Below the pieces are notes generated by a model. That model saw nothing but the letters and a program-made list of their open reading frames with translations. It was not told the DNA's origin and searched no databases. A program made the translations under genes and the position numbers. A stretch of DNA of 64,000 nucleotides. Origin: Prochlorococcus sp. AG-679-M10. GTDB lineage: Bacteria > Cyanobacteriota > Cyanobacteriia > PCC-6307 > Cyanobiaceae. This document shows, in pieces, positions 1 to 64,000 of this stretch. The stretch lies in the NCBI GenBank assembly GCA_003210655.1, contig QCUQ01000001.1, forward strand, positions 62,001 through 126,000, read 5' to 3'. Positions within the stretch are counted from its first letter, which is position 1. Each line of letters starts with the position of its first letter.

Positions 1-153
1 ACCCCCGGGATGAAGATTGGCTAAATCAACCTTTGCGTTTTCGAGGAACCCATCTAAATCACCCTCCTCGATAGACAAGAATTCCATTAAGTGTGATTTC
101 AAATCAAAAGCATCATCTATAAATTCTTTTATTATAAAATCATCTTTTTTCAA
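1..153 (-). CDS. Partial hypothetical protein (N-terminal 51 codons)
   Basis: This minus-strand frame is open from a TTG at 153 to the window edge, so the gene continues off the left side. The peptide is acidic and begins MKKDDFIIKEFIDDAFDLK. There is no ATG upstream before a stop. It is divergent from truB, with about 75 bases between the two starts. I do not recognise the family. Confidence 0.55.
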   Translation of the reverse strand, partial: MKKDDFIIKEFIDDAFDLKSHLMEFLSIEEGDLDGFLENAKVDLANLHPGG

Positions 154-229
154 TTTCTTACTTTAATATGACCTTATTTAAAATAATAAAATAGTAAGAA
201 ATAGTTCTCATAGGAATCTTAATATTAAA

Positions 230-1147
230 ATGGAAATTAAAAATGGATTTATAGCAATAAATAAAGAGAAAGGACTTACCTCTCATGATTGCGTTAAACA
301 AATAAGGCAATTATTAGGTACCAAAAAAGTTGGTCACACAGGTACTTTAGATCCCGAGGTAACAGGCACTTTACCAATAGCCATAGGTAGCGCAACAAGA
401 TTTATTCAATATTTACCTCAAGGCAAAACCTATATTGGCCAAATCAAATTAGGCATAAGAACAAAAACTGATGATATGCAAGGCGAAATTCTAAATAAAA
501 AAATATGGCCTATTTTGAGTAATAAACAATTAGATAATTATTTAAATAAATTTAGAGGAATTATTCAACAAGTACCTCCAAAAGTATCAAGCGTACATGT
601 TAATGGAGAAAGAGCATACAAAAAATCTTTAAAGAATGAGGAGTTTGAATTACACCCAAGACAAGTAGAAATAGAAGAATTAATTCTAAAAAAATGGGAT
701 CAAGCGAATGGAATATTAGAAATAAAAGTTTCATGTTCCTCAGGAACTTATATAAGATCTATAGCTAGAGATTTAGGGCAAGTCTTAGATTCAGAAGGTT
801 GTCTTTTGAATCTAAAAAGGATTTCAGCTTGTGGATTCCATGAGAATAATTCTATAAAAATATCTGATCTAAGTGATCTTAATGACAAAAATGTGCCTTT
901 TATTATTCCCACAATTTCTGCTCTTGATCATATTTCAACACTAGTTTTAACTAATCAAGAAGAAATTAACTTTTGGCAAACAGGAAGAATAATTAAATTT
1001 GATTATAATAATTTTCTTAAAAGCTGCTCTTTTGATTACAAAAAACCAATAAAAATAATTGACCGTAACAAAATCCTGTTAGGAATGGGTTTTATTAATG
1101 AAGAAAAAACTAAATTACATCCCAAATTAGTTCTTAATGCAAAATAA
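230..1147 (+). CDS. truB: tRNA pseudouridine(55) synthase TruB
   Basis: TruB isomerises uridine 55 in the T-loop of elongator tRNAs. The 305-residue length is normal. The N-terminal block [19 protein letters not shown] holds the family signature GxLDPxxxGxLP with the catalytic aspartate at about residue 42. A second conserved block, [16 protein letters not shown], lies near residue 170. The C-terminal part is short and lacks an obvious complete PUA domain, as in many bacterial TruB proteins. The ATG start sits directly before the conserved beta strand '[16 protein letters not shown]'. It ends four bases before the convergent SpoIID-like gene. Confidence 0.96.
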
Positions 1148-1151
1148 TTTT

Positions 1152-2345
1152 TTATAAGTAATTTTTGCTAAATGGTTTAATTCTTACACCTCTATAAAAA
1201 TGTTTTAATATTCTTTCTGCTTTTTGACCTTTGGAAGCCATATATTTTGCACCCCATTGACTCATCCCTACACCATGACCAGATCCTTGACCTAAAACTA
1301 TTAATTTTTTTTCGATAGGAATATTGGAATTATCATTATAGGAAATATATTTTTTATCTTCAACAAATTCAAACCTCATAAAAGTACTTTTCAGATTCAA
1401 TCTTTTTCTAATATCAACTCCTGATATTTGATCAGAACCATATTTTCCAAAAATTTTCATATTTTTTACTCTCCCAGTATTAGTTATATTCAAAATCTCA
1501 ATTTTTTTTATTCCTCCAATCTTAGGGAATAATTTTTGTAGTTCCTCACTTGAGAATTTTTTCTGCCATCTGAGTTTTGGATTATTTTTATCAAAATCTT
1601 TAACACTAGATAAATAAGGATATTTATTCTTCCAGACATCTTGACTATTTTCTGTCATCCCTCCTGAACTACTATGAAATAAGGCACTAATCAGTTTATT
1701 TTTATATGTCAAAACTAATGATCTTGTACTTCTTACTGCCCTTGAAGTTTTATAGGTTTTTGATTCCAAACCATTATAAACTTGATTTTTCTGAGTGGAA
1801 TCAATATCATAAAACTGATTTTCTGTCTGTTTTAAAGCATAAGTCCTCGAAGCTATAGCCTGAGCTTTTAATGCCTCCAAAGGCCATTTAGCTGGCATTT
1901 CTGAGCCAACGACACTACTCAGATACTTTTCAATCCCAAGGACATTAACGACTAATATCCCAGAATCAAGAACAAATAGATTTAATATCCCTGGATATCT
2001 TTTCTGACCAACCCAAATACCTCTTCTATCAGAGGATTTGACTACGATTTTCTTGTTATTTTTTAAATCATAAATTTTTTGTTTATCCTTATCAAAAAAA
2101 ATTGTAGTTCTATTACTCTCCTTTTTTAAAGTTAAACCTTTAATTTTTTTATTTGAGAATTTTTGTCCTTTGATAATTAATGGAATTGATTTATCAGATC
2201 TTATTCTTAAATTTCTGTTTTTTGATATAAGAACCCTTATCAAGGGCTCTCTAGAAGCAGATACAGAGTAATTTTGGAAAACACAAAAAATTATTATCCC
2301 TATTAGATAAAATTTATGAAATTTTTTTATAATTTTAAAACCCAC
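1152..2345 (-). CDS. SpoIID/LytB-domain secreted protein
   Basis: The protein has 397 residues with an uncleaved anchor or signal peptide at residues 12-30 (FYLIGIIIFCVFQNYSVSAS). The SpoIID/LytB core is clear: VGSEMPAKWPLEALKAQAIA near residue 147 and the C-terminal GQGSGHGVGMSQWGAKYMA. SpoIID domains are lytic transglycosylase-like enzymes that cleave denuded glycan strands of peptidoglycan. In a non-sporulating cyanobacterium the likely role is cell-wall remodelling in the periplasm; this is inference. The gene is convergent with truB and divergent from rnz. Confidence 0.88.
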   Translation of the reverse strand: MGFKIIKKFHKFYLIGIIIFCVFQNYSVSASREPLIRVLISKNRNLRIRSDKSIPLIIKGQKFSNKKIKGLTLKKESNRTTIFFDKDKQKIYDLKNNKKIVVKSSDRRGIWVGQKRYPGILNLFVLDSGILVVNVLGIEKYLSSVVGSEMPAKWPLEALKAQAIASRTYALKQTENQFYDIDSTQKNQVYNGLESKTYKTSRAVRSTRSLVLTYKNKLISALFHSSSGGMTENSQDVWKNKYPYLSSVKDFDKNNPKLRWQKKFSSEELQKLFPKIGGIKKIEILNITNTGRVKNMKIFGKYGSDQISGVDIRKRLNLKSTFMRFEFVEDKKYISYNDNSNIPIEKKLIVLGQGSGHGVGMSQWGAKYMASKGQKAERILKHFYRGVRIKPFSKNYL

Positions 2346-2432
2346 TATGTTTGAAAAACAAATTTTGCATTTGCCTAAGTCTGACTAAAAGTCTAGATTT
2401 AATCTAGATATTAAATAAAAATAACATTAAAA

Positions 2433-3371
2433 GTGAACGTCACTTTCTTGGGAACAAGCTCTGGGGTGCCAACCTTAACAAGAAATGTTTCTTCCTTAGC
2501 CCTTAAATTATCTCAAACGGCTGAAGTATGGCTTTTTGATTGCGGAGAAGGAACACAGCACCAATTAATGAAGAGTAATATTAAGTCTTCACAGATTAAA
2601 AAGATCTTTATTACTCATATGCATGGAGATCATATTTATGGTTTGCCAGGCCTTTTAGCTACATTAGGGTTATCGGGAAATAGTAATGGTATTGAAATTT
2701 ATGGTCCTTCAGAGTTAAGAAATTTTGTAATTTCTGCACTTAAGAATAGCTATTGCAAGTTGTCATTCCCATTACATTTTATAGAAGTTGAAGATTTCGC
2801 CTCACTAAATAAAGTTTTATTTGAAAGCGATAAAATAAAAGTTCATTGTTCCTGCCTCAAGCATAGACTCCCTGCTTATGGATATCGTGTAGAAGAAAAA
2901 GATAAGCCAGGAATATTTGATATAAAAAAAGCAAAAGATTTTAAAATACCTGCTGGACCGATTTATTCAGAATTACAATCAGGAAAAAGAGTGGCCTTGA
3001 AAGATGGGAGATCTTTTAATGGGAGAGATTTCTGTGGTCCCCCTAGAAAAGGTGAATGTTTTGTTTATTGCACAGATACAGTTTTTAGCGAATCAGCAGT
3101 AAATCTATCAAAAAATGCTGATTTGTTGGTTCATGAATCTACATTTTCCAAAGAAGATGAAAAAATGGCTTACGAAAAATTACATTCGACAACAATAATG
3201 GCTGCGAAAACTGCACTATTATCTAACGCAAAGAAATTAATTATCACACATTTAAGTCCTAGATATACTCAAAGAAGTTTAATCAAGCCAAGTGATTTGC
3301 TAAAAGAAGCCCAAAATATTTTTCCTAATACTTATCTTGCAAAAGATTTTCTTACTGCAGAAATTAAATAA
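2433..3371 (+). CDS. rnz: Ribonuclease Z (tRNA 3' processing endonuclease)
   Basis: RNase Z removes 3' trailers from tRNA precursors. The 312-residue protein has the metallo-beta-lactamase motif THMHGDHIYGLPGLL around residue 62, the typical N-terminus FLGTSSGVPT and the C-terminal histidine region ITHLSPRY. The translation starts at GTG 2433, which is where the family beta strand begins, so GTG is preferred over later ATG codons. This short-form architecture is that of bacterial ElaC. CCA is not encoded in the tRNA gene of this window, which fits a need for 3' maturation. Confidence 0.95.
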   Translation: MNVTFLGTSSGVPTLTRNVSSLALKLSQTAEVWLFDCGEGTQHQLMKSNIKSSQIKKIFITHMHGDHIYGLPGLLATLGLSGNSNGIEIYGPSELRNFVISALKNSYCKLSFPLHFIEVEDFASLNKVLFESDKIKVHCSCLKHRLPAYGYRVEEKDKPGIFDIKKAKDFKIPAGPIYSELQSGKRVALKDGRSFNGRDFCGPPRKGECFVYCTDTVFSESAVNLSKNADLLVHESTFSKEDEKMAYEKLHSTTIMAAKTALLSNAKKLIITHLSPRYTQRSLIKPSDLLKEAQNIFPNTYLAKDFLTAEIK

Positions 3372-3393
3372 ACTGCAACAGTTCGTGAGCAGT

Positions 3394-3415
3394 AGGGTTG
3401 TAAATGGCCAACCCA
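3394..3415 (+). other. Small inverted repeat between rnz and the pentapeptide gene
   Basis: A 6-bp stem GGGTTG/CAACCC with a short loop lies just after rnz and before the next start codon. No T tract follows, so it is not a convincing terminator. It may be a 5' leader hairpin. Confidence 0.3.
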
Positions 3416-3460
3416 TGAAATAATAGTCATATGGTTTTTTCTTATTTGATGTCGATCGAA

Positions 3461-4009
3461 ATGGTTTCTATTTTTTCATCACTAAAAAAGTCTTTCAAAA
3501 GACTTCTAATTCTTCTTCCATTGATTATTGGTTTACTTCTTAATCCAATATCTACAAATGCACTCTATCCCAGTGATCCTTCATCAGTAGAGGGATTAAA
3601 AGAAGATCTCCATGGTGCAAATCTTCAAAATAATGAATATGTAAAATATGATTTATCTAATCAAGATTTAGGAGAAGCTAACCTACAAGGTGCTTATATG
3701 AGTGTAACAACTGCTAAGAACTCTAGTTTCAAAGGTGCAAATATGAAAGATCTTATTGCCTATGCGACTCGTTTTGATAATGCTGATTTTTCGGATGCAA
3801 ATCTAACAAATGGCGAACTAATGAAAAGTGTTTTTGATGGGGCAACTATAGATGGAGCTGACTTTACTGATGCAAATCTTGATTTGAAGACAAGAAAATC
3901 ATTATGCGAAAGGGCAACTGGAACAAATTCACAAACAGGTGTTGATACTTTTGAGAGTCTTGAATGCTCTGGCCTAAAAGGTTATATGCCACCAAAACCA
4001 AAAGCTTAA
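3461..4009 (+). CDS. Lumenal pentapeptide-repeat protein
   Basis: Pentapeptide repeats of the A(D/N)LXX type run through the middle (DLGEANLQGAYMS, NADFSDANLTNGE, GADFTDANLD) and should form a right-handed beta helix. The N-terminus is a strong signal peptide (KKSFKRLLILLPLIIGLLLN) with probable cleavage after STNA, which suggests export to the thylakoid lumen or periplasm. I place the start at ATG 3461 because it gives a compact signal peptide; the ORF track starts at 3431 and ATG 3449 is a third option. Two C-terminal cysteines may form a disulphide. The molecular role of these lumenal proteins is unknown. Confidence 0.85.
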   Translation: MVSIFSSLKKSFKRLLILLPLIIGLLLNPISTNALYPSDPSSVEGLKEDLHGANLQNNEYVKYDLSNQDLGEANLQGAYMSVTTAKNSSFKGANMKDLIAYATRFDNADFSDANLTNGELMKSVFDGATIDGADFTDANLDLKTRKSLCERATGTNSQTGVDTFESLECSGLKGYMPPKPKA

Positions 4010-4018
4010 ACAAATACC

Positions 4019-4384
4019 TTAAATACTTTCAGGAAACAAATTGCCAGGTTCTTTTGAACCTGGTTTTTTGCTATACCACCATTCTTGAATTTCTAAAGAA
4101 AACTTCTTTGAGAAGAAAGTGATAACCGTTTCTACAGGTTTTGATCCTGGCTCTAAAATTTGAACTGAATAAGATGGACATTTCCTTGAGGCCATATCTG
4201 GGACAAATCTAGATCCTATCCTTCTCCAGCTGGGCTCTTTACTGCGCCAAGCGAGCCTAGAACAAGGCCAAGGCAACTCTTCTCTGTCATATAACCTGCA
4301 ACATGGTCCAATCACTTTATAGCTGAATTGGCCTCCGTAACTTGATTGAATTACATCGGTTTTAAAAAATTCAAATTTATTCAT
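4019..4384 (-). CDS. Conserved cyanobacterial hypothetical protein, 121 aa
   Basis: This is a soluble, tryptophan- and cysteine-containing protein (GPCCRLYDREELPWPCSRL). I recognise no named domain. It follows the ferredoxin gene on the same strand, but a terminator-like hairpin separates them. Its base composition is slightly less AT-rich than the islands further along, consistent with a core gene. Function unknown. Confidence 0.75.
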   Translation of the reverse strand: MNKFEFFKTDVIQSSYGGQFSYKVIGPCCRLYDREELPWPCSRLAWRSKEPSWRRIGSRFVPDMASRKCPSYSVQILEPGSKPVETVITFFSKKFSLEIQEWWYSKKPGSKEPGNLFPESI

Positions 4385-4393
4385 TTATCGCAT

Positions 4394-4421
4394 AAAAAAA
4401 GCCATCTCATATGAGAATGGC
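4394..4421 (-). terminator. Rho-independent terminator of petF
   Basis: On the minus strand an 8-9 bp stem (GCCATTCTC.../GAGATGGC) is followed by seven Ts. It lies about 45 bases past the ferredoxin stop codon and should end that transcript. Confidence 0.8.
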
Positions 4422-4466
4422 AGAAATAATTTAATAAAACAACCAAATATAGTTATTTTTTATAAA

Positions 4467-4766
4467 TTAATAGAGCTCTTCTTCAGCATGAGTATTAATT
4501 GTTACATCTGAAGAAGGATACGCAACACAAGTAAGGACAAAACCAGCTTCTAGTTGATCATCATCTAGAAAACTTTGGTCAGATTGATCAACAGTTCCTG
4601 ATGTGATTTTACCTGCACAAGTAGAACAAGCTCCTGCTCTGCAAGAATAGGGTAAATCAACGCCTTGTTCTTCAGCAGCATCTAAAATGTACTGATCATC
4701 AGGTACTTCAATTGTAGAATTGAGACCTTCACTTTCGCTGATAAGTGTAACTTTGTAAGAAGCCAT
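4467..4766 (-). CDS. petF: Plant-type [2Fe-2S] ferredoxin
   Basis: The 99-residue protein has the four cluster ligands of photosynthetic ferredoxin: [12 protein letters not shown] gives C-x4-C-x2-C and the fourth cysteine is in [11 protein letters not shown]. It accepts electrons from photosystem I and passes them to FNR and other partners in the cytoplasm. Length, the acidic surface and the C-terminal EEELY are typical. Monocistronic with its own terminator. Confidence 0.96.
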
Positions 4767-4910
4767 TTGAATAAAAATTTGATGGTAAAAATAATACCGT
4801 TATTACTTTTTTAACATTGTTTACAAGCATTTGTGTGTGTAGGCAGTAAAAAATGAAACAATGCAATGTGAAAAGGAGGTTAGATTAGAAAAACTTATGT
4901 ATCTATAAGA

Positions 4911-5813
4911 TTAGAGAAATTTTTGTGCTGTAATGCACACCCAATCTTTTTTAGAAGATACATCATTTATTTGGAAATTACTAGCATTCAATAAATTAAT
5001 AATTTCATCTTTTTGTGAATTCAAAATACCACTTAAAATTACTTCTCCATCTTTTTTAAGACAGTTACTTATTTCAGGGATTATTCCTTTTATAACTTCT
5101 GCAAGAATATTACATAAAATAAAATCAAAATTCTTTAAAGAATATTTTGAAACCAACTCATCAAATGGTCCTAAATACGTCTTTAAATTATCTAAGTTTT
5201 CGAAATTTAGCCGGAAATTAGACTCAGTCGAATTTATTGCAAGATAATCATTATCAATAGCATAAACCTCTCTTGCACCAAAAGATTTAGCCGCAACACT
5301 TAAAATTCCACTACCTGAACCAATATCTAATATTTTATTACTAGATATAGAAATTTTTTCTAATCTTTCTAGACAAAGAGATGTTGTTGGATGACTTCCA
5401 GTCCCAAAAGCTGCTCCAGGGTCTATTCTTATAACTTTCTTATTTTTATGTTCCTTTGGCAATTCAAGCCAACAAGGCAATACAAGTAAGTTATCCCCAA
5501 CAAGTTCTGGTCCCCAATATTTTTTCCAACTTGATACCCAATCTTCCTGCTCAATAAGATTCCACTCAAAACAATTAGTATGAAAATTGTTTTTATCTAA
5601 AACCTCTTTAATGTTTTTCTCAAGTTTTATTCTTAAACTCTCAGGCCAATTTAAAGTTGGAAGCCAAATTATTACTTTTTTATTGTTTTTATTATTTAAT
5701 AAAATTTCAAAAGCAAAACTAAAAATACCTAAGTCATTTAATTTCCAAATAATAATTTCTTCTAAATTCGTTTCTATTTCAAAAGAAAATTTATACCAAT
5801 TATTTATTTCCAT
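4911..5813 (-). CDS. prmA: Ribosomal protein L11 methyltransferase
   Basis: PrmA trimethylates ribosomal protein L11 with S-adenosylmethionine. The protein has 300 residues. The central motif [19 protein letters not shown] and SAM-binding motif [15 protein letters not shown] are diagnostic, with motif [15 protein letters not shown] following. The N-terminal domain is divergent, as is usual. It lies 17 bases downstream of serA on the same strand and is probably co-transcribed with it. Confidence 0.95.
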
Positions 5814-5830
5814 TAACTATTCAAATTATT

Positions 5831-7417
5831 TTATAAAGTTACAGGATCAGAACTAGTAATACCCTCAACTTCAAGAATTGATTCAAGCAACTTTGTAGGA
5901 ATTGGATCATCAATACTCAGAACCATGACAGCCTCACCTCTGACAATCTTCCTCCCAACTTGCATTGAAGCAATATTGACATTGTGATCTCCTAGAAGGG
6001 AACCTAACTTTCCAATAATACCCGGCATATCTCTATGCCTAGTTATAAGCATAAATCTACTTGGAGAGACATTCACTGGATATTGATCAATGCTAATTAT
6101 TCTCAATTCGCCATCAGCAAAAATGCTTCCTGCAACACTATGCTCTCCATTATCTCCAAATGTAGTTAACTGAAGTGAACCGCTAGCAAATTCAGGTCTA
6201 GCCTCATCTTTACTTTCCAAAACAGAGATCCCTCTAGATTCTGCTTCAAGAGAAGCGTTTACATAATTTATTCGATCACCAAGAGCCTTACTTAATAGGC
6301 CTTTTAAACTAGCAATTATTAAAGGCTGAGAAGGATGTTGCACGAATTCACCTTGAAGCCTTACCTCTAATTTTTGAATTTGTCCTCCAGATAGTTGACT
6401 TATTAAAAGGCCCATTGTTTCAGCTAATTGTAAATGAGGTTTAAGGCTGTCCATAATATCAGGACTTAAACCTGGGATATTCACCGCTGTTCTTGCAGAA
6501 AGTCCCAAAAGAACATCTCTTATTTGTTCAGCAACATCTACAGCAACATTCTCTTGAGCCTCTCTGGTTGATGCTCCTAAATGAGGAGTAAGAATTAAAT
6601 TTTTATCAACTTTAAGTAATGGAGAATTCGAGTCTAATGGTTCTTCAGAGAAGACATCGATAGCAGCTCCTCCTATAAATGAATTATTAAGCGCCTCAGC
6701 TAAAGCTTCTTCATCAATTATTCCCCCTCGAGCGCAGTTTATTAATTTTGCATTATTTTTCATACTTTTTAGCACCTTCATATCTACTAAGTTTTCCGTT
6801 TCTGAAGTCCGCGGCAAATGTAAAGTTACGTAATCAGATTCAGCAAACAATGTTTTCAATTCGGACAATTTTACCTGTAATTGTTGTGCTCTTTCAGAGG
6901 AAACAAATGGATCGTAACCATAAACATCCATTCCAAGCGCATTAGCAACTTTTGCTACATGAGTTCCTATTTTACCTAAACCAACAACACCTAGTTTTTT
7001 CTTAAAAAGCTCATTGCCAACAAACTTTTTTCTTTCCCATTTACCCAAAAAAGTACTACTGTTAGCGATTGGTATATTTCTTGATAATGCCAACATCATT
7101 GCGATTGTATGCTCGGCAGCAGCTATGGTATTACCTCCTGGAGAATTAACTACGAGAACACCCTTTTGAGTAGCCGCCTTAACATCGACATTATCTACAC
7201 CAACCCCAGCCCTACCGATTATTCTTAGTTTCTTAGAAGAATTAATAATATCTCCTGTAACTTGAGTCCCAGAGCGTATCATAAGAGCATCATAATCATA
7301 GATAATAGATGCCAATTCTGAGTTAGAGATTCCTATCCTCTGATCAACTTGAGCTACTTGGGAAAGAATATCAATTCCAGTTTGATCAATTGGGTCTGTA
7401 ATTAGAACTTTTGTCAT
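5831..7417 (-). CDS. serA: D-3-phosphoglycerate dehydrogenase
   Basis: SerA oxidises 3-phosphoglycerate to 3-phosphohydroxypyruvate, the first step of serine synthesis from a Calvin-cycle intermediate. The 528-residue length is that of the long type. The Rossmann motif is LGVVGLGKIGTHVAKVA, the D-2-hydroxyacid dehydrogenase signatures are present (LINCARGGIIDEEAL and HLGAST with the catalytic histidine), an intervening substrate-binding domain follows, and the C-terminus is an ACT domain (RHRDMPGIIGKLGSLLGDHN). First gene of a probable serA-prmA operon. Confidence 0.96.
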   Translation of the reverse strand: MTKVLITDPIDQTGIDILSQVAQVDQRIGISNSELASIIYDYDALMIRSGTQVTGDIINSSKKLRIIGRAGVGVDNVDVKAATQKGVLVVNSPGGNTIAAAEHTIAMMLALSRNIPIANSSTFLGKWERKKFVGNELFKKKLGVVGLGKIGTHVAKVANALGMDVYGYDPFVSSERAQQLQVKLSELKTLFAESDYVTLHLPRTSETENLVDMKVLKSMKNNAKLINCARGGIIDEEALAEALNNSFIGGAAIDVFSEEPLDSNSPLLKVDKNLILTPHLGASTREAQENVAVDVAEQIRDVLLGLSARTAVNIPGLSPDIMDSLKPHLQLAETMGLLISQLSGGQIQKLEVRLQGEFVQHPSQPLIIASLKGLLSKALGDRINYVNASLEAESRGISVLESKDEARPEFASGSLQLTTFGDNGEHSVAGSIFADGELRIISIDQYPVNVSPSRFMLITRHRDMPGIIGKLGSLLGDHNVNIASMQVGRKIVRGEAVMVLSIDDPIPTKLLESILEVEGITSSDPVTL

Positions 7418-7518
7418 TTAAAGAGTTGTTCTTTAATTTTTTACTTTAACTTAATCTATAGTAGAGATATCTAATTTTATTGATTTGAATCAACAAACCA
7501 ACATTTGAGGAATGAAAA

Positions 7519-8085
7519 TTGACTAAAAGTATAGTGATATTTAATGAGCTAGAAAAATGCCTTGATTTATTAAATGTTTTTAAGGATAAATCAGTATTTC
7601 TAACAGAATGTTTATTGATTTTGCCATCTAAAGAAAAAACAACTCCTGATCAACAACAATTATTAACTTTACCAACAAATAGCTTTTTTAAATCTGAAGA
7701 AATAGAAAACATAAGAATCCTAAATCCAAAACTTGATCGAAAGATAAGACAGAAAAATATGCGTACTTGGCTTATGCCATTTGGTTTTATGGCAGGTATA
7801 GCATTTTCTAACATGACAAATTTGTCGACTTTTAGCTTCCTTGGACTTAACAATATAGGAGAATCTTTCATGGGGGGTCTTTTGGGTATGGGCTCTGGAT
7901 ATTTAGGTAGCATTGTATCTTCAGCAACTATCAACGTTAATAGAAATAAAGAGTTGAGATCTATTATTGATTCTAATAAAGAGGGAAAATGGCTTATTCT
8001 TCTTGAAAATCAAATAGGAACTGAATTACCCTGGGCTTTAATAAAACAATCAGACCCTAAAGACATAATTTTTTTAGAAGGCTAA
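7519..8085 (+). CDS. Conserved cyanobacterial protein with glycine-rich membrane segments
   Basis: The reading frame starts at TTG 7519, with a GAGG about 8 bases upstream; the ATG at 7512 reaches a stop after three codons in another frame, so TTG is preferred. The 188-residue product has a soluble N-terminal half and a central hydrophobic stretch MPFGFMAGIAFSN plus a glycine-rich segment MGGLLGMGSGYLGS. I do not recognise a named family. The stop codon abuts the start of the PSII S4 gene, so the two are probably translated from one mRNA. Confidence 0.8.
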   Translation: MTKSIVIFNELEKCLDLLNVFKDKSVFLTECLLILPSKEKTTPDQQQLLTLPTNSFFKSEEIENIRILNPKLDRKIRQKNMRTWLMPFGFMAGIAFSNMTNLSTFSFLGLNNIGESFMGGLLGMGSGYLGSIVSSATINVNRNKELRSIIDSNKEGKWLILLENQIGTELPWALIKQSDPKDIIFLEG

Positions 8086-8877
8086 ATGATTGACTTAAGT
8101 GAATTATTAGTAAATTCAAATTACAAAAAAGAAATTGAGGAATTAATAAATATTTCTAATTTATCTTTAAAACATTGGCAAACATATTGGACAGGTTTTA
8201 ATTCAACCTTTGTGTGTGAAGAAATTTTGAAAGAATTTGAAAATTTAAATGATTTTAAATTTTTTGTTTTTGGAGGATATAATTCAGCCCAAAGATCCAA
8301 GATTGCATGTTTTAGAGAAGATAATATCCCAGAGAAAAATGAACTAATTAGAGATTTCCCTGCGAAAGGTATTCAAATGAATGGTAATTTTTTATTTGAC
8401 AACGCAACTCAGGATGATTTTAGATCCTTATTAGTGGATAATGGATTGAGGGAAGAAAGAATTGGTGATATTTGGACCACAGGAGATAGAGGAGCTCAAG
8501 GAATAATCGACGATTCAAAAATTGAATTCTTAAATGAAAAGATTTTCTCCCTAAGAGATGTAAAAGTAAAAATAAAAATAGTATGTTTAGATGAATTACA
8601 AATACCTGTTGGGAGATCAAAAAAAATAATTAATACGGTAGAGGCTTCAACAAGGATAGATGCAATAGCTTCTGCAGGTTTCCGGATCTCTAGGACCAAA
8701 ATTTTGGATAGGATAGAAACTGGAATGCTTAAATTAAATGGTAAGACAGTAAAAAAAAGTATTATTAGTTTAAAAGTTGGCGACAAACTTCAACTTGATA
8801 ACAAAGGGTTTATTGAAATTCTGGATTTAGAAATAACCAAAAGAGAAAGATGGAAAATTAAGTTACTTAGAAAATGA
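8086..8877 (+). CDS. Photosystem II S4-domain protein (YlmH-like)
   Basis: The 263-residue protein has an N-terminal YlmH-like region and a C-terminal S4 RNA-binding domain (SAGFRISRTKILDRIETGMLKLNGK, residues about 195-255). The family is conserved in oxygenic phototrophs and is named for photosystem II association; the precise role is not established, to my knowledge. Its start is immediately after the preceding stop. A tRNA gene follows about 55 bases downstream. Confidence 0.88.
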   Translation: MIDLSELLVNSNYKKEIEELINISNLSLKHWQTYWTGFNSTFVCEEILKEFENLNDFKFFVFGGYNSAQRSKIACFREDNIPEKNELIRDFPAKGIQMNGNFLFDNATQDDFRSLLVDNGLREERIGDIWTTGDRGAQGIIDDSKIEFLNEKIFSLRDVKVKIKIVCLDELQIPVGRSKKIINTVEASTRIDAIASAGFRISRTKILDRIETGMLKLNGKTVKKSIISLKVGDKLQLDNKGFIEILDLEITKRERWKIKLLRK

Positions 8878-8931
8878 ATCCTTGAGCTGCTATTTTCATA
8901 TAGGGAGTTCAAATATTTGACTTTTTCAAAA

Positions 8932-9003
8932 GGGCGATTAGCTCAGCGGTAGAGCATTACCTCGACAAGGTAGTGGTCACTGGTTCGAATCCAGTATCGC
9001 CCA
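8932..9003 (+). tRNA. tRNA-Val (anticodon GAC)
   Basis: A complete cloverleaf can be drawn: acceptor GGGCGAT/ATCGCCC, D-stem GCTC/GAGC, anticodon stem TTACC/GGTAG with loop TCGACAA, a five-base variable loop TGGTC, T-stem ACTGG/CCAGT with loop TTCGAAT. The anticodon is GAC. CCA is not encoded. The base before the anticodon (position 33) reads C instead of the nearly universal U. A shifted reading (CGA, serine) is excluded by the short variable loop. Confidence 0.93.
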
Positions 9004-9068
9004 TTAGATTATTGATGAATGCAAGAAGATCCACAAATAATACTTTCGTTTTTTAGATTGATTAGAAA

Positions 9069-9692
9069 ATGAAACTTAATCAAATAATCAACCTGCATAA
9101 AGGCTTAACTTTGTTTGTTGTGGCAGGGTTAATGATGTTTTATAAAAACTATTCAATTGCTGCATGGGTTTATTTATCTTTGCATGGAACTTATGGAATA
9201 CTTTGGTTGTTAAAAGAAAAAATATTTCCAGATCCATATTTTAAAGAAAAAATAAATTTCCTAACTTCAATTACTGGGTTTATTTTCCTTGGAAGTTACT
9301 GGATAGCTCCATTTATTCTTATTTCCTCCCAAAAATCAGTTTCATATCCCATAATTGCAGCCTCTATTTCAATAAATATAATTGGTGTTTTTCTTCATTT
9401 TGCAAGTGATGCACAAAAATATTTCACTCTTAAAATCAAAAAAGAACTTATTAAAGATGGATTTTTCAAAAATATTAGAAATACAAATTACCTTGGTGAA
9501 ATACTAATTTATTTATCATTTGCTTTCCTTTCTATGAGTTTTATACCTTTTGCTATTCTCGCTTTATTTTTCTTTGGAGTATTTCTACCAAGAATGCTAA
9601 AAAAGGACAAATCACTTACAAAATATGCTTCATTTGCGGAATATAAGCGAATTAGTGGTTTACTTTTACCCAAATTTAATGAAGGAAATTAA
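9069..9692 (+). CDS. Membrane methyltransferase/reductase-fold protein (ICMT or DUF1295-like)
   Basis: The 207-residue polytopic protein has about five transmembrane helices and the C-terminal pattern KKELIKDGFFKNIRNTNYLGEIL followed by a short helix and PRMLKKDKSL, typical of the isoprenylcysteine carboxyl methyltransferase / steroid 5-alpha-reductase C-terminal superfamily. Substrate unknown. It overlaps the start of the next gene if ATG 9679 is used there. Confidence 0.75.
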   Translation: MKLNQIINLHKGLTLFVVAGLMMFYKNYSIAAWVYLSLHGTYGILWLLKEKIFPDPYFKEKINFLTSITGFIFLGSYWIAPFILISSQKSVSYPIIAASISINIIGVFLHFASDAQKYFTLKIKKELIKDGFFKNIRNTNYLGEILIYLSFAFLSMSFIPFAILALFFFGVFLPRMLKKDKSLTKYASFAEYKRISGLLLPKFNEGN

Positions 9693-10230
9693 AATTCCAA
9701 TGTGGAGGCAGGAGTTAAAAGCTGCGAGAAAAAAAGAAGGTAAATTACCCTCAAGTAGGTGGTTTCAGCTTTGTACTATTAACGGGAATAACGAACCTAG
9801 GATACGTACGGTAGTTTTTAGAGGATGGCAAACTGAAAGTTCAATTCTTATTTTTACTGATAGCCGCAGCGAAAAAGTTGCTCAATTAAAATTAAACTCC
9901 AACGCAGAGATTTTATGGCTTTTTTTTAAAAGCAAATCACAATTCAGATTTAAAGGAAAAATGAAGGAGTTAAATGAAAACATAAAATATTGGGATTCTT
10001 TATCAGATAGATCCAAATCAACTTGGTTTTGGCAACATCCAGGAAAAGAGATTAATAAAAATATTGGCACTTCTCAAATAATTTCTAGTGATTTGAATAA
10101 ACCAGAAAGTTTTATTGTATTAGAATTTGAAATATATTCTGTAGATCTTCTTAAATTAGTAACGCCTATCCACAAGAGGTATGTCTGGCATAAGGAAAAT
10201 AATTGGGAAAGAATAGAAATAAATCCATAA
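9679..10230 (+). CDS. PNPOx-like flavin-binding protein (Alr4036 type)
   Basis: The ORF track begins at TTG 9625 inside the previous gene; family proteins start close to a PxWRxxL motif, so ATG 9679 (MKEIKIPMWRQEL) or ATG 9700 is more likely. The motif RWFQLCTINGNNEPRIRTVV and the FMN-contact segment ILIFTDSRSEKVAQL mark the pyridoxamine 5'-phosphate oxidase-like split-barrel fold. The C-terminus has the helical region IHKRYVWHKENNWERIEINP. It probably binds FMN; true PNP oxidase activity is not implied. Confidence 0.82.
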   Translation: MKEIKIPMWRQELKAARKKEGKLPSSRWFQLCTINGNNEPRIRTVVFRGWQTESSILIFTDSRSEKVAQLKLNSNAEILWLFFKSKSQFRFKGKMKELNENIKYWDSLSDRSKSTWFWQHPGKEINKNIGTSQIISSDLNKPESFIVLEFEIYSVDLLKLVTPIHKRYVWHKENNWERIEINP

Positions 10231-10305
10231 AATATTTCTAAATTGTTTACTTAGGTTGAAAAAATTATATAGATCGGTCAGTTTTATAAAAGAAATATTA
10301 ACTAT

Positions 10306-10473
10306 ATGAATTTCTCAGAAATTCCTGAAAATCCTTTAATCTTTTTATCTTGGGTAACAGCTATAGGATTTTTCTTAAGTTTAACGGAAGCAACTTTAAA
10401 AATTAAATTTGAAAAACTAAGTACCCTACAAAAAAGACAGGAATTTATTAATAGTCTTTATCCAAAAATTTAA
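10306..10473 (+). CDS. Small one-helix membrane protein, 55 aa
   Basis: A complete ATG-TAA frame missed by the ORF track. The peptide has one transmembrane segment (FLSWVTAIGFFLSLTE) and a basic, helical tail (KLSTLQKRQEFINSLYP). Its last four bases overlap the end of the convergent DoxX gene. Function unknown. Confidence 0.6.
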   Translation: MNFSEIPENPLIFLSWVTAIGFFLSLTEATLKIKFEKLSTLQKRQEFINSLYPKI

Positions 10474-11030
10474 TTTGAAGTATCTGAGAGTAGGTTAGCC
10501 TGCAAAAATTGGAAGATACCACCCTTGTTTGTTGTATCCTCTTGACTAATTGATTTACCAGGATCAGATTTAGTTTTAAGTGATTCTTGAATATCTTCAT
10601 CATCTGATTCAGATCTCAACACTCTTATAATTACCTCATCAATTGAGAAATCCCCAGGACCTGTTAACGCTATTGAGGTTGCTGAAGCGAAATAAAGTAG
10701 TAAAAGTTCTAATAAAAATATATTAAATCCAGACGTTACCAGAGCATGATAAATAGCTACAGATATAGTACCAACAATTGCTAAAGCCCCGAATCTTGTA
10801 GCCAAACCAAGTATTAATAACCAGCTTCCTCCAATTTCTGAAAATGCAGCTACATATGACAGGAATATTGGGAAAGGTAAGTGCAGAGGTCTGACAAAAG
10901 CATCAGCAAAATTTTCAATATTAGCTAGCTTTTCAAAACCATGATGAATTAAAACTGTACCAGTAATTACTCTTAAGATTAATAAAGCTGTATCTTTGCT
11001 GAATGATTTTGTAAGGATTGTTGAAAGCAC
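10470..11030 (-). CDS. DoxX family membrane protein
   Basis: The first 130 residues carry the DoxX pattern: LLILRVITGTVLIHHGFEKL at the N-terminus, then SEIGGSWLLILGLATRFGAL, giving four transmembrane helices. The C-terminal 50 residues are hydrophilic and acidic and are not part of the fold. DoxX proteins are implicated in redox or thiol stress in other bacteria; the role here is not known. A second DoxX gene lies at 55179. Confidence 0.88.
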   Translation of the reverse strand: MLSTILTKSFSKDTALLILRVITGTVLIHHGFEKLANIENFADAFVRPLHLPFPIFLSYVAAFSEIGGSWLLILGLATRFGALAIVGTISVAIYHALVTSGFNIFLLELLLLYFASATSIALTGPGDFSIDEVIIRVLRSESDDEDIQESLKTKSDPGKSISQEDTTNKGGIFQFLQANLLSDTSN

Positions 11031-11191
11031 TATAAAACGTATTTCTTAAGTAAAAATAACTAGCCACATTATTCATCGTGGATTAAACCATAAAACTGAT
11101 CTTTAATTAAGTATTTATACTCAGGCATTTGAGTATGCCAAAATTTTTAGGCTAAAAAAAATAGTACTTTTCAAAATATCCATTAATAATT

Positions 11192-12322
11192 TTAAAAAAC
11201 ATATTGATTAATTTTGGGGATATTTTCTTTGAATTTAAAGAACCCTTTTTTGGCAAACTTCCAAGAGAATAAGTCTTGATTTCTTACCAATTTAAAAATT
11301 TCTTTATTATGAGATTTTTGAAAACTATTTACAAAATCGTTATTTTCACCAACACCTGGATAAATTATATCTAACTGATTAATATCAACCAAGGTTTGCT
11401 GTAATTTAAGGGGATCAAGCTGAGTAACATTATCAAATTGATTTATGAATTCAAATACTATTTGTTGTTTGAAATTCAGAACTGCTTTAGATAATTTTAT
11501 TTTTCTTTGTGCATTGCCCAGTAGAATAATAAAAACACTCTTGTAATTTCCTAAGATTTTTTTAAGAGTTGGGACATGTAAATCGTTTTCAAATAATATG
11601 AGATTCTCTGACTTTGGTTCCATATTGCTTTTATAAATCTCATCATCAAGTGCAATTTGATTTGTTTCTTCTAGAAAGATTTGTTTAGTATTGATTTTTT
11701 CAACATTGAACCTATTATTTGAAAATTTTCTGAGATTTGCTGGGGAAAAAAGATATTGCTTCCCTTTTGTTTGTAATCCTGCGACCCATCTCCAACTCAA
11801 AAGGTTGGAAGCAGCATCTCCATCATAAAGATGTTTAAAGAAAAAACTTGCGCCTAATTGCCAGGGCAGACCTAAATTAAAAATCCAAGTACTAGCAAAC
11901 CACATCCGAGTATGGTTGTGTAAATAGTTATGAGTCTTCAACTCATTAACCCATGAATTTAAAAAATCTAATTCTGAATTTCCATTTATTGTTTTTTCAT
12001 AGGTTTCAAAATCGTAATCATAATTTTTTTCTAAAATAAAATTACACCAAACTTTTGGTCTATTTTCCATCCAACCTTTCCAGTAAATTCTCCAATAAAT
12101 CTCCTCTATAAATTTATTAATCTTTTGAGATTGATATTTCTTTTTAACTTCTTTAAGCAATTCATATTCTAGTAAAACCCTGTGAGAAATATAGGGTGAT
12201 AATTTTGAAACGGAGCTTTCATTCGTTGGGCCATAATCAAAATTACGAAGTTTTTCATAGTTTTTGATTTTATTCTCTAAAAAATACTCCCATTTTTCCT
12301 GAGCATCTAAAAATATTGGCAT
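11192..12322 (-). CDS. Photolyase/cryptochrome-like FAD-binding protein, domain order permuted
   Basis: Residues 1-215 match the FAD-binding helical domain of photolyases: KLSPYISHR, IEEIYWRIYWKGW, LHNHTRMWFASTWIFNLGLP, LYDGDAASNLLSWRWVAG. This domain is normally C-terminal. Here the usual N-terminal antenna domain is missing and a smaller alpha/beta-like region follows (ENLILFENDLHVPTLKK ... FVIILLGN; residues 235-340), ending in WKFAKKGFFKFKENIP. The conserved tryptophan and DGDAASN motif suggest FAD binding. DNA repair activity is possible but not shown. The start is ATG 12322; upstream is 300 bp of AT-rich spacer. Confidence 0.85.
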   Translation of the reverse strand: MPIFLDAQEKWEYFLENKIKNYEKLRNFDYGPTNESSVSKLSPYISHRVLLEYELLKEVKKKYQSQKINKFIEEIYWRIYWKGWMENRPKVWCNFILEKNYDYDFETYEKTINGNSELDFLNSWVNELKTHNYLHNHTRMWFASTWIFNLGLPWQLGASFFFKHLYDGDAASNLLSWRWVAGLQTKGKQYLFSPANLRKFSNNRFNVEKINTKQIFLEETNQIALDDEIYKSNMEPKSENLILFENDLHVPTLKKILGNYKSVFIILLGNAQRKIKLSKAVLNFKQQIVFEFINQFDNVTQLDPLKLQQTLVDINQLDIIYPGVGENNDFVNSFQKSHNKEIFKLVRNQDLFSWKFAKKGFFKFKENIPKINQYVF

Positions 12323-12622
12323 TTTTACGTATATTAAAAAATTTTTTTTTAAATTGTAGTTGCTTTATAAATAAAGATTTTTAATATTTTATTTTATAAT
12401 TAAAACTTTAAAATAATTTTTTGAAAAAATGTTTTATTGAATTATTTAATTTAAACATTCAATGCGTACATTTTATACTTTTCAAGTGAGCTCCTCATAG
12501 GAAGATATATTACGGGCAATCCAATACTTTTTTACTCCTTAAAGTCAAATTTTTATCTATAAATACCTGACCTAAGTAAAAATTCTCCTCAAAAATATTT
12601 TCAAAATTATCCAAGAAATATT
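12323..12622. other. Non-coding spacer
   Basis: About 300 bases of strongly AT-rich DNA between the divergent photolyase-like and ligase-like genes. I see no ORF or clear hairpin; it should hold both promoters. Confidence 0.5.
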
Positions 12623-13372
12623 ATGGGTTCATTATTAGAAAAAAATGTTAAGTATCTTGATGAACAATATCGAATAGGAAATGCTCTTATATCTGATAAA
12701 GCATTTGATCAACTTGAAAGAAACTTACTTCGTACAGATCCAAAATGTGATTATTTTAATCAAAGAAGTAATTTATTATTACCCTCATTGCCTAAAGATA
12801 ATCATAAAGAGTTTTTAGCTAGCTTATTAAAAAATACAAGATTGAGCATTCAACCAAAAATTGATGGTTGCACTATTGCAATTAAATATATAAATGGCAA
12901 GTTTAATAAAGCCATTACAAGAAAAGGATTTGATGTCTCAAGCAAAATTGAAAAGATTAAAGATGTCCCCAGTAGCCTTCCTATCCAACGAGATTTTCAA
13001 GTTAGAGGTGAGCTTTACGCCCCAAATGAAACTCCCTATTTTTCCCAAAAAATTACAAGCGAATTCCTCAACAATAAAAAAAGGATTACAGAAAGTTTCA
13101 GCTTTTGCTGTTTCCAAATACTTAATGGAAGACTTAACCAGTATGAAACCCTTAACTATCTTAAAAAATGTGGCTTTAACACCCCTCACAGTTACTTCAC
13201 AAATTTTACAAGCCAAGTCGAGTTATTTAGAAAAAGATGGTTAGATGGAAAAATATTTTCTAAATACCCAACTGATGGAATTGTCATCAAAATAAATAGC
13301 AGAAAATTACAGTTACTTAGAGAAACAAACTTTTCAAAATACAATGAATGGCAATATGCAATTAAAAATTAA
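12623..13372 (+). CDS. Stand-alone NAD-dependent DNA ligase-type adenylation domain
   Basis: The 249-residue protein has the nucleotidyltransferase motifs of LigA: KIDGCTIAIKYINGK (lysine-adenylation motif KxDG, residue about 80), RGELYAP (motif III), and TDGIVIKIN (motif IV). A short helical N-terminus (LDEQYRIGNALISDKAFDQLE) resembles subdomain Ia, which binds NAD. The OB fold, zinc finger, helix-hairpin-helix and BRCT domains of full LigA (about 670 residues) are absent. It may be a mini-ligase, an adenylyltransferase or a non-catalytic relic; the core motifs look intact. Confidence 0.8.
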   Translation: MGSLLEKNVKYLDEQYRIGNALISDKAFDQLERNLLRTDPKCDYFNQRSNLLLPSLPKDNHKEFLASLLKNTRLSIQPKIDGCTIAIKYINGKFNKAITRKGFDVSSKIEKIKDVPSSLPIQRDFQVRGELYAPNETPYFSQKITSEFLNNKKRITESFSFCCFQILNGRLNQYETLNYLKKCGFNTPHSYFTNFTSQVELFRKRWLDGKIFSKYPTDGIVIKINSRKLQLLRETNFSKYNEWQYAIKN

Positions 13373-13533
13373 TTAAAATAAACTAATTAATCTTAAAAAG
13401 TTATTTTTATTAAATCACAAAAAGAGTGTTTATTTGAGTACTCACGATCCTTACAATATGTATTTACGATAAAAAAATATAAAGCAAGCTTGATTTTTAA
13501 TTAAGTTTCAATATTTCTTAGAAGAATTAGAAA

Positions 13534-14463
13534 ATGACTGCCACTATCCCCAAGAATAAAAATTCTAATTGGACCATATCAGATATTCCCAATTTAGATG
13601 GGAAAACAGCTTTTATTACTGGAGCAAACAGTGGTCTTGGATATTACACCGCTAAAGCTCTAGCAGAAAAAAAAGCACATGTTTTACTTGCTTGTAGAAG
13701 TTTAGAAAAGGCTAATTCGGCTATAGATAAGTTAAAGTCGCTAAATCCTAAAGGTAAGTTTACTCCTATAGAACTAGATCTATCAGATTTAAATAATGTA
13801 AGTGAAATTGGAACAAAAATATCAAGTGAGTTTGAGAATTTAGATTTACTAATTAACAATGCAGGCATAATGCACCCACCAAAAACATTAAGTAAACAAG
13901 GTTTTGAAATACAATTTGCTGTCAATCATTTGGCACATATGCTTTTAACATTAAAATTCCTCCCTTTAATCGAAAAGAAAGAAAAATCTAGAATAGTAAC
14001 AGTAACTTCAGGGGCTCAGTTCTTTGGAAAAGTTGGATGGAATAATTTAAAAGCAGAAAATTACTATAACAAGTGGGAATCATACGCTAACAGTAAATTA
14101 GCTAACGTAATGTTTGCTTTAGAGTTAAATGAAAAACTAGAGCAGAAGAATATTTTATCCTTAGCGGCCCATCCAGGTATTGCAAAAACAAATCTTTTTT
14201 CAGCACAGAAACCAAAACCAAGTCCTATTGAAACTTTCTCTTTAGAGCTATTTAGTCCAATTTTTCAATCGGCAGAGATGGGCTCTTTACCTCAATTACT
14301 TGCTGCAACTTCTCCTGAGGTAAAGGGAGGAGACCATTACGGGCCTAAATTCAATTTCAGAGGTCATCCAAAATTATCTCCAACTTCACCATTTGCTCTA
14401 AATAAGAAAGAAAGAAAAAATTTATGGGAAAAGAGTATGGAAATACTTAGTAGTTTTTTATGA
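13534..14463 (+). CDS. Short-chain dehydrogenase/reductase
   Basis: A classical 309-residue SDR related to the retinol dehydrogenase / protochlorophyllide reductase-like group. TGANSGLGYYTAKALAE binds NADP, NNAGIM is the structural motif, and the catalytic serine and YANSK (YxxxK) are present. The C-terminal region GGDHYGPKFNFRGHP is typical of this subgroup. Substrate unknown. Its final codons overlap the convergent small gene by six bases. Confidence 0.9.
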   Translation: MTATIPKNKNSNWTISDIPNLDGKTAFITGANSGLGYYTAKALAEKKAHVLLACRSLEKANSAIDKLKSLNPKGKFTPIELDLSDLNNVSEIGTKISSEFENLDLLINNAGIMHPPKTLSKQGFEIQFAVNHLAHMLLTLKFLPLIEKKEKSRIVTVTSGAQFFGKVGWNNLKAENYYNKWESYANSKLANVMFALELNEKLEQKNILSLAAHPGIAKTNLFSAQKPKPSPIETFSLELFSPIFQSAEMGSLPQLLAATSPEVKGGDHYGPKFNFRGHPKLSPTSPFALNKKERKNLWEKSMEILSSFL

Positions 14464-14724
14464 TTTTTTTAGTTTTATTAACTTCAAAAAATATTTCAGA
14501 ATATGCAATTCACTTTCGGAAAGTTTCATAAATTCATCTAAAGCCTGATAATTATCTTCATCAAATTCTTTGGCTATTTCTAAAAATTCTTTATGATTTT
14601 CATTTACAAATCTCTCTGCAATTTGTGATGGAGATAAGCCTTTTTCAATCAAATTACCAGGAGCATTTTTCTCCCAATTTTTATAAAACCAAGAAAACCA
14701 TAATTCAGTAATATTTTCTTTCAT
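14458..14724 (-). CDS. Small acidic helical protein with ELWF motif (paralogue of 26243-26578)
   Basis: The 88-residue protein begins ITELWFSWFYKN and contains SQIAERFVNENHKEF and LDEFMKLSESELHILKYFLK. The same pattern recurs in the 111-residue protein at 26243-26578, so the two are paralogues. No named domain is recognised. It is the third gene of a tight minus-strand set with the PepSY-like and DUF3721-like genes (4 bp and 2 bp spacers). Confidence 0.75.
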   Translation of the reverse strand: MKENITELWFSWFYKNWEKNAPGNLIEKGLSPSQIAERFVNENHKEFLEIAKEFDEDNYQALDEFMKLSESELHILKYFLKLIKLKKS

Positions 14725-14728
14725 TTAA

Positions 14729-14998
14729 TTAATCTGGATATTTAATTTTAGATCTAGGAAATAAAAATAAACCAGAAATTATTGCAAATATTGTTAGAAA
14801 ACCCACAACAGGCGAGAAAAGAGGTTGTAGATTTATAAAGAAAAAATTTCCTGTATGAATTTTCATAAGCCAAAAAAAATCAAATCCAAAATATTGAAAT
14901 AATGAATATAAGCTTCCACTAAGAACAGTTATCAATAATGGAATTACTGCTATAAGAGTAATACTTCTGTGAAGTTTTCTTGTTTTAGTTTTAAGCAT
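14729..14998 (-). CDS. PepSY-associated transmembrane-like protein, 89 aa
   Basis: The N-terminus RKLHRSITLIAVIPLLITVLSGS is typical of PepSY_TM proteins, in which the first helix follows an (R/K)xLHR motif. A second histidine in MKIHTGNFF is placed as in that family. Two or three helices are present. Full PepSY_TM proteins are much longer, so this is a mini version. The family is often linked to metal or haem reduction; the role here is inferred only from similarity. Confidence 0.7.
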   Translation of the reverse strand: MLKTKTRKLHRSITLIAVIPLLITVLSGSLYSLFQYFGFDFFWLMKIHTGNFFFINLQPLFSPVVGFLTIFAIISGLFLFPRSKIKYPD

Positions 14999-15000
14999 TA

Positions 15001-15246
15001 TTAATTTTTTCTAAGATATTTATGAAGATCTTTTTCACTTTCACAAGCCATCCACATATCTTTTATTTTAAATGTCCCAAGGCAACCAAGTTCTTTAGCT
15101 TTTTCTTTTGCTTCACTTTCAGTTGAATAATAACCTCTAAGATGAGCTTTTAATTCAATATCTGTCGAATTAAATCCAAAAATAATTAAAAAAAAGTTTA
15201 TTAATTTTAATTTAGAAATTAGATTAGTTTTTAAAGAATTTTTCAT
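15001..15246 (-). CDS. DUF3721-like small secreted or anchored protein
   Basis: The 81-residue protein has a hydrophobic N-terminal segment (LKLINFFLIIFGFN) and a C-terminal EAKEKAKELGCLGTFKIKDM followed by WMAC. This matches the short DUF3721 pattern, whose hallmark is a WMPC motif; here the proline is alanine. First gene of the three-gene minus-strand cluster and divergent from murD. Confidence 0.72.
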   Translation of the reverse strand: MKNSLKTNLISKLKLINFFLIIFGFNSTDIELKAHLRGYYSTESEAKEKAKELGCLGTFKIKDMWMACESEKDLHKYLRKN

Positions 15247-15296
15247 AATTTAGATAGATCAGTTAATTTCTAATCCTCAATTTAATTATTAATTTA

Positions 15297-16718
15297 ATGC
15301 CTATTAAAAATAATTCAAAAAAAGAAGAAAAGATAAATTTTGTTATTGGGTTAGGAAGATCTGGTTTTTGGGCAGCAAAGTATTTAAGAAGTATGGGGAA
15401 AAAAGTTATTGTGTGGGAAAGTAATGAAAATAAAGAACTTTTAAAAATAAAGGAAATACTAGAAAAACTCGATATATCTGTTTGTTTAAATAAACAATTT
15501 TTATTTGATGAGTTTTATAAATGTCTTAAACAAATTGAATATGTTGTTGTAAGTCCAGCTATACCCTATGACCATAAAACAATAATCAAACTTAAAGAAA
15601 GAGGAATTGTTGTAATAGGAGAAATAAATATCGCATGGGAAAGTTTAAAGAATATAAATTGGATTGGAATTACCGGTACTAACGGGAAAACTACAGTAAC
15701 TCACTTATTAAGTCATATACTTAGAGAAAATGAATTAAAAGCCCCCTTTGCAGGCAATATTGGTAACCCATTATGTGAAATTGCTTACTCAACAAAAAGC
15801 AAAAATATTGATTGGTTAGTCGCTGAATTAAGCAGTTATCAGATAGAAATAGCGACAAATTGCATAAAACCTAAAATTGGAATTTGGACAACATTTACTC
15901 CCGACCATCTTGATCGTCACAAAACCATTGATAATTATTTCAAGATAAAAAATAGCTTACTAAAACAATCAGAATTTAGAATTTATAATTACGACGATAA
16001 ATATTTAAAAGAAAATTTCAAATCACTTTCAAATGGAATATGGATAACAACTAGTTCTGATGAATCCGATCTAGATCATTGTGATTATTGGATAAATAAA
16101 GAAGACTTTATTGTAGAAAGACGGAAAAAATTATTGAGTTTAAAAATCTTTAAATTAAAAGGTAATCATAATGCTCAAAATCTATTACTAGCTGTAGCAG
16201 CTGCAAGAAAAATTGGATTATCCCCTGAGATAATAAAGAATGCTTTATCTAGCTATGAACAACTTCCCCATAGAATGGAGACAATATTCCAATGCAATGA
16301 ACTTGAAATAATTAATGATAGCAAGGCTACCAATTTTGACTCTTCCATAGCAGGTATAAATGCAATTAAAGGTGCTCCCATAATAATTTCTGGAGGTAGG
16401 TTAAAAAATGGCGATTCTCGTGCGTGGGTAAAGATCATTAATAAAAAAGCAAAAGCTGTATTTCTTTTTGGTGAAAGCTCGCAAACCTTAAAAAAATTGA
16501 TCCTTGAGGGAGGATTTAAGAATGATATTTTTACTTTTAATGATCTTTCAGAAGTAATCAACTACGCCTATTTTTATATAGAAAAGAATCAAACTGAAAC
16601 TTTATTATTTTCTCCTTCATGTTCGAGTTTTGATCAATTTATAGACTATGAAGAAAGAGGAGAAATTTTTAAAAAATTAATAAATGAAAAATTTAATCTA
16701 AAGCTTTTAGAGTATTAA
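15297..16718 (+). CDS. murD: UDP-N-acetylmuramoyl-L-alanine:D-glutamate ligase
   Basis: MurD adds D-glutamate to UDP-MurNAc-L-Ala in cytoplasmic peptidoglycan synthesis. The 473-residue protein has the N-terminal Rossmann-like domain ([15 protein letters not shown]), the ATP P-loop [18 protein letters not shown], the central-domain motif ELSSYQIE and the C-terminal [15 protein letters not shown]. Length and domain order are normal. Confidence 0.95.
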
Positions 16719-16819
16719 AAATTTAGTTGAACTAATTCCAGGTCGGTCATTACAACCAATTCACTACTAGCAAATTTTTTATCATTTAGTTAGATTTTAA
16801 TTATAAATTTGAAAGAAAC

Positions 16820-17134
16820 ATGAGTGAATCTAACAATTTACCACCAGCAATAAGTCATAAAAAATTAACTTACTTGATGCTAAATGCACAAAAAGACCTC
16901 AATGGCTCTGATGATAAAAAAAATACTGACAACTTAGAAAAACAAGCATTTGATGAATTAATAAATAATTGGGAGATCGTAACTAAAGATGTTATCAAGA
17001 CAATTTCTAAGCGAAATAAAAACGTATTAAAAGATAAATCTTCTAATTCCTTAATTGCATTGGGTGCTATGGAAGTTCATCTAAATATGGCATTACAAGC
17101 ACTAAATGCATTTAAAAAAGACTCTTTAGATTAA
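16820..17134 (+). CDS. Conserved hypothetical protein, 104 aa
   Basis: A soluble, lysine-rich, predicted all-helical protein (FDELINNWEIVTKDVIKTIS ... NSLIALGAMEVHLNMALQAL). No known motif is recognised. It ends three bases before the convergent pirin gene. Confidence 0.7.
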   Translation: MSESNNLPPAISHKKLTYLMLNAQKDLNGSDDKKNTDNLEKQAFDELINNWEIVTKDVIKTISKRNKNVLKDKSSNSLIALGAMEVHLNMALQALNAFKKDSLD

Positions 17135-17137
17135 ATA

Positions 17138-17869
17138 TTATAGTTTTGGCATAGAGAATAAGAGCATATCGACGTAGGTATCTGATTGAATATCTATATA
17201 GCTGAAGTCAATAATCTCAAATCCCAAACCGTCACCAGAAGTAAGCTTTTTACTTGATTTATTATTTTTATCTCTTACTAACAAATCACCCTCTATTATT
17301 TGAATCCAATTAAATTTTTTTATTTCTAAAGGCAAATATTTTTTATTAAAAAGGTTATATTTACATCGCCATATAGATATATCTTGATTTATAAAAAGCT
17401 GACATTTATTTTTTTTTAAAGAATCAATAATCAGATTATTCCCAGAAGTATTCTTAATCGACATTTGATTATATGACGGCGTGAGATCTTGAATATCTGG
17501 ATATATCCATATCTGAAATAATTTGCAGTCTGTATTTTTTTCATTTTTTTCACTATGAGTTATCCCTGTTCCTGCAGACATAACCTGCACTTCATCTTCA
17601 TGAATTATTCCTAAATTATTTAATGAATCTCTATGTGTAATCTCACCTTTTATGACTATTGTGACTATCTCCATATTCGAATGAGAGTGAGTATTAAAAC
17701 CTGAATTAGGAGAAATCACATCCTCATTAATTACTCTAATTTTTCCAAAATTATCCCAGAATGGATCCCTGTGCTCTGCAAAAGAAAATGAGTGTTTTGA
17801 ATCAAGCCATTCTCTATTTGATTTAAATCTTTCATTAGATTTTCTGAACTTGAGAATATTTAAAGTCAT
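17138..17869 (-). CDS. Pirin family protein
   Basis: A 243-residue bicupin. The metal-binding motif NTHSHSNMEIVTIVIKGEI and GTGITHSEKN match pirins, in which three histidines and a glutamate bind iron. The N-terminus HRDPFWDNFGKIRVINED is also typical. Some pirins have quercetinase activity or act as redox-sensing cofactors; the role in this organism is not known. Confidence 0.9.
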   Translation of the reverse strand: MTLNILKFRKSNERFKSNREWLDSKHSFSFAEHRDPFWDNFGKIRVINEDVISPNSGFNTHSHSNMEIVTIVIKGEITHRDSLNNLGIIHEDEVQVMSAGTGITHSEKNEKNTDCKLFQIWIYPDIQDLTPSYNQMSIKNTSGNNLIIDSLKKNKCQLFINQDISIWRCKYNLFNKKYLPLEIKKFNWIQIIEGDLLVRDKNNKSSKKLTSGDGLGFEIIDFSYIDIQSDTYVDMLLFSMPKL

Positions 17870-17963
17870 AAAATTATTTATTGAAAATTTATAAATTTTT
17901 ATTCATCTTTTGAAGGAGTCCAATTATGGGAGTTGAGAGAAATGAAAATTAGAAAAGTTATTT

Positions 17964-18092
17964 TTAGAAAGTTATTTTATTTTGAGCCTTGGTTGCTTTA
18001 CTAATAATTTTTTTTGCCTCATCTCTTGTTAAACAGTTTTCTGCTTTAACATTTAAATTCTTTAGCTTTTGTAATTGTTTAGAGATTTTCAT
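17964..18092 (-). CDS. Small basic protein, 42 aa
   Basis: A complete ATG-TAA frame not in the ORF track: MKISKQLQKLKNLNVKAEN, then CLTRDEAKKIISKATKAQ. It is highly basic and predicted helical. Located between pirin and the DUF1643 gene on the same strand. Function unknown. Confidence 0.55.
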   Translation of the reverse strand: MKISKQLQKLKNLNVKAENCLTRDEAKKIISKATKAQNKITF

Positions 18093-18142
18093 CTCATATA
18101 TTAGATTTTTCTAAAAGTTAACATATTTTTAAAAGAATAGCA

Positions 18143-18709
18143 TTAGCTCTTTTTACACCACGGTAACTTTAATGACGATTCTGATTGAAGTACTGAATTA
18201 TCAGAGCAATATAACGGGTGTATAGGATTTTGTTTTTTTGTTTTTTTTATAAAAAGGGGACCTAAAGGATTAACAAAATTATCTTTTTTTATTGAAAAAG
18301 AATTCATTACTTTTTTAGAAATTTTGTAATTCCTATTAAGAAAGATCCCGTTGTTACCCCAACCTAACCACAAATGACAATATTTATTTTCAGACCAGTA
18401 TTTTAAACTTTTATTTATAAACTTATTGTTTAAATAGCCAACAGGGTTCTTATGAGTGAATAATTTGTCAGGTGTTTTGGAAATCAAAGCAAATAGATTT
18501 ATTATTTTAAGATTCCCATAATTATAATTTTTGCAAATTTTGATTATTTTCCTCGTTGTATTATCAATATAATTTAAATCTGAAAGAGATGGATTTAGAC
18601 CTATGAAAATCATTTCTTTTTTTGATTTGTTTATTTTAAAACTTAAACTCCATCTATATTTTTTATTTTTGCTTATTAAACAACTTCTTTCGATGAAAAA
18701 ATTTCTCAA
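18143..18709 (-). CDS. DUF1643 family protein
   Basis: The 188-residue protein shows the DUF1643 pattern: MIFIGLNPSLSDLNYIDNTT, then a helix and NLKIINLFALISKTPDKL, and a C-terminal PLGPL ... NPIHPLYC segment. The family is found in bacteria and phages; its fold resembles uracil-DNA glycosylase-like proteins but activity is not known to me. Its start overlaps the stop of the upstream DUF2214 gene by four bases, indicating translational coupling. Confidence 0.85.
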   Translation of the reverse strand: MRNFFIERSCLISKNKKYRWSLSFKINKSKKEMIFIGLNPSLSDLNYIDNTTRKIIKICKNYNYGNLKIINLFALISKTPDKLFTHKNPVGYLNNKFINKSLKYWSENKYCHLWLGWGNNGIFLNRNYKISKKVMNSFSIKKDNFVNPLGPLFIKKTKKQNPIHPLYCSDNSVLQSESSLKLPWCKKS

Positions 18710-19191
18710 CCTAAGCCCACTCCTCTCGCCATTAAAGTTGCAAAAAGAGGAATAGTTGCAAAACCTACTAATTCAGTTGTGATAATAAGTCTAAATCTTT
18801 TTACAAGTTTTTCTGAGATCTCAGGTAATTTATTTTTACTCAATGGAATCGCCCACAAAATATAAGTTGTTGTTGGGTATAAAGACAATAATCCAACCAA
18901 AATATATAGAGATACTTTAATCCAAAAAATAGGATTCTCTGTATAAAAATCACCTCCTTGTCCAAAATATTTTACCCGTAGAATTCCAGTAACCAATATT
19001 GCAACCCCAGCCAAGCCATAAATAACATCTGCAACGACCATTGAGATAGTTTGGTTTCTATTAAGATCAACTTTTAAGGTCAACCTTTCAAATAAAAGAG
19101 ATCCAAAACACAATATTATTCCCAGGTAATGGATATAAGCAACTAATGCACTTTTAGCTATTTCGCCCGTAAATAAAGTTCCTAGTAACAT
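18706..19191 (-). CDS. DUF2214 family membrane protein
   Basis: A 161-residue protein with four predicted transmembrane helices (LVAYIHYLGIILCFGSLLFE first). The conserved histidine in helix 1 and the motif FWIKVSLYILVGLLSLYPT fit DUF2214. Its stop overlaps the DUF1643 start. Function unknown. Confidence 0.85.
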   Translation of the reverse strand: MLLGTLFTGEIAKSALVAYIHYLGIILCFGSLLFERLTLKVDLNRNQTISMVVADVIYGLAGVAILVTGILRVKYFGQGGDFYTENPIFWIKVSLYILVGLLSLYPTTTYILWAIPLSKNKLPEISEKLVKRFRLIITTELVGFATIPLFATLMARGVGLG

Positions 19192-19276
19192 TTTTAAGTC
19201 TAAATTTATACAATACTAGCTATTCAAATATATATTCGTCCAAAAATGCCTTCAGTAAAAAAATAATTTTTAGATC

Positions 19277-20047
19277 TCAGGATTTTAGGAACCTTTTTTG
19301 TCCCTCCTGAAAAGAATCTTTTTTGTTCCAGACCTCAACCACATCTGGGAAATGCTTTTCCATACAAACATCACAAACACCATGACTAAATCTAATATCA
19401 CTTATTTTCGATAGATATTTTTCTAAATGCATCCAATCACCATCATTATTTTTGACTTCTCTGCAATATGAACAGACTGATAATATACCCTCTTGTTTAT
19501 GCAAATTAGATAAAGCATCTAATAAATTGAGAGATTTTTTTCTTAACTCCAAAAAAGAAACTATTTGCTTAGATAATAATTCCATTACATTGTATTGTTT
19601 TGGAGAAAGATTACCTGGTTTCCGATCGATAACGCATAAAGTTCCAAGTTTATTACCATCTCTATTTTTAAGAGGGAACCCAGCATAAAACCTAATTTTA
19701 GGATCACCAATTACCAAGGGATTATTGATAAATCTTTCATCCTGAAAAGCATCCTGAATAATTAATGGGCTATTTTCTTGAATAGCATGGGTACAAAAAG
19801 ACCAATCCCTTTTTGTTTCATTAATTTCGAGGCCCACTTTTGACTTAAACCATTGCTTATCCTTATCAACTAAGGTCATTAAAGATATCGGAACATTACA
19901 TGTTGAAGCTGCTATTTTTGTAATATCGTCATAACAGGATTCTGGTTTAGTTCCCAATATCCTATATTCAGCTAATGCTTTTAACCTTCTTTCTTCTTCT
20001 TCCTTTTTAGGAATTAGATTTTGCATCATTCTTTTTGAGTTTTTCAA
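19277..20047 (-). CDS. GAF-domain protein with cysteine-rich C-terminus
   Basis: Residues 18-170 form a GAF domain typical of stand-alone cyanobacterial sensors (LAEYRILGTKPESCYDDITK, PISLMTLVDKDKQWFKSKVG, FYAGFPLKNRDGNKLGTLCV). The C-terminus SVCSYCREVKNNDGDWMHLE and HGVCDVCMEKHFP carries two CxxC pairs found in many kinase-linked GAF proteins and may bind a metal. There is no kinase or cyclase output domain, so the output partner is unknown. Confidence 0.87.
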   Translation of the reverse strand: MKNSKRMMQNLIPKKEEEERRLKALAEYRILGTKPESCYDDITKIAASTCNVPISLMTLVDKDKQWFKSKVGLEINETKRDWSFCTHAIQENSPLIIQDAFQDERFINNPLVIGDPKIRFYAGFPLKNRDGNKLGTLCVIDRKPGNLSPKQYNVMELLSKQIVSFLELRKKSLNLLDALSNLHKQEGILSVCSYCREVKNNDGDWMHLEKYLSKISDIRFSHGVCDVCMEKHFPDVVEVWNKKDSFQEGQKRFLKS

Positions 20048-20114
20048 CTTTAAAATTAATCTCTGTTTAAAAAACTTTTATCGATCAATACTTAATAAAA
20101 AGAAGATAAACTTA

Positions 20115-21359
20115 TTAATTTGTTACTTTGCCACATAGCTTTGAGACTGACTGTCCTGCAAGCCATCCACTCGTCCAACAATGTTGAAAATTGAACCCCC
20201 CAGTGATTCCATCAACATCTAGAACTTCACCAGAAAAAAATAAACCTGGACATATTAAACTTTCCATACTTTTAAAATTAACTTCATTGATTGAGACACC
20301 TCCAGAGGTGACAAATTCCTCACCAAAGGGGCCTTTACTAGAAATAATATATTTATCTTTCAATAGGCTATTTATCATTTTCTCTCTTTCATTTGCAAGA
20401 AGATCTGACCACTTTTTATCTTTATTAATTTCCATTTTATTTAATAAGAACACCCACAACCTCTTTGTTAACAAAGGTAGAGGTCTTAAATTAATTAAGT
20501 TTAATTTTCCATTATTAAATTTAAGGTTATCAATTTTTTCTTTTAACTCTTTATATTCTAAGTTTGACCATCTAATGATTAAATTAAATTTATACTTTTG
20601 GGCAAATAATTCTCTCGCAGCCATTGAAGAGAGCTTTAGGACAGCAGGACCGCTAAATCCCCAATGAGTTATGAGTAAATCTCCTCTATTTTTGAAAGAT
20701 TTATTATTTAGTTGAATTTCAATATCTATATTTTTAATGGAGACACCACTACACTCATTCAATTTTGTTTCTTTTGTGGAGAAAGTAAAAAGGGACGGAA
20801 CGGGTCTTATTATGCTGTGGCCAAAATTTTTAGCTAATTTATGTCCACTAGGATGGCCTCCAGTTGAGAGAATAATGTTTTTTGCAATTATCGAAATTTT
20901 TTCACTACTAAAAATAGTAAAAAGGTTATCTGAAGTTTTTAAAATTTCTTTAACAAAAAATTTGGTTGATATCTCTACCCCTTTATTTATTGCATTTTTT
21001 TTTAAGCAACTTATTACATCTAATGATGAATCAGATACTGGAAATACTCTATTATCAGCTTCGATCTTTAAATTCAATCCTCTTTTCTCAAACCAATCAA
21101 ATACATCTCCAGCGGCAAAACGATTAAATGATTCCAAAAGCTTAATCCCACCTCGAGGATAATTTTCTGCCAACTCATTCGGTATCCAGGATGCATTAGT
21201 TACATTGCATCTACCTCCTCCACTTATTCTTACTTTCTCCATAAGTTTTGAGGAACCTTCAAGAATTATTATTCTTTTAACACCATTTTCTGCGGCTGTT
21301 ACTGCCGTCATGAAACCTGCTGCCCCACCACCAACTACTACTAAATCAAAAGGGTTCAA
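20115..21359 (-). CDS. HI0933-like (BaiN-type) FAD-dependent oxidoreductase
   Basis: The 414-residue flavoprotein begins with the dinucleotide-binding motif DLVVVGGGAAGFMTAVTAAE and contains GGRCNVTNA, both hallmarks of the HI0933 family. The C-terminal GEVLDVDGITGGFNFQHCW, where flavin is held, is well conserved. Often annotated as aminoacetone oxidase family; the physiological substrate is unknown. Confidence 0.92.
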   Translation of the reverse strand: MNPFDLVVVGGGAAGFMTAVTAAENGVKRIIILEGSSKLMEKVRISGGGRCNVTNASWIPNELAENYPRGGIKLLESFNRFAAGDVFDWFEKRGLNLKIEADNRVFPVSDSSLDVISCLKKNAINKGVEISTKFFVKEILKTSDNLFTIFSSEKISIIAKNIILSTGGHPSGHKLAKNFGHSIIRPVPSLFTFSTKETKLNECSGVSIKNIDIEIQLNNKSFKNRGDLLITHWGFSGPAVLKLSSMAARELFAQKYKFNLIIRWSNLEYKELKEKIDNLKFNNGKLNLINLRPLPLLTKRLWVFLLNKMEINKDKKWSDLLANEREKMINSLLKDKYIISSKGPFGEEFVTSGGVSINEVNFKSMESLICPGLFFSGEVLDVDGITGGFNFQHCWTSGWLAGQSVSKLCGKVTN

Positions 21360-21549
21360 AAATGTAGGCTCTCAAATATTTCCTTAATCTGATAATAGCA
21401 ATTCAATTTTATAAAAAAAAACATTTTTAATAAAAAATTCAAGGCTTAGACTGAATTATCTTGAAATATGGAGAATATTAATTAAAGACATTTTAAATTT
21501 TAAGGTTTATATGAACACGCAACTATCTTTTATATATTATTTTAGTTAG

Positions 21550-21786
21550 ATGGTTAATTTATTTTCCTACGTCAAATATTCTGAAGCTAGCTTCCCAATG
21601 ACGGGCCAATATACGGCTCTTTTGTTATTAACTTCAGTTATATGGATACTTCTTTGGATCGGTTATAGACAAAATAAAATTAACGATGAAATAAAGAAAA
21701 AAGAGAAGGAAGAGAGAATTAACGCAAAAACTGAAAGGAGAAGAAAGTTAGAAAGTTTATATCCAAATAGAAAAAATAATTTTTAA
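21550..21786 (+). CDS. Small membrane-anchored coiled-coil protein, 78 aa
   Basis: One transmembrane helix (ALLLLTSVIWILLWIGY) is followed by a highly charged helical tail (KKKEKEERINAKTERRRKLE). No named family is recognised. Convergent with the 50-residue gene at 21818. Confidence 0.65.
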   Translation: MVNLFSYVKYSEASFPMTGQYTALLLLTSVIWILLWIGYRQNKINDEIKKKEKEERINAKTERRRKLESLYPNRKNNF

Positions 21787-21817
21787 AAAATTTTTTTAAT
21801 CAAGCTTTTAAATAGTA

Positions 21818-21970
21818 CTAATTAGAAATTACTTTGATTTCACTGTCGAATTCACTTCTATTCTTAATAAGCTTTGCAATTTCTAGGTTAAGTTCTTCTT
21901 CTGATTTAAAGCCTAATATGTCTAATGGCGCCAGACCAAGTGACATATCATTTCTATTAATTAATTCCAT
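21818..21970 (-). CDS. Small hypothetical protein, 50 aa
   Basis: A complete ATG-TAG frame too short for the ORF track. The peptide MELINRNDMSLGLAPLDILG is followed by an acidic helix (KSEEELNLEIAKLIKNRSEF). Its regular composition suggests a real gene. Function unknown. Confidence 0.55.
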   Translation of the reverse strand: MELINRNDMSLGLAPLDILGFKSEEELNLEIAKLIKNRSEFDSEIKVISN

Positions 21971-22218
21971 TTTATTGATAATTTATTCTCATAGTAGATA
22001 GTTATTAAATTAAAGTAATTGCTTGGTGATTGATTCAACATAATCATTACTACTTTCAAATATAAATTTTTTGATAAACTTCTTATGAATTTTCTTATTT
22101 ATAAATCACCTTATTAATTTTTAGTATTAATCCTTATGTTAATTTCTTAAATTATCTGCTTCTAATGACTGTATGGAGACTTTATATTATTTAAATACAA
22201 ATATCAAATTTAAATATC

Positions 22219-22317
22219 ATGGAAACTAACAAATTAAAGTCTTTAATACAATATCTACCGGGTTTTATTATTCTTATATACGTGTTCTTCTTAGCAATAA
22301 CACAATTTACAAAGTAA
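22219..22317 (+). CDS. Single-helix membrane peptide, 32 aa
   Basis: A short ATG-TAA frame with one hydrophobic segment (LPGFIILIYVFFLAITQF) and a polar N-terminus. It precedes the DMT permease by 22 bases on the same strand. Coding status rests only on its one-helix character. Confidence 0.45.
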   Translation: METNKLKSLIQYLPGFIILIYVFFLAITQFTK

Positions 22318-22339
22318 AAATTTTTTAAATTTATTAGTT

Positions 22340-23215
22340 TTGATTGGAATTTTTTCTGCATTTGGAGCAGCAATATCTTGGACTTATGCATGCTTTATAT
22401 GGCGTTCACAAACAGAAAAGTATAAATCCATAGACATTAATTTAGTAAAAAATATAATCGCATTTCTTATTTTTCTACCTGCATTTATCAATATCTGTAT
22501 TTTAGATGATTTAAAATCAATTTTTACCCTGTTGTTTAGTGGAATTATAGGAATAGGTTTAGGAGATACTTTTTATATAAAGTCATTGCAGCTAATTGGT
22601 ACTAGAAGAACTTTATCTATTGAAACTTTATCTCCATTATTAGCCGCATTATCTGGTGAAATTTTTATTGATGAAAACTTAGCATTTAGGTCTTATTTAG
22701 GTATTTTCATTATATCAATTTCACTCTTCATCCTTCTTAGGCAGAGAACAAATCTTGTAGTTAATAATTTGACCACCATTACTGAACGAAATAATCTAAG
22801 CATTTATATATTTCCTTTTTTATCAGTTTTATGTGCTGTGTCAGGGGGGCTTTTATCTCGAATAGTATTTTTAGAGAGCAATCTATCTCCTTTCCAAACA
22901 ACAGAGATCAGGTTACTTGGAGCAATAATATTTTTAACAATAATAAAAAAATTTAGAATTAATTTTTTCTTAAAGAAATTAGATTCTAATGATCAAAAAA
23001 GATTTTTACTCTCAATATTATTAGGAACAAATTTAGGCATATTGCTTCAACAAATTGTTTTCAAGAGCCTTCCTTTAGGTATAGGTTGGACTTTACTTAG
23101 TACCTCCCCCGTAATTTCTCTTTTTTTCGCAACTAAAGAGGAAGGACAGATAACAAAAGGTATCATATTTTTTACTACGTTATTATTTTTAGGTTTATGT
23201 TTAATAATTTTATGA
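22340..23215 (+). CDS. DMT (EamA) superfamily permease
   Basis: A 291-residue polytopic protein with about ten helices in two EamA repeats (GIFSAFGAAISWTYACFIWR; second half from FPFLSVLCAVSGGLLSRIVF). The motif GIGLGDTFYIKSLQLIGTRR is typical. The predicted start is TTG 22340, which gives the full first helix. Probably exports or imports a small metabolite; substrate unknown. Confidence 0.85.
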   Translation: MIGIFSAFGAAISWTYACFIWRSQTEKYKSIDINLVKNIIAFLIFLPAFINICILDDLKSIFTLLFSGIIGIGLGDTFYIKSLQLIGTRRTLSIETLSPLLAALSGEIFIDENLAFRSYLGIFIISISLFILLRQRTNLVVNNLTTITERNNLSIYIFPFLSVLCAVSGGLLSRIVFLESNLSPFQTTEIRLLGAIIFLTIIKKFRINFFLKKLDSNDQKRFLLSILLGTNLGILLQQIVFKSLPLGIGWTLLSTSPVISLFFATKEEGQITKGIIFFTTLLFLGLCLIIL

Positions 23216-23240
23216 AAAGACATCTATGGAATAAATACTC

Positions 23241-23408
23241 ATGTTAATAGAAAAAACAAGCAATAAAATAGTTATAGAAACGTTATTCAATATGAAAATT
23301 TTAAAGAAAAAAACACTTGGAATTTTTGAAGTATATTTTATTTTCTTATTATGCATATATGCCGGTTTTATAGGTTATAAGTCCCTATTAAATATATTAT
23401 TTACCTAA
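23241..23408 (+). CDS. Small membrane protein, 55 aa
   Basis: A complete ATG-TAA frame. A polar N-terminus is followed by KILKKKTLGIFEVYFIFLLC, a single transmembrane helix. A shorter form could start at the internal ATG 23292. It ends one base before the end of the convergent acidic-tail gene. Function unknown. Confidence 0.5.
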   Translation: MLIEKTSNKIVIETLFNMKILKKKTLGIFEVYFIFLLCIYAGFIGYKSLLNILFT

Positions 23409-23409
23409 A

Positions 23410-23544
23410 TTAATTGATTTTTTGAGTAGACTTTATTAAGTGACCGCCATCTTGATCATCATCATCACTTGAAGCGAAAAATAAACAATATATCCCAAGT
23501 GAAGCTATGGATATTGAAATAGATAAGGCAGAAAGCTCGTCCAT
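23410..23544 (-). CDS. Small one-helix protein with acidic DDDDQDGG tail
   Basis: The 44-residue peptide has one transmembrane helix (ALSISISIASLGIYCLFFA) followed by SSDDDDQDGGHLIKS. The tail motif closely resembles that of the 59-residue protein at 24687. Function unknown; the acidic cluster might bind a cation or a basic partner. Confidence 0.6.
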   Translation of the reverse strand: MDELSALSISISIASLGIYCLFFASSDDDDQDGGHLIKSTQKIN

Positions 23545-23711
23545 TAAAAGAAGTATTTCTTAGATATTAATAGAAAAATAAATAAAAACTTGTAAATTAA
23601 TTAACATTATTCAAATTCAACTTAAATTGACCATTAAATTATAATAACTTTACTACGGTATTATTTGGTGAGGATTCTTATCGAGTCGCCATGCAGCGCC
23701 AGTGTAATAAT

Positions 23712-23944
23712 TTGTATGGAATAAAGAATTGGCCTATTTGGAAGTGCGAACCAAGTATTTTTCTTTGATTTACTGGGAGAATGAAAGTTGCTTAGTAATT
23801 GAAGGTGAAGCAAAAATTAAGACTTAAACAGGAGAAAGTTACTTAATTAAATCACGTTACTTAGTTGAATTTACTGAGAGACTTTCTTGCGAACGGCAAA
23901 TAATTAAAAGTTTAAAAAACTTTAGATTAAAGGGAAAAGAATAA
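23712..23944 (+). pseudogene. Decayed cupin (cupin_3/DUF861-type) gene
   Basis: Frame 1 reads NWPIWKCEPSIFLW-like sequence up to a TGA, and the next frame continues YWENESCLVIEGEAKIKT, then after a TAA TGESYLIKSRYLVEFTERLS and ends at TAA 23944. Joined, these give the W-x-CePS-F-x-W-Y ... vieGea pattern of small cupin_3 proteins. At least one frameshift and one or two nonsense changes are needed to join them, so the gene is dead. Confidence 0.75.
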
Positions 23945-24024
23945 AAAAAGATTTTCCTATAAATTTACCAAGTTTGATATTTGAGCTAATATTATTAAAT
24001 TAATCGCTAAAACATATATTTCTT

Positions 24025-24195
24025 ATGACTTTCACTGACAATGAATATTTCGAAGTTATCAAAAAAAACGAAACTGTCAAAGAAGCCTTCGAAACGATAA
24101 AACAAACATGTATTAATTTACAAAATCAAACTAATTGCCCAGAAGAAGACATTGAGAGTTTTCTAATATTTATTTCTAAACAATGGGATCATTAA
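24025..24195 (+). CDS. Small hypothetical protein, 56 aa
   Basis: A complete ATG-TAA frame with helical, acidic composition: MTFTDNEYFEVIKKNETVKE ... CPEEDIESFLIFISKQWDH. Two cysteines flank a short loop. No family recognised. Confidence 0.6.
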   Translation: MTFTDNEYFEVIKKNETVKEAFETIKQTCINLQNQTNCPEEDIESFLIFISKQWDH

Positions 24196-24265
24196 TGATT
24201 GATAAATCTTTCTAAAAGATATTGATAATTAAAATAACATTTAATATTATTCTCAATTTTGAAAC

Positions 24266-24394
24266 TTAAATATCTTTTTTAGCACTTGTATTAATACTTG
24301 AAGTTCCTTTAGCCGCTGATACAAAGAAAACAAACCCTACTAATCCTGCAATACCAAAAATTGCAGCTAAAGGGTCAAAAGTGAAAGAGAACAT
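24266..24394 (-). CDS. Small one-helix membrane protein, 42 aa
   Basis: The peptide MFSFTFDPLAAIFGIAGLVG continues into a single transmembrane helix and a polar lysine-containing tail. The DPLAAIFGIAG pattern looks conserved rather than random. Function unknown; possibly a thylakoid or plasma-membrane microprotein. Confidence 0.6.
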   Translation of the reverse strand: MFSFTFDPLAAIFGIAGLVGFVFFVSAAKGTSSINTSAKKDI

Positions 24395-24686
24395 AAAAAA
24401 CTATAAAATCAAAATAAATAATAGTTTTTGAATCCAAATTTCACAATTATTGTTAAGTAACATTTGTCACATTGATATATCTCAAGACGTCAATGTTAAT
24501 TAATTAGTAGAAAATATTTAAGTAAAAAACTTATATTTAGAAATCAAATAAGGAGATGATTTCCTAAGGAATTATACTCTAAACCCTTTCCGCAACAAGT
24601 ATTCATTTTTTATTTCATATAATTTCATGGAGAGAAAACAGATCAAAATATCCACAATAATTTTTTTTTTTGTTTAAGGTATATTT

Positions 24687-24866
24687 ATGACAGAAATCTA
24701 TTCAGCAACTTCATCAATAAGTCCATTCTCAGCGATCTTATGGTGTTTCTATCCTATAGCTATATTAGTTTTAGTTGAGTTGTTCCTAGGCGGGGGATTT
24801 GACGATGATAATGATGATCAAGACGGTGGAATGATGATCCCTGCATATTCAGGAGCTAAGAATTAA
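24687..24866 (+). CDS. Small membrane protein with acidic DDDNDDQDGG tail, 59 aa
   Basis: An AAGG lies 9 bases before the ATG. The protein has a polar N-terminus (TEIYSATSSISPFSAILW), one helix (FYPIAILVLVELFLGGG) and the tail FDDDNDDQDGGMMIPAYSGA. I recall similar small proteins in marine picocyanobacteria, without a known function. Shares its acidic motif with the gene at 23410. Confidence 0.65.
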   Translation: MTEIYSATSSISPFSAILWCFYPIAILVLVELFLGGGFDDDNDDQDGGMMIPAYSGAKN

Positions 24867-24928
24867 TTTTAATTCTTAAAATAATAACTTTAAAATTTTG
24901 AAAATCAAGTTAATTACTGTAATTTAAA

Positions 24929-25048
24929 TTGACTCCTTCATTAATACTACTAGCCACTTTGATTCTCGTATTTCTTTACTGGTTAGTAACTAAAACACTT
25001 AAAGAAGGTAAGGAGGCTCTTAAAGAGATGGGTAAAAATACTAAATAA
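24929..25048 (+). CDS. Small one-helix membrane protein, 39 aa
   Basis: TTG start; the product TPSLILLATLILVFLYWLVT is one transmembrane helix followed by a charged tail (KTLKEGKEALKEMGKNTK). Non-ATG start lowers certainty. Confidence 0.5.
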   Translation: MTPSLILLATLILVFLYWLVTKTLKEGKEALKEMGKNTK

Positions 25049-25203
25049 ACATTTTTATTTCACTTTATTCCTCATGTAAATTTTATAAATCAGAAGAAAT
25101 AAAAGTATAATTATGTTTAAAATTTATTTTAAGTTAAATAGAAATTACTCATCAATTAAATTAATTTTTTATTTTGATAAATTTTTTCTGACGAAAACTC
25201 AAG

Positions 25204-25302
25204 ATGCATCTTAATTCTCTACTTTATATTTTTTCTATTTCTTTATTTATTTATGTCATGGCTCTATTTTGGAGAGATCTTCCAAATCAAAAAAAGAAGT
25301 AA
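25204..25302 (+). CDS. Single-helix membrane peptide, 32 aa
   Basis: ATG start, one helix (LLYIFSISLFIYVMALFW) and a basic tail RDLPNQKKK. The layout loosely recalls PsbT-like subunits (helix, aromatic, R-D-x-P, basic end), but similarity is too weak to name it. Confidence 0.5.
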   Translation: MHLNSLLYIFSISLFIYVMALFWRDLPNQKKK

Positions 25303-25321
25303 AAGATAATTATTATTAATT

Positions 25322-25549
25322 TTGTTGCCTATTCAAATAAATTTAGTTATTAATTTAATGATGTTTCTATTAATTTTATATATTATGAAAATTGAATCTT
25401 CAAATAATTCAAAAGATGATGCTTTTTCCCAGTCATTGAAAATTGAAAAAGAAAATATTATTTGTAAGGATGGCTTTTGTACATTACCAAATCAAAATCG
25501 AAATCAAAACATAATTAAAAACAACGTGAATTTGTTCGATCCTATTTAA
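25322..25549 (+). CDS. Membrane-anchored small protein with CKDGFC motif
   Basis: TTG start, 75 residues. A helix (INLVINLMMFLLILYIM) anchors a polar domain that holds ICKDGFCTLPNQ, a two-cysteine motif that could form a disulphide or bind metal. Nineteen bases after the preceding small gene. Function unknown. Confidence 0.55.
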   Translation: MLPIQINLVINLMMFLLILYIMKIESSNNSKDDAFSQSLKIEKENIICKDGFCTLPNQNRNQNIIKNNVNLFDPI

Positions 25550-25635
25550 CATAAAGGCACACATAAATTAATTCTCTTAAGCGAATACTCTTTGAATAAT
25601 AATTCTTATTTAATAAATGATTAAATTTAGAGCTT

Positions 25636-26044
25636 ATGTATAAGAATTTTTTGAATGCCTATCAAGAATTTTGGCTTAAAGCTACAAACTTTAATAGCAA
25701 AACATCAAGATCTGATTGGTGGCGAGTTCAATTAGTAAACATTATTGTATCTATTTTTTACTATTCCAATATTTATAAGAACATTTGGTTTTAATATTTA
25801 TGGATTAGTTTGCATAGTCCCTCAAATTGCTATTGATGTTAGGAGTTTAAGGGACTTTGGGAAGAACTGGGAGTGGATATTTATAAATTTAATACCAGTT
25901 TTTGGCTGGATAGTATGGTTTATATGGCTTGGTTTTGGTGAATCTGGGAATGGGAAGTCAAAATTTATTCAAATTTTAACTATCAACCTAGGGAATCTAA
26001 ATCCCTCCTGTAATGAACTAAATTTTCCTTATTGTTCAAATTAG
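25636..26044 (+). pseudogene. DUF805 membrane protein, frameshifted
   Basis: From ATG 25636 one frame encodes MYKNFLNAYQEFWLKATNFN and SRSDWWRVQLVN, the N-terminal DUF805 pattern. At a run of six Ts (about 25752-25757) the frame breaks; the other frame (ORF track 25745-26044) continues IPIFIRTFGF, VRSLRDFGKNWEWIFINLIP and WFIWLGFGESGNGKS, the rest of DUF805. Removing one T restores one continuous protein of about 135 residues. This is either a true frameshift or a homopolymer sequencing error. Confidence 0.78.
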
Positions 26045-26242
26045 TTTCTTTAAAGTATTTATTCAAATTCTTTTTAAAATTAAGAACAGTGAAGGAGCTA
26101 ATCAAGTTTTTCATAATGTCTATTAATTATTTATAACCTAATAAAAAGATGGTCTCCATTGAGCATAATTTTATTGGCTTAACCGAACAATGAAGTTCAT
26201 TAACCCGTACTAAAAATTTCAAGCGTTTAAAAAAGCGTTATT

Positions 26243-26578
26243 TTAATGTCTTATTTTTTTATTTTTTTTAAAATCTACAAAAGTTACTTTATTTCTAAAC
26301 TCTAATTGTTTTTTTAGAATTCTGAATACATGCCATTCACATTCAGTTAACTTTTGAAATTGATCAAGTGTATCTTTATCTTCTTCATCAAATTTATCAA
26401 AAATATCGGATATCCCCAGACTATTAATTGCAACAAAATTTTCTGCTACATCTTCAGGATTTTGACCTGAAGCAAAGTCTTTAAATGCCTCATGAGAATT
26501 TAGTTTTCTAGTTAACCAATTAAACCACAATTCAGATGTATTATTATTCTCTTCTTTAATGATTTTCTTCATTAACAA
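26243..26578 (-). CDS. Small acidic helical protein with ELWF motif (paralogue of 14458-14724)
   Basis: The 111-residue protein contains TSELWFNWLTRKL, PEDVAENFVAINS and LDQFQKLTECEWHVFRILKK, aligned in order with the 88-residue protein at 14458. A basic tail (FVDFKKNKKIRH) is extra. ATG 26578 or ATG 26572 could be the start. No domain name is known to me. Confidence 0.72.
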   Translation of the reverse strand: MLMKKIIKEENNNTSELWFNWLTRKLNSHEAFKDFASGQNPEDVAENFVAINSLGISDIFDKFDEEDKDTLDQFQKLTECEWHVFRILKKQLEFRNKVTFVDFKKNKKIRH

Positions 26579-26804
26579 TATATTTACTATATTAATGATT
26601 ATTGGTCATTGTCTTTTTGGCACCTGTACAATTACTCATATTTATATTTTAAGGATTAGTAAAAAGATCCTTTAAGAAATTTTATTTTACTTTAATTAGA
26701 AAAGACTTTTCTATTATTAGCAAAAACTAGACAAATAAAATATTAGGTATTTATCTTATATTATTTAAATCAAAAAAAAGCTAAGATAAAAATTTACAGA
26801 ACAA

Positions 26805-27026
26805 ATGCTTTCAGTAACATTTTACGATTTCCCATCATCCCCTTTATTAATAATTGGAGCACTAGGTATTGTAGTAGCGTTAGCAGTATTTTTTCTTGCT
26901 TATCAAAAATACTTTAATTCACCTTTTAATAAGGAACTCCAACAAAAGAAAAAATCTTTATTAAAAGAAAAGCAAGAACTAAATGAAAGATTGCAAAAAA
27001 TAGATCAAGATTTAAAAAATTTATAA
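26805..27026 (+). CDS. Membrane-anchored coiled-coil protein, 73 aa
   Basis: One helix (PLLIIGALGIVVALAVFFLAY) is followed by a lysine/glutamate/glutamine-rich coiled coil (KELQQKKKSLLKEKQELNER). No family recognised. Confidence 0.7.
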   Translation: MLSVTFYDFPSSPLLIIGALGIVVALAVFFLAYQKYFNSPFNKELQQKKKSLLKEKQELNERLQKIDQDLKNL

Positions 27027-27164
27027 AATCAAGAAAGAAATTCATCAACTTTTAGGGATAACATATACTCAAAAATAGAAAATCAGTAAAAAAAATCATA
27101 GTAATTAAGGTATGGGATTCAAGATTTTTAGTATTTAATGTAAAAATATGGATTATAAGAGGTC

Positions 27165-27320
27165 ATGGACAAACAACATCTTATAGATTTAATCTCAAAC
27201 AGTTTGATTTGCGAAAGTCAAAATCTCAAATCGAGAGAGAGTTCTAGTGAAATAATAAATTATTTAAATAAACTAAATTTAGATCAATTAAGAACAATGT
27301 CTAAAGAATTTATTCTCTAG
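27165..27320 (+). CDS. Small hypothetical protein, 51 aa
   Basis: ATG-TAG frame with helical polar composition (MDKQHLIDLISNSLICESQN ... LNLDQLRTMSKEF). No homologue is recalled. Confidence 0.5.
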   Translation: MDKQHLIDLISNSLICESQNLKSRESSSEIINYLNKLNLDQLRTMSKEFIL

Positions 27321-27474
27321 ATTTCAAGATAAATAAAAATAAGCAGTTTAATTAGAATTCAAATCTAAAATCAAATATATTTTATATACAATAATCTATA
27401 TATAAAGCCTTAAAATTTCATATTCATTTTATATGGTTGGATATCGCATCTTTTACTAAATATTTTTTTAAATT

Positions 27475-27753
27475 ATGACTATTTTTATTGGAAATTTATC
27501 CTGGGAAACTGAAGAAGAAGACCTTAAAGACCTTTTCAAGACTTATGGTGAAGTAACAAAATGTACAATCCCCTTAGAGCGTGATTCAGGAAGAAAAAGA
27601 GGTTTTGGCTTTGTTGAAATGAATAGTGAAAGCTCAGAAAAAACTGCGATTGACGATTTGCAGGATGTCGAGTGGATGGGTAGAGAAATAAGAGTTAACA
27701 AGGCGGAGCAAAAAGATCGCTCCAGAAGAAATAGTAGATATTATGGCAATTAA
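27475..27753 (+). CDS. RNA-binding protein, single RRM (Rbp type)
   Basis: The 92-residue protein is one RRM domain: RNP2 is IFIGNLSW and RNP1 is KRGFGFVEM, with the basic tail EQKDRSRRNSRYYGN. These small cyanobacterial RRM proteins are known to respond to cold and to bind RNA; some are linked to thylakoid-associated mRNA. The 150-base AT-rich 5' region could be a long regulated leader. Confidence 0.94.
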   Translation: MTIFIGNLSWETEEEDLKDLFKTYGEVTKCTIPLERDSGRKRGFGFVEMNSESSEKTAIDDLQDVEWMGREIRVNKAEQKDRSRRNSRYYGN

Positions 27754-27901
27754 AATAATATTCAAGTAACTCTTTAGTTTTTAAATTCTTAAACACTTAT
27801 GTTCAAAAATAAAGTTCTAAAAACTATATAAATAAAAATCCTTTTGTATTTTTGTGCAGACTAATAGATCATAATAAAAGTAGAAATAAAACAAAATTAT
27901 T

Positions 27902-28897
27902 TTGGAAAAAGTTTTAGTCACTGGCGCATCTGGGTTTATTGCTATTCACTGCATACATGAACTAATAAAAACAGGTTATCTTGTCAAAGGATCTCTAAGA
28001 AATATGAATAGAGAAGATGAAGTAAGAAAATCTCTTGAGAAAGATTCAGAAAATCATAAGCTGGAATTTTGTAAACTTGACCTTCTAGATGATGAGGGAT
28101 GGGATGAGGCAGCCTTTGATTGTGATTATCTTCTTCATATTGCATCTCCTTTTACTATCGAAGAGCCAAAAAAGGAATCTATTCTTATCAATCCTGCAGT
28201 AGATGGAACTTTAAGAGCATTGAATGCTTCAAAAAATTCCTCTAAAGTCAAAAAAGTTGTCCTGACTTCTTCTATGGCTGCAATTGCATATGGGCATAAC
28301 AAGCAGTTATGCTCGCCTGAAGACTGGACAGATACAACAAAAAATGTTGGTGCATATGTAAAAAGTAAAACAATTGCAGAGAAAGCTGCATGGGACTTTA
28401 TTCATAACGACAATGAACACTCTTTTTCAATGACAACTATTCATCCTGGGATGGTTTTTGGTCCACTGCTAAGTGATGATAGTGATGGTGCTTCGGCAGA
28501 ACTTCTTTCAAAAATGATTAATGGTAAATTTCCAGCACTACCAGATGCATATTTTACTGTCGTAGATGTAAGAGATGTCGCCAAGTTACATGTCGAATCT
28601 CTTAGAAAAAACCAAAGTGACAATAAAAGAATAATTGCGACTTCTCCTCAAGGGATCAATATTATGGAAATTTCTAATATTTTAAGAAAAAATGGCTATA
28701 AGAAAGCTCCTCAAAACTTTATCCCTACAAAAATGATAAATTCTCTAGCACCATTTAATAAAGAGATGAAAAGTATGGCTGCTATGGTTAATAGAGGATC
28801 TTATGGCGCTGATATTACGGAAACTATTTCTATATTTAATTGGAAACCTATTTCATTAGAAAAAACTTTAATAGATATGGGTAATTCTTTAAAATAA
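27902..28897 (+). CDS. NAD-dependent epimerase/dihydroflavonol reductase-like protein
   Basis: An extended SDR of 331 residues. VLVTGASGFIAIHCIHELIK binds the cofactor, and TSSMAAIAYGH with YVKSKTIAEKAAW supplies the serine and YxxxK residues. The C-terminus is related to dihydroflavonol-4-reductase-like enzymes. The start is TTG 27902, directly before the conserved first strand. Substrate unknown. Confidence 0.9.
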   Translation: MEKVLVTGASGFIAIHCIHELIKTGYLVKGSLRNMNREDEVRKSLEKDSENHKLEFCKLDLLDDEGWDEAAFDCDYLLHIASPFTIEEPKKESILINPAVDGTLRALNASKNSSKVKKVVLTSSMAAIAYGHNKQLCSPEDWTDTTKNVGAYVKSKTIAEKAAWDFIHNDNEHSFSMTTIHPGMVFGPLLSDDSDGASAELLSKMINGKFPALPDAYFTVVDVRDVAKLHVESLRKNQSDNKRIIATSPQGINIMEISNILRKNGYKKAPQNFIPTKMINSLAPFNKEMKSMAAMVNRGSYGADITETISIFNWKPISLEKTLIDMGNSLK

Positions 28898-29022
28898 ATT
28901 CCAATCAAATGAATCAATAACAAAGTATTGGTTATAGTTTTCATATATAGGTAAATTGAAAACTTTGCCACGATAAATAATAACTAAGCTATCCTAATTA
29001 AAGAGAATAAAGAAAAGTTTAT

Positions 29023-30129
29023 ATGAATAAAATCAAGAGATCTGATTTTATATTAAAGCCATTTCTTAAAAGAAATAATTTCAAAGCTTGCTATCAGTTA
29101 ATAACTACTCTTATACCGATAATTTCTCTTTGGTTCATTGTCTCTAAAATTGTATATTCTCCTCTTTTACAAATTACAAAAGGGTTTTTACTTATTCCCA
29201 TTCTTTTTTTTCTTACCCTCTTATCTTCTAGAACATTCTCATTAATGCACGATTGCGGGCATAATTCCTTATTTGAAAAACGTTCTTTGAATAACTTCTT
29301 TGGCTTTTGTCTGGGTTTATTAAATGGGATACCTCATAAACCTTGGGCTAATGACCATGCATTCCACCATAGGAATAATGGGAATTGGGAAATTTACAAA
29401 GGTCCTGTTGACGTTTTAAGCCTAGAAGATTATGAGGCTCTTAATAAAAGAGAAAAACTTATTTATAAGATAAGTAGACATTGGTTAATGCTTTTCCCTG
29501 GTGGTTTCTTTTATTTAGTTATTAAAGCTAGATTAGGGTTAATTTTAATTATCCTTAATTTTATAAAATCTTTAATTCAAGAAACTTTTATTAAATTAAA
29601 AAAAAGAAATTATTTAGAACTTTTAAATATTCAATCGAGAATTAAGCCGCCTTTCTCTGACTATGGAGATAATTTTGATGAATTATTTGATCTAATAGCA
29701 AACAATATTATCGTAATAAGTGGATGGATAATTATGTGTAAATGGTTTGGAGCTGCTTTTTTCTTAACTTTTTATTCTCTAATATTAACTTTTTCAGCAG
29801 CAATTTTCATATGCATCTTTTTTATACAACATAACTATGAAAAAGCATATGCAAGTAATACAAAAAACTGGGATATTGTCGAAGGTGCTATTTCTGGCAG
29901 TAGCAATTTAGATATCCCAAATTGGTTAAATTGGTTTTTAGCTGATATTTCGTTTCATAGCATTCATCATCTATCAGAAAGAATTCCTAATTACAATTTA
30001 AGAGCTTGTCATAAAGCAAATATACATTTACTGCAAAATTCAAAAGTTCTCAAATTAAGTGATTTCCCAAATTGTTTTAGATATATTATTTGGGACAGCA
30101 AGAACGAGAATCTAATTCCAATTAATTAA
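29023..30129 (+). CDS. Membrane fatty acid desaturase-like protein
   Basis: The 368-residue integral membrane protein has three histidine boxes: HDCGHNSLF (HxxxH), ANDHAFHHRNNG (HxxHH) and SFHSIHHLSE (HxxHH). These bind the di-iron centre. The spacing places it among fatty acid desaturases or beta-carotene ketolase-like enzymes, but its exact substrate is not decided by motifs. A second desaturase lies at 34768. Confidence 0.88.
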   Translation: MNKIKRSDFILKPFLKRNNFKACYQLITTLIPIISLWFIVSKIVYSPLLQITKGFLLIPILFFLTLLSSRTFSLMHDCGHNSLFEKRSLNNFFGFCLGLLNGIPHKPWANDHAFHHRNNGNWEIYKGPVDVLSLEDYEALNKREKLIYKISRHWLMLFPGGFFYLVIKARLGLILIILNFIKSLIQETFIKLKKRNYLELLNIQSRIKPPFSDYGDNFDELFDLIANNIIVISGWIIMCKWFGAAFFLTFYSLILTFSAAIFICIFFIQHNYEKAYASNTKNWDIVEGAISGSSNLDIPNWLNWFLADISFHSIHHLSERIPNYNLRACHKANIHLLQNSKVLKLSDFPNCFRYIIWDSKNENLIPIN

Positions 30130-30132
30130 ATA

Positions 30133-30285
30133 CTAGCTAACTCTCCTTCGCATTTTCCTTTTTAGAGGAACGCTACTGTAAGCGTGAACTCCAATAGATG
30201 GGGGTAAATCATTTTTAACAGGATGAATAAAAGCATTTGCCATGCTTTCTAACATTTTAGAAAGCCAATTCATAATTGATTTCAT
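30133..30285 (-). CDS. Small protein with PPSIG...Y motif
   Basis: The ORF track starts at 30315; ATG 30285 (MKSIMNWLSKMLESMANAFI) is more sensible. The C-terminal NDLPPSIGVHAYSSVPLKRK resembles a P-P-x-IG-x-x-Y pattern I associate with small marine cyanobacterial proteins. It is convergent with the desaturase, whose stop is four bases away. Function unknown. Confidence 0.5.
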   Translation of the reverse strand: MKSIMNWLSKMLESMANAFIHPVKNDLPPSIGVHAYSSVPLKRKMRRRVS

Positions 30286-30329
30286 ATGAAAATCTAAAAA
30301 GTACATTATTATCATCTAACGAAATTTTT

Positions 30330-30365
30330 AAAAAGTAAATCAGTCTTTATGCTGATTTACTTTTT
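30330..30365 (+). terminator. Bidirectional terminator-like hairpin
   Basis: A perfect 14-bp stem (AAAAAGTAAATCAG / CTGATTTACTTTTT, counting the A/T ends) surrounds an 8-base loop. Run of Ts at the end on both strands. It may terminate the desaturase transcript from the left, 200 bases after its stop. Confidence 0.7.
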
Positions 30366-30413
30366 AATATCACTAAGAAGAATATAAAAATAAGTAACTA
30401 GGAAAAAATCTGT

Positions 30414-30626
30414 ATGAAAAATAAAAAATGGCAACCTACAAATTATCAAAAAGATAGATTAATTTCTTTCACTAAAAAATATATACATCAAAAATTAAAT
30501 GATCTTCACAAAGAACTTGAATGTCCTAATGAATTTATTTATGATTTCATTAAAGATATCCAACATGATTGGGACCCAGATAGTTATAAATTTAAATCAG
30601 AGAAATTATTTAAAGAATCAACCTAA
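30414..30626 (+). CDS. Hypothetical protein, 70 aa
   Basis: A soluble, basic N-terminus and acidic C-terminus (ELECPNEFIYDFIKDIQHDW DPDSYKF). No family recognised. The AGGAAAAA before the ATG could act as a ribosome site. Confidence 0.6.
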   Translation: MKNKKWQPTNYQKDRLISFTKKYIHQKLNDLHKELECPNEFIYDFIKDIQHDWDPDSYKFKSEKLFKEST

Positions 30627-30821
30627 AAGTAAAAATTTTAAATTACTAAGATTAAGTATTTAATAGATCCAATAAAACAAGCCAGACTTTATATCTTAAA
30701 CTTTTTATAAAGCAAAACTTAAGGCTAGTAAATAATACTTATTTATCCGATTTTTCTTAACAATGCAAAAATTATTTTTTAAAGTCATGCTATATCTCAT
30801 CCCAATTAAGGGACAAAAATT

Positions 30822-30980
30822 ATGGATGAGTTATTTTATTCTATGAATCAAATAACAGCAAAAGATACCATAGATTCATATTTTGAATGCATTAGTGAAT
30901 GCAGCATTGTTGATGGGCATCAAGAATGTATCACGCAATGTATAGAAATTCATCTTAAGGGAGAAAATAAAAATGAATAA
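30822..30980 (+). CDS. Small cysteine-rich protein, 52 aa
   Basis: The peptide has paired cysteines CISECSIVDGHQECITQC in a helical context, a twin CxxxC pattern typical of helical-hairpin disulphide or metal-binding peptides. It overlaps the next small gene by eight bases (ATGAATAA). Function unknown. Confidence 0.6.
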   Translation: MDELFYSMNQITAKDTIDSYFECISECSIVDGHQECITQCIEIHLKGENKNE

Positions 30981-31122
30981 AAAATATTCTCGTCAAAGAA
31001 AGACAACTTTAAAGTGGAACTCTAATGGAGATCTTTCTGAAATTGATATGCTAAGAATTTTGGATGGAATTTCTGCTGCTGAACTTAATCAATGTGAATT
31101 AACATGCGATTTAGATAAATAG
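30973..31122 (+). CDS. Small hypothetical protein, 49 aa
   Basis: Its ATG lies within the last codons of the preceding cysteine-rich gene, suggesting translational coupling. Basic N-terminus (MNKKYSRQRKTTLKWN) and a C-terminal LNQCELTCDLDK with a CxxxC pair. Function unknown. Confidence 0.58.
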   Translation: MNKKYSRQRKTTLKWNSNGDLSEIDMLRILDGISAAELNQCELTCDLDK

Positions 31123-31208
31123 ATAAAGGAAAAACTATATTTAATATGTTTTTAAACAACGATTAAAAAAGATCAATTCTCTATAAAAAAAATATTTTTC
31201 TTGAATCC

Positions 31209-32096
31209 ATGATTAAGGATATAAAAGACTTCAAAAAGTCCAATAATTCAAATAGAGACAAAAATCTAAATTTAATACTTGATTCAAATTCCTACAAACT
31301 TGCACAGGAAGATCTTAATTTACTTAGGAGTGACGAAATGCGAGGGGTAAGAATGCTTCTAGAAATAACTAAGCCTGAATTAGTACTAGAAGAACAAAAT
31401 ATCATCTCAACTATTATCGTTTTTGGAGGAGCAAAAATTGTAGAAGAAGAATCAGCTCAGAGCAAAATAAATGAAGTAAAAAACTTATTAGAAAAATTTC
31501 CAAAATCTATTAAATTAAAAAATGAATTTAATAAGTTAAAAAATTTACTTTCTATGAGTCATTATTATGAATCAGCAAAAGAATTTTCAAAACTAGCTTC
31601 AATAAATAATCAAGCTGATAGATGCAATTCTCATGTAATAATGACAGGAGGGGGGCCAGGAATTATGGAGGCGGCCAATAGAGGCGCTTTTGAGGCTAAT
31701 TGTAAGTCTATTGGTTTAAACATACAGTTACCGAATGAACAATTCCCAAATTCTTTTATAACTCCTGGACTTTGTTTTAAATTTAATTATTTTGCATTAC
31801 GCAAAATTCATTTTGTAATGCGCTCTGTTGCTGCTATTTTTTTCCCTGGAGGATTCGGGACACTAGACGAATTATTTGAATTGTTAACTCTTCGTCAAAC
31901 AGGAATGAAAAGTGAAATTCCAATAATTTTATTTGGCAGAAAATATTGGAATAATTTGATTAATTTTGAATTCCTCGCTGATTTCGGGCTTATTACCGAA
32001 GAAGATTTAAAAATTTTTAAATATGCTGATACAGCCTCAGAAGCATGGGACATAATTGAGAGTAGTAAATTATCAAATAAAACATTAAATTATTAA
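31209..32096 (+). CDS. LOG family protein (Rossmann fold, lysine decarboxylase-like)
   Basis: The 295-residue protein has the LOG signatures VIMTGGGPGIMEAANRGAFE and FFPGGFGTLDELFELLTLRQ (PGGxGTxxE). LOG proteins hydrolyse nucleoside 5'-monophosphates, classically cytokinin ribotides, to free base and ribose 5-phosphate. This long form has a 100-residue N-terminal extension seen in many bacteria. Cytosolic; true substrate unproven. Confidence 0.9.
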   Translation: MIKDIKDFKKSNNSNRDKNLNLILDSNSYKLAQEDLNLLRSDEMRGVRMLLEITKPELVLEEQNIISTIIVFGGAKIVEEESAQSKINEVKNLLEKFPKSIKLKNEFNKLKNLLSMSHYYESAKEFSKLASINNQADRCNSHVIMTGGGPGIMEAANRGAFEANCKSIGLNIQLPNEQFPNSFITPGLCFKFNYFALRKIHFVMRSVAAIFFPGGFGTLDELFELLTLRQTGMKSEIPIILFGRKYWNNLINFEFLADFGLITEEDLKIFKYADTASEAWDIIESSKLSNKTLNY

Positions 32097-32184
32097 TTTG
32101 TTGTTTCTTGAAAATTAAGATCTTAAATTTATTTACGGAAGTAACTTAAATCTCTATAGATTTTCTTTATAAATTTGTTATTAA

Positions 32185-32319
32185 TTAATTTGCAATAAAC
32201 AAATGATTACCTATTAAAATATATGGTATCCATAATTTAGTATCCAAAAACATCTCAAGAACCCATCCTTTAGCAAGATTTATACTGCCGTCTACAAAAG
32301 CAGATAGGACATTTTTGTA
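32185..32319 (-). pseudogene. Possible remnant of a membrane-protein gene
   Basis: A 44-codon frame without a start codon reads KNVLSAFVDGSINLAKGWVL and then KLWIPYILIGNHLFIAN before TAA. The residues look like true protein rather than chance AT-rich translation, and a TAA stands directly in front of it. I treat it as a fragment with low confidence. The rest of 32097-32399 holds nothing recognisable. Confidence 0.3.
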
Positions 32320-32399
32320 TTAAATTTTAAATTCTATTGATAGTATTTATACCTATCCCTGTCAAGCTTTACTCACGAGTTTTTAAAAAATATAGGCTA

Positions 32400-32543
32400 T
32401 TAAATTTCCTTTTTAGTTTTAGTTTTATCATATAAGTATTTGGAAATTTCTTGCCTTGTCACTTGTATAGGTTCTACTTTTCCTTCCTCACCATGAGTTG
32501 GGCAGTAGTAAGTCATTAACATCCATTTTTTATCATCATTCAT
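32400..32543 (-). CDS. Small hypothetical protein, 47 aa
   Basis: Complete ATG-TAA frame: MNDDKKWMLMTYYCPTHGEE, then KVEPIQVTRQEISKYLYDKT. The C-x2-H pair could bind metal but a second pair is missing. Composition is convincing. Function unknown. Confidence 0.55.
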   Translation of the reverse strand: MNDDKKWMLMTYYCPTHGEEGKVEPIQVTRQEISKYLYDKTKTKKEI

Positions 32544-32738
32544 ACAATTCCTCCCATAATTAAAAATATTTAGGTTTTATTTAGGATATAAATCTTAAAA
32601 ACTTCTCATATTTAATCTTTTTTTCGCTTTTGCTTAACAATATATAAAGTTGTAAAGATATATCCTTATTAGATATAAATACGCATGACTAAAAAAATAA
32701 TTACTGCTATTTGTAATATGAATTTATAAATAAATTTA

Positions 32739-32870
32739 ATGTCTCTAGATTCTATACTCATGGTTGTTGCTCCAATATGTGTTTTTACTGTGGGAGTTAT
32801 TATTTTGCCAATATTAGTAAAGCCAAGGAAGCAATCAGTAACGCCCAAAAGATACGTTCGCGGCTTATAA
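32739..32870 (+). CDS. Small one-helix membrane protein, 43 aa
   Basis: MSLDSILMVVAPICVFTVGV leads into a single helix ending ILPILV, followed by a basic tail KPRKQSVTPKRYVRGL. The strong positive-inside tail suggests an N-out one-helix protein. Function unknown. Confidence 0.55.
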   Translation: MSLDSILMVVAPICVFTVGVIILPILVKPRKQSVTPKRYVRGL

Positions 32871-32986
32871 AATTAATCCAAATTTTCTAAAATTAATAAT
32901 TTTGAAAGACAAAAAGTAATTTAATACCGAAATAAAAATTAAGACTATATTAATTAAAAGTTTATTTAAAAAATATTTCTACAAAG

Positions 32987-33664
32987 ATGGAATTCCCTGA
33001 CGCAATTCTTTTTGATTTAGATGGTGTTCTTTTAGATACAGAACCATTACTAGGTAATGCATGGAGTGAAACCGCAAAAGAATATGATCACTCTTTGTCA
33101 AACGATAAATTATTGGAATTAAAGGGAAGAAGAAGAATAGATTGCGCAAAAAAAGTCCATAAATGGATAAATAAGGAAAGCCCAATAGAAGAATTACTCA
33201 TTACTCAAAAATTAAAAGTTGATAAATTACTCACTAAAGCAAAACCTTTTAGGGGTGCAATAGAGTTAATAAATTTTTGTATAAAGACAAAATTACCTAT
33301 TGCCTTAGTAACAAGTAGTAGTAGTGAAAGTTTTAAAATCAAAAGCTCTGTAAATCCCTGGTTAAATTTATTCAAGACAAAGGTTCTTGGAGACGATGAA
33401 TTTATTTCTTATGGCAAGCCTTCACCTGATCCCTATTTGAGAGCATTAAAAATATTGGATGTAGATCCAAGGAAATCATGGGTTATAGAAGACTCATATG
33501 CAGGATCTATCTCAGGACTGAAAGCGGAATGTAATTTAATGTTTTTTTCCAAAGATATTGAAATACTTAATAAATTAATAAATGAATTTAATCAAGAAAA
33601 GATTCAAAAAATTAATGAGTTATCAGAAATTATTTATTATTTAAAACTATATAAAGGATTTTAA
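32987..33664 (+). CDS. HAD superfamily hydrolase (beta-phosphoglucomutase-like)
   Basis: HAD motif I is FDLDGVLLDTEPL near residue 9, motif II is VTSSS, motif III is the lysine in GKPSPDPYL and motif IV is VIEDSYAG. A helical cap inserted after motif I places it in subfamily IA. Likely a phosphatase or phosphomutase; substrate unknown. Confidence 0.92.
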   Translation: MEFPDAILFDLDGVLLDTEPLLGNAWSETAKEYDHSLSNDKLLELKGRRRIDCAKKVHKWINKESPIEELLITQKLKVDKLLTKAKPFRGAIELINFCIKTKLPIALVTSSSSESFKIKSSVNPWLNLFKTKVLGDDEFISYGKPSPDPYLRALKILDVDPRKSWVIEDSYAGSISGLKAECNLMFFSKDIEILNKLINEFNQEKIQKINELSEIIYYLKLYKGF

Positions 33665-33717
33665 ATCAATCTAATAAATTCCCAATAAAATTTATAAACC
33701 AAACCCTAAAATTTAAT

Positions 33718-34356
33718 ATGTGCGGAAGATTTGAACTGAAGACAAAATTTAATATGTTACCTAAAGTTTTAAAACAAGACTATCCAAGTGGGCTTGATAA
33801 AAAATATGAGACTCAGAATTTAATTAGACCTACTGATCCAGTTCTTGTAATTAAGAATGAAGGAAAAATTCAGACTACTTTTATGTCATGGGGTTTTATA
33901 TCCCCTTGGGCTAAAGATCCTTTTGATAAGAGGAGACCCAAACCATTTAATGCGAGATCAGAAACTGTGGAAGAGAAAAAGTTATTTAGTGGAAGTTGGA
34001 AACACAAAAGATGTTTAATACCTGCGAGTGGTTTTTTTGAAAAAAACTATCGTATTAGGAAAGAAAATTATGAAACTTTTTGGTTAGGCGGGATTTGGAG
34101 TAAATGGTCCTCACCTGATGGAGCAGAATTAGAAAGTTGCTGCGTTTTAACAACTGAACCAAATGATTTAGTAAAACCTTTACATCATCGTATGCCAGTT
34201 ATTGTTCCAAATGGATATGAAGAACAATGGACTGAACAGGTTAAGGATGCTGATGAATTAAAAGGTTTAATCCCAATAATGATGGGATGGTCTTCTTCTG
34301 GATGGATAACAGAAGAATTTAATAAAAAGGCTACTAATCAGATGAATCTATTTTAA
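33718..34356 (+). CDS. SRAP (SOS response-associated peptidase, HMCES/YedK) family protein
   Basis: The initiator methionine is directly followed by the catalytic cysteine (MCGRFELKT), as required in this family, where Cys2 forms a thiazolidine crosslink to abasic sites in single-stranded DNA. NARSETVEEK supplies the conserved asparagine, RCLIPASGFFE the glutamate region and HHRMPVI the active-site histidine. It protects abasic sites during replication. Confidence 0.94.
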   Translation: MCGRFELKTKFNMLPKVLKQDYPSGLDKKYETQNLIRPTDPVLVIKNEGKIQTTFMSWGFISPWAKDPFDKRRPKPFNARSETVEEKKLFSGSWKHKRCLIPASGFFEKNYRIRKENYETFWLGGIWSKWSSPDGAELESCCVLTTEPNDLVKPLHHRMPVIVPNGYEEQWTEQVKDADELKGLIPIMMGWSSSGWITEEFNKKATNQMNLF

Positions 34357-34452
34357 ATTGTAAATATTAAATATTTTTTTGTTATTGAAATTTATTAAGT
34401 TTTTTTGTTATTACCCTAGGACTTTTATAAGTTTACATTAGCCCTTAAAAAA

Positions 34453-34584
34453 ATGGTAAAAGTAATTAACCGAAAAATTAGATTTTTAAGATGGCTAAAT
34501 ACTGGTTTGATATTACCTCTTTCGGCCTTCGCGATTACTTCTACTTTATTTCTATATTTGATTTTGTTGATTGCGATAAAATAA
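34453..34584 (+). CDS. Small one-helix membrane protein, 43 aa
   Basis: Basic N-terminus (MVKVINRKIRFLRWLN) then one hydrophobic segment (LILPLSAFAITSTLFLYLIL). ATG start and TAA stop. Function unknown. Confidence 0.5.
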   Translation: MVKVINRKIRFLRWLNTGLILPLSAFAITSTLFLYLILLIAIK

Positions 34585-34767
34585 TTATTATCTAAGAATT
34601 TATAAATTATAAAGATTTGAAAATATTCATCAATGTTGAAAATTGGCCCAAATTAATACTATTTGAACATTTGACACTACATAATACTTTCATAAAAAGA
34701 ATCTTTGATGGATAATAAATTATATAAATTAAAATTTATTTAAAACTAAATCCTAACCCAAAATAAT

Positions 34768-35946
34768 TTGAGCAATATTAATTTTTCTGGCCTTAAAGGT
34801 CAAGCACTTGCAATAAAGATGAGTGATATTCCAAGCATGAAAGAGTTTCAAAGTATTATTCCAGATAGCTGCTTTAAACCTCAAACAATAACTTCATTAG
34901 GCTATCTTTTACAATCAATCATTATTCAGGCAATTGTTATAGCAATAGGATTAACAATTCCTTTTAGTCAAAGAATGATCCCTATTTGGATTCTTTATGC
35001 ATTTTTATCAGGAACCACTGCGATGGGGTTTTGGGTAATTGCCCACGAATGTGGGCATGGAGCCTTCTCCAAAAATAAGATTCTGGAAACTATTACTGGA
35101 TATTTACTTCATTCATTATTATTAGTTCCATATTTCTCTTGGCAACGTTCACATGCAGTTCATCATCGCTTCACTAATCATATAACTAATGGAGAAACTC
35201 ACGTTCCAATTGTTATTGATGGGGATGGATTTAGCGAAAAAATTGGAGGTGAAAATGAACTATCTTTCTCAAGTAAATTAGGTAAAACTAAGTACGGAAT
35301 TCTCCAACTAGTTCTACATCTTATTTTTGGTTGGCCTGCTTACTTATTATCAGGAAGTACAGGTGGGCTAAAATATGGAACTTCAAATCATTTTTGGCCA
35401 AGGAAACCTTTTTCAAAAACATTGTGGCCTGCAGTATGGGCGAAGAAAGTTTGGATTTCAGATATTGGTATAGCTGCAGTATTAATTGGACTCATTGTTT
35501 TGGTGATCAAAAATGGAATCTTTCCAATAATTGGAATGTATATAGGCCCCTTATTGGTAGTTAATTGTTGGTTAGTTATATATACTTGGCTTCACCATAC
35601 TGATTCAGATGTTCCACACCTCTCTAATTCTGAATTTTCTTTTATGAGAGGAGCCTTCCTTTCTATTGATAGACCTTATGGGAAGATTATTAATTTTCTT
35701 CATCATAATATTGGTTCAAGTCATGTAGTTCATCATGTATGTCCCACTATTCCTCATTATCATGCTACAAAGGCTACTATTGAAATAAGAAAAGCATTCA
35801 AGAAAGCCTACCTTTTTAATCCCGACCCAATACATAAAGCTCTATGGAATATTGCTTGTAATTGCATTGCTGTTAAATCAGATGTAGAGGAAGGAAGATA
35901 TATTTGGCAATCCTCTTACAAAAAAAAGCTCAAAACCAATTTTTGA
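34768..35946 (+). CDS. desA: Acyl-lipid delta-12-type fatty acid desaturase
   Basis: The 392-residue membrane enzyme has the histidine boxes of the delta-12/omega-3 family: AHECGHGAF, HAVHHRFTNH and HHVCPTIPHYHA. It introduces a double bond into membrane-lipid acyl chains, which keeps thylakoids fluid at low temperature and under strong light. TTG 34768 is the start in the track; the first internal ATG would still leave the boxes intact. The desA symbol is my best family match, not proven regiospecificity. Confidence 0.88.
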   Translation: MSNINFSGLKGQALAIKMSDIPSMKEFQSIIPDSCFKPQTITSLGYLLQSIIIQAIVIAIGLTIPFSQRMIPIWILYAFLSGTTAMGFWVIAHECGHGAFSKNKILETITGYLLHSLLLVPYFSWQRSHAVHHRFTNHITNGETHVPIVIDGDGFSEKIGGENELSFSSKLGKTKYGILQLVLHLIFGWPAYLLSGSTGGLKYGTSNHFWPRKPFSKTLWPAVWAKKVWISDIGIAAVLIGLIVLVIKNGIFPIIGMYIGPLLVVNCWLVIYTWLHHTDSDVPHLSNSEFSFMRGAFLSIDRPYGKIINFLHHNIGSSHVVHHVCPTIPHYHATKATIEIRKAFKKAYLFNPDPIHKALWNIACNCIAVKSDVEEGRYIWQSSYKKKLKTNF

Positions 35947-36060
35947 AATAAATCTAATATCACATTAATTTACGCAAATCTGAAAATAATATAAAAGAAT
36001 TAGAAATTAAGTCTTTTTTATCTTAAATAATTAATTGAAAACTGGTTCTATTTTTTATTT

Positions 36061-36222
36061 ATGAGTGGAGACAACCTATACGGTAAGCAACCTATCAAAT
36101 TTTATTCTGAGGAAGTAACTCTTACCAAAGTGCAACTATTAGAAAAGCAATTAAGTTTAGGAGACAAAATATCAGACTTGGATGAGAAGCATAAAGAATG
36201 GAGCAGAAAGTTATCACGATAG
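36061..36222 (+). CDS. Small hypothetical protein, 53 aa
   Basis: MSGDNLYGKQPIKFYSEEVT leads into a charged helix (KVQLLEKQLSLGDKISDLDE). Complete frame in AT-rich context. Convergent with the DUF938 gene. Function unknown. Confidence 0.58.
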   Translation: MSGDNLYGKQPIKFYSEEVTLTKVQLLEKQLSLGDKISDLDEKHKEWSRKLSR

Positions 36223-36237
36223 TTTTTTTAAAAGATA

Positions 36238-36891
36238 TTAAAAGTGTTTAAAACATAATTCAGAATCCTTTATAGATATTTTCCTGTAAATTACCGAAAA
36301 GTTATATGCTGGCATACGAATAAGCTGCTCTTCAATGAAACCATTCTTGGCAGCTTCTTCACTAACTTCTCCTAGATCTCTAACTCCCCAAGATTTATTT
36401 TGCATTTTTAAGGAATTATCAAATAATTCATTGCTTTGACTTATATGCTTATTACCAATTTTAAATGGTCCATATAACATCAAAAATTTTCCATTACTTA
36501 ATAATTTGCCAGACTCGTTAAATAGTGCTCGTATACAGTTCCAGGATGCTATATGAATCATATTGATAGATATAATTCCTTGAATAGAAAGTAGTAATTC
36601 AGATGGTATTTCCCAAGGAATTTTCTCTACATTAATATCTAAAGGTTGAGGCATTTTTAAATTTAATTCTTCATGCTCAATCCAAGAACTAATACTGTTT
36701 CTATGAATCAGTTCCGGATCGCTTGATTGCCAGGTTATTTCTGGGAAGTATTTTTGAAATACAACTCCATGCTCTCCACTACCGCTACCAATTTCTAAAA
36801 TAAAACCTCTTGTTAGAAGAATTCTTGATAATACTTCTTTTATAGATTTTCTATTTCTCTGAGTTGCAGGAAAGAAAAGTCTATTATCCAA
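36238..36891 (-). CDS. DUF938 family SAM-dependent methyltransferase
   Basis: The 217-residue protein has the DUF938 signature: FFPATQRNRKSIKEVLSRIL, then the SAM motif ILEIGSGSGEHGVVFQKYFP and WQSSDPE. The second half has INMIHIASWNCIRALF and LMLYGPFK, also family-typical. Substrate unknown. The 54-residue membrane gene just upstream ends eight bases before its start and may be in the same transcript. Confidence 0.9.
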   Translation of the reverse strand: MDNRLFFPATQRNRKSIKEVLSRILLTRGFILEIGSGSGEHGVVFQKYFPEITWQSSDPELIHRNSISSWIEHEELNLKMPQPLDINVEKIPWEIPSELLLSIQGIISINMIHIASWNCIRALFNESGKLLSNGKFLMLYGPFKIGNKHISQSNELFDNSLKMQNKSWGVRDLGEVSEEAAKNGFIEEQLIRMPAYNFSVIYRKISIKDSELCFKHF

Positions 36892-36899
36892 AATAAATT

Positions 36900-37064
36900 T
36901 TATTTAGCTCCTCTCAATTTTGGAGCTTCATAAAACATTATTTTGAAGCTAAAAAATAATATTGAAACAGTTAGAAATGGTAAAATATATAGTATCAAAT
37001 CAGATTTTAATAAGGGTGGAATGCTAGCAAAAATCAAATGCATGTAGTAAGTAGTAAATGACAT
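36900..37064 (-). CDS. Small membrane protein, 54 aa
   Basis: Two hydrophobic stretches (YMHLIFASIPPLL and LILYILPFLTVSILFFSF) and a polar C-terminus. ATG-TAA frame on the same strand as DUF938 and eight bases upstream of it. Function unknown. Confidence 0.55.
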   Translation of the reverse strand: MSFTTYYMHLIFASIPPLLKSDLILYILPFLTVSILFFSFKIMFYEAPKLRGAK

Positions 37065-37211
37065 AACTATTTTTTTATTTAATTTATTAATAGCAATTAT
37101 TCACATTAATAAAAAGAGTATTTATTCTAGTTTTTAAGAATATAAATAAATAAAAATATTAAACTGATTTTAAATATTTCTTTAGGAGATTTAAAAAGAT
37201 AGAATATTTAT
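37065..37211. other. Non-coding, left part of 37065-37769
   Basis: Very AT-rich; no frame with protein-like composition. The whole 700-base stretch to 37769 lacks a gene apart from the repeat and inverted repeat listed separately. It may be the scar of a lost hli transcript, because the repeat that usually follows hli genes is present. Confidence 0.4.
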
Positions 37212-37253
37212 AAAAAGAGTCAGCCTGTATCCCTACTAACTGACTCTTAAGAT
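37212..37253 (-). repeat. hli-linked hairpin repeat, copy 1
   Basis: Read on the minus strand: AGAGTCAG stem, loop containing TAGTAGGGATACA, then CTGACTCT and five Ts. Same loop and stem layout as the copies at 39724, 51247, 54323 and 58882. No intact hli gene remains upstream of it on the minus strand. Confidence 0.75.
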
Positions 37254-37557
37254 AATATTAATGAAAATTCGTATTAAATGAGGTTTTCTCTTCTTAATAA
37301 ATTAACTAATTCAAAATTATTTTCTAAATAATAAAGAGTAAGAATTAGGTTACTAAAAATAATAAAAAAGAATATAAAAAAGCCTCTTAAAAATAATCTG
37401 GAAAATATTTATCTATATTTGTTTAACTCCCATAACAGTTCTTTTAATATTTATGATGGTTATTATTTTATAAAAAATTAAAAAATTGCAATTTTTACAT
37501 ATACTATATCTTAAAAATTCTTTTAAATTTTTGACTTTAAATTATCAACGTCAACTC

Positions 37558-37579
37558 AAATCACAGCTATATGTGATTT
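37558..37579. repeat. Perfect inverted repeat
   Basis: AAATCACA-gctata-TGTGATTT, an 8-bp perfect palindrome with a 6-base spacer. The half-sites are in the opposite order to a CRP site (TGTGA-N6-TCACA). It may be a hairpin or a protein site about 190 bases before the next small gene. Confidence 0.4.
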
Positions 37580-37769
37580 CATGATATGATTATAGTATCT
37601 CAGGTAGAGATAAGATTAATTAATATTGACTAAGCTAAAGAATTTCTAACGAAGATCCCTCGCAAGAGTCAAAACTTATAGATAAATAAGTATTTTTAAT
37701 CTTTTTAGAAGTTTAAACACCAAAACTTATATTCTTTATCAAGCCTGAACTAATTACGTAACAAATTTA

Positions 37770-37904
37770 ATGAAAAAACTAAACAAAAAATATGCAGATC
37801 TATTGCATCAAGCTTCAATCGCAACTGGAAGAAAAGAAGCGGTTGGTTTATTGCATAAAGCGGCAAAACTTCAAACTAAATTTGATGAGCAGTCTAAGCT
37901 TTAA
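37770..37904 (+). CDS. Small basic helical protein, 44 aa
   Basis: MKKLNKKYADLLHQASIATG followed by KEAVGLLHKAAKLQTKFDEQ; a repeated LLH(Q/K)A pattern within one helix pair. ATG-TAA frame. Function unknown. Confidence 0.6.
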   Translation: MKKLNKKYADLLHQASIATGRKEAVGLLHKAAKLQTKFDEQSKL

Positions 37905-38316
37905 ATAGTATTTGAAATTTTAATTTAAACTAAGGAGTACTTAACTCATTATTTAGGTCTTATCCAACAAAATAATTATTGCAAAAATAATTTTAAATTT
38001 TTGAGAGAATATCAAGAGGATAATCACTTTTTAAATAATAAAATCTTAAAGATTATGCAAATAGATTGAATAGATAATGTCAAATGTATAAGAAGCTTAT
38101 TCCATACTCACTATATATAGAATTGTTCTAAAGGTTAAGAAATAGACTAAAGCTATTTTGAGATATAATTAAAAAATTATTTTCTTTTTATGGGTTGTCT
38201 TGAGTTGTCGATCATCATATTGATCTAATTAATTTCTTTTTAAAAGTCAAGAATTGAGTCTCTTTATCTTACCTTTTTTCCTACATTTATTTGAGGTAAC
38301 TTGATCAATAAATTTT
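37905..38316. other. Non-coding spacer
   Basis: About 400 AT-rich bases without a credible reading frame. Its right end lies downstream of the decayed minus-strand gene at 38317-38738 and may hold further decayed codons. Confidence 0.4.
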
Positions 38317-38738
38317 TTAAAATAAATTGATATATTCTTCCTCAACTTGAATAAATTCATCACTATAAATTTCTATTAATGATTTTAAAAGATCTATAAA
38401 TGAAACTTTTCAATCTTCCATATAAGTATTCTTTTTAATTGAATTTAGGTTTGCCATTTGACTTGATGTTTATGATTAAATTTTTCATTGATACCAAAGA
38501 TTTCTTTTATCTTATAGAGGTTACATGAACAAGTTAAATGTCGAACTTGCCAAATAATCTTTTGATGTCATTTGCAATAGAGAATTGAACCACAAATTAT
38601 TTGACTTGAATCATCAAATTTTGAACAGGTTATAGATATATGACTACCTATTGATCAAGAATAAGTTGAATCTTCAATACATTCAAATTCTGCATTTAGC
38701 TTATGATATTTCTCAAATAAGGAAGGGGAATCTGTTAG
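38317..38738 (-). pseudogene. Decayed gene with in-frame TGA codons, family unknown
   Basis: Minus-strand frame from 38738 reads LFEKYHKLNAEFECIEDSTY, TGA, SIGSHISITCSKFDDSSQII with CGSILYCK, TGA, HQKIIWQVRHLTCSCNLYKI and on to KHQVKWQT then TAA. Another frame then continues KNTYMED, TGA, KVSFIDLLKSLIEIYSDEFI and QVEEEYINLF. The composition is strongly protein-like. At least one frameshift and three nonsense codons break it; each TGA could be a mutated tryptophan codon. No family was recognised. Confidence 0.65.
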
Positions 38739-38953
38739 TTATTGACCATGACTTTATGGTACGTTCATACTATTATTTATAACCTCTCATCAGCAAGAAG
38801 TTAGTAACTGAAGGGCAATCCTCAAGGAGCACCACAACTATTAAAAAAATAGAGGCGCAAGGTATTTACAAAACAGTAATGTGACATAAATGTAGATTAA
38901 TGGCCTTGACTATGAATACATTGGGCAATATATTTACAAAAGTAAATATATGT

Positions 38954-38972
38954 GTTATATTTATTAATATAA
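38954..38972 (+). promoter_or_regulatory. Possible hli promoter element
   Basis: GTTATATTTATTAATATAA lies 34 bases before the hli ATG. A near copy GTTATATTTGTTTAC lies 31 bases before the hli operon start at 52305, and GTTATATTATTATTA before the hli gene at 45667. This could be a shared -10 region or operator. Confidence 0.4.
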
Positions 38973-38988
38973 ATTACTTATTAAAAAA

Positions 38989-39096
38989 ATGACTCCTGAA
39001 GCAGAACGTTTTAACGGTTGGGCAGCAATGTTAGGTTTCGTAGCAGCTGTTGGTGCTTACGTAACAACTGGACAAATCATTCCTGGTTGGTTCTAA
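38989..39096 (+). CDS. hli: High-light-inducible protein (35 aa)
   Basis: One-helix LHC-like protein: AERFNGWAAMLGFVAAVGAY then TTGQIIPGWF. The ExxNGxxAMxGF motif binds chlorophyll in the HLIP/CAB family. HLIPs sit in thylakoids and protect photosystems during light or nutrient stress. It overlaps the next hli gene by one base (TAATG), indicating coupled translation. The ORF track missed this gene, as it fused its region with the next gene in another frame. Confidence 0.95.
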   Translation: MTPEAERFNGWAAMLGFVAAVGAYVTTGQIIPGWF

Positions 39097-39236
39097 TGAT
39101 CAACAACGAAACAAAGTTGGTAGAAAAAGAAAAAATTGTGGCTGAGAAGCTTAACGGTAGATTTGCCATGTTGGGTTTCGTTGCATTAGTAGGAGCTTAT
39201 TTAACTACGGGTCAAATTATTCCTGGATTTATCTAA
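39096..39236 (+). CDS. hli: High-light-inducible protein (46 aa)
   Basis: Second gene of the pair. A charged N-terminus (KLVEKEKIVAEKL) leads into NGRFAMLGFVALVGAYLTTG and QIIPGFI. The true start is ATG 39096 in the TAATG overlap; the ORF track start at 39018 lies in the antisense-like frame of the first hli gene. Very similar to the hli genes at 51735 and 54493. Confidence 0.94.
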   Translation: MINNETKLVEKEKIVAEKLNGRFAMLGFVALVGAYLTTGQIIPGFI

Positions 39237-39256
39237 AGATTTCTAAAATACTTTTT

Positions 39257-39289
39257 AAACCAGTTTGTTCACTACAATCTGGTTTTTTA
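39257..39289 (+). terminator. Terminator of the hli pair
   Basis: AAACCAG ... CTGGTTT stem with a 15-base loop and a T run, starting 20 bases after the second hli stop codon. Confidence 0.8.
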
Positions 39290-39723
39290 ATGTTTTTTTA
39301 TCTTTTTTAATTCCTTTACCTATGATCCCTTTCAATTATCTAAATTAAGGAAGTTAAAAAATAATTTTTTTATTACAAAAAAACATTAGTGTTAAATATA
39401 AAAAGAAGTATAAACCCTAAGTAAAATTTTAAAAAATTAGCGTTTAGAGCAATTGATTCTCAAACTCTTTTACTTATACATGTAATTTTTGCAAGATACA
39501 TGTTCGTAATTTTAAAAACTTTCAATTCTTAAATATCAAAAGCCTTCGAAACCATACAGACCACCTGAGACTCTAAAATAGGTCAATTAAATCAGCCTTA
39601 TGCAAAGCATAAATCGACTTAAGTATTTATACTCACACTAAGTAATTCTACTTACTATAATATAAATAAGCATGTAGGAATTGCTTAGCTTGTTAAGGTC
39701 AGTCAATCTGAATTTAACTTAAT

Positions 39724-39766
39724 CGTCATGAGAGTTTGCTAGTAGGGATGCGAGCAAGCTCTTTTT
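39724..39766 (+). repeat. hli-linked hairpin repeat, copy 2
   Basis: CGTCATGAGAG then TTTGCTAGTAGGGATGCG, AGCAAGCTCT and five Ts. The 10-bp stem AGAGTTTGCT/AGCAAGCTCT allows one G-T pair. It lies downstream of the plus-strand hli pair, in the same relative orientation as the minus-strand copies to their hli genes. The rest of 39290-39973 shows no gene. Confidence 0.78.
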
Positions 39767-39973
39767 AATCTTTTATTAACAAATAATTCAGTCTAAAAAT
39801 AAAAAATTAAAAGTTCTTTTTATTTGAAATAATAAATAACTATTAGATAAGACATTGATTAGAACATAAAAGAGTTAAGGAATAAGACCTAATATCTAAC
39901 GATATAATTTTTTCGAAACTTACCTGTCAAAATAAAATAATCTTGCTAAAAAAGGACAGAGATTAAATTTAAA

Positions 39974-40075
39974 ATGTCCTTAGATTTCATACTTATTCCT
40001 TTTTGTATAATTGCTATTTTATGGCTTTTTAATCGAGAGAACAAAATCTACCGCAATAATAAAAAAGCCCGATAA
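39974..40075 (+). CDS. Single-helix membrane peptide, 33 aa
   Basis: MSLDFILIPFCIIAILWLFN followed by a basic tail (RENKIYRNNKKAR). ATG-TAA frame. Similar in layout to the 43-residue gene at 32739 (also MSLD-x-IL). Function unknown. Confidence 0.5.
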   Translation: MSLDFILIPFCIIAILWLFNRENKIYRNNKKAR

Positions 40076-40188
40076 GAATAAAATATAAAATCCAAAAATT
40101 TAAGCTTGATTTTAAATTTTGCTGTAATTATCTTGAAAAATTTTATTTATTTTTCCACATTTTATGAAAATTGAATTCCTAAAAAAAT

Positions 40189-40308
40189 TTAAGAATTCAA
40201 TTTATTAATAACTAATTTATCCCAATAAACTTTTGAACGATTTATTTGTTCTAATTTTTGTTTGCAATGAATACAATTGCAATTTCTTGCCAATGTTTTG
40301 GAAGTCAT
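40189..40308 (-). CDS. Small cysteine-containing basic peptide, 39 aa
   Basis: MTSKTLARNCNCIHCKQKLE continues INRSKVYWDKLVINKLNS. The CNCIHC cluster may bind metal. Short frame; the cysteine cluster is the main argument for it being real. The spacer 40309-40704 to its right shows nothing else. Confidence 0.45.
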   Translation of the reverse strand: MTSKTLARNCNCIHCKQKLEQINRSKVYWDKLVINKLNS

Positions 40309-40704
40309 TACTTAGTTTTTCTTAATAAAAACAAATATCTAAGTTAATTGCAATAGACATCATCGTATCCTGTAAATTTTTAAGAAAAGAGTTTTAAGAA
40401 TTCAATTTTCTTACTTCATAAATAAATTTGTTTACACTTTTCTCTACAACGTTAAAAATTATTAGGATTAATAAGTTTTAATTAATCAAATGACATTACC
40501 CTCGACTCAAATTAAAATTTGATTACTTCTTATAAGAGCTAAATAATTAATCACTTTTGAACTGAAATTTAATTACATACAAAAATTATTCATATCTCAC
40601 ACTTAATAGAATAAAAATCTGCTAATAGCAGTTTGTATCTTGGAATTACTAGCCAAGCCAAAGAGGAAATTGAAATTTATAATTACTATTATCAAACTAA
40701 AAAA

Positions 40705-40881
40705 ATGAAAAAACCAAATAAAATGATAAACGAAAAAAATTGCGAGATTTGTAAGAAGTCAGGCGAAATTCATTTTCGAGTTAAATCTGTTAATTACACA
40801 AAATGGATTTTCTGCTGTAATAAATGCTGGAATATTGTTTCAAAAGAAGAAAATTCTTATGGAGGGACTAGAAAGTCATGA
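40705..40881 (+). CDS. Small zinc-ribbon-like protein, 58 aa
   Basis: The ORF track starts at TTG 40633; ATG 40705 (MKKPNKMINEKNCEICKKSG) or ATG 40720 is preferred. CEICKKSG and CCNKCW, 30 residues apart, give a CxxC...CxxC zinc-ribbon pattern. Function unknown. Its TGA overlaps an ATG of a decayed downstream frame. Confidence 0.6.
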   Translation: MKKPNKMINEKNCEICKKSGEIHFRVKSVNYTKWIFCCNKCWNIVSKEENSYGGTRKS

Positions 40882-41074
40882 TTAAATATAAAGGGAAAAA
40901 GTTATAGACAAATATCCTAAAATAATAAGAAATAAATTTGATTATTATATGGCTAATTTTTTTTCTAAAGAGATAGAGAGCCAATATAATCTAGTAAAAA
41001 TACTTTTGACTGATAAAATTAAATATTTATAGGCTCTAAAAGCAATTAAGAAATATTTATATATATGCCAATAG
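40878..41074 (+). pseudogene. Decayed small gene coupled to the zinc-ribbon gene
   Basis: ATG 40878 overlaps the previous stop (ATGA) and reads MIKYKGKK before a stop; a shifted frame continues VIDKYPKIIRNKFDYYMANF, SKEIESQYNLVKILLTDKIK, TAG, ALKAIKKYLYICQ. One frameshift plus one nonsense codon would explain the break. The rest of 41075-41196 is the LptF/G-like gene's upstream region. Confidence 0.4.
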
Positions 41075-41196
41075 AATTAAAGAAAAAACCTGAAAAGGAA
41101 ACTATTTATTTGTAGAGAGAAAAAAGTAAAGATGGTCTCAATATAATTAGTATTTTATAATCTAAAAAACCATTGTAAAATTTAATCAAATTTCTT

Positions 41197-42399
41197 TTGC
41201 AAATTTCAACCCGATCAACTATTAAAAAACTTATCCGTCAAGTTTCTTTGCCTTGGAAGTCTCTCCCATTAATGGATAGATGGTTAATAGCGCAAATATT
41301 ACCTCCAATGTTATTTGCCATCTCTGCTTTTACCGTTATTTCATTATCAGTTGGAGTAATGTTTGATCTAATAAGAAAAATAGTTGAATTTGGATTACCT
41401 TTATTTTTAGCTATAAAAGTTCTTTTTTATAGCCTTCCAAGTTTTCTAGTTTTATCGTTCCCAATGGCAGTTTTATTGTCTACATTATTAGCTTATGGGA
41501 AATTATCAGCCAATTCCGAATTATTAGCATTGAAATCTTTAGGGATAAAAACTTCAAGAATTATTGCTCCTGCTATTGCAGTTTCTATATTCATGACAGG
41601 CTTAACTTTTTATTTCAACGATAAGTTGGTACCTGCTAGTAATAAGTTAGCAGAATCTACTTTAAGAGCTGGTATTGGAAGTTCTTTTAGTAGTGAAAAA
41701 GGGAAGGATAATATTATGTTCTCTAGATATGGTTCAAGAATAGAATTGGCAACAAATAAGCCCACAAAGACTAATACATTCCTCACACATATTTTCTATG
41801 CATCGTGGTTCGAAAATAACATTATGCAGGGAGTTACAGTTTTAGATTTTTCGAGACAAAATATACAGCAAATTTTAAAAGCAAAAACTGCGATATTTGA
41901 TAAGAAAAACTCCTCCTGGATATTTTCAGATGGGAGTATTGTTTCTATTGACCAAGCCGGGCAAACTACTAATATTCAATTTGAAAAATATAGTTATCCA
42001 TTTGTCGAAGGGCCTTTAGATTTAGCAAGAGTCCCAAAAGATGCGACCGAAATGTCTCTTAAGCAAGCATTAGAAGCTGAGCGAATATATAAAGAGACAG
42101 GAAACCTAAAAGAAATAAGAAGAATTCAAGTTCGCATCCAAGAAAAATTTACTTTACCTTTCGCATGCTTAGTATTTGGATTAATTGGTAGTAGTCTAGG
42201 ATCTAAGTCTAATTTGAGATCTTCCAAAAGTCAGGGATTTGGATTAAGCGTTATTCTTATACTAATTTATTATGTAATGTCGTTTGTATTCAGTTCATTT
42301 GGAGTAAAAGGATTATTAAGTCCAATAATTGCAGCTTGGCTACCTGTTGTAATTTCTATGAGTGGTGGAATTTATTTCCTAAGAAAATCTAGTTTATAA
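41197..42399 (+). CDS. LptF/LptG family permease (YjgP/YjgQ)
   Basis: The 400-residue protein has three N-terminal and three C-terminal transmembrane helices separated by a periplasmic beta-jellyroll-like domain, the LptF/LptG layout. Start region LMDRWLIAQILPPMLFAISA and the C-terminal GSSLGSKSNLRSSKSQGFGL are typical. In Gram-negative bacteria these permeases extract lipopolysaccharide with LptB. Cyanobacteria have a single LptF/G-like protein. Start is TTG 41197. Confidence 0.9.
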   Translation: MQISTRSTIKKLIRQVSLPWKSLPLMDRWLIAQILPPMLFAISAFTVISLSVGVMFDLIRKIVEFGLPLFLAIKVLFYSLPSFLVLSFPMAVLLSTLLAYGKLSANSELLALKSLGIKTSRIIAPAIAVSIFMTGLTFYFNDKLVPASNKLAESTLRAGIGSSFSSEKGKDNIMFSRYGSRIELATNKPTKTNTFLTHIFYASWFENNIMQGVTVLDFSRQNIQQILKAKTAIFDKKNSSWIFSDGSIVSIDQAGQTTNIQFEKYSYPFVEGPLDLARVPKDATEMSLKQALEAERIYKETGNLKEIRRIQVRIQEKFTLPFACLVFGLIGSSLGSKSNLRSSKSQGFGLSVILILIYYVMSFVFSSFGVKGLLSPIIAAWLPVVISMSGGIYFLRKSSL

Positions 42400-42455
42400 A
42401 TTTTGATTAATTGACAGCTAACGTAAAATAATATTTATTTAGTATTTTATTTTCT

Positions 42456-42740
42456 ATGACTATTGAAACTACTGTTTTCACCTTTCAAATTTCAAACACG
42501 TTTGAAGAGTGGGTTAAAATTTTCGATAGTCCAGAGATAGCTGAATTTCATAAAAATGTAGGATTATCCCCTCTCTATAGAGGAAAAGGTTTAACAGATC
42601 CTAAAGAAGTTATTGTTATTCATCAAGCCGAAGAAGGAGTCGCCAAACATATATTTTCTGATCCCCAAACAATAAAGAATATTGAAGCTGGAGGTCATAT
42701 TTATAGCACAACAAAAATCACAAGTTGGTTATCAGATTGA
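42456..42740 (+). CDS. DUF3764 family protein
   Basis: The 94-residue protein matches my memory of DUF3764: TTVFTFQISNTFEEWVKIFD, SPEIAEFHKNVGLSPLYRG and KEVIVIHQAEEGV. Probably a small ferredoxin-like or ABM-like fold; function unknown. Confidence 0.78.
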   Translation: MTIETTVFTFQISNTFEEWVKIFDSPEIAEFHKNVGLSPLYRGKGLTDPKEVIVIHQAEEGVAKHIFSDPQTIKNIEAGGHIYSTTKITSWLSD

Positions 42741-42927
42741 ATGAATCACTAGATATATAAAAGATTACTTTCTCAGGGATGGAGGAAAACTAAACCAGTT
42801 TGGTCATAAAAATTATTTACATCAACTTTGCAAAAGATTTAAAGACAGAATTTAAAGAAGTAATACATAAAAAAACTCGCACATTTGTAACTTAAATTTT
42901 AGTATTAGTTAATTAGTTTTTAAAAGT

Positions 42928-43128
42928 ATGGGTGAAGCAAAAAGAAGGGAAGTATTAGGTATCCCTCCAAGAAAAAAAATAATGGATATTAAAAAATCAG
43001 ATAGGTATGTCTCCTGGCTTCCTATTACCAAAACAAGAATAAAAAAATATCCTTATATGGGTGTAGCAACAATGGCCTTAGGTGCAATTATATTCTTAGT
43101 AAGTGGTGGATTTAACACTATTAGTTAA
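42928..43128 (+). CDS. DUF2839 family small membrane protein
   Basis: The start MGEAKRREVLGIPPRKK is the DUF2839 hallmark. Residues 40-62 form one helix (MGVATMALGAIIFLVSGGF). Conserved among cyanobacteria, role unknown. Confidence 0.88.
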   Translation: MGEAKRREVLGIPPRKKIMDIKKSDRYVSWLPITKTRIKKYPYMGVATMALGAIIFLVSGGFNTIS

Positions 43129-43174
43129 TAATTTTAGTTATTGTTTTTGAAAGCTTTTATTCACATATTTAAAT

Positions 43175-43755
43175 TTACTTTTTATCAATTCTCATATATC
43201 CAAACCAATCTGGAACATTTGTTCCTTCTAAATTATTATCATTAGGTATTAATTCTATTTCCCAATTATTTATAGTTTTTATAACCTCACATTCGTCTAC
43301 CTCAGAAAAGTTTTTAACAGTATAAATATCATCTATATGTTTTTTTTGGAGTCAATTAGCCATTTTGATTTAGCTATATTTTTGGCCTCTGAAGGACTAG
43401 AGGCTACAACGAAACCAGATTCATGTTTTTCTTGCATAGAGCTTGGACAATATCCTCCAAGATTTACAAACCATAATTTTTTATTGGGGAATTTCTCTTT
43501 TTTTTAAATCTTATTTTTTGGTTCATTATTCTCTTTTTTTCTAAGATTTATTTTATAACCATCAATTGATTCAATTTTTTTATAACTATCAATATGTAAT
43601 CCACTATAAGTTCCAAACCAATCATTTCTTAATTGATCAAAAGTATCCTCAATTTTTGAACCTATAACCCAACTGACGTCATGCAGTTCGATATTTGCTT
43701 TAGGAGATCTACCTCCAACCACAACTAAAAAAAGAAATTTTTCATGAGGTTCCAT
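43175..43755 (-). pseudogene. DUF1543 protein, broken by a nonsense codon and a frameshift
   Basis: The first half (ORF track 43504-43755) reads LFLVVVGGRSPKANIELHDV and IEDTFDQLRNDWFGTYSGLH, the DUF1543 pattern. After TAA the same frame continues LWFVNLGGYCPSSMQEKHES and VVASSPSEAKNIAKSKW, then breaks at eight As (43340-43347); a shifted frame ends KKHIDDIYTVKNFSEVDECE to TAA 43175. Adding one A and removing the stop gives a full two-repeat DUF1543 protein. Confidence 0.78.
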
Positions 43756-43850
43756 TTTTTTATCTTAAATAGAAAGCTAACAAAAATAAAGGGTTATCTG
43801 AAAGATATGATAAAAGAATTATTTACAATACATCAATACTAATAGTTGTT

Positions 43851-44483
43851 ATGGAACTAATTGGGAGATATAAAAATTCAGGATTTGAAGCAGTAGCTGA
43901 TGGTGTGATTTCTTTCTTTGATCGCCGCAAAGACTTACATACTAATGGAATTACTTTTGGACAAAGCACCTCTTTGAATTCTGATCCATATAAAGTTTCA
44001 ACTGATATTAGTCTTGTATCAATAGACAGATCAGATCCAGAAGCCTTTGCAATCTCTGAAGTTATAATTAGAGGAGTTAATGCAGGACTAAAAAAATATC
44101 TTGAGGATCACCCACTAATAAAAGAATGCTGCCCAGAAAAAACTTTATTTGTTAACCCAATATTTAATTTACAACGTTATGCACCAGGAGAGGGATTTAA
44201 GAAATGGCACTGTGATTGGACTATTAGTAATGAAGCTACAGAGCCTGCAAATAGAGTCTTAGCTTGGATTCTTTATTGTAATGATATTAATTCTGGTGGA
44301 ACTGAATTTCATTGGCAGAATCATCATGAAATTGCTGAGAAGGGGAAACTTATTATTTTCCCAGCAGGTATATCTCATATTCATCGTGGAAGAGTGAATA
44401 ATGAAGATTTTAAAACTATTGCAACTGGTTGGATTAATGCTGGCAAACTTGAAGACTATATTTCACGCTTAGCTAACTCCTAA
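43851..44483 (+). CDS. 2-oxoglutarate/Fe(II)-dependent oxygenase (prolyl hydroxylase-like)
   Basis: The 210-residue protein has the double-stranded beta-helix iron triad: KKWHCDWTI supplies HxD and ISHIHRGRVNNEDFKTIATG supplies the distal histidine and the 2-oxoglutarate-binding residue region. Similar proteins occur in cyanobacteria and cyanophages. Substrate unknown; protein or small-molecule hydroxylation is possible. Confidence 0.86.
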   Translation: MELIGRYKNSGFEAVADGVISFFDRRKDLHTNGITFGQSTSLNSDPYKVSTDISLVSIDRSDPEAFAISEVIIRGVNAGLKKYLEDHPLIKECCPEKTLFVNPIFNLQRYAPGEGFKKWHCDWTISNEATEPANRVLAWILYCNDINSGGTEFHWQNHHEIAEKGKLIIFPAGISHIHRGRVNNEDFKTIATGWINAGKLEDYISRLANS

Positions 44484-44594
44484 AATATTAAATATTTATT
44501 TATTAGACAAAAAAATTTTTTTCTTATCTTTTAATGCTCGATAAGTTTCCCTAGCATTGAATTAATATAAAATAAATTACTATAAAATATTTGT

Positions 44595-44738
44595 TTAGTT
44601 AAACCAACCTTTTTTCTTGGCTTTAACTTCAGGAACTGTTGTTTTAATTGATTTCTCATCTGTTCTACCTTTTATAATCATTAAAGGAACAATTCCCCAC
44701 AACCCGAAAAACAATATCCAGAATACATAAAAGTTCAT
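44595..44738 (-). CDS. Small one-helix membrane protein, 47 aa
   Basis: MNFYVFWILFFGLWGIVPLM is a single helix; the tail IIKGRTDEKSIKTTVPEVKA ends KKKGWFN. Good protein composition, ATG start. Function unknown. Confidence 0.58.
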   Translation of the reverse strand: MNFYVFWILFFGLWGIVPLMIIKGRTDEKSIKTTVPEVKAKKKGWFN

Positions 44739-44933
44739 AGTTAAAAATCAAAATTTTTTATATTTTAAATATATTTTCTGTTTGTCTGTGGCTTTCTTTT
44801 TATACTTCTCTTTGGGATGTATAATCCGCTTCAGTTGATTATTTTAAGCTTAAAATTTGAGACAATATCTCAATACAAATAGAACAGCTAAAATAATAAA
44901 TCTAAAGGTGATAATTTTAGATTAATAATTATC

Positions 44934-45119
44934 TCAAAATTTTTGTTGGATTCTTACTACAGAACGTGGATGATCATGGATATAAGAATTAAATTCTCTG
45001 GCAAGCATTAGGCAGTCATATGCATCACGAGCATAGAATCCTAGTTGATATGTGTTGTTTAATGAATCTTTATAACTCAAAACATATTTTTTACATGATT
45101 TAATAGGTGTTGAAGGCAT
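44934..45119 (-). CDS. Small hypothetical protein, 61 aa
   Basis: MPSTPIKSCKKYVLSYKDSL, then YQLGFYARDAYDCLMLAREF and HDHPRSVVRIQQKF. The 'FxARDAYDAxMxAREF' style suggests a conserved alpha/beta microprotein. Function unknown. Confidence 0.62.
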   Translation of the reverse strand: MPSTPIKSCKKYVLSYKDSLNNTYQLGFYARDAYDCLMLAREFNSYIHDHPRSVVRIQQKF

Positions 45120-45180
45120 TTGATTACTAACTACTACTATTATGTTCTAACTAAGGTATCGTAAATTCTGTTTTTAAGTT

Positions 45181-45222
45181 TTGTACGGTTTGAGGAACAT
45201 CGATATACGGATAAAGGATCAA
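45181..45222 (+). repeat. GTACGG-type dispersed repeat, copy 1
   Basis: A 42-base element with two GTACGG-like boxes flanking GAGGAACA, ending AAGGATCAA. About 33 of 42 positions match the copy at 53087-53128 (reverse strand), and a third copy lies at 49387-49426. The surrounding 45120-45486 holds no gene that I can see. Confidence 0.62.
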
Positions 45223-45486
45223 CAATTGAATCTATTAGTGGTTAATATTTCAAATTATGTTTAAAGCTAACAATAGAATTATTCACTCTCCTTTATAAAT
45301 TTCCAAAAAGGACATATTCATATTTATTTTTTTAAATTTATTTAATACCCAATAATTAATTTTTACCCACTTTATATTAATTAATCTATTTAATAAATTT
45401 CAAAGATAAATAATGAATTTAGTTTGATTATTTTTAAAGATAATTATATCCAAAATTTACCCATAATTTTTCAATAAATTTAGAAA

Positions 45487-45512
45487 CAAAAAAGGGGCTT
45501 TATGAGCCCCCA
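45487..45512 (-). terminator. Terminator of the hli gene at 45539
   Basis: Minus strand: GGGGCTCATAAAGCCCC stem followed by six Ts, 27 bases past the hli stop codon. This is the only hli transcript here that ends with an ordinary GC-rich terminator rather than the hli-linked repeat. Confidence 0.85.
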
Positions 45513-45538
45513 TTATTTTTTCTAAAAGTAATGTTTTA

Positions 45539-45667
45539 TTAGAAAATACCTGGAACAATTTGACCAGTAAAGTAGTAAGCTCCAACAAGAGCAAACATAC
45601 CGAGCATTGCGGCTTTACCGTTAAACTTTTCAGCTTTTTCGGTCATAAATTTTTTAACGAATTCCAT
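45539..45667 (-). CDS. hli: High-light-inducible protein (42 aa)
   Basis: KFMTEKAEKFNGKAAMLGMF then ALVGAYYFTGQIVPGIF: the HLIP one-helix motif with a variant KAAMLGM core. Monocistronic, with a GTTATATTATTATTA element just upstream and a strong terminator downstream. It is more divergent than the other hli genes here. Confidence 0.93.
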   Translation of the reverse strand: MEFVKKFMTEKAEKFNGKAAMLGMFALVGAYYFTGQIVPGIF

Positions 45668-45670
45668 AAT

Positions 45671-45689
45671 CAAGTAATAATAATATAAC
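45671..45689 (-). promoter_or_regulatory. Possible hli promoter element
   Basis: Minus-strand GTTATATTATTATTACTTG directly upstream of the hli start; related to the elements before the hli genes at 38989 and 52305. Spacing to the ATG is shorter (about 22 bases). Confidence 0.3.
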
Positions 45690-45946
45690 TACAGGTTAAT
45701 TAACATAATCTTGTCATTGATGTAGTATTTCCTACCAAAATCAATCTTTTTAAAAGAACTTAATTATTATTTAATTAAATTAATAATTTCCTAACAGAAC
45801 TTATTATTTCTTTTTAATAGATAAAAAATAATCCTAGAAAGTCTATTAAGGTAGAAAACTACCAAATCATTTATAAAAATTTAACAATCATCGTATTGTA
45901 TTAATTAAGAAATAATGAATAGAATGGACTGAGTAGAAATAACTAA

Positions 45947-46171
45947 ATGCCAGAAAGGAAGCAACTAAATATAAATATCAAGCCAGACTTATTAAAAAAA
46001 CTTAAGAAAGTAGCACTAGAAAATAATAGAAAGCTAGTTGAGTTAATTAATGAAGTCCTTTCGAATTATATTAATGACATAAAAAATGATCAAACAAACA
46101 ATAGAAGTATTTTAGATGAATTAGATGAAGTCAAAAATAGAATATCAATTTTAGAAAATTTAAAAAAATAA
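45947..46171 (+). CDS. Ribbon-helix-helix-like small DNA-binding protein
   Basis: The 74-residue protein has KQLNINIKPDLLKKLKKVAL (beta strand plus helix A) and ENNRKLVELINEVLSNYIND (helix B), the Arc/CopG-type ribbon-helix-helix layout, followed by a short coiled coil (LDELDEVKNRISILENLKK) for dimerisation. It could be a regulator or an antitoxin; no toxin gene is adjacent on the same strand, unless the secreted 97-residue gene is one, which is unlikely. Confidence 0.7.
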   Translation: MPERKQLNINIKPDLLKKLKKVALENNRKLVELINEVLSNYINDIKNDQTNNRSILDELDEVKNRISILENLKK

Positions 46172-46263
46172 ATTAGATTTCTATTTGTTTATTCGATACA
46201 TTATTTAAAAATAAAAATTTTATATTTTAGATAATAAAATTTTATTCAGAATCTATTCCTGAT

Positions 46264-46557
46264 ATGAAACTCTTACTTCTTACTTCGATATTTTTGATTT
46301 CAATACCAGTCTTTGCAGATGATACACAAAGAGATATAGAGTACGAAGCTATTAATCTTGTTATTCAAAAATATGGAAAGGGTTTATCAAATAGATTAAA
46401 AGGAACTGGTTTAAACCCAAGCTATAGAAGTTGGTATGAGAATGAATGTTTTGTAAGTGTAGCTGCAGGTACTTACCAAGAATACAATTGGTTAGCTATG
46501 AAATGGTTTAGTGTTAATACCTGTTCTGATTCTGCTGAAATATTAGAAGCTGATTAA
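46264..46557 (+). CDS. Secreted small protein, 97 aa
   Basis: A signal peptide MKLLLLTSIFLISIPVFA with cleavage before DDTQRD. The mature part has two cysteines (NECFVSVAAG and VNTCSDS), suited to one disulphide. No family recognised. Confidence 0.65.
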   Translation: MKLLLLTSIFLISIPVFADDTQRDIEYEAINLVIQKYGKGLSNRLKGTGLNPSYRSWYENECFVSVAAGTYQEYNWLAMKWFSVNTCSDSAEILEAD

Positions 46558-46622
46558 CAACTAATTGTCTTTTAAAATATACATTTGACTCTACTAAAAA
46601 GTAAATCATCCAATAATTTCTA

Positions 46623-47099
46623 TTAAAAAAGACTCTTAAATTCTTTTTTAATGAATTTATATTCTGAATTAATCTCATTTAATACTTCATCTACTTCATC
46701 TTTTAAATCTATAATTTTATTAATTTCTTTTTTACTTTTCGAATAAAAGACTGATTCAAAAGTTCCAGGATTTACCTTCTCAATCCAATATCCCGAGAAA
46801 CAATAAAGCTTATTAGGAATAAGTTTTATCATGCGAGAATCCTTAGAAGTTTTATATTGATCAATCATCTTATTTATTAAACGCCCTCTAGTTTTACTTA
46901 TCCCAAATTTTGCAATATCTTTCGAAATTGACTTAACTTTCAAGGATGCATCTTTCCTTTTTTGTATTGAATTCCTTGAAAGAATTTTTTCAAGAGAATA
47001 ACAATATTTAAATAGCTTTGTATTTTCTTTTTTCGTAGGATAGATAATGCAAATTAAAGTAAATAGTAAAAAAGAAGATAAAATTAGGTTTTTAAACAT
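46623..47099 (-). CDS. Membrane-anchored or secreted hypothetical protein, 158 aa
   Basis: Hydrophobic N-terminus (LILSSFLLFTLICIIYP) and a lysine-rich helical body with KYCYSLEKILS and KLYCFSGYWIEKV. No known domain. The two flanking genes on the same strand are pseudogenes. Confidence 0.6.
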   Translation of the reverse strand: MFKNLILSSFLLFTLICIIYPTKKENTKLFKYCYSLEKILSRNSIQKRKDASLKVKSISKDIAKFGISKTRGRLINKMIDQYKTSKDSRMIKLIPNKLYCFSGYWIEKVNPGTFESVFYSKSKKEINKIIDLKDEVDEVLNEINSEYKFIKKEFKSLF

Positions 47100-47156
47100 T
47101 TTTTAATTTAAGATCTTTTAAAGTTTATATTAGAATTTAATAAAGTAATGGCATCA

Positions 47157-47657
47157 TTAATTAATTACCTTTTCTGTTTTTTCAAACATATCTAAATAAT
47201 ACTCCGGATAAGCATCTGCCAAAATCTCAAGTCTTTCTTACGTCATCTCCATTCCTTCGGGCAACTTAACCAAATTAGGATTGCCTCTTTAATAGCTTAT
47301 CTAAAGAAATTTATTCTACAAATTATTTCTATTCTAACTTCACTTTTTATTGATCCATCTTTTGTGAAAATATTATTTATATCCAAATTATACCCACCTA
47401 AAAGTGCAATTAAAAACTCATCTGATTTTCTCAAGGCAGCTTTATTATCTTTGCCTTTATTAATTTCGAAACTATAAATAAAACCTCCAATAGAAAGAAC
47501 TCTAGCTAGACATTTATCCTTTCCTATCTTATTACATGGAAGTTTAAATGACTGTTCTATTTTTTTTTAATTCATAGCCAGTCTCTCCTACAGGGAAGCC
47601 AGCGTAAACATGAATAGGAATCATTAAAACAAACATAAGGAAAAGAATTTTATTCAA
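47157..47657 (-). pseudogene. Decayed gene for a secreted protein
   Basis: TTG 47657 begins a clear signal peptide (ILFLMFVLMIPIHVYA) and GFPVGETGYELKKN, then a run of nine As breaks the frame. The next frame continues EQSFKLPCNKIGKDKCLARV and SDEFLIALLGGYNLDINNIF, ends IICRINFFR, then a third frame has NPNLVKLPEGMEMT, TAA, ERLEILADAYPEYYLDMFEK. Three lesions, so not functional as sequenced. Confidence 0.7.
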
Positions 47658-47714
47658 AATACAGCTCTTCAAAAATTCATATTTTATAGAACACTATTAC
47701 CTCTATCATCCCCT

Positions 47715-48518
47715 TTAATTAGTTTCTTGCATTTCAGTATTATTGAGTTTTTTAACTGAAATTAGATATTTATCCTGAAACTCTTTAATTGAGTATCCCA
47801 TTGATATTGCACAATCGGATGAAGAAAACTTAGATTTAATAGCTCTCTTAGCCCAACTATGCCTAATCATATTCAATGTAAATTGTGGGAAATTCTCTTT
47901 TTTTATAATTCTCTTGAATCTCTTACTCATTTGATCTGTTTTAATTTTTGAATAAATTGCGTCATATTTCTTATCGCTCATATTATATTCCCAAGGTCTA
48001 TCTATATTATTTAAATCAAAAAAATCCACTAAAGATTTATCAAGAGAAAAAGCTATCCTTTCCTCAAGTTCATCCTCCTCTCCCTTAAGTCCTAATACAA
48101 TACAAGTTTTATCTTCTTGATTTACATTTGCACCAAAAACTTCTGAAGGTCTTAAACCATAGCAATAGATCATGCCAAGACTCCACTTCCATTCTGGCAT
48201 TAAATCTCTTAATTTAATTACTATTTCTAATAACTGATCATCTTCAAGGTTTAGTTTGGTTTTCCCCCTGTTTTTTTTAGCATTAATATTTTTCAAATCT
48301 TCTTTATATTCTTCTAAATCATACTGCTATTCTAATTATATAATCTTCTTAAACATAAAAACAACATCCAAATTATTTTTCTTCAGAGGATGATTTAAGA
48401 TTTTAAGACAAACTTTACCTAAACTTTTTATTAATTGATATTTTATCTAAACTAGAAGATATAAAATCCTTATTTTCATATGGGATTAATTTATTTATTA
48501 TTGCAAAATTGGCAAAAT
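47715..48518 (-). pseudogene. Decayed tyrosine-type integrase
   Basis: The intact C-terminal part (ORF track 47715-48296, 193 aa) holds the catalytic domain: IYCYGLRPSEVFG (box I arginine), MIRHSWAKRAI (HxxR box) and FQDKYL as probable tyrosine. Upstream the same frame continues QYDLEEYKEDLK, through TAG and TAA, to KSLGKVCLKILNHPLKKNNL, and another frame upstream reads LIPYENKDFISSSLDKISIN. The N-terminal domain is thus decayed. Its presence supports an island history. Confidence 0.78.
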
Positions 48519-48522
48519 AAAA

Positions 48523-48654
48523 ATGAAACAAGAAATTAATTTTAGAATTTTAGAAACTATAGAGGCATGTAAGAGTATCCATGCCTTGAAGCAAGAGAAA
48601 GAAAATCATATATCAATAAAAGAACTAATAATCCTAGAGCAAATTTATGGATAA
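48523..48654 (+). CDS. Small hypothetical protein, 43 aa
   Basis: MKQEINFRILETIEACKSIH then a charged helix (LKQEKENHISIKELIILEQI). Overlaps the DUF1651 gene by eight bases (ATGGATAA), so the two are probably translated together. Confidence 0.58.
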   Translation: MKQEINFRILETIEACKSIHALKQEKENHISIKELIILEQIYG

Positions 48655-48910
48655 AGACTCTAGAAAGGTAACAGAGGAAGCATGGTTAATATGCCCAAAC
48701 TGGACAGAAGTAAGACGTTTTACAAAGAATAAAAATAACAAAGATAAGTTTTTCGAATATATGTTTGTTGATAGTGGAATTGTTGTTGGCCTATTAGGTG
48801 ATAAACCTCCACTTATGAAAACAAGAAAAGAAATTAAAATAGAAGCTGCTCGCAAAGAGTACCAACAATTAATCACTTCGGGTTGGCAAGTAACTATTCC
48901 AAAATGGTAA
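48647..48910 (+). CDS. DUF1651 family protein
   Basis: The 87-residue protein has EEAWLICPNWTEVRRFTKN at the start and PPLMKTRKEIKIEAARKEYQ, then LITSGWQVTIPKW at the end, a pattern I recognise as DUF1651, an expanded family in marine picocyanobacteria. Function unknown. Confidence 0.78.
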   Translation: MDKDSRKVTEEAWLICPNWTEVRRFTKNKNNKDKFFEYMFVDSGIVVGLLGDKPPLMKTRKEIKIEAARKEYQQLITSGWQVTIPKW

Positions 48911-49150
48911 GTAAATAGAATCTTTTAATCTTGTACTAATCTTTTAATTATTTTTAGGATTAATATTCTTTTTATACAAATTAAATACTATTTTTATCTA
49001 AAGGATAAAGAGCTGCATGTAGGTATAGCAATAACTAATAATTTTTTAAGGTCACTATCATTTTTTTCTTGTCCATTATTTTAAAATTTATAAAATAACA
49101 AAAAGAAATACTAATAATCAATTTATTTCATTAACATTTAATTAAAGTAT

Positions 49151-49276
49151 CTATTTTTCGGAATCACTTAATGCTTTTTCAAATGTAGAAAATAAAGTAT
49201 ATAAACTATTTAATGCGATAAACCAAATCACTAATGATATTCCATGACGAGTTAATTGAATTGTTCTTTGAGTCAT
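49151..49276 (-). CDS. Small one-helix membrane protein, 41 aa
   Basis: AAGGAAA lies about 6 bases before the ATG. MTQRTIQLTRHGISLVIWFI then ALNSLYTLFSTFEKALSDS: one helix with a basic N-terminus. Function unknown. Confidence 0.6.
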   Translation of the reverse strand: MTQRTIQLTRHGISLVIWFIALNSLYTLFSTFEKALSDSEK

Positions 49277-49386
49277 AATTGGATTTCCTTAAAACTATGG
49301 TTGGATTAAACTACATCCCTAAAACTGTCTCATGACAACCATATTTTGATTCTAGACAAGCTATTAAACCTCATAAGTAGATATAC

Positions 49387-49426
49387 TTACCTCTTCCCGT
49401 ACCTTGTCGTTCCTTAAACCGTACAT
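49387..49426 (-). repeat. GTACGG-type dispersed repeat, copy 2
   Basis: Minus strand: ATGTACGGTTTAAGGAACGA then CAAGGTACGGGAAGAGGTAA. Aligns without gaps to the first 30 or so bases of the copies at 45181 and 53087; the right end is more divergent. Confidence 0.55.
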
Positions 49427-49509
49427 CCCGATATTCATGAATGAGATGAATCATCCTTTATCACTTAGGCTCGCAGTTTTTTTATTGCAAAGAGTAACTT
49501 ATTCTCTAA

Positions 49510-49884
49510 CTATTTTGTCTTAGAAAGTAATAAAAGCCAGCCAGAGATTATGGCAAAAGCCATTATCGAAGAAAAAATACTATTCCATTGAGCAGTATCT
49601 GTTAAATATCTTTCTACCCAAAAAGGGATAAATAACACAACAAAATACCAATAAATGAGAGAAAGAAGTCCAAACAACAAAGCTAAAAGAATATAAAAAG
49701 GTAAAATATAAAAAAATCTTTTTCTTTCAATTTTTGAATATTGTCCTATACCTATTTTGCCCCAATAACCTCCATTTAATTGAAGAAAAAACTTTAAGAA
49801 TACTCCGTAAGTTGTTATAAAAAACTTAGCGAATCCCAGCAACGGTTTAAAAATTGTCTTTATTAAATGCGAGAATAATTTCAC
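49510..49884 (-). CDS. Hypothetical membrane protein, 124 aa
   Basis: Three hydrophobic segments (FAKFFITTYGVFLKFFLQL, ILPFYILLALLFGLLSLIYW and IFSSIMAFAIISGWLLLL) around a short basic loop. No family recognised. Confidence 0.62.
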   Translation of the reverse strand: MKLFSHLIKTIFKPLLGFAKFFITTYGVFLKFFLQLNGGYWGKIGIGQYSKIERKRFFYILPFYILLALLFGLLSLIYWYFVVLFIPFWVERYLTDTAQWNSIFSSIMAFAIISGWLLLLSKTK

Positions 49885-50241
49885 AACTATTTTTTACTTA
49901 CATAAATTAAGGATACTGCCAAAAATTTTTCTTATGTGAAATTAAAAATTGAATAAATCTTAAATTTTATCAAGAGAATATTAATGCAACCTATATTTTT
50001 TAAAATTAAGTCTATATAGTTCTCTTGCGGTGAAATAAATTTTACAAGTTAATACAGTCTTATGCTAATTATCCAGGATTAGGTTATTACCTATTCGACT
50101 AATTTTCAATAGTTTTTTCCAAAGCATTGTGAGTCAATGTTCATAACCTGCGGATTACAAAAATTAACTTATTTTTTGTAAAAATTCATACCTTAATACG
50201 CTATTCAATCATGTAATATCGAATTTCTATTAAGATAATTA
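49885..50241. other. Non-coding spacer
   Basis: About 350 AT-rich bases between divergent genes. I see no frame with convincing composition and no strong hairpin. Confidence 0.4.
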
Positions 50242-50409
50242 ATGAAATCAAAGCCTCGCAAAAAGTTACCTAATAAAAAGATAATTAAAACACCTAAATT
50301 CGAGGCAAAAGAGCAATTTACCAATTCAGCACTAGAAAATCTTAAATCAGAAAAAGAACGATTAATAAATAATCTTATTGATTCTGGAGAATTTAAACCT
50401 AATATTTGA
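50242..50409 (+). CDS. Small basic protein, 55 aa
   Basis: MKSKPRKKLPNKKIIKTPKF then a charged helix (NSALENLKSEKERLINNLID). The ORF track shows only the antisense shadow (50205-50435). The plus-strand frame has natural codon and charge patterns. Possibly nucleic-acid binding, by charge only. Confidence 0.6.
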   Translation: MKSKPRKKLPNKKIIKTPKFEAKEQFTNSALENLKSEKERLINNLIDSGEFKPNI

Positions 50410-50871
50410 TCAATTTTTTTTGAATTATGAATCATAACTTGTACGAGTTAAAGAACGAGAAGGTGCGTATGTAGTGACACATAAATATTTAGTAAATAAT
50501 TCGGATTTTTTATGACTACTTTTATGTTTGTCATGATAACGCTGCGTATGCTGAGAAGATTAACCATACTTTTTAAAAAGGAATAAATATGAACAACCCA
50601 TTGTCTAACTTTCAATGATATTAAGAATTACTGGAGTGTAATTTTTAATATCCTTTTTTGGAGATGATGACGATGATGGTGAATGATATATATAACCTCA
50701 AATACGTAATAGCAGGTAGATAATATTTATATTTCAATTGACTAAATATTTAGAATTACATGATTTGTTAAGCCAACCTGCTTTTTAATCAACTCTTATT
50801 TTTATTTGTTTCATTCTCCTTGAGAATTTATATTTAGTGTTTTATCGTTCTTTTAGCTAAACCTTTTATTG
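50410..50871. other. Non-coding stretch with a possible relic
   Basis: About 460 bases. Near 50590 an ATG opens MNNPLSNF and stops; further on another frame reads FFGDDDDDGE before TGA at 50685-50687. This recalls the acidic-tail microproteins at 23410 and 24687 and may be a dead copy, but the pieces cannot be joined securely. Confidence 0.3.
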
Positions 50872-51153
50872 ATGATTAAATGGTCTCAACTTCCCATAAG
50901 CGATCTAACGATTGCTGCTGCAATTTCCTTAGAAACTGCAGGTTTCATCGGCAATAAATATAGTCCGCTGAATAGTTTTGCTTATATGTTTTCTATTATT
51001 TTTGTAATCATTTTCATGATTAGTCTTGATGCTGTTAAGACAAAAAGTATATTGGAGAAAATTGAACCAAAGAATAAATTCATACCTGTACAAATTCAAC
51101 CAAAATATGAAAACAAAATAGAATCCAGACAATGGTTCTGGCAAGGTGCCTAA
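50872..51153 (+). CDS. Small membrane protein, 93 aa
   Basis: Start chosen at ATG 50872 rather than TTG 50869. IKWSQLPISDLTIAAAISLE then a helix FAYMFSIIFVIIFMISLDAV and a polar tail ending SRQWFWQGA. No family recognised; lies next to the hli operon, convergent with it. Confidence 0.6.
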   Translation: MIKWSQLPISDLTIAAAISLETAGFIGNKYSPLNSFAYMFSIIFVIIFMISLDAVKTKSILEKIEPKNKFIPVQIQPKYENKIESRQWFWQGA

Positions 51154-51246
51154 AAGTAAATTATTAAAAAAAGCATTATTTACAAGAAAAGATCTAGATT
51201 TCTAACGTCAGATCTTAATTTCTATTTATTAGTGATTTAACAACAT

Positions 51247-51288
51247 AAAAGCCTGCCTATATCCCTAAAAGCAAGCTCTCATGACGAT
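51247..51288 (-). repeat. hli-linked hairpin repeat, copy 3 (operon terminator)
   Basis: Minus strand: CGTCATGAGAGCTTGCTTTT, AGGGATATAGG and CAGGCTTTT. The stem AGCTTGCT/GGCAGGCT (with G-T pairs) and T run form a terminator 16 bases beyond the last gene of the hli operon. Confidence 0.75.
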
Positions 51289-51303
51289 TTAATTCTTAAA
51301 TAT

Positions 51304-51483
51304 TTATGCCGGCAATCTACAATCAAGTTCTATTATTCCTTCATCCATAAGTCGACCAATTTTTAAAACTAGTGCCATATCTAATCTTGAGAAATCTGAT
51401 TGGTGATTTGTAATCCAATCCAATTCAGATAAAGTTATTACTCCAGAAGTATTAACTTTGAGAAAGAGTAATCCTAAATTCAT
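51304..51483 (-). CDS. Conserved small protein in hli operon, 59 aa
   Basis: MNLGLLFLKVNTSGVITLSE, then LDWITNHQSDFSRLDMALVL and KIGRLMDEGIIELDCRLPA. The pattern resembles a small winged or helical domain; soluble. It is the last gene of the minus-strand hli operon. Function unknown. Confidence 0.65.
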   Translation of the reverse strand: MNLGLLFLKVNTSGVITLSELDWITNHQSDFSRLDMALVLKIGRLMDEGIIELDCRLPA

Positions 51484-51490
51484 TTTGATA

Positions 51491-51580
51491 TTAATTAGTT
51501 ACTTTTTTTCCTTTAGCAATCATCAGTACTGGTACTAAAAGATATGTAAAGAATGAGATTAAGAAAATATCTAGATTCAT
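51491..51580 (-). CDS. Single-helix membrane peptide in hli operon, 29 aa
   Basis: MNLDIFLISFFTYLLVPVLM then IAKGKKVTN. It starts one base after the upstream hli stop (TAAAATG) and ends eight bases before the next gene, so it is likely translated with the operon. Confidence 0.6.
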   Translation of the reverse strand: MNLDIFLISFFTYLLVPVLMIAKGKKVTN

Positions 51581-51581
51581 T

Positions 51582-51710
51582 TTAAAAAATCCCAGGTATG
51601 ATCCAGCCAAAAAGACCGTAATTAACTACTAATGCAAAGAATCCCATCATTGCCATTCTTCCATTAGTTCTTTCTGCATTTTGCCAGTAGCTAGGTTTTG
51701 AGTTTTCCAT
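51582..51710 (-). CDS. hli: High-light-inducible protein (42 aa), divergent C-terminus
   Basis: SYWQNAERTNGRMAMMGFFA then LVVNYGLFGWIIPGIF. The NGRMAMMGF core is retained, while the usual GAYxTTGQ is NYGLFGW. Fourth gene of the operon 52305-51304. Confidence 0.93.
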   Translation of the reverse strand: MENSKPSYWQNAERTNGRMAMMGFFALVVNYGLFGWIIPGIF

Positions 51711-51734
51711 TTTTTTGTTATTTGAAGTTTTTAT

Positions 51735-51989
51735 TTAAACGAAACCTGGAATGATTTGACCTGTAGTTAGATATGCACCAACTGCAGCTATAAGTCCGAT
51801 CATTGCAAATCTACCGTTAAGAGTTTCTGCAACAACTTTTTCCTTCTCGATTGTTTTAGTTTTTGTGTTTGTCATTTGATTTTTGTTTGAATAGATTAAA
51901 TTTTCTTCTTGAAATTGTTTAGTTAGATAAACAACGAGTAAAGCAGTTAGAGATACTATCAAGATCAAAAAAACTGCTAGTGGACTCAT
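51735..51989 (-). CDS. hli: Fusion of a one-helix peptide with a high-light-inducible domain (84 aa)
   Basis: ATG 51989 overlaps the stop of the upstream hli gene (TAATG). The frame first encodes MSPLAVFLILIVSLTALLVV (a transmembrane helix) and a linker QEENLIYSNKNQ, then without a stop MTNTKTKTIEKEKVVAETL and the HLIP core NGRFAMIGLIAAVGAYLTTG. A separate hli protein of 46 residues could also start at ATG 51875, but no ribosome site is visible there. The product is either a two-helix HLIP or both forms. Confidence 0.8.
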   Translation of the reverse strand: MSPLAVFLILIVSLTALLVVYLTKQFQEENLIYSNKNQMTNTKTKTIEKEKVVAETLNGRFAMIGLIAAVGAYLTTGQIIPGFV

Positions 51990-52198
51990 TAAAAAATACC
52001 TGGAATGATTTGGCCTGTTGTCACGTATGCGCCTAATAGTGCTACGAAGCCAATCATCGCCCAACGACCGTTAACTTTTTCTGCATTTTGAGGGTAACCG
52101 TCATAAGAAACTGATTCATCTATGTAAGGACGAGTTTCTGATGGGAACATATTTTGTCTTCCGCCAGACTCAGTTGTTGTATATGAAGAATTTGACAT
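51989..52198 (-). CDS. hli: High-light-inducible protein (69 aa), long N-terminus
   Basis: A 38-residue polar N-terminal extension (SSYTTTESGGRQNMFPSETR) precedes AEKVNGRWAMIGFVALLGAY then VTTGQIIPGIF. Start and stop both lie in TAATG overlaps with neighbouring hli genes, so translation is probably coupled through the operon. Confidence 0.93.
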   Translation of the reverse strand: MSNSSYTTTESGGRQNMFPSETRPYIDESVSYDGYPQNAEKVNGRWAMIGFVALLGAYVTTGQIIPGIF

Positions 52199-52305
52199 TA
52201 GAAAAAACCAGGAATAATTTGGCCAGTTGTTACGTATGCGCCAACTGCTGCTACGAAACCAAGCATTGCTGCTAAGCCGTTAAATCTTTCTGCGTCAGGT
52301 GTCAT
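52198..52305 (-). CDS. hli: High-light-inducible protein (35 aa)
   Basis: First gene of the operon: TPDAERFNGLAAMLGFVAAV then GAYVTTGQIIPGFF. Nearly identical to the gene at 38989 except for a few residues, so one of these loci is a duplicate of the other. The upstream element GTTATATTTGTTTAC is also shared. Confidence 0.94.
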   Translation of the reverse strand: MTPDAERFNGLAAMLGFVAAVGAYVTTGQIIPGFF

Positions 52306-52322
52306 AATTAAAAATTGATTAT

Positions 52323-52337
52323 GTAAACAAATATAAC
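52323..52337 (-). promoter_or_regulatory. Possible hli operon promoter element
   Basis: Minus-strand GTTATATTTGTTTAC, 31 bases before the first hli ATG; matches the element at 38954 in 12 of the first 13 bases. Confidence 0.4.
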
Positions 52338-52503
52338 ATAACTATTAATGAATGTAAAGAAATTAGCCTAAATTTATTTATTGAAAGCTTATTCTATACA
52401 TAAACGGTACATATATGTATAAAAACCAGTAAGCCTATCCATTTATTGTTAACAAGTCAGGTTTTGGTAAAGGATAAACAATTATTTATGAAACTTTTTA
52501 GGT

Positions 52504-52691
52504 ATGGATTATGATTTTATTCTTGAAATCCTTGAACTAAGCCAAAATCAAATCTTTTAGATAATGAAAAAGAAAGTAAACAAAAATCTATTGATGAAAT
52601 AGTAAAAATAATTTAAGATTTTCAATGCAGTGATGAACTTAGTGAGAAATATAAAAGAGAAATTTTAGACCGAGATAAGATATATAGTTGA
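52504..52691 (+). pseudogene. Decayed small gene
   Basis: ATG 52504 reads MDYDFILEILELSQNQIF to TAG; a shifted frame continues NEKESKQKSIDEIVKII, TAA, DFQCSDELSEKYKREILDRD and ends at TGA 52691. Composition is protein-like across both pieces. A frameshift and a nonsense codon separate them. Confidence 0.5.
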
Positions 52692-52727
52692 CTGCCGAAC
52701 TATATTAGTAAAGTAAGAAAATATATT

Positions 52728-52982
52728 ATGTCCCCTCATAAAAATCCAACTATTATTAGATACTGCGTAATTACATCTACAGCAGCTATAGTTCTGATAG
52801 CTATTGCTTTGATTCCTGTTTCAAGAAAAGCTTCTTACTGGAATCGATGTCTTAATAAAACAGTACGTTGGATTAATGAAAAAGAAAAAGATTTAAAAGG
52901 GTGGGATAAAGAAGCAAAAGAAAGTCTTGCTGTAGCAGTATGTAATGGAGCTGTTTATGAACCTAAGCTTCAAATAAAATAA
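52728..52982 (+). CDS. Small membrane-anchored protein, 84 aa
   Basis: One helix (YCVITSTAAIVLIAIALIPV), then a periplasm- or cytoplasm-facing polar domain with two cysteines (YWNRCLNKTVRWINEKEKDL and VAVCNGAVYEPK). The pattern looks conserved; family not named. Confidence 0.65.
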   Translation: MSPHKNPTIIRYCVITSTAAIVLIAIALIPVSRKASYWNRCLNKTVRWINEKEKDLKGWDKEAKESLAVAVCNGAVYEPKLQIK

Positions 52983-53086
52983 TTTACTTCGGTAACGATA
53001 TAAATTAAAGGTTGTAAAAGATTTGTAACCAAAGCAATATTAAAAAAAATTATTGATCCTCCTTATTTAATTTTAAGAGTCTTTTT

Positions 53087-53128
53087 TTGATCCTTAATCC
53101 GTACAATGTTGTTCCTCTAACCGCACAT
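53087..53128 (-). repeat. GTACGG-type dispersed repeat, copy 3
   Basis: Minus strand: ATGTGCGGTTAGAGGAACAA then CATTGTACGGATTAAGGATC. Same 42-base length as copy 1 and closely similar. It overlaps the extra N-terminal part of the ORF-track frame starting at 53087, which supports a later start for that gene. Confidence 0.62.
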
Positions 53129-53191
53129 ATAAAGCTTGAGATATACCTTCCAAATGAATTAGAAAGTAATTGTATTCAAGAGGTAAGCATT

Positions 53192-53344
53192 ATGGCACTA
53201 AACGACAAATTCACTATCCAAGAAATTAATATGGACACAAAAAATCTTACATACGATATAAAGGCAAAAGAACTAGAAGCCTATTGGAGTATTGAATGCG
53301 AAAAGCATCCTACTAATAATCATTGCAAAGTGTATTGCGATTAA
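53192..53344 (+). CDS. CP12-like small protein, 50 aa
   Basis: ATG 53192 follows an AGAGG at good spacing; the ORF track start (53087) would include a repeat. The C-terminus YWSIECEKHPTNNHCKVYCD resembles the CP12 end, where C-x-x-x-x-P-x-x-x-x-C-x-x-Y is a redox-active disulphide loop that helps CP12 bind GAPDH. The central CP12 signature AWDxVEEL is not seen, so this could be a CP12-tail peptide or an unrelated two-cysteine protein. Confidence 0.55.
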   Translation: MALNDKFTIQEINMDTKNLTYDIKAKELEAYWSIECEKHPTNNHCKVYCD

Positions 53345-53430
53345 TACTAAACCTTTTTAAGTATTCCTACGCTTGATTTTTATATATCACCCGTACTAAA
53401 GCATAGACAGATAGAAAGGAGGACAAACAA

Positions 53431-53532
53431 ATGACTAATTTAGGTATTGAAATTCTATTTTGGATAATTTTAATTTCTTATCTAGGATTAAGGTTTTCTC
53501 AAACCTGGTATGGCTTTAAAAAACAGTATTAA
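53431..53532 (+). CDS. Single-helix membrane peptide with strong ribosome site, 33 aa
   Basis: A perfect AGGAGG sits 9 bases before the ATG, unusual for this genome. The peptide TNLGIEILFWIILISYLGLR is one helix with a basic tail (FSQTWYGFKKQY). It forms a pair with the next gene, 13 bases on. Confidence 0.65.
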   Translation: MTNLGIEILFWIILISYLGLRFSQTWYGFKKQY

Positions 53533-53545
53533 ATAGGAGGGGAAA

Positions 53546-53686
53546 ATGAAACTACAAAAACAATTCGTAGTTACAAACAAACAGTTAAGGGATCTTAATT
53601 ATGTCAAGAAGGTGAAAGTTTTAGAGAAAACTTTAAATAGAAAATGTCTAGATTACTCAACTCAAGAAAATTGTTTAGTTTGTTGA
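53546..53686 (+). CDS. Small basic cysteine-containing protein with strong ribosome site, 46 aa
   Basis: TAGGAGGGGAAA precedes the ATG. MKLQKQFVVTNKQLRDLNYV then KKVKVLEKTLNRKCLDYSTQ and ENCLVC. Soluble, basic, three cysteines at the end. Function unknown. Confidence 0.62.
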   Translation: MKLQKQFVVTNKQLRDLNYVKKVKVLEKTLNRKCLDYSTQENCLVC

Positions 53687-53767
53687 GACTGACTATTTAT
53701 TAATCATTTTTCATGGCTTATAAGTTTTATAAATATTCATCAATTTATTAATAAGAGAGGCTAAATT

Positions 53768-54286
53768 ATGCAATTAAAATTCTACTCAACAACTATTTTT
53801 AGAGAGACTCCAAAAGTAACATTCTTTGATGCAGGCTTGGATGTATCTAATGGATGCGATGTAGTAATTCACTCAAAAGAAGCTATATCTCCTCCTGATG
53901 ATTTTAAAGATGAACAGTATTACGTTCACGAACATCAAATTGATCACAATTTAGTTATTACTGGCGAAAGGAAATTTGTTTTGATAAATCCTTCATGGAA
54001 CGAGCCACATCATGTAATTTATTTAAATAGATCAATGGGGGCTTTAGAAATTCCTATTGGAACTTATCACAGATCAATTTCTGGGAAAGAAGGCAGTATT
54101 GTTTTAAATCAACCCAGAAGAGATAAATCTTTTGATCCCTCTAAAGAATTTATCCCGCAAAAATTAGACAAATTAAGTTTAATTAAAGCAAGAAAAAGTC
54201 TACCTGTTTATTGGATTTGGGAAAATGATCAAATTAAAAGAGTCCGCATTAATCCTTTCAAACGAAAAATCAAGACTCTAATCTGA
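53768..54286 (+). CDS. Cupin-like hypothetical protein, 172 aa
   Basis: A GAGAGG lies 8 bases before the ATG. The pattern YYVHEHQIDHNLVITGERKF ... LEIPIGTYHRSISGKEGSIV has the strand and histidine spacing of a cupin barrel, and the C-terminus is basic (RVRINPFKRKIKT). I do not recognise a named family. Followed by the hli-linked repeat. Confidence 0.65.
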   Translation: MQLKFYSTTIFRETPKVTFFDAGLDVSNGCDVVIHSKEAISPPDDFKDEQYYVHEHQIDHNLVITGERKFVLINPSWNEPHHVIYLNRSMGALEIPIGTYHRSISGKEGSIVLNQPRRDKSFDPSKEFIPQKLDKLSLIKARKSLPVYWIWENDQIKRVRINPFKRKIKTLI

Positions 54287-54322
54287 TCTAAAAAAAAACT
54301 ATTTAAGATTATTTTCTTCATT

Positions 54323-54366
54323 AAAAAATTCAGCCTGTATTCCTACTAGCTGACTTTCATGACGAT
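54323..54366 (-). repeat. hli-linked hairpin repeat, copy 4 (terminator)
   Basis: Minus strand: CGTCATGAAAGTCAGCTAGT, AGGAATACAGGCTGAA and six Ts. The stem TCAGC/GCTGA plus flanking pairs follows the hli-containing transcript 54627-54381 by 14 bases. Confidence 0.75.
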
Positions 54367-54380
54367 GCTAGTTTTAAAAA

Positions 54381-54491
54381 CTAAACGAATATATTTGTTG
54401 TTGTAGTGATACTTAGAATTACTGCACAAAAGAAAATGTAAGGAACTGCTTTAAGAGGAACGTATCCCTGACTTTTAGAAATAAAATTCAT
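54381..54491 (-). CDS. Single-helix membrane peptide after hli, 36 aa
   Basis: MNFISKSQGYVPLKAVPYIF then FCAVILSITTTTNIFV. It starts one base after the hli stop (TAAAATG), the same arrangement as at 51580. Function unknown, likely co-translated with hli. Confidence 0.6.
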   Translation of the reverse strand: MNFISKSQGYVPLKAVPYIFFCAVILSITTTTNIFV

Positions 54492-54492
54492 T

Positions 54493-54627
54493 TTATACAA
54501 AACCTGGAATGATTTGACCTGTTGTTAGATAAGCACCAACAAGAGCAATAAAGCCCAACATTGCAAATCTACCATTGAGCTTCTCAGCTACTATCTTTTC
54601 CTTCTCAACTGTTTTTGTTTCTTTCAT
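54493..54627 (-). CDS. hli: High-light-inducible protein (44 aa)
   Basis: KETKTVEKEKIVAEKLNGRF then AMLGFIALVGAYLTTGQIIP. The charged N-terminus KEKIVAEKL is shared with hli genes at 39096 and 51735. First gene of a two-gene minus-strand transcript ending at repeat copy 4. Confidence 0.95.
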   Translation of the reverse strand: MKETKTVEKEKIVAEKLNGRFAMLGFIALVGAYLTTGQIIPGFV

Positions 54628-54807
54628 TTGACCGTTTGTTATTTATTTAAGAAGCTTTTTAGTGCAATCTTGAAATCAATCTAATATCAAAGGATTAATA
54701 GTGTGAGTATAATTACTTACTCTCATACCCTATATAAGCTCAGCTTATCAAACTCAAACTTTACTTTTAAAGCAGTCCTATTTAAATAACAAAGTGAGAC
54801 GTTTATC

Positions 54808-55146
54808 TTATCCTGTAAATCCCATTTTCTGTTCTGCTGCCATTAATGAACCAACAAGCTTGTGCTCAGCAACTTTTTCATCGTCAGTCATAACTGGTTT
54901 GATATCAAGATCTATATCGAACTTGACTTTCCAAGGAGCAAAGTGTTCTGTCATTTTAATGCCTGTTGAAGCTTGGACAATGATATAAACATTATTTGAG
55001 TAAGAGGCATGATATCTTCCCATAACTTTAAATCCTTCAAACTCATCATTCAAAGTTCCATCTTCAAAAACCTTTAAAAACACGTCGTAAGCTGCACCCA
55101 TAAGAGCAACATTTTTAAAAGTTGCGGTTACTAAATAAGTATTCAT
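54808..55146 (-). CDS. DUF3303-like protein
   Basis: The 112-residue protein has MNTYLVTATFKNVALMGAAY, then GFKVMGRYHASYSNNVYIIV and MTEHFAPWKVKFDIDLDIKP. The GR-x-H ... W pattern and ferredoxin-like strand order fit DUF3303-type small proteins. Function unknown. Divergent from the DoxX gene with 32 bases between starts. Confidence 0.7.
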   Translation of the reverse strand: MNTYLVTATFKNVALMGAAYDVFLKVFEDGTLNDEFEGFKVMGRYHASYSNNVYIIVQASTGIKMTEHFAPWKVKFDIDLDIKPVMTDDEKVAEHKLVGSLMAAEQKMGFTG

Positions 55147-55178
55147 CTAATAAATTAAACTTTTTTTATAATAGAAGA

Positions 55179-55559
55179 ATGAAAACTACTATTTTTAAAA
55201 ATAAGGGTATCAAAACTTTTTTTGATTTTTTTGCAAGAGTTGCAATCTCATCAATATTTATATCAGCTATACCCGGGAAAATTACAGGTTTTGCGAAAAC
55301 AGTTGAATATATAAATTCAAAAGGTATTCCTGATCCAATTGCATCTATCCTTTTAGTTGGAGCAATCATATTCCTTACCTTAGGTTCCGGATTTTTTATC
55401 TTTGGAGAAAATCAAAAAATTGGTTCAACTTTTTTATTATTATTTCTCATACCAACAACAATTATTTTTCATGTGTTCCCATTCCATCAAAGAGCAGTAC
55501 TTATGAATCTAGGATTAATAGGTGGATTACTTGTTACTGCATTACGAGAACCAAAATAA
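55179..55559 (+). CDS. DoxX family membrane protein
   Basis: The preferred start is ATG 55179 (MKTTIFKNKGIKTFFDFFAR), not 55122. Four helices with the DoxX signature ARVAISSIFISAIPGKITGF and VGAIIFLTLGSGFFIFGENQ; AVLMNLGLIGGLLV closes the protein. A second DoxX is at 10470. Followed closely by two small genes in the same direction. Confidence 0.85.
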   Translation: MKTTIFKNKGIKTFFDFFARVAISSIFISAIPGKITGFAKTVEYINSKGIPDPIASILLVGAIIFLTLGSGFFIFGENQKIGSTFLLLFLIPTTIIFHVFPFHQRAVLMNLGLIGGLLVTALREPK

Positions 55560-55571
55560 GGATTTAGTTAA

Positions 55572-55661
55572 ATGGGCTTAAATACTTTTTTATTATTTGA
55601 TGGAGCATTAATGTTGCTAGGTTTGCCAATATTAATAATTTGGAAAGGTAACAAAAAATAA
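55572..55661 (+). CDS. Single-helix membrane peptide, 29 aa
   Basis: MGLNTFLLFDGALMLLGLPI then LIIWKGNKK. It starts 13 bases after DoxX and its stop overlaps the next ATG (TAATG). Function unknown. Confidence 0.58.
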   Translation: MGLNTFLLFDGALMLLGLPILIIWKGNKK

Positions 55662-55801
55662 TGTCAACTTCATACTATAGAGAGCAAAGAATAATGCTTT
55701 TAGCCAGACTAAATATTGGGTTGGGTAGTGACGATCAAGAGGAAATTAATCTTTATAATTACTATAAAAAACATGCAAAATTAAAACAAGAACTAGAGTA
55801 A
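55661..55801 (+). CDS. Small hypothetical protein, 46 aa
   Basis: Coupled to the previous gene by TAATG. MSTSYYREQRIMLLARLNIG then a helix with DDQEEINLYNYYKKHAKLKQ. Soluble. Function unknown. Confidence 0.58.
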   Translation: MSTSYYREQRIMLLARLNIGLGSDDQEEINLYNYYKKHAKLKQELE

Positions 55802-55945
55802 GGTTGATATTAAAATTCGTGACTAAATTGAGTAAAATTTATATATTCCAAAAAAGTAATTTTAAGATGTAAGTCTACAAAAAAGATTAAAAACTACAGT
55901 ATTCAAATTAATACATAATTATAAATATAATATCTATACAAAAGG

Positions 55946-56176
55946 ATGGAAAATAAATTCACTAGAATTACTTTACTTATATGTGCAATTTCATCATTTT
56001 CTTATTTAGTTTTTATTTTTCTAAAGAATTATAATTCTCCAGAAAATATAGAAGAAAGATGTATAGTTAAATTTCAAAATGACACTAAAAAAGGTGTTGG
56101 AAAATCTGAAAAAGAATGGGGTTTAAATATGGACATAGCCAATGATAATTATTTTAAATGTATGAAAATTCCTTAA
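55946..56176 (+). CDS. Membrane-anchored small protein, 76 aa
   Basis: One helix (RITLLICAISSFSYLVFIFL) followed by a polar part with ERCIVKFQ and NYFKCMKIP; two cysteines may pair. Its architecture is like the protein at 52728. Function unknown. Confidence 0.6.
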   Translation: MENKFTRITLLICAISSFSYLVFIFLKNYNSPENIEERCIVKFQNDTKKGVGKSEKEWGLNMDIANDNYFKCMKIP

Positions 56177-56186
56177 AAATAACTCT

Positions 56187-56290
56187 TAATTACGGAGATA
56201 GTAAAAGGAACTAAGAAGTACAGAACTAAAGCGATCCCAAAAAACATAACAACTCTTCAAAAAGCTGTTGATTCGGCAACAGATATTGAT
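56187..56290 (+). pseudogene. Possible gene fragment
   Basis: A 34-codon frame with no start reads TEIVKGTKKYRTKAIPKNIT and TLQKAVDSATDID before TAA. Further on, 56344-56424, another frame reads HEEIYDYNFDSQFIPLDDLY. Both look protein-like and may be pieces of one dead gene. Confidence 0.3.
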
Positions 56291-56461
56291 TAAAAGTTAA
56301 GGAGGAGTACCTCATTCGAACTTTTAACAATAATTAAAAAATAAACACGAAGAAATATATGATTACAATTTTGACTCTCAATTTATACCTTTAGATGATT
56401 TATATAAATCAGTTAATAATTAAAATCTGTTTTATAGTTTCGTTTATTATGGAAAAAATTT

Positions 56462-56584
56462 ATGGAAAACTTTAGTTACTACGAGTATTTAAATTCAATA
56501 TCTTTTCACCCTCCAATAATGATAATAACTACATTAATATTCTTTTTTATAAGAAGAAAATTTTTGGTAGACGCAAAAAAATAA
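56462..56584 (+). CDS. Single-helix membrane peptide, 40 aa
   Basis: MENFSYYEYLNSISFHPPIM then a helix MIITTLIFFFIRRKFL and VDAKK. A nearby ATG in another frame stops after eight codons. Function unknown. Confidence 0.5.
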   Translation: MENFSYYEYLNSISFHPPIMIITTLIFFFIRRKFLVDAKK

Positions 56585-56600
56585 TAGAAACTTTTACTTA

Positions 56601-56684
56601 TTATTTAATATTTAAATCTTTAAGATAGTTAAAGATTAAATAAACGAAAGAAGCTAAAAAAACTAAAGTATATATTGATTCCAT
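56601..56684 (-). CDS. Single-helix membrane peptide, 27 aa
   Basis: MESIYTLVFLASFVYLIFNY then LKDLNIK. The ATG directly follows the stop of the upstream 122-residue gene. The MES-x-x-Y start recalls PsbT-type subunits, but the C-terminus does not fit, so no name is given. Confidence 0.5.
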   Translation of the reverse strand: MESIYTLVFLASFVYLIFNYLKDLNIK

Positions 56685-57053
56685 TTAACTAGGAGTTGTA
56701 ATTGAACTACTTAATCCATAGGTGAGAAATATAAAAGTAGCAAACGATACTCCAATCATAACAGTAGTATACAATTTATTTAATTTAAATTCATTTTGTA
56801 TAGAAGAAAAATCAGCTATTACAAAGTTTTTCATAGAATATTTTTCTCTACTTATAAAATTATTACTATTAACCAAATTACCAAGAATAGGTTCTGAGTA
56901 AAGAGAATTTTCCTGAGTTATAAAAGGATTAAAAGTTTTATCTTCATTAAAGAAAGTAGGGAACATATAAGTATGCCATAAAGCTATTATTGCAACCCAA
57001 AAAATTACACTTAAACCTGCAATACCAAAAAGTAAGAATCTAAATGTCTCCAT
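56685..57053 (-). CDS. Membrane protein with two terminal helices, 122 aa
   Basis: Helices at residues 4-30 (FRFLLFGIAGLSVIFWVAII) and 95-117 (TVMIGVSFATFIFLTYGLSS) flank a polar loop of 60 residues. No family recognised. Adjacent to a 27-residue peptide gene and divergent from the PsbY/PsbF-like pair, so it might belong to the same membrane system; this is inference. Confidence 0.62.
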   Translation of the reverse strand: METFRFLLFGIAGLSVIFWVAIIALWHTYMFPTFFNEDKTFNPFITQENSLYSEPILGNLVNSNNFISREKYSMKNFVIADFSSIQNEFKLNKLYTTVMIGVSFATFIFLTYGLSSSITTPS

Positions 57054-57261
57054 AATTATTATTTATGATAATTCCAAATCTACAATAGATTTATTTAGTA
57101 AAATTTAAAAAATATACTTTAACCAAACCAATAAATCATTTCCTATGGTGACTAATGATCAAAATTCATGTTAATAAGTGTTTTTACTTAAATATAAGTT
57201 AAAAATAAAATTTTTATTTTATTTAAGAGTACAAAATAAAATCAATTAACTTTTTATAAAA

Positions 57262-57555
57262 ATGGACTTTAGAGTTGTACTAGTTATTACTCCTATTATT
57301 TTTTCCTGGATCTTTACAGTTTTTTGGTTAGGTAAGTGGGATGTATTTAGATTGACACCTTTTGGACTTCCTAAAGATGGTGTAGCTCCTTTTAAGAATT
57401 ATCAAGTATGGGAAGATTCGTCGATTGTCAATACAAATAGACCTGAGGAAGGTTATCCAGTCTTCACTGTAAGAACTGCAGCTGTAAATGCTTTAGGAAT
57501 TCCAACTGTTTTCTTCCTAGGAGCAATTTTGGCTATGCAGTTTAAATCTTATTAA
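57262..57555 (+). CDS. PsbY/PsbF-like chimeric membrane protein (lacks haem histidine)
   Basis: Residues 1-30, [20 protein letters not shown] plus FWLGKWDVF, resemble PsbY (MDxRVxxVxxP start). The last 36 residues, [20 protein letters not shown] plus [12 protein letters not shown], align closely with the cytochrome b559 beta subunit PsbF ([30 protein letters not shown] region). The PsbF haem-ligand histidine (AVHTL) is asparagine here (AVNAL). The two helices are joined by a 35-residue polar linker. True psbF normally lies in a psbEFLJ operon elsewhere. It may be an alternative PSII assembly or stress subunit. Confidence 0.78.
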
Positions 57556-57569
57556 TTTAAAGAATTTAG

Positions 57570-57755
57570 ATGGACATAAGATACTTAATAGTGGGTGCAC
57601 CTTTTATAATTGCATTCTTCTACACTTTGTTTTGGCTTAAAAGATGGGGAGCTTTTAATTCATCTAGTGGGGATCACCCAAAAAAAATCAATATAAAAAA
57701 TGAACGATCAAGCGGAGATTTGATAATAGAAAACATCTTCCTAACAAAAAATTAA
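57570..57755 (+). CDS. PsbY-like small membrane protein, 61 aa
   Basis: MDIRYLIVGAPFIIAFFYTL then FWLKRWGAFNSSSGDHPKKI. The helix aligns with the first helix of the preceding gene (MD-x-R ... P ... FW-L-x-x-W), so the two arose by duplication. The polar tail is basic and likely disordered. Fourteen bases downstream of the chimeric gene, probably co-transcribed. Confidence 0.65.
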   Translation: MDIRYLIVGAPFIIAFFYTLFWLKRWGAFNSSSGDHPKKINIKNERSSGDLIIENIFLTKN

Positions 57756-57791
57756 TTTATTAAACAAAATTCAAATAATTCATTATTTATT

Positions 57792-57890
57792 ATGATTCCT
57801 ATAGAACAATTTTTGTTTTTAGCAGTTTCTCTTTATGCTTTTTTTCATCTTTCAATGAGTCTTGTAAATATATTAATTAACTTTCAATAA
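57792..57890 (+). CDS. Single-helix membrane peptide, 32 aa
   Basis: MIPIEQFLFLAVSLYAFFHL then SMSLVNILINFQ. It follows the PsbY-like gene by 36 bases on the same strand. Function unknown; might be part of the same small-subunit set. Confidence 0.5.
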   Translation: MIPIEQFLFLAVSLYAFFHLSMSLVNILINFQ

Positions 57891-57949
57891 AAAATTTAAT
57901 ATAATATAAAACACTTAAATGTATAAAATAAATCTTCCTAAATAAAGAA

Positions 57950-58030
57950 ATCAAAGTATAAATATAGAAGTAGAAACTAGGGAAATCTACTAACCGTTAG
58001 CTTTGATAACTTCGGTTTGTAATGAGAACC
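57950..58030 (+). ncRNA. Possible small RNA upstream of hairpin (low confidence)
   Basis: Within the 510-base gap 57891-58404 this stretch is less AT-rich than its surroundings, has no ORF, and leads into a strong hairpin. A small RNA ending at 58075 is plausible; orientation is not certain. Confidence 0.25.
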
Positions 58031-58038
58031 TCTCTTTG

Positions 58039-58075
58039 ACCTCATTTTCTTTTTCGCAATCTTAGAAAATGAGGT
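58039..58075. terminator. Strong 12-bp hairpin
   Basis: ACCTCATTTTCT and AGAAAATGAGGT form a perfect 12-bp stem with a 13-base loop. The 3' side on the plus strand runs into TTTAAATTT. It could terminate the PsbY-like transcript or a small RNA. Confidence 0.55.
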
Positions 58076-58275
58076 TTAAATTTATTGAAAATACTTTTAA
58101 AGATAATATTTTATTAAAAGTCTGTATTAAAAAATAACTTTGATAATTAAATATTACTTATATGTTTGTATATTATTTACTTTAAAAAAAATAGTTTTTT
58201 ATCTATAACGTATATGTAGATATTTTGGCGAATCTGCAACGGTATAAAATCCGTCTTTATGAACCTAGCCAAGGG

Positions 58276-58327
58276 AAATATTCTTAACTGCTTTTTAGTT
58301 ATTTTAGTAGTTAGGAATATTTTTATT
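58276..58327 (+). terminator. Long terminator-like hairpin
   Basis: AAATATTCTTAACT pairs with AGTTAGGAATATTT (one G-T pair, 14 bp) and ends in a T run. It stands 80 bases before the gene at 58405, so it may be a leader attenuator or the end of a short RNA that starts near 58220. Confidence 0.55.
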
Positions 58328-58404
58328 AAGTTTTGCAATTTTATTAGTGAGAAATTATTTATAAAAATCGAAAATGTTAGGATATTTTTAAAAGAGTAAA
58401 TTAA

Positions 58405-58818
58405 ATGATTAATAAGTCTAATAAAGAAAATACTTTAGAAAATATTTATTCAGATTTAGAATCTGGAATGCCAGAGAATAAGTCTATAAAAGAGTACGCT
58501 CTTCCTAATGCAAGACAATGGTTAGGGGCTAGATTTGTAGCTATTTGGGTTTTGCCTATATTTTTTATAAAGAAAATTTCAAAATTCTATGCATCATCCG
58601 CTTTCATAAAACCTTACTCACCATCAAAAACAGGTCCTTCTTATAATCAACCCGAAACATTATATACTTCTTTAAAAAATGTTTTTAAAGGTAAAGATCA
58701 TATAAGATTTTTTGATCATAGATTTATTGGTGTTTGGGTATTACCTATAGCCTTAACTGGAATAGTTTTTGAAATCCTATTAATTGCTCCAACTAATAAC
58801 ACCTCTCCTTTTAATTAA
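58405..58818 (+). CDS. Membrane protein with internal duplication, 137 aa
   Basis: Two similar helices: LGARFVAIWVLPIFFIKK (about residue 40) and DHRFIGVWVLPIALTGIVFE (about residue 107). The shared R-F-x-x-(I/V)-W-V-L-P-I core shows internal duplication. Polar segments between them contain SPSKTGPSYNQPETLYTS. No family recognised. Neighbours hli genes. Confidence 0.65.
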   Translation: MINKSNKENTLENIYSDLESGMPENKSIKEYALPNARQWLGARFVAIWVLPIFFIKKISKFYASSAFIKPYSPSKTGPSYNQPETLYTSLKNVFKGKDHIRFFDHRFIGVWVLPIALTGIVFEILLIAPTNNTSPFN

Positions 58819-58881
58819 AAAAACTTTCTCTTAAACATTATTTAAACTTAGAAATTATTATCAGATATTTAAATAATTTCC

Positions 58882-58930
58882 AAAAAAAAAGCCAGCCTAC
58901 ATTCCTATTAGCTGACTCTTATGGTGGTGA
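58882..58930 (-). repeat. hli-linked hairpin repeat, copy 5 (terminator)
   Basis: Minus strand: AAGAGTCAGCTAATAGGAAT, GTAGGCTGGC and nine Ts. The 8-bp stem AGTCAGCT/GGCTGGCT includes two G-T pairs. It lies ten bases after the hli stop at 58940. Confidence 0.78.
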
Positions 58931-58939
58931 TTTGAATTC

Positions 58940-59083
58940 TTAAATAATCCCAGGTACAATTTGTCCTGTTGATATGTAAGCCCCAACAAGAGCAATTACT
59001 CCAACAAGAGCAAATCTGCCATTTAGTTTCTCTGCACTTGTTTTTTGAGGATCAATATTTCTTTTTTGATTTTTATTTTCCAT
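58940..59083 (-). CDS. hli: High-light-inducible protein (47 aa)
   Basis: NIDPQKTSAEKLNGRFALVG then VIALVGAYISTGQIVPGII. The start overlaps the preceding hli stop by one base (TAATG). The AM of the usual motif is AL here (NGRFALVG). Confidence 0.93.
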   Translation of the reverse strand: MENKNQKRNIDPQKTSAEKLNGRFALVGVIALVGAYISTGQIVPGII

Positions 59084-59205
59084 TAAAAAACTCCTGGAAT
59101 AAGTTGACCAGTTGTTACGTATGTTCCGACTAAAATCATGAAAGCCATCATTGCAGGTCTTCCAATGGCTCTGTCAAGAATGTCTTTGTTTGAGTTCATT
59201 TTCAT
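59083..59205 (-). CDS. hli: High-light-inducible protein (40 aa)
   Basis: DRAIGRPAMMAFMILVGTYV then TTGQLIPGVF. The core is variant: the usual E-x-x-NGR is D-R-A-I-GR. The ORF track start at 59280 adds a non-conserved stretch; ATG 59205 (or 59199) gives an HLIP of normal size. First gene of a two-hli transcript. Confidence 0.9.
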   Translation of the reverse strand: MKMNSNKDILDRAIGRPAMMAFMILVGTYVTTGQLIPGVF

Positions 59206-59349
59206 TAGGATTAATAAATTAATATTACTAATTGTAAACAAACCCTGCGAGGTACTTGTATCATTTGTACTGTTTTTCACATAAATGAGTCAATTATGTC
59301 GCAGAATAACCTGAGATTAAGGTCCCCCAAAACTCTATCCAAACTTTAA

Positions 59350-59469
59350 AATGACTAGTACCGAAGATTTAGAAAAAGAATTGAAAACTTACAAAAAGAA
59401 GTTAAATATTTAAAAGCCGTGTAACAGTATCAAACAAAAACAATAAGAAGAGACAATTTGATAAGCTGA
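59350..59469 (+). pseudogene. Decayed small coiled-coil gene
   Basis: ATG 59350 reads MTSTEDLEKELKTYKKKLNI to TAA, while the alternative frame from the middle continues ENLQKEVKYLKAV, TAA, QYQTKTIRRDNLIS and ends at TGA 59469. One frameshift plus one nonsense codon split what looks like a short coiled-coil protein. Confidence 0.5.
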
Positions 59470-59553
59470 TCTAAGTTAACAGAAGGTTGTATTATTTGAT
59501 ATTGATAAAAATAGCTATATAAATTAATGTAATCAATTTAAGGGTATTGGGTA

Positions 59554-59877
59554 ATGGAAGTCTTACTTTTTGCGCTGTTTTTTTTAGTTACTATAATATT
59601 TTTTATTGCAGGGAAAGATGATTTTGGAAGAAAAGAAATTAAATTAGAATTAAATCAGAAAGAAGAGATTAAACAAGATCTTAAGGATGAGCCTAAAGAG
59701 GAAATTAAGAAAGAAGAGATTAAACAAGATCTTAAGGATGAGCCTAAAGAGGAAATTAAGAAAGAAGAGATTAAACAAGATCTTAAGGATGATCCTAAAG
59801 ATGAAATTAAGAAAGAAGAGATTAAACAAGATCTTAAGGATGAGCCTAAAGAAGAAGTCAAAAAAGAAGTAGAATAG
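59554..59877 (+). CDS. Membrane-anchored protein with four 17-residue lysine/glutamate repeats
   Basis: One N-terminal helix (EVLLFALFFLVTIIFFIAG) is followed by a cytoplasmic or periplasmic tail of four nearly identical 17-residue units (KEEIKQDLKDEPKEEIK). Each unit has a proline, so it should form broken charged helices. Repeat number likely varies between strains. The minus-strand ORF at 59655 is only the shadow of the repeat. Confidence 0.78.
   Translation: MEVLLFALFFLVTIIFFIAGKDDFGRKEIKLELNQKEEIKQDLKDEPKEEIKKEEIKQDLKDEPKEEIKKEEIKQDLKDDPKDEIKKEEIKQDLKDEPKEEVKKEVE
59660..59863. repeat. 51-bp tandem repeat, four copies
   Basis: Units begin with AAGAAGAGATTAAACAAGAT and are spaced exactly 51 bases apart. 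Copies 1, 2 and 4 are almost identical; copy 3 has two substitutions (GATCCTAAAGATG). Because 51 is divisible by three, the frame is kept when copies are gained or lost. Confidence 0.95.
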
Positions 59878-59900
59878 GCATTAAATTAATAATTTTATAA

Positions 59901-60056
59901 ATGATTTATGGTTTTGCTTATTTAGGAATGGTTATAGCTATTAGCGCAGGGTGGCTTGTACTTGCAGTCTTAAAGAAGCCAGAGTTTATTGAAAAGCCAA
60001 TTGATGAATTAAAAAACAAATTAAGACCTTTTTTAAATTCTAAAAAGGATAAATGA
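59901..60056 (+). CDS. Small one-helix membrane protein, 51 aa
   Basis: MIYGFAYLGMVIAISAGWLV (helix) then LAVLKKPEFIEKPIDELKNK. Follows the repeat protein by 23 bases on the same strand. Function unknown. Confidence 0.6.
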   Translation: MIYGFAYLGMVIAISAGWLVLAVLKKPEFIEKPIDELKNKLRPFLNSKKDK

Positions 60057-60104
60057 GATGTTCACTGATTTCTTTTTTTTGTTAAAACCATAAATTTTAT
60101 TTTC

Positions 60105-60302
60105 TTGAATACATTACCAATATTTGCAATTACACATCCGAAAAAGGATACCCCTAGCAATAAAATGGCAGATATATATTGCGATTCATTAGGGAAAAAT
60201 CTTTTTACTGGTCTTGATAAAGAATCAACATTGAAATATGAATACTTCTTCTCAGCAATTACTGAGAACCTTATTAAAGATCAAAATAAATTCTTAAAAT
60301 AA
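60105..60302 (+). CDS. Small hypothetical protein, 65 aa
   Basis: TTG start. MADIYCDSLGKNLFTGLDKE then STLKYEYFFSAITENLIKDQ. The start region (NTLPIFAITH) is hydrophobic but too short for a clear signal peptide, so the gene may be truncated at its 5' end. Function unknown. Confidence 0.55.
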   Translation: MNTLPIFAITHPKKDTPSNKMADIYCDSLGKNLFTGLDKESTLKYEYFFSAITENLIKDQNKFLK

Positions 60303-60382
60303 TTTAAATCTGATATTGAATATATTTGTTCATATGAGATTTCAAAATCTAATGAAAAAGAGTTTTATTTATTTTTAAAAAA

Positions 60383-60517
60383 TTATTTTAAAAATAAAAT
60401 TAATACTCCAAAAATCAAAGTTGAAGCCAGAAATCCAACACCCACTAAACCTGCAATTATCCCAGTATTAAGGTAAACCTTTACTGTAGCTAATTCTTTA
60501 CCTTCTGTTTTAGACAT
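60383..60517 (-). CDS. Small one-helix membrane protein, 44 aa
   Basis: MSKTEGKELATVKVYLNTGI then IAGLVGVGFLASTLIFGVLI, a glycine-rich helix. It ends LFLK. It follows the 38-residue gene by seven bases on the same strand. Function unknown. Confidence 0.6.
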   Translation of the reverse strand: MSKTEGKELATVKVYLNTGIIAGLVGVGFLASTLIFGVLILFLK

Positions 60518-60524
60518 AATTTTT

Positions 60525-60641
60525 CTATTTAAATAAGCACATCCAAGCTATCAAGGAGAACAGTACCAGGGCAAGACTAAAAATACTTTTACTACTCGCT
60601 TTGCCTTGTTTCTCAGTTGATTTAAAAGGTATTAATGCCAT
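60525..60641 (-). CDS. Small one-helix membrane protein, 38 aa
   Basis: MALIPFKSTEKQGKASSKSI then FSLALVLFSLIAWMCLFK. Polar N-terminus, helix at the C-terminal end (tail-anchored layout). Same strand and just upstream of the 44-residue gene. Confidence 0.58.
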   Translation of the reverse strand: MALIPFKSTEKQGKASSKSIFSLALVLFSLIAWMCLFK

Positions 60642-60844
60642 AAATACATTTATAAAATTTAATACTACTATTGCATGGCGTTTTAATAACTCAAGAAAGT
60701 TTTATACAAGAATCTGTATTAGTTAAGTTAAAAAGTTTCTATCTTCTTCTTACTAACTTCCTTTATTAAAAAGTTAACTTTAAAGTACATTTATTCATAC
60801 TCAAAAAGTGTCCAAAATAATATTTAAATTTTAACTAATAAAAA

Positions 60845-60982
60845 CTATTGCTTTTTAAACATTGCATTCTGATTGGATAACCAAAATATTAGAAAAATAA
60901 AGAACGATAATAATGCCCCAGAAAAAATTGAAATAAAGAAGAATTCAGTAGTTATATCAGAATTAACAAAAAATAAATACAT
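60845..60982 (-). CDS. Small one-helix membrane protein, 45 aa
   Basis: MYLFFVNSDITTEFFFISIF then SGALLSFFIFLIFWLSNQNA and MFKKQ. It lies 14 bases downstream of the PsbN-like gene on the same strand and may be co-transcribed. Function unknown. Confidence 0.55.
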   Translation of the reverse strand: MYLFFVNSDITTEFFFISIFSGALLSFFIFLIFWLSNQNAMFKKQ

Positions 60983-60996
60983 TTAAATATACTTTA

Positions 60997-61212
60997 TTAA
61001 TGAATATGATCTGCTTCATTATGGTTTTGACTATTATGTCCATGAGCGATACCTAATTCATGTAACCTTGCATGCTCCTTAATTGTATCTCTTAATTTAT
61101 ATGATGAGGGTCCAACTGTTGTGTAGATTCCATATCCTATTGAACCAAAAAGTAGTAGACCAATACTCCCTAAAAGTAAAAATAATGTTGGATCTTTAGT
61201 TACACCTAGCAT
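60997..61212 (-). CDS. PsbN-like membrane protein with histidine-rich tail, 71 aa
   Basis: The helix LFLLLGSIGLLLFGSIGYGI is followed by YTTVGPSSYKLRDTIKEHAR. This matches the PsbN pattern of helix, (F/Y)xxYTxxGPPSxxLxDPxxEH. It differs by an N-terminal extension and a histidine-rich tail (ELGIAHGHNSQNHNEADHIH), which might bind metal. PsbN is needed for PSII assembly and repair. True psbN usually lies near psbH or psbB, so this is probably a paralogue. Confidence 0.65.
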   Translation of the reverse strand: MLGVTKDPTLFLLLGSIGLLLFGSIGYGIYTTVGPSSYKLRDTIKEHARLHELGIAHGHNSQNHNEADHIH

Positions 61213-61515
61213 GTTTTTTAAAATTTAAATACTCATATAAACCTAGATATTTTATTAAAAAGATTCAAGTTCAAAATATATAAACTAAAGGGACAAATTA
61301 TAAACTTAAATATAAAAGTTAATTGATTAGAATGTATTCGTTAATTATTATTTAAAATTAATTATCACGAATTTATATATTAAAAATATTTTTTAAAGTA
61401 ACTTAAAATACATATTAGTGTATGAAGAATTTTCAATCACTTGTTAATAAAGAATTTAAATTAAAAAAATATATTTGAAAGTTGGTATAAACTAATAAGC
61501 AATTAACTCTTTTTT
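61213..61515. other. Non-coding spacer
   Basis: Extremely AT-rich divergent intergenic region. No ORF with protein-like composition was seen. It should hold promoters for the PsbN-like gene and the 56-residue gene. Confidence 0.4.
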
Positions 61516-61686
61516 ATGGAACTTGAGTCAATTTCAACTCCAAATAATAATTCTTCCAAAAATGGGGTTGGGAAGAAGTTTTTAATAATTTCTATATCAC
61601 TGACAGTACTATTAAATCTATCTGTTGCTATTTGGTTTTTTATATACGTCCAACAAAACGGTTTAGATAAATTTTTAATTAAATGA
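61516..61686 (+). CDS. Small one-helix membrane protein, 56 aa
   Basis: A polar N-terminus (ELESISTPNNNSSKNGVGKK) leads to a helix (FLIISISLTVLLNLSVAIWF) and a short tail. Its stop overlaps the ATG of the next gene (ATGA), so translation is coupled. Confidence 0.6.
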   Translation: MELESISTPNNNSSKNGVGKKFLIISISLTVLLNLSVAIWFFIYVQQNGLDKFLIK

Positions 61687-61763
61687 AAAGATTTCTGCTG
61701 CCTGTAATAGTTTTATTAGGTGTTATTTATGGTTGTGGTTTATTTTGGCTACTTTGGCATTAA
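61683..61763 (+). CDS. Single-helix membrane peptide, 26 aa
   Basis: MKRFLLPVIVLLGVIYGCGL then FWLLWH. Starts in an ATGA overlap. It may be a lipoprotein-like or photosystem-type microprotein; too short to classify. Confidence 0.5.
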   Translation: MKRFLLPVIVLLGVIYGCGLFWLLWH

Positions 61764-61820
61764 GAAATTATTGATGGTTGGTATAAAATCATAAGTAATA
61801 AACTTATTTTTAAAAAGTAA

Positions 61821-62243
61821 TTGTATTTTCTTTTAGTTGAAATAATAAAACCTATAAATTGTGTTTTAGTTTCAGAAGACGTCCCCAGTATTTCTATAGT
61901 TTTATCTGAAAGAAGATCTAAAGCGCTTAAGGGAACCATTTCAAATGAGAAAAATATTACAGGTACTTTTTACACACACAAACCAACTCAAATAAAGCCT
62001 TCAAGCTGGAGCTTTGAAAACAAAGATATTAAATTTAGTGGAGAAGCGATACTCCTAAAAGGTAATGAAATATGGCATCCTTATCAAACAGAAATCAAAT
62101 CCTATGAAGTTGATAAAGTTCTATTTTCAGGTTTATCGTCAAAGCTATCAAAGGTTAGCAATGAAAGAAAATTACTAAAAGCTACTTCTGGTTTTTTTAA
62201 AATTGGTAATGGGTGTTATGGAGGTAGGATAAATAAAGTTTAG
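61821..62243 (+). CDS. Hypothetical protein, 140 aa
   Basis: TTG start; the N-terminus YFLLVEIIKPINCVLVSEDV is moderately hydrophobic. The body has beta-strand character (ITGTFYTHKPTQIKPSSWSF, IKFSGEAILLKGNEIWHPYQ) and ends GNGCYGGRINKV. No family recognised; a 5' truncation is possible because no ATG is available. Confidence 0.55.
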   Translation: MYFLLVEIIKPINCVLVSEDVPSISIVLSERRSKALKGTISNEKNITGTFYTHKPTQIKPSSWSFENKDIKFSGEAILLKGNEIWHPYQTEIKSYEVDKVLFSGLSSKLSKVSNERKLLKATSGFFKIGNGCYGGRINKV

Positions 62244-62266
62244 CAATACTTTTTAAGAAGATTATA

Positions 62267-62500
62267 TTAATTTCCACCTTCTCCAAAGTTGTAAGATGGC
62301 GATGTATCTTGGCTTTTTATTTTTACGCCATTAATAACTTTATTAGAAATATTTTTTAATTCACTTCCTGTAAATTTAAATCCTGAATCATTTGCTATTT
62401 TGGCAATCTCATCAGCAGTCCCAACGCCTAAAACTTGATCAAGAAGATTTTTGTTTTTTTGGATTTCCATTAAAAATTTTTTTATTTGATCTTCTGACAC
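62267..62500 (-). CDS. Nif11-type leader-like protein, 77 aa
   Basis: The first 50 residues, SEDQIKKFLMEIQKNKNLLD, then GTADEIAKIANDSGFKFTGS, match the Nif11 domain used as a leader for ribosomally made peptides, including prochlorosins in relatives. The C-terminal part (KIKSQDTSPSYNFGEGGN) has no cysteine and no core after a double-glycine site; GG is at the very end. No lanthionine synthetase is seen in this window. It may be a free-standing Nif11 protein. Confidence 0.82.
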   Translation of the reverse strand: MSEDQIKKFLMEIQKNKNLLDQVLGVGTADEIAKIANDSGFKFTGSELKNISNKVINGVKIKSQDTSPSYNFGEGGN

Positions 62501-62744
62501 TAAAAATAAATTGAATTCAATAATCTATCTAATAATAAAAGAACCTTTCAAAATTTTAATGGGGTCGATTGAAATAAATCAAAGGTTATTCAATTAGGTA
62601 TAAATTTTTTCTTTTAAGTGTAAATATCTTATTCTTATCTAAAAAACTTAAAGAATTGGTTAATTTAGATTTTTGTTTAAATAAATGTTTGAAGCTCTTG
62701 CTTATTTACTGATTGGTAAAAAACAAAGTAATTAAAAAATTAAT

Positions 62745-62846
62745 ATGGAATCATCTCAAGAAATAATTTTAATTGCTTTAGGATTACTGATAGTAGTCTT
62801 TGATGGAACATTAGCTTTAAGACTTGGCATAAGCTTAAAGGATTAA
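62745..62846 (+). CDS. Single-helix membrane peptide, 33 aa
   Basis: MESSQEIILIALGLLIVVFD then GTLALRLGISLKD. Helix with an acidic residue near its end. Six bases before the next small gene on the same strand. Confidence 0.55.
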   Translation: MESSQEIILIALGLLIVVFDGTLALRLGISLKD

Positions 62847-62852
62847 ATTTTG

Positions 62853-62975
62853 ATGAATTTCAACATATTATTTCCCTTAATAGTCGGTTTATCGATCTGG
62901 ATATATGGGAACATCCTTTTGGTCATAAAGCTGCAAACCAAAACACCTGAGAAAAATTCTTGGGATGTAAATTAA
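62853..62975 (+). CDS. Small one-helix membrane protein, 40 aa
   Basis: MNFNILFPLIVGLSIWIYGN then ILLVIKLQTKTPEKNSWDVN. Directly follows the 33-residue gene. Function unknown. Confidence 0.57.
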   Translation: MNFNILFPLIVGLSIWIYGNILLVIKLQTKTPEKNSWDVN

Positions 62976-63116
62976 ATATTACTTTATTAAAAGAGATTGC
63001 AGGAAGAAATATAAACGTTACTTAAATCTGCAACAAAAGCTACTTTAAAAGTTGAGGAATTAACGATTACTAATTCTATTTTTGCTGTTATAAAATAATC
63101 AAAATATTTTTAATTG

Positions 63117-63233
63117 ATGTCTTCAGGAATTTATTTGATTCCAATTTTTGTTATTGGTTCAATTTATCTTTTCAGATCAACTAAGGATCTTATTAAAAAT
63201 AAAAAAATTAACTATGAGCGATCCCAAGAATAA
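63117..63233 (+). CDS. Single-helix membrane peptide, 38 aa
   Basis: MSSGIYLIPIFVIGSIYLFR then STKDLIKNKKINYERSQE. It overlaps the next gene's start by 20 bases in another frame. Confidence 0.52.
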   Translation: MSSGIYLIPIFVIGSIYLFRSTKDLIKNKKINYERSQE

Positions 63234-63477
63234 TTTAAACTCCTTAAAAAAAGAATCTGAAAAATCATTGGAAGTATCTAAAAACTCGATAAATAAAAAG
63301 AAGATTAATGAGCGTTTTCATTTGAATTCACTTATCACAAAAAATATCTCACTTTTCACAAAAAATCCAAACTATAAAATGTTAGCTTGGCTTATTGTTC
63401 AATTGATAATATTTTCCCTATTTGTTTTTGCAGTTAATATTTTTAAAAATAATCTTATACCTTATTTTAATACTTGA
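63214..63477 (+). CDS. Small membrane-anchored protein, 87 aa
   Basis: Start at ATG 63214 (MSDPKNNLNSLKKESEKSLE); the ORF track start at 63148 lies within the previous gene. A lysine-rich N-terminal region precedes one helix (MLAWLIVQLIIFSLFVFAVN). The N-in, C-out layout is likely. Function unknown. Confidence 0.6.
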   Translation: MSDPKNNLNSLKKESEKSLEVSKNSINKKKINERFHLNSLITKNISLFTKNPNYKMLAWLIVQLIIFSLFVFAVNIFKNNLIPYFNT

Positions 63478-63531
63478 GAATTTTAGTATTTAGGTCTCAT
63501 ATATTATTAATTATTACTAATGAATAATATA

Positions 63532-63762
63532 TCAAAGTGATTTTTCTATGATCCAGCGATATCCACCACTTCTATCATTCTCTCGGTAACAAATTCCTAT
63601 TAAATCTCCATTTTTTCTTCGCAAGGAGCACTCTATACCATCTTGCGTTTTATAAAAACTTGATGAATTAGGACAGAGTTCTTCACCTTCTTTATTCATT
63701 TTTTCAATAATCATTGCCCATACTACTTTTAAATCAATATCGTCAAAATTATTAGATTGCAT
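63532..63762 (-). CDS. Conserved hypothetical protein, 76 aa
   Basis: DIDLKVVWAMIIEKMNKEGE, then CPNSSSFYKTQDGIECSLRR and GDLIGICYRENDRSGGYRWI. Soluble alpha/beta composition with three cysteines. No family recognised. Confidence 0.62.
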   Translation of the reverse strand: MQSNNFDDIDLKVVWAMIIEKMNKEGEELCPNSSSFYKTQDGIECSLRRKNGDLIGICYRENDRSGGYRWIIEKSL

Positions 63763-63972
63763 TTAAATTCTTTTAAAGTAATAATAAATCTCTTATAAAT
63801 TTTTAAAAATTAATTTTTACTAAGCTCTATTTCATTACCTACATAAAAAAATTACACAAGTTACCAATCAATATTGCATTAAAGTTATCTTTACTAAATC
63901 CCATATTACTTTCCTAATTAAAGAGTTTAGTAGATTATAAATTTTACAACCAAAAAGTTTGGGTAACGCCTC

Positions 63973-64000
63973 ATGGAACCTCAAAAAATTACTAAGATCC
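63973..64000 (+). CDS. Possible 5' end of a gene at the window edge
   Basis: ATG 63973 opens MEPQKITKI and runs off the window. The preceding 200 bases contain no other feature. Too short to judge. Confidence 0.3.

Follow-up and report, generated by a model that had tools for sequence, protein, structure and literature searches.

The third of four hli genes in an operon of Prochlorococcus sp. AG-679-M10 carries, ahead of an ordinary HLIP, an additional hydrophobic helix and a linker. Two published accounts (PMC3020630, PMC3750529) treat cyanobacterial HLIPs as one-helix proteins, with a single two-helix fusion reported, from one Synechococcus strain. Is the longer frame of this locus a genuine two-helix gene, and if so, how did its two parts come to be joined?

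Organization of the locus

The 84-aa frame (MSPLAVFLILIVSLTALLVVYLTKQFQEENLIYSNKNQMTNTKTKTIEKEKVVAETLNGRFAMIGLIAAVGAYLTTGQIIPGFV), called type 1 here, is located at 51735..51989 of the window, the whole stretch of 64,000 nucleotides analysed, and is recognised by its open frame, its conservation and its dN/dS. It runs from an ATG at 51989-51987 to a stop codon at 51737-51735; all coordinates given for the window are on the minus strand. Residues 1-38 (51876..51989) are the added helix module, with a strongly hydrophobic segment at residues 4-22 followed by a TKQFQ.EN linker. In some relatives this module is a stand-alone microprotein gene of 31-40 aa. Codon 38 is CAA (51876..51878), at the place where split relatives have a TAA stop, and codon 39 (51873..51875) is an internal ATG, likely the original hli start. 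The HLIP part of 46 aa (51738..51875) contains the other hydrophobic segment, residues 62-80, and within this the chlorophyll-binding motif ExxNGRxAMxG, here AETLNGRFAMIG, of which E, N, G, R, A, M and G are invariant among 95 distinct fused sequences. The match to PF00504 is weak, scoring 21.9 bits against a curated cut-off of 22.3, with a same-genus orthologue at 25.0 bits. A search of Pfam and NCBIfam with the free helix returned no match. Stops are present in the other forward frames of the helix region in the window.

The operon begins with a 35-aa hli gene (52198..52305), followed by a 69-aa hli gene (51989..52198), the two-helix gene and a 42-aa hli gene (51582..51710; PF00504 25.5 bits), an order that is kept in orthologous operons. 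The stop of the 69-aa gene overlaps the start of the two-helix gene in the sequence TAATG (51987..51991). The sequence-only reading of the window had described a helix and linker running without a stop into a normal HLIP between hli genes, and this is confirmed, at 84 aa and with the coordinates exact. Its expectation that the long form should be translated from the TAATG start is supported by the presence of the overlap in all 95 distinct fused sequences and by a dN/dS of 0.19 in the helix.

Beyond the last hli gene lies a 29-aa hydrophobic microprotein, MNLDIFLISFFTYLLVPVLMIAKGKKVTN (51491-51580, minus strand), which is conserved at this position in related operons. A 59-aa protein, MNLGLLFLKVNTSGVITLSELDWI.. 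(51304-51483, minus strand), past the operon, is conserved in related operons too.

Distribution

By sequence search, the full-length two-helix gene is present in about 149 of 200 genus genomes (~75%); of the 66 genomes with a completeness of at least 90%, 60 have it. The counts were made from search rows with a best E below 1e-30 as the criterion for full length and with the split genome G081 set aside. The carriers include single-contig finished genomes and the named strains MIT 9107 and MIT 9302. One genome, G015, has two fused copies, each adjoining a 69-aa hli gene; the MED4 positions of PMM0817 (773,638) and PMM1398 (1,345,512) (PMC7852597) fall in these two 69-aa genes. At a loose threshold the first helix alone has matches in 82 of 101 genus genomes. 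On this distribution, the two-helix gene is a genuine, conserved feature of most high-light Prochlorococcus genomes.

Beyond the genus, matches are mostly limited to the HLIP part. A profile search with the helix found nothing convincing outside the genus (best 1e-3), the copies within it having E values of 3e-11 or better. Among cyanobacteria sampled across the phylum, 16 candidate HLIP frames (mostly long ones) were inspected, and none contained a two-helix protein with a start. A phage origin of the gene was considered and rejected. The 490 matching phage records match the HLIP end only (residues 57-84 among the matches listed) and none reaches 80% query coverage; nothing related to the helix and linker turned up in a scan of viral contigs.

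In six loci from other genera (L040, L041, L042, L045, L054 and L055), a one-helix protein of 57-61 aa is found downstream of hli genes. These proteins end in ..FHxxxxGKPL or GRPF, and the one tested had no Pfam or NCBIfam match.

Selection on the added helix

Selection was assessed in the 95 distinct DNA versions of the fused gene (81 proteins), collected as open frames. The dN/dS is 0.19 for helix codons 2-27, 0.26 for the whole module (codons 2-38) and 0.04 for the HLIP part; linker codons 34-38 have a value of about 1 and thus evolve freely. Six residues (S2, F7, L8, T15, E29 and N30) never vary, although the codons of several have undergone many silent changes. Of the 431 parsimony changes in codons 2-38, about 18 would be expected to create stops in an unconstrained sequence and none does, although this count is a guide rather than a test because the 95 copies were chosen as open; the test is the dN/dS. 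By that measure, the helix module is evolving as protein and its frame is not open by chance.

A second two-helix HLIP

Nearly every complete genome of the genus that was examined has a second two-helix HLIP, about 84 aa long and starting with MDALTSF or MSPLTGF, in which a related helix is joined to a different HLIP subtype. The window's own genome has it on another contig (G000:C11); it was not found in G081, which is 71% complete. The second type resembles type 1 in its related first helix, its HLIP second helix and its length. It differs in its HLIP subtype, NYGFFGWIIPGFI, in its KRLQEPLEP linker and in often having no Met at the junction. In other genera, the HLIP that matches this second type has one helix, as in the 38-aa protein of L039. 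Judged from these genomes, two-helix HLIPs are normal in Prochlorococcus. The suggestion in the sequence-only reading that such a protein is unusual in the genus was wrong, because this second, distinct form is nearly universal there, besides the presence of type 1 in ~75% of the genomes.

The internal start codon

Codon 39 is ATG in 94 of the 95 fused sequences. It underwent a single change on the tree, compared with a mean of 12 for the flanking codons (P about 7e-5 under a Poisson model). The exception is G028, which has ATC there with the frame intact and another in-frame ATG at codon 36. In four loci (L051, L057, L070 and L072) the helix is broken, yet the frame from the internal ATG still encodes an intact HLIP, and this start thus appears sufficient for the HLIP. 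The conservation of the hli ATG at 51875, far above its flanks, was not part of the earlier reading of the window, and it suggests that one mRNA probably yields a short one-helix HLIP besides the long form. G028 was initially of interest as proof that no short form is needed, and was dropped in view of its ATG at codon 36.

Three rival accounts of the locus can be weighed against this. Removal of a stop codon by a sequencing error, which the state of the window's assembly (62% complete, 42 contigs) might encourage one to suspect, is effectively excluded because complete genomes in a single contig have the same frame open. It is very improbable that translation starts at ATG 51875 alone and yields just the short HLIP, with the helix frame an untranslated or chance extension. 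The conserved internal ATG and the persistence of the HLIP at the four loci with a broken helix would fit such an account, but it does not explain the invariant TAATG start, nor helix codons that evolve as protein, with their six invariant residues and the module's dN/dS of 0.26. That only the long form is made, with Met39 merely a retained residue, is a more serious proposal. The intact frame of G028 with ATC at codon 39 agrees with it, as does the frequent absence of a junction Met from the second two-helix HLIP, showing that long forms alone can be used by the cell. Even so, it appears rather doubtful, given that codon 39 is conserved far above its neighbours and that G028 has its other in-frame ATG just three codons upstream.

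Split relatives and the origin of the fusion

The sequence-only reading had proposed that a microprotein gene and an hli gene lost the stop between them, and that orthologous operons be compared for it. In three genomes a TAA is indeed found directly before the hli ATG. In G081 (L066), the helix is a free 40-aa gene that is followed by an in-frame TAA and, with no gap, by the hli ATG (...NSK TAA ATG, reading MENSKTK...). The same TAA-ATG junction is present in G098 (L249) and G073 (L247), where the helix frames are damaged, and in G073 the HLIP at this locus is a different paralogue. G089 (L245), closely related to G081, has a CAA-ATG junction and a frameshift farther upstream. Among the fused copies, codon 38 is CAA in 76 of 95 and CCA in 15 of 95. 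Both G025 and G094 have a fused copy plus a split copy in which the hli gene is not in frame. Assemblies of the split genomes are fragmented, and errors at single loci are possible in them.

In SerA trees, G081 branches first in the genus, with support of 89 (protein) and a weak 50 (DNA), and no fused copy was found in this genome at its 71% completeness. The TAA-ATG split loci and the position of G081 support the loss of the TAA as the origin of the fusion. A tree of the HLIP part, which at 37 codons is too short to settle the direction, gives no clean separation of split and fused copies, a pattern to be expected under recombination among hli copies. The reverse, in which the fusion came first and the split loci arose when a stop was gained (CAA to TAA), is less likely. 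Fused forms are far commoner, and G089 with its CAA sits among the TAA relatives G081 and G098, so that the change could have gone either way there. Against this, the TAA precedes the ATG both in the deepest lineage and at the different-paralogue locus of G073, and HLIPs outside the genus have one helix, which makes an ancestral fusion unlikely. Several of the split helices show decay, and this makes an important role for the free microprotein less plausible.

Between the upstream hli and the helix, split loci (L066, L068, L069, L237, L239-L246, L249 and L250) have a 20-codon mini-ORF, MEPISPELYKKLVKAYESTR or similar. It is intact where the helix has decayed, and there is no room for it in the fused loci with their TAATG overlap. 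In L020, from 1765 onwards, the HLIP part alone is tandemly duplicated, without the helix, directly after the fused gene.

Comparison with known systems

Nearest to the two-helix gene among known systems is hli5OS-B', a coh1/Psb35-HLIP fusion found in hot-spring Synechococcus (Kilian et al. 2008, cited in PMC3020630 and PMC12130749). There, as in the 84-aa protein, a helix without the motif is N-terminal to the HLIP helix, and the partner is elsewhere a separate gene. However, that fusion belongs to another lineage, whereas the Prochlorococcus gene is widespread and has visible split relatives, and the MSPL helix is compared with Psb35 (ssl2148) by analogy. Compared with one-helix HLIPs (HliA-D and OHP1, with the PF00504 motif), the C-terminal 46 residues of the 84-aa protein are an ordinary HLIP, to which a conserved N-terminal helix and linker have been added. 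The two-helix SEPs likewise have two transmembrane helices and one chlorophyll-binding motif, but they are eukaryotic and their order is inverted, with the motif in the first helix (PMC3020630) rather than in helix 2 as in the Prochlorococcus protein.

A resemblance to LHC helices 2-3 was also considered. Both helices can be aligned with PF00504 positions 82-158 and with some solved antenna chains; this was not used as evidence because the score exceeds that of the HLIP part by itself by just a few bits.

Proposed mechanism and function

The explanation that best accounts for the locus, and which is judged probable, is a conserved two-helix HLIP that was joined by stop loss, forms a hairpin tethering its two helices, and is accompanied by a short form. 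A one-helix microprotein gene (MSPL...) would once have stood in frame before the hli gene, with a TAA directly preceding the hli ATG, and a change from TAA to CAA would have joined the two. There is no positive charge before helix 1, and the linker has 7 K/R against 4-5 D/E. From these charges the positive-inside rule predicts a membrane hairpin with a lumenal N-terminus, in which helix 1 would run from lumen to cytoplasm, the linker would be cytoplasmic, and helix 2, the ordinary chlorophyll-binding HLIP helix, would have its usual orientation. A single-sequence structure model has two long helices with low-confidence packing (pLDDT 67, pTM 0.34).

A helper helix would in this way be tethered to the HLIP at a fixed 1:1 ratio, and retention of the hli ATG would probably allow the short one-helix HLIP to be made from the same mRNA. 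The one-helix protein Psb35 binds and stabilises HliA/HliB on CP47 and in some Synechococcus occurs joined to an HLIP (PMC9145668, PMC12130749), and by analogy the tether would most likely be of use in photosystem II photoprotection or assembly. Transcript data show an increase of 15 high light inducible proteins in MED4 when nitrogen is withheld (PMC5607370). Translation of the long and short products and their role in photosystem II are what we infer from the genomes compared here.

It is possible, and is put forward tentatively as slightly less likely than not to hold in full, that one gene supplies both a tethered two-helix protein and a free one-helix protein, and that this helix became fused to HLIPs of different subtypes on two or more occasions in the genus. 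If true, this would be a living record of multi-helix LHC-like proteins arising through single stop-codon losses in packed hli operons. Prochlorococcus is among the most abundant phototrophs. Two-helix HLIPs are standard equipment there, none was found in the sampled members of other genera, and the stop-codon step that can make them is visible in living relatives. The step by which LHC-like proteins went from one helix to several may thereby be tested directly, as may initiation at a conserved start inside the frame.

Follow-up and report, generated by a model that had tools for sequence, protein, structure and literature searches.

A PsbN paralogue with a conserved extension is the sole PsbN of LLI Prochlorococcus and commonly co-occurs with a long-form cytochrome b559 beta subunit

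The DNA analyzed here (the window) is a stretch of 64,000 nucleotides, contig positions 62001-126000, from the genome of Prochlorococcus sp. AG-679-M10, whose assembly is about 62% complete. On its minus strand, positions 60997-61212 encode a protein of 71 amino acids with an ATG start (MLGVTKDPTLFLLLGSIGLLLFGSIGYGIYTTVGPSSYKLRDTIKEHARLHELGIAHGHNSQNHNEADHIH), an extended PsbN paralogue that we refer to as ePsbN. AlphaFold2 predicted a transmembrane helix at residues 8-32 (61117-61191, minus strand; pLDDT about 85), a break at GP and a second helix at residues 36-67, modeled with low confidence. The membrane helix is followed on the same strand by the PsbN core VGPSSYKLRDTIKEH (residues 33-47; 61072-61116), as identified by Pfam match, alignment and profile-profile comparison. 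A conserved extension, ARLHELGIAHGH (residues 48-59; 61036-61071), which the alignment shows to be missing from canonical PsbN, and a variable His-rich tail (residues 60-71; 61000-61035), recognized by sequence comparison, complete the protein. The model and the alignment thus give ePsbN the architecture of PsbN, with one N-terminal membrane helix and a conserved hydrophilic C-terminus.

A first-pass annotation had described the product as PsbN-like, which profile searches bore out. The Pfam family PsbN (PF02468) matched residues 13-47 with 25.8 bits (E 9.6e-6), narrowly passing the gathering cut-off of 25. Profile-profile comparison with canonical picocyanobacterial PsbN gave a probability of 96.4 and an E value of 1.1e-9 over 42 aligned columns, ruling out a chance likeness. 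Canonical PsbN (PF02468; NF009650) and ePsbN have in common the N-terminal membrane helix followed by YxxFGxxxxxLxDxxxEH, and are homologous by profile. However, canonical PsbN is about 43 residues long and ends at (E/D)(E/D)H(D), in sequences such as DPWDDHDD, whereas ePsbN continues beyond EH with the block A+xHELGIAHGH and the tail. It also scored far below the cut-off of the NCBIfam PsbN equivalog model (NF009650; 24.6 bits, cut-off 70). In a tree built on the core columns alone, a long branch (100/99, length 1.42) divided ePsbN from canonical PsbN and the canonical-type phage proteins. Nor does the ePsbN gene lie at psbH, on the opposite strand of which psbN is expected; in this genome that site is occupied by canonical psbN (G000:C5:69744-69869, 60.9 bits), which adjoins psbH. 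Thus, ePsbN is a second PsbN-like protein, as first proposed, and not the only one of its genome. A structure search of the PDB returned no fold match to ePsbN, and there was no noteworthy sequence match in the PDB.

We defined the ePsbN subfamily as proteins whose PsbN core is followed by EH[AS][RK][LM]H[EK]LGIAHxH, a pattern that the window protein contains. Alignment showed that the 12 residues past EH, A[RK][LM]HELGIAHGH, are conserved across hosts and phages, while the sequence beyond them varies in length and content between members. H47 (from EH), H51, H57 and H59 are near-invariant, being kept in almost all members. Among 20 HL sequences, pN/pS was lowest in the core (0.03) and the block (0.06), rose to 0.21 over the N-terminus and membrane helix, and was highest in the tail (0.35). 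Median dN/dS over the whole gene was 0.11 for 186 HL pairs and 0.015 for 18 LLI sequences. The first-pass annotation had seen the addition in a tail with seven histidines. The His-rich tail is a real feature and the count is right from residue 47 on, but H47 is PsbN's own, leaving six added, and it is residues 48-59 that form the conserved addition. The tail, under the lowest constraint of all segments, was rejected as the functional novelty of the protein. Note that individual HL copies are damaged: two (L025, L058) are truncated or frameshifted, and in one of the two MIT9107 copies (L026) the block is altered to HELGFAQDH with loss of H57. We conclude that 60997-61212 is a real gene under purifying selection and a true relative of PsbN.

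Compared genomes are named below as NATL2A, SS120, MIT9211, AS9601, MIT9515 and MED4, which we take to be their identities. A small membrane protein of 45 residues (60845-60982, minus strand) begins 14 nt downstream of ePsbN and adjoins it in 39 of the 45 HL loci of the window type; in SS120/MIT9211-type genomes a different membrane protein of 57-64 residues takes its place. Two high-light-inducible (hli)-type genes, named by sequence with no profile, follow at 58940-59202 (minus strand), and most HL loci have an hli gene within about 0.5 kb downstream of ePsbN, usually after the 45-residue protein. The window also encodes a membrane-anchored protein built of KEEIKQDLKDEPKEEIK repeats (59554-59877), with relatives in most HL loci. 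The PsbY-like gene that had been proposed in the window found no Pfam or NCBIfam match.

At 57262-57555 (plus strand) lies a member of the known long-form cytochrome b559 beta (PsbF) family (NF002720, 205 bits, cut-off 127; NF002717), which is a candidate partner, not a homologue, of ePsbN. A short paralogue of its N-terminal half follows at 57570-57755 (plus strand; NF002717, E 2e-6, residues 1-46). Two conserved membrane proteins adjoin the long PsbF gene, protein A (56685-57053, minus strand), found also in NATL2A and lineage g4, and protein B (58405-58818, plus strand), found also in NATL2A and SS120. Locus comparison adds a small protein C (56462-56584, plus strand) to the cassette. The flanks of long PsbF match those in the window, with A and B in both NATL2A and g4 and C in NATL2A as well, these cross-clade likenesses resting on visual comparison and on tblastn with single members. 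Protein B had no Pfam match; its RFMSIWVFPVAITGAVIEFLFVGP stretches (window 58405-58818; L249 858-1286) resemble PsbE/PsbF by eye, with Trp at the place of His.

Close relatives of ePsbN occupy 58 loci in a species-level genome collection, nearly all of them in Prochlorococcus. They comprise a 71-residue HL type, a 95-residue HL type and an HNLC type, and MIT9107 and MIT9201 carry both HL types. A family-wide search of 300 genomes added LLI (g56), g4, g27, SS120-type (g11) and MIT9211-type (g39) genomes, some single genomes, and 4 of the 23 genomes of g34, a marine Synechococcus-type genus. All four g34 genomes also keep canonical psbN. They are very probably CRD1, because CRD1 strains are reported to have a psbN paralogue (PMC9124967). 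As far as the passages concerned allow comparison, that paralogue very probably belongs to the ePsbN subfamily (HKLGIAHSH versus HELGIAHGH); neither the extended block nor a link to long PsbF is described in those passages. Some iron-limited Synechococcus, very probably of the CRD1 type, carry ePsbN. None was found in MED4. Among 292 genomes from across the phylum, those outside Cyanobiaceae yielded only partial matches, which stop where the PsbN core does or shortly beyond it. In the CRD1-type genomes (L128-L131) an AlpA-type prophage regulator (PF05930) adjoins ePsbN, suggesting a mobile island. In LLI, g4 and g27 genomes a His-rich multi-membrane protein directly follows ePsbN (L145 4171-4854; L140 3019-3684). 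The LLI protein matched no Pfam family above cut-off, leaving its identity as a metal transporter without Pfam support.

Canonical psbN, counted by hand from the table as a match with E below 1e-11, was missing from 18 of 196 good Cyanobiaceae genomes, namely 17 of LLI (g56) and G153 of g4. ePsbN is present in sixteen of these; the remaining two, which gave no match whatever, are g56 genomes with incomplete assemblies. Searching up to E 10 revealed no other credible psbN in five complete LLI genomes or in G153. The interval between psbH and psbI contains psbN in SS120; LLI and g4 have psbH and psbI but no psbN between them, and no decayed psbN is recognizable in the LLI interval. Thus, ePsbN is the sole PsbN in LLI (NATL2A-type) and in one further lineage (g4). 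The absence of any other PsbN from one abundant ocean lineage suggests that ePsbN truly performs the function of PsbN in that lineage.

Cytochrome b559 shows a parallel pattern. The His of short PsbF is a ligand of the cytochrome b559 heme. Five distinct short PsbFs have His at this position, and all 36 distinct long PsbFs examined have Asn, including those at window 57262-57555, L249 1453-1746 and L244 1453-1761. LLI and g4 have no PsbF but the long form: psbE and psbL lie about 30-40 bases apart with no psbF between them, the place where SS120 has psbF. PsbE reads HAVA from its own heme His in LLI and g4 and HAVT in other clades; the stretch that LLI and g4 (L227, L228) have in common there is HAVALPAIFVAGFLFVSSG, against HAVTLPAIFIAGFLFV[SY]TG in other clades (L240, L241).

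The first-pass annotation had suggested a tie between ePsbN and the PsbF-like gene at 57262, and the two do co-occur across genomes and are often linked. According to hand-entered presence lists, long PsbF is present in 31 of 33 good genomes with ePsbN versus 13 of 163 others, counts that are not independent by descent. In g34 it is found in 4/4 genomes with ePsbN and 0/19 without (Fisher p 1e-4), a contrast that amounts to one independent event. Within HL the difference (8/8 with ePsbN, 10/15 without) is not significant (p 0.12), and three HNLC-type genomes have both genes. The two lie 0.5 kb apart in the SS120-type genome G241, 3.7 kb in the window and 6.5 kb in AS9601, and the gap widens to about 9-10 kb in the CRD1-type genomes and in one of the HNLC type; in LLI and MIT9515 they are unlinked. 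The suggestion of a set of accessory PSII assembly factors fits the presence of a second set beside canonical psbN, but "accessory" is too weak for LLI-type genomes, where these are the sole PsbN and PsbF, and the assembly role is itself a matter of interpretation.

Cytochrome b559 belongs to the D2 module. In tobacco, PsbN helps the D1-D2 heterodimer to form and aids recovery from photoinhibition; its C-terminus is stromal (review PMC4823308). The explanation that we favor, by no wide measure, is that ePsbN is a PSII assembly or repair factor doing PsbN's job, adapted to cytochrome b559 with long PsbF. It builds on homology, purifying selection, the conserved extension, distribution, the parallel loss of psbN and psbF, and co-occurrence. 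The protein would have a single membrane helix, a PsbN core on the cytoplasmic side, a helical prolongation EHA+xHELGIAHGH and a variable tail, and would help precursor D1 to join the D2-cytochrome b559 module during reaction-center assembly and repair. It appears fitted to cytochrome b559 containing long-form PsbF; since PsbN and PsbF were replaced jointly in the same lineages, co-adaptation of assembly factor and substrate would be the simplest reading. In LLI and g4, ePsbN would serve as sole PsbN, and in HL, SS120-type and CRD1-type genomes as part of a second set. Its four histidines may touch a metal or heme, or just shape a protein-binding helix. Against this explanation, long PsbF occurs in ten good HL genomes that have no ePsbN, the association is not significant within HL, the two genes are unlinked in LLI, and the phage collection yielded no long PsbF. 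Furthermore, in Synechocystis, mutating psbN along with psbH looks no more harmful than mutating psbH alone (PMC4823308), and loss of canonical psbN therefore need not demand a substitute.

The same organism offers the starting point for a different explanation, in which ePsbN is a paralogue specialized for stress or repair that acts on a new target and could not stand in for PsbN, and LLI simply lost a dispensable canonical psbN. PsbN is non-essential in Synechocystis (PMC4823308), and the strong divergence of ePsbN along its long branch, its proximity to hli genes, its patchiness in HL and its island-like settings, such as the AlpA-type regulator in CRD1-type genomes, would all fit. We nevertheless consider this unlikely: canonical psbN has been lost only in lineages that bear ePsbN, the pattern of psbF is parallel, and selection is strongest on the core residues.

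Alternatively, ePsbN might be a membrane-anchored ligand protein that binds metal or heme through H47-x3-H51-x5-H57-x-H59, serving cytochrome b559 or metal delivery instead of PsbN's task. The histidines are indeed kept across host clades and phages, including the CRD1-type, long PsbF is devoid of the heme-ligand His, and the protein after ePsbN in LLI, g4 and g27 is rich in histidine. However, that neighbor has no Pfam family above cut-off, ePsbN itself matched no metal-binding family or fold, H57 is lost in one MIT9107 copy, and the His motif might just as well be a helix for protein contacts. This makes a ligand function improbable.

PsbN has also been reported as one of two genes that are universal and exclusive to T4-like phages isolated on Prochlorococcus (T4-GC163; PMC3037559). 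The "possible PsbN" of this cluster (Sullivan 2010, PMC3037559; phrog_8051) proved to mix two kinds. The versions of P-SSM2, P-SSM5, P-SSM7 and P-TIM68, and of several single-virus phage genomes, bear the ePsbN block, whereas those of P-SSM4, MED4-213 and P-RSM6 have the ending of canonical PsbN (...QWEEHDD). Both kinds have a common phage leader, xxFLSxPxVYxLPGTW (L251-L254, L095-L097), not present in hosts, and the tree places each kind with its host kind. A protein of the Synechococcus phage S-SSM7 has the leader and membrane helix without the PsbN end. The ePsbN phages were isolated on NATL1A, NATL2A and MIT9515, which, as far as tested, have ePsbN themselves or, like NATL1A, belong to a clade that does, and MED4, the host of MED4-213 with its canonical-type PsbN, is without ePsbN. 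Phage ePsbN plausibly sustains PSII repair while infection proceeds. A search of the phage collection found no long PsbF. The close phage homologues of ePsbN and its patchy host distribution might suggest that the host gene is a stranded auxiliary gene of phage origin. This is highly improbable, given that the phage proteins form one tree group with a leader not found in hosts, that the tail of the P-SSM2 protein, GHGGNKEAYEMSGKL, matches that of LLI hosts, GHGGSSEAYEMSGKL, suggesting exchange with hosts, and that nearly all sampled LLI genomes have ePsbN, those read having it at a constant position on the chromosome.

The phage gene, the CRD1 psbN paralogue and the long PsbF models were known before. 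A search of open-licence papers turned up nothing on the extended block, on LLI having lost canonical psbN or psbF, or on a link between psbN and psbF. Returning to ePsbN as a factor doing PsbN's job, it is conceivable, though we put this forward only tentatively, that an alternative PSII assembly set evolved in Prochlorococcus. This set would consist of ePsbN and cytochrome b559 with a long PsbF free of the heme-ligand His, would have wholly replaced the standard pair in LLI and would be used by phages.

The role of PsbN in cyanobacteria is unsettled, and the joint replacement of PsbN and the cytochrome b559 beta subunit constitutes a natural experiment on PsbN's target. ePsbN also offers a reason why Prochlorococcus myoviruses retain psbN. 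The only PsbF of cultured LLI strains is without the heme-ligating His of cytochrome b559, an oddity in a complex otherwise held to be invariant. If the alternative set is real, PSII of LLI Prochlorococcus would run on a cytochrome b559 that is heme-free or whose heme is held through other ligands.
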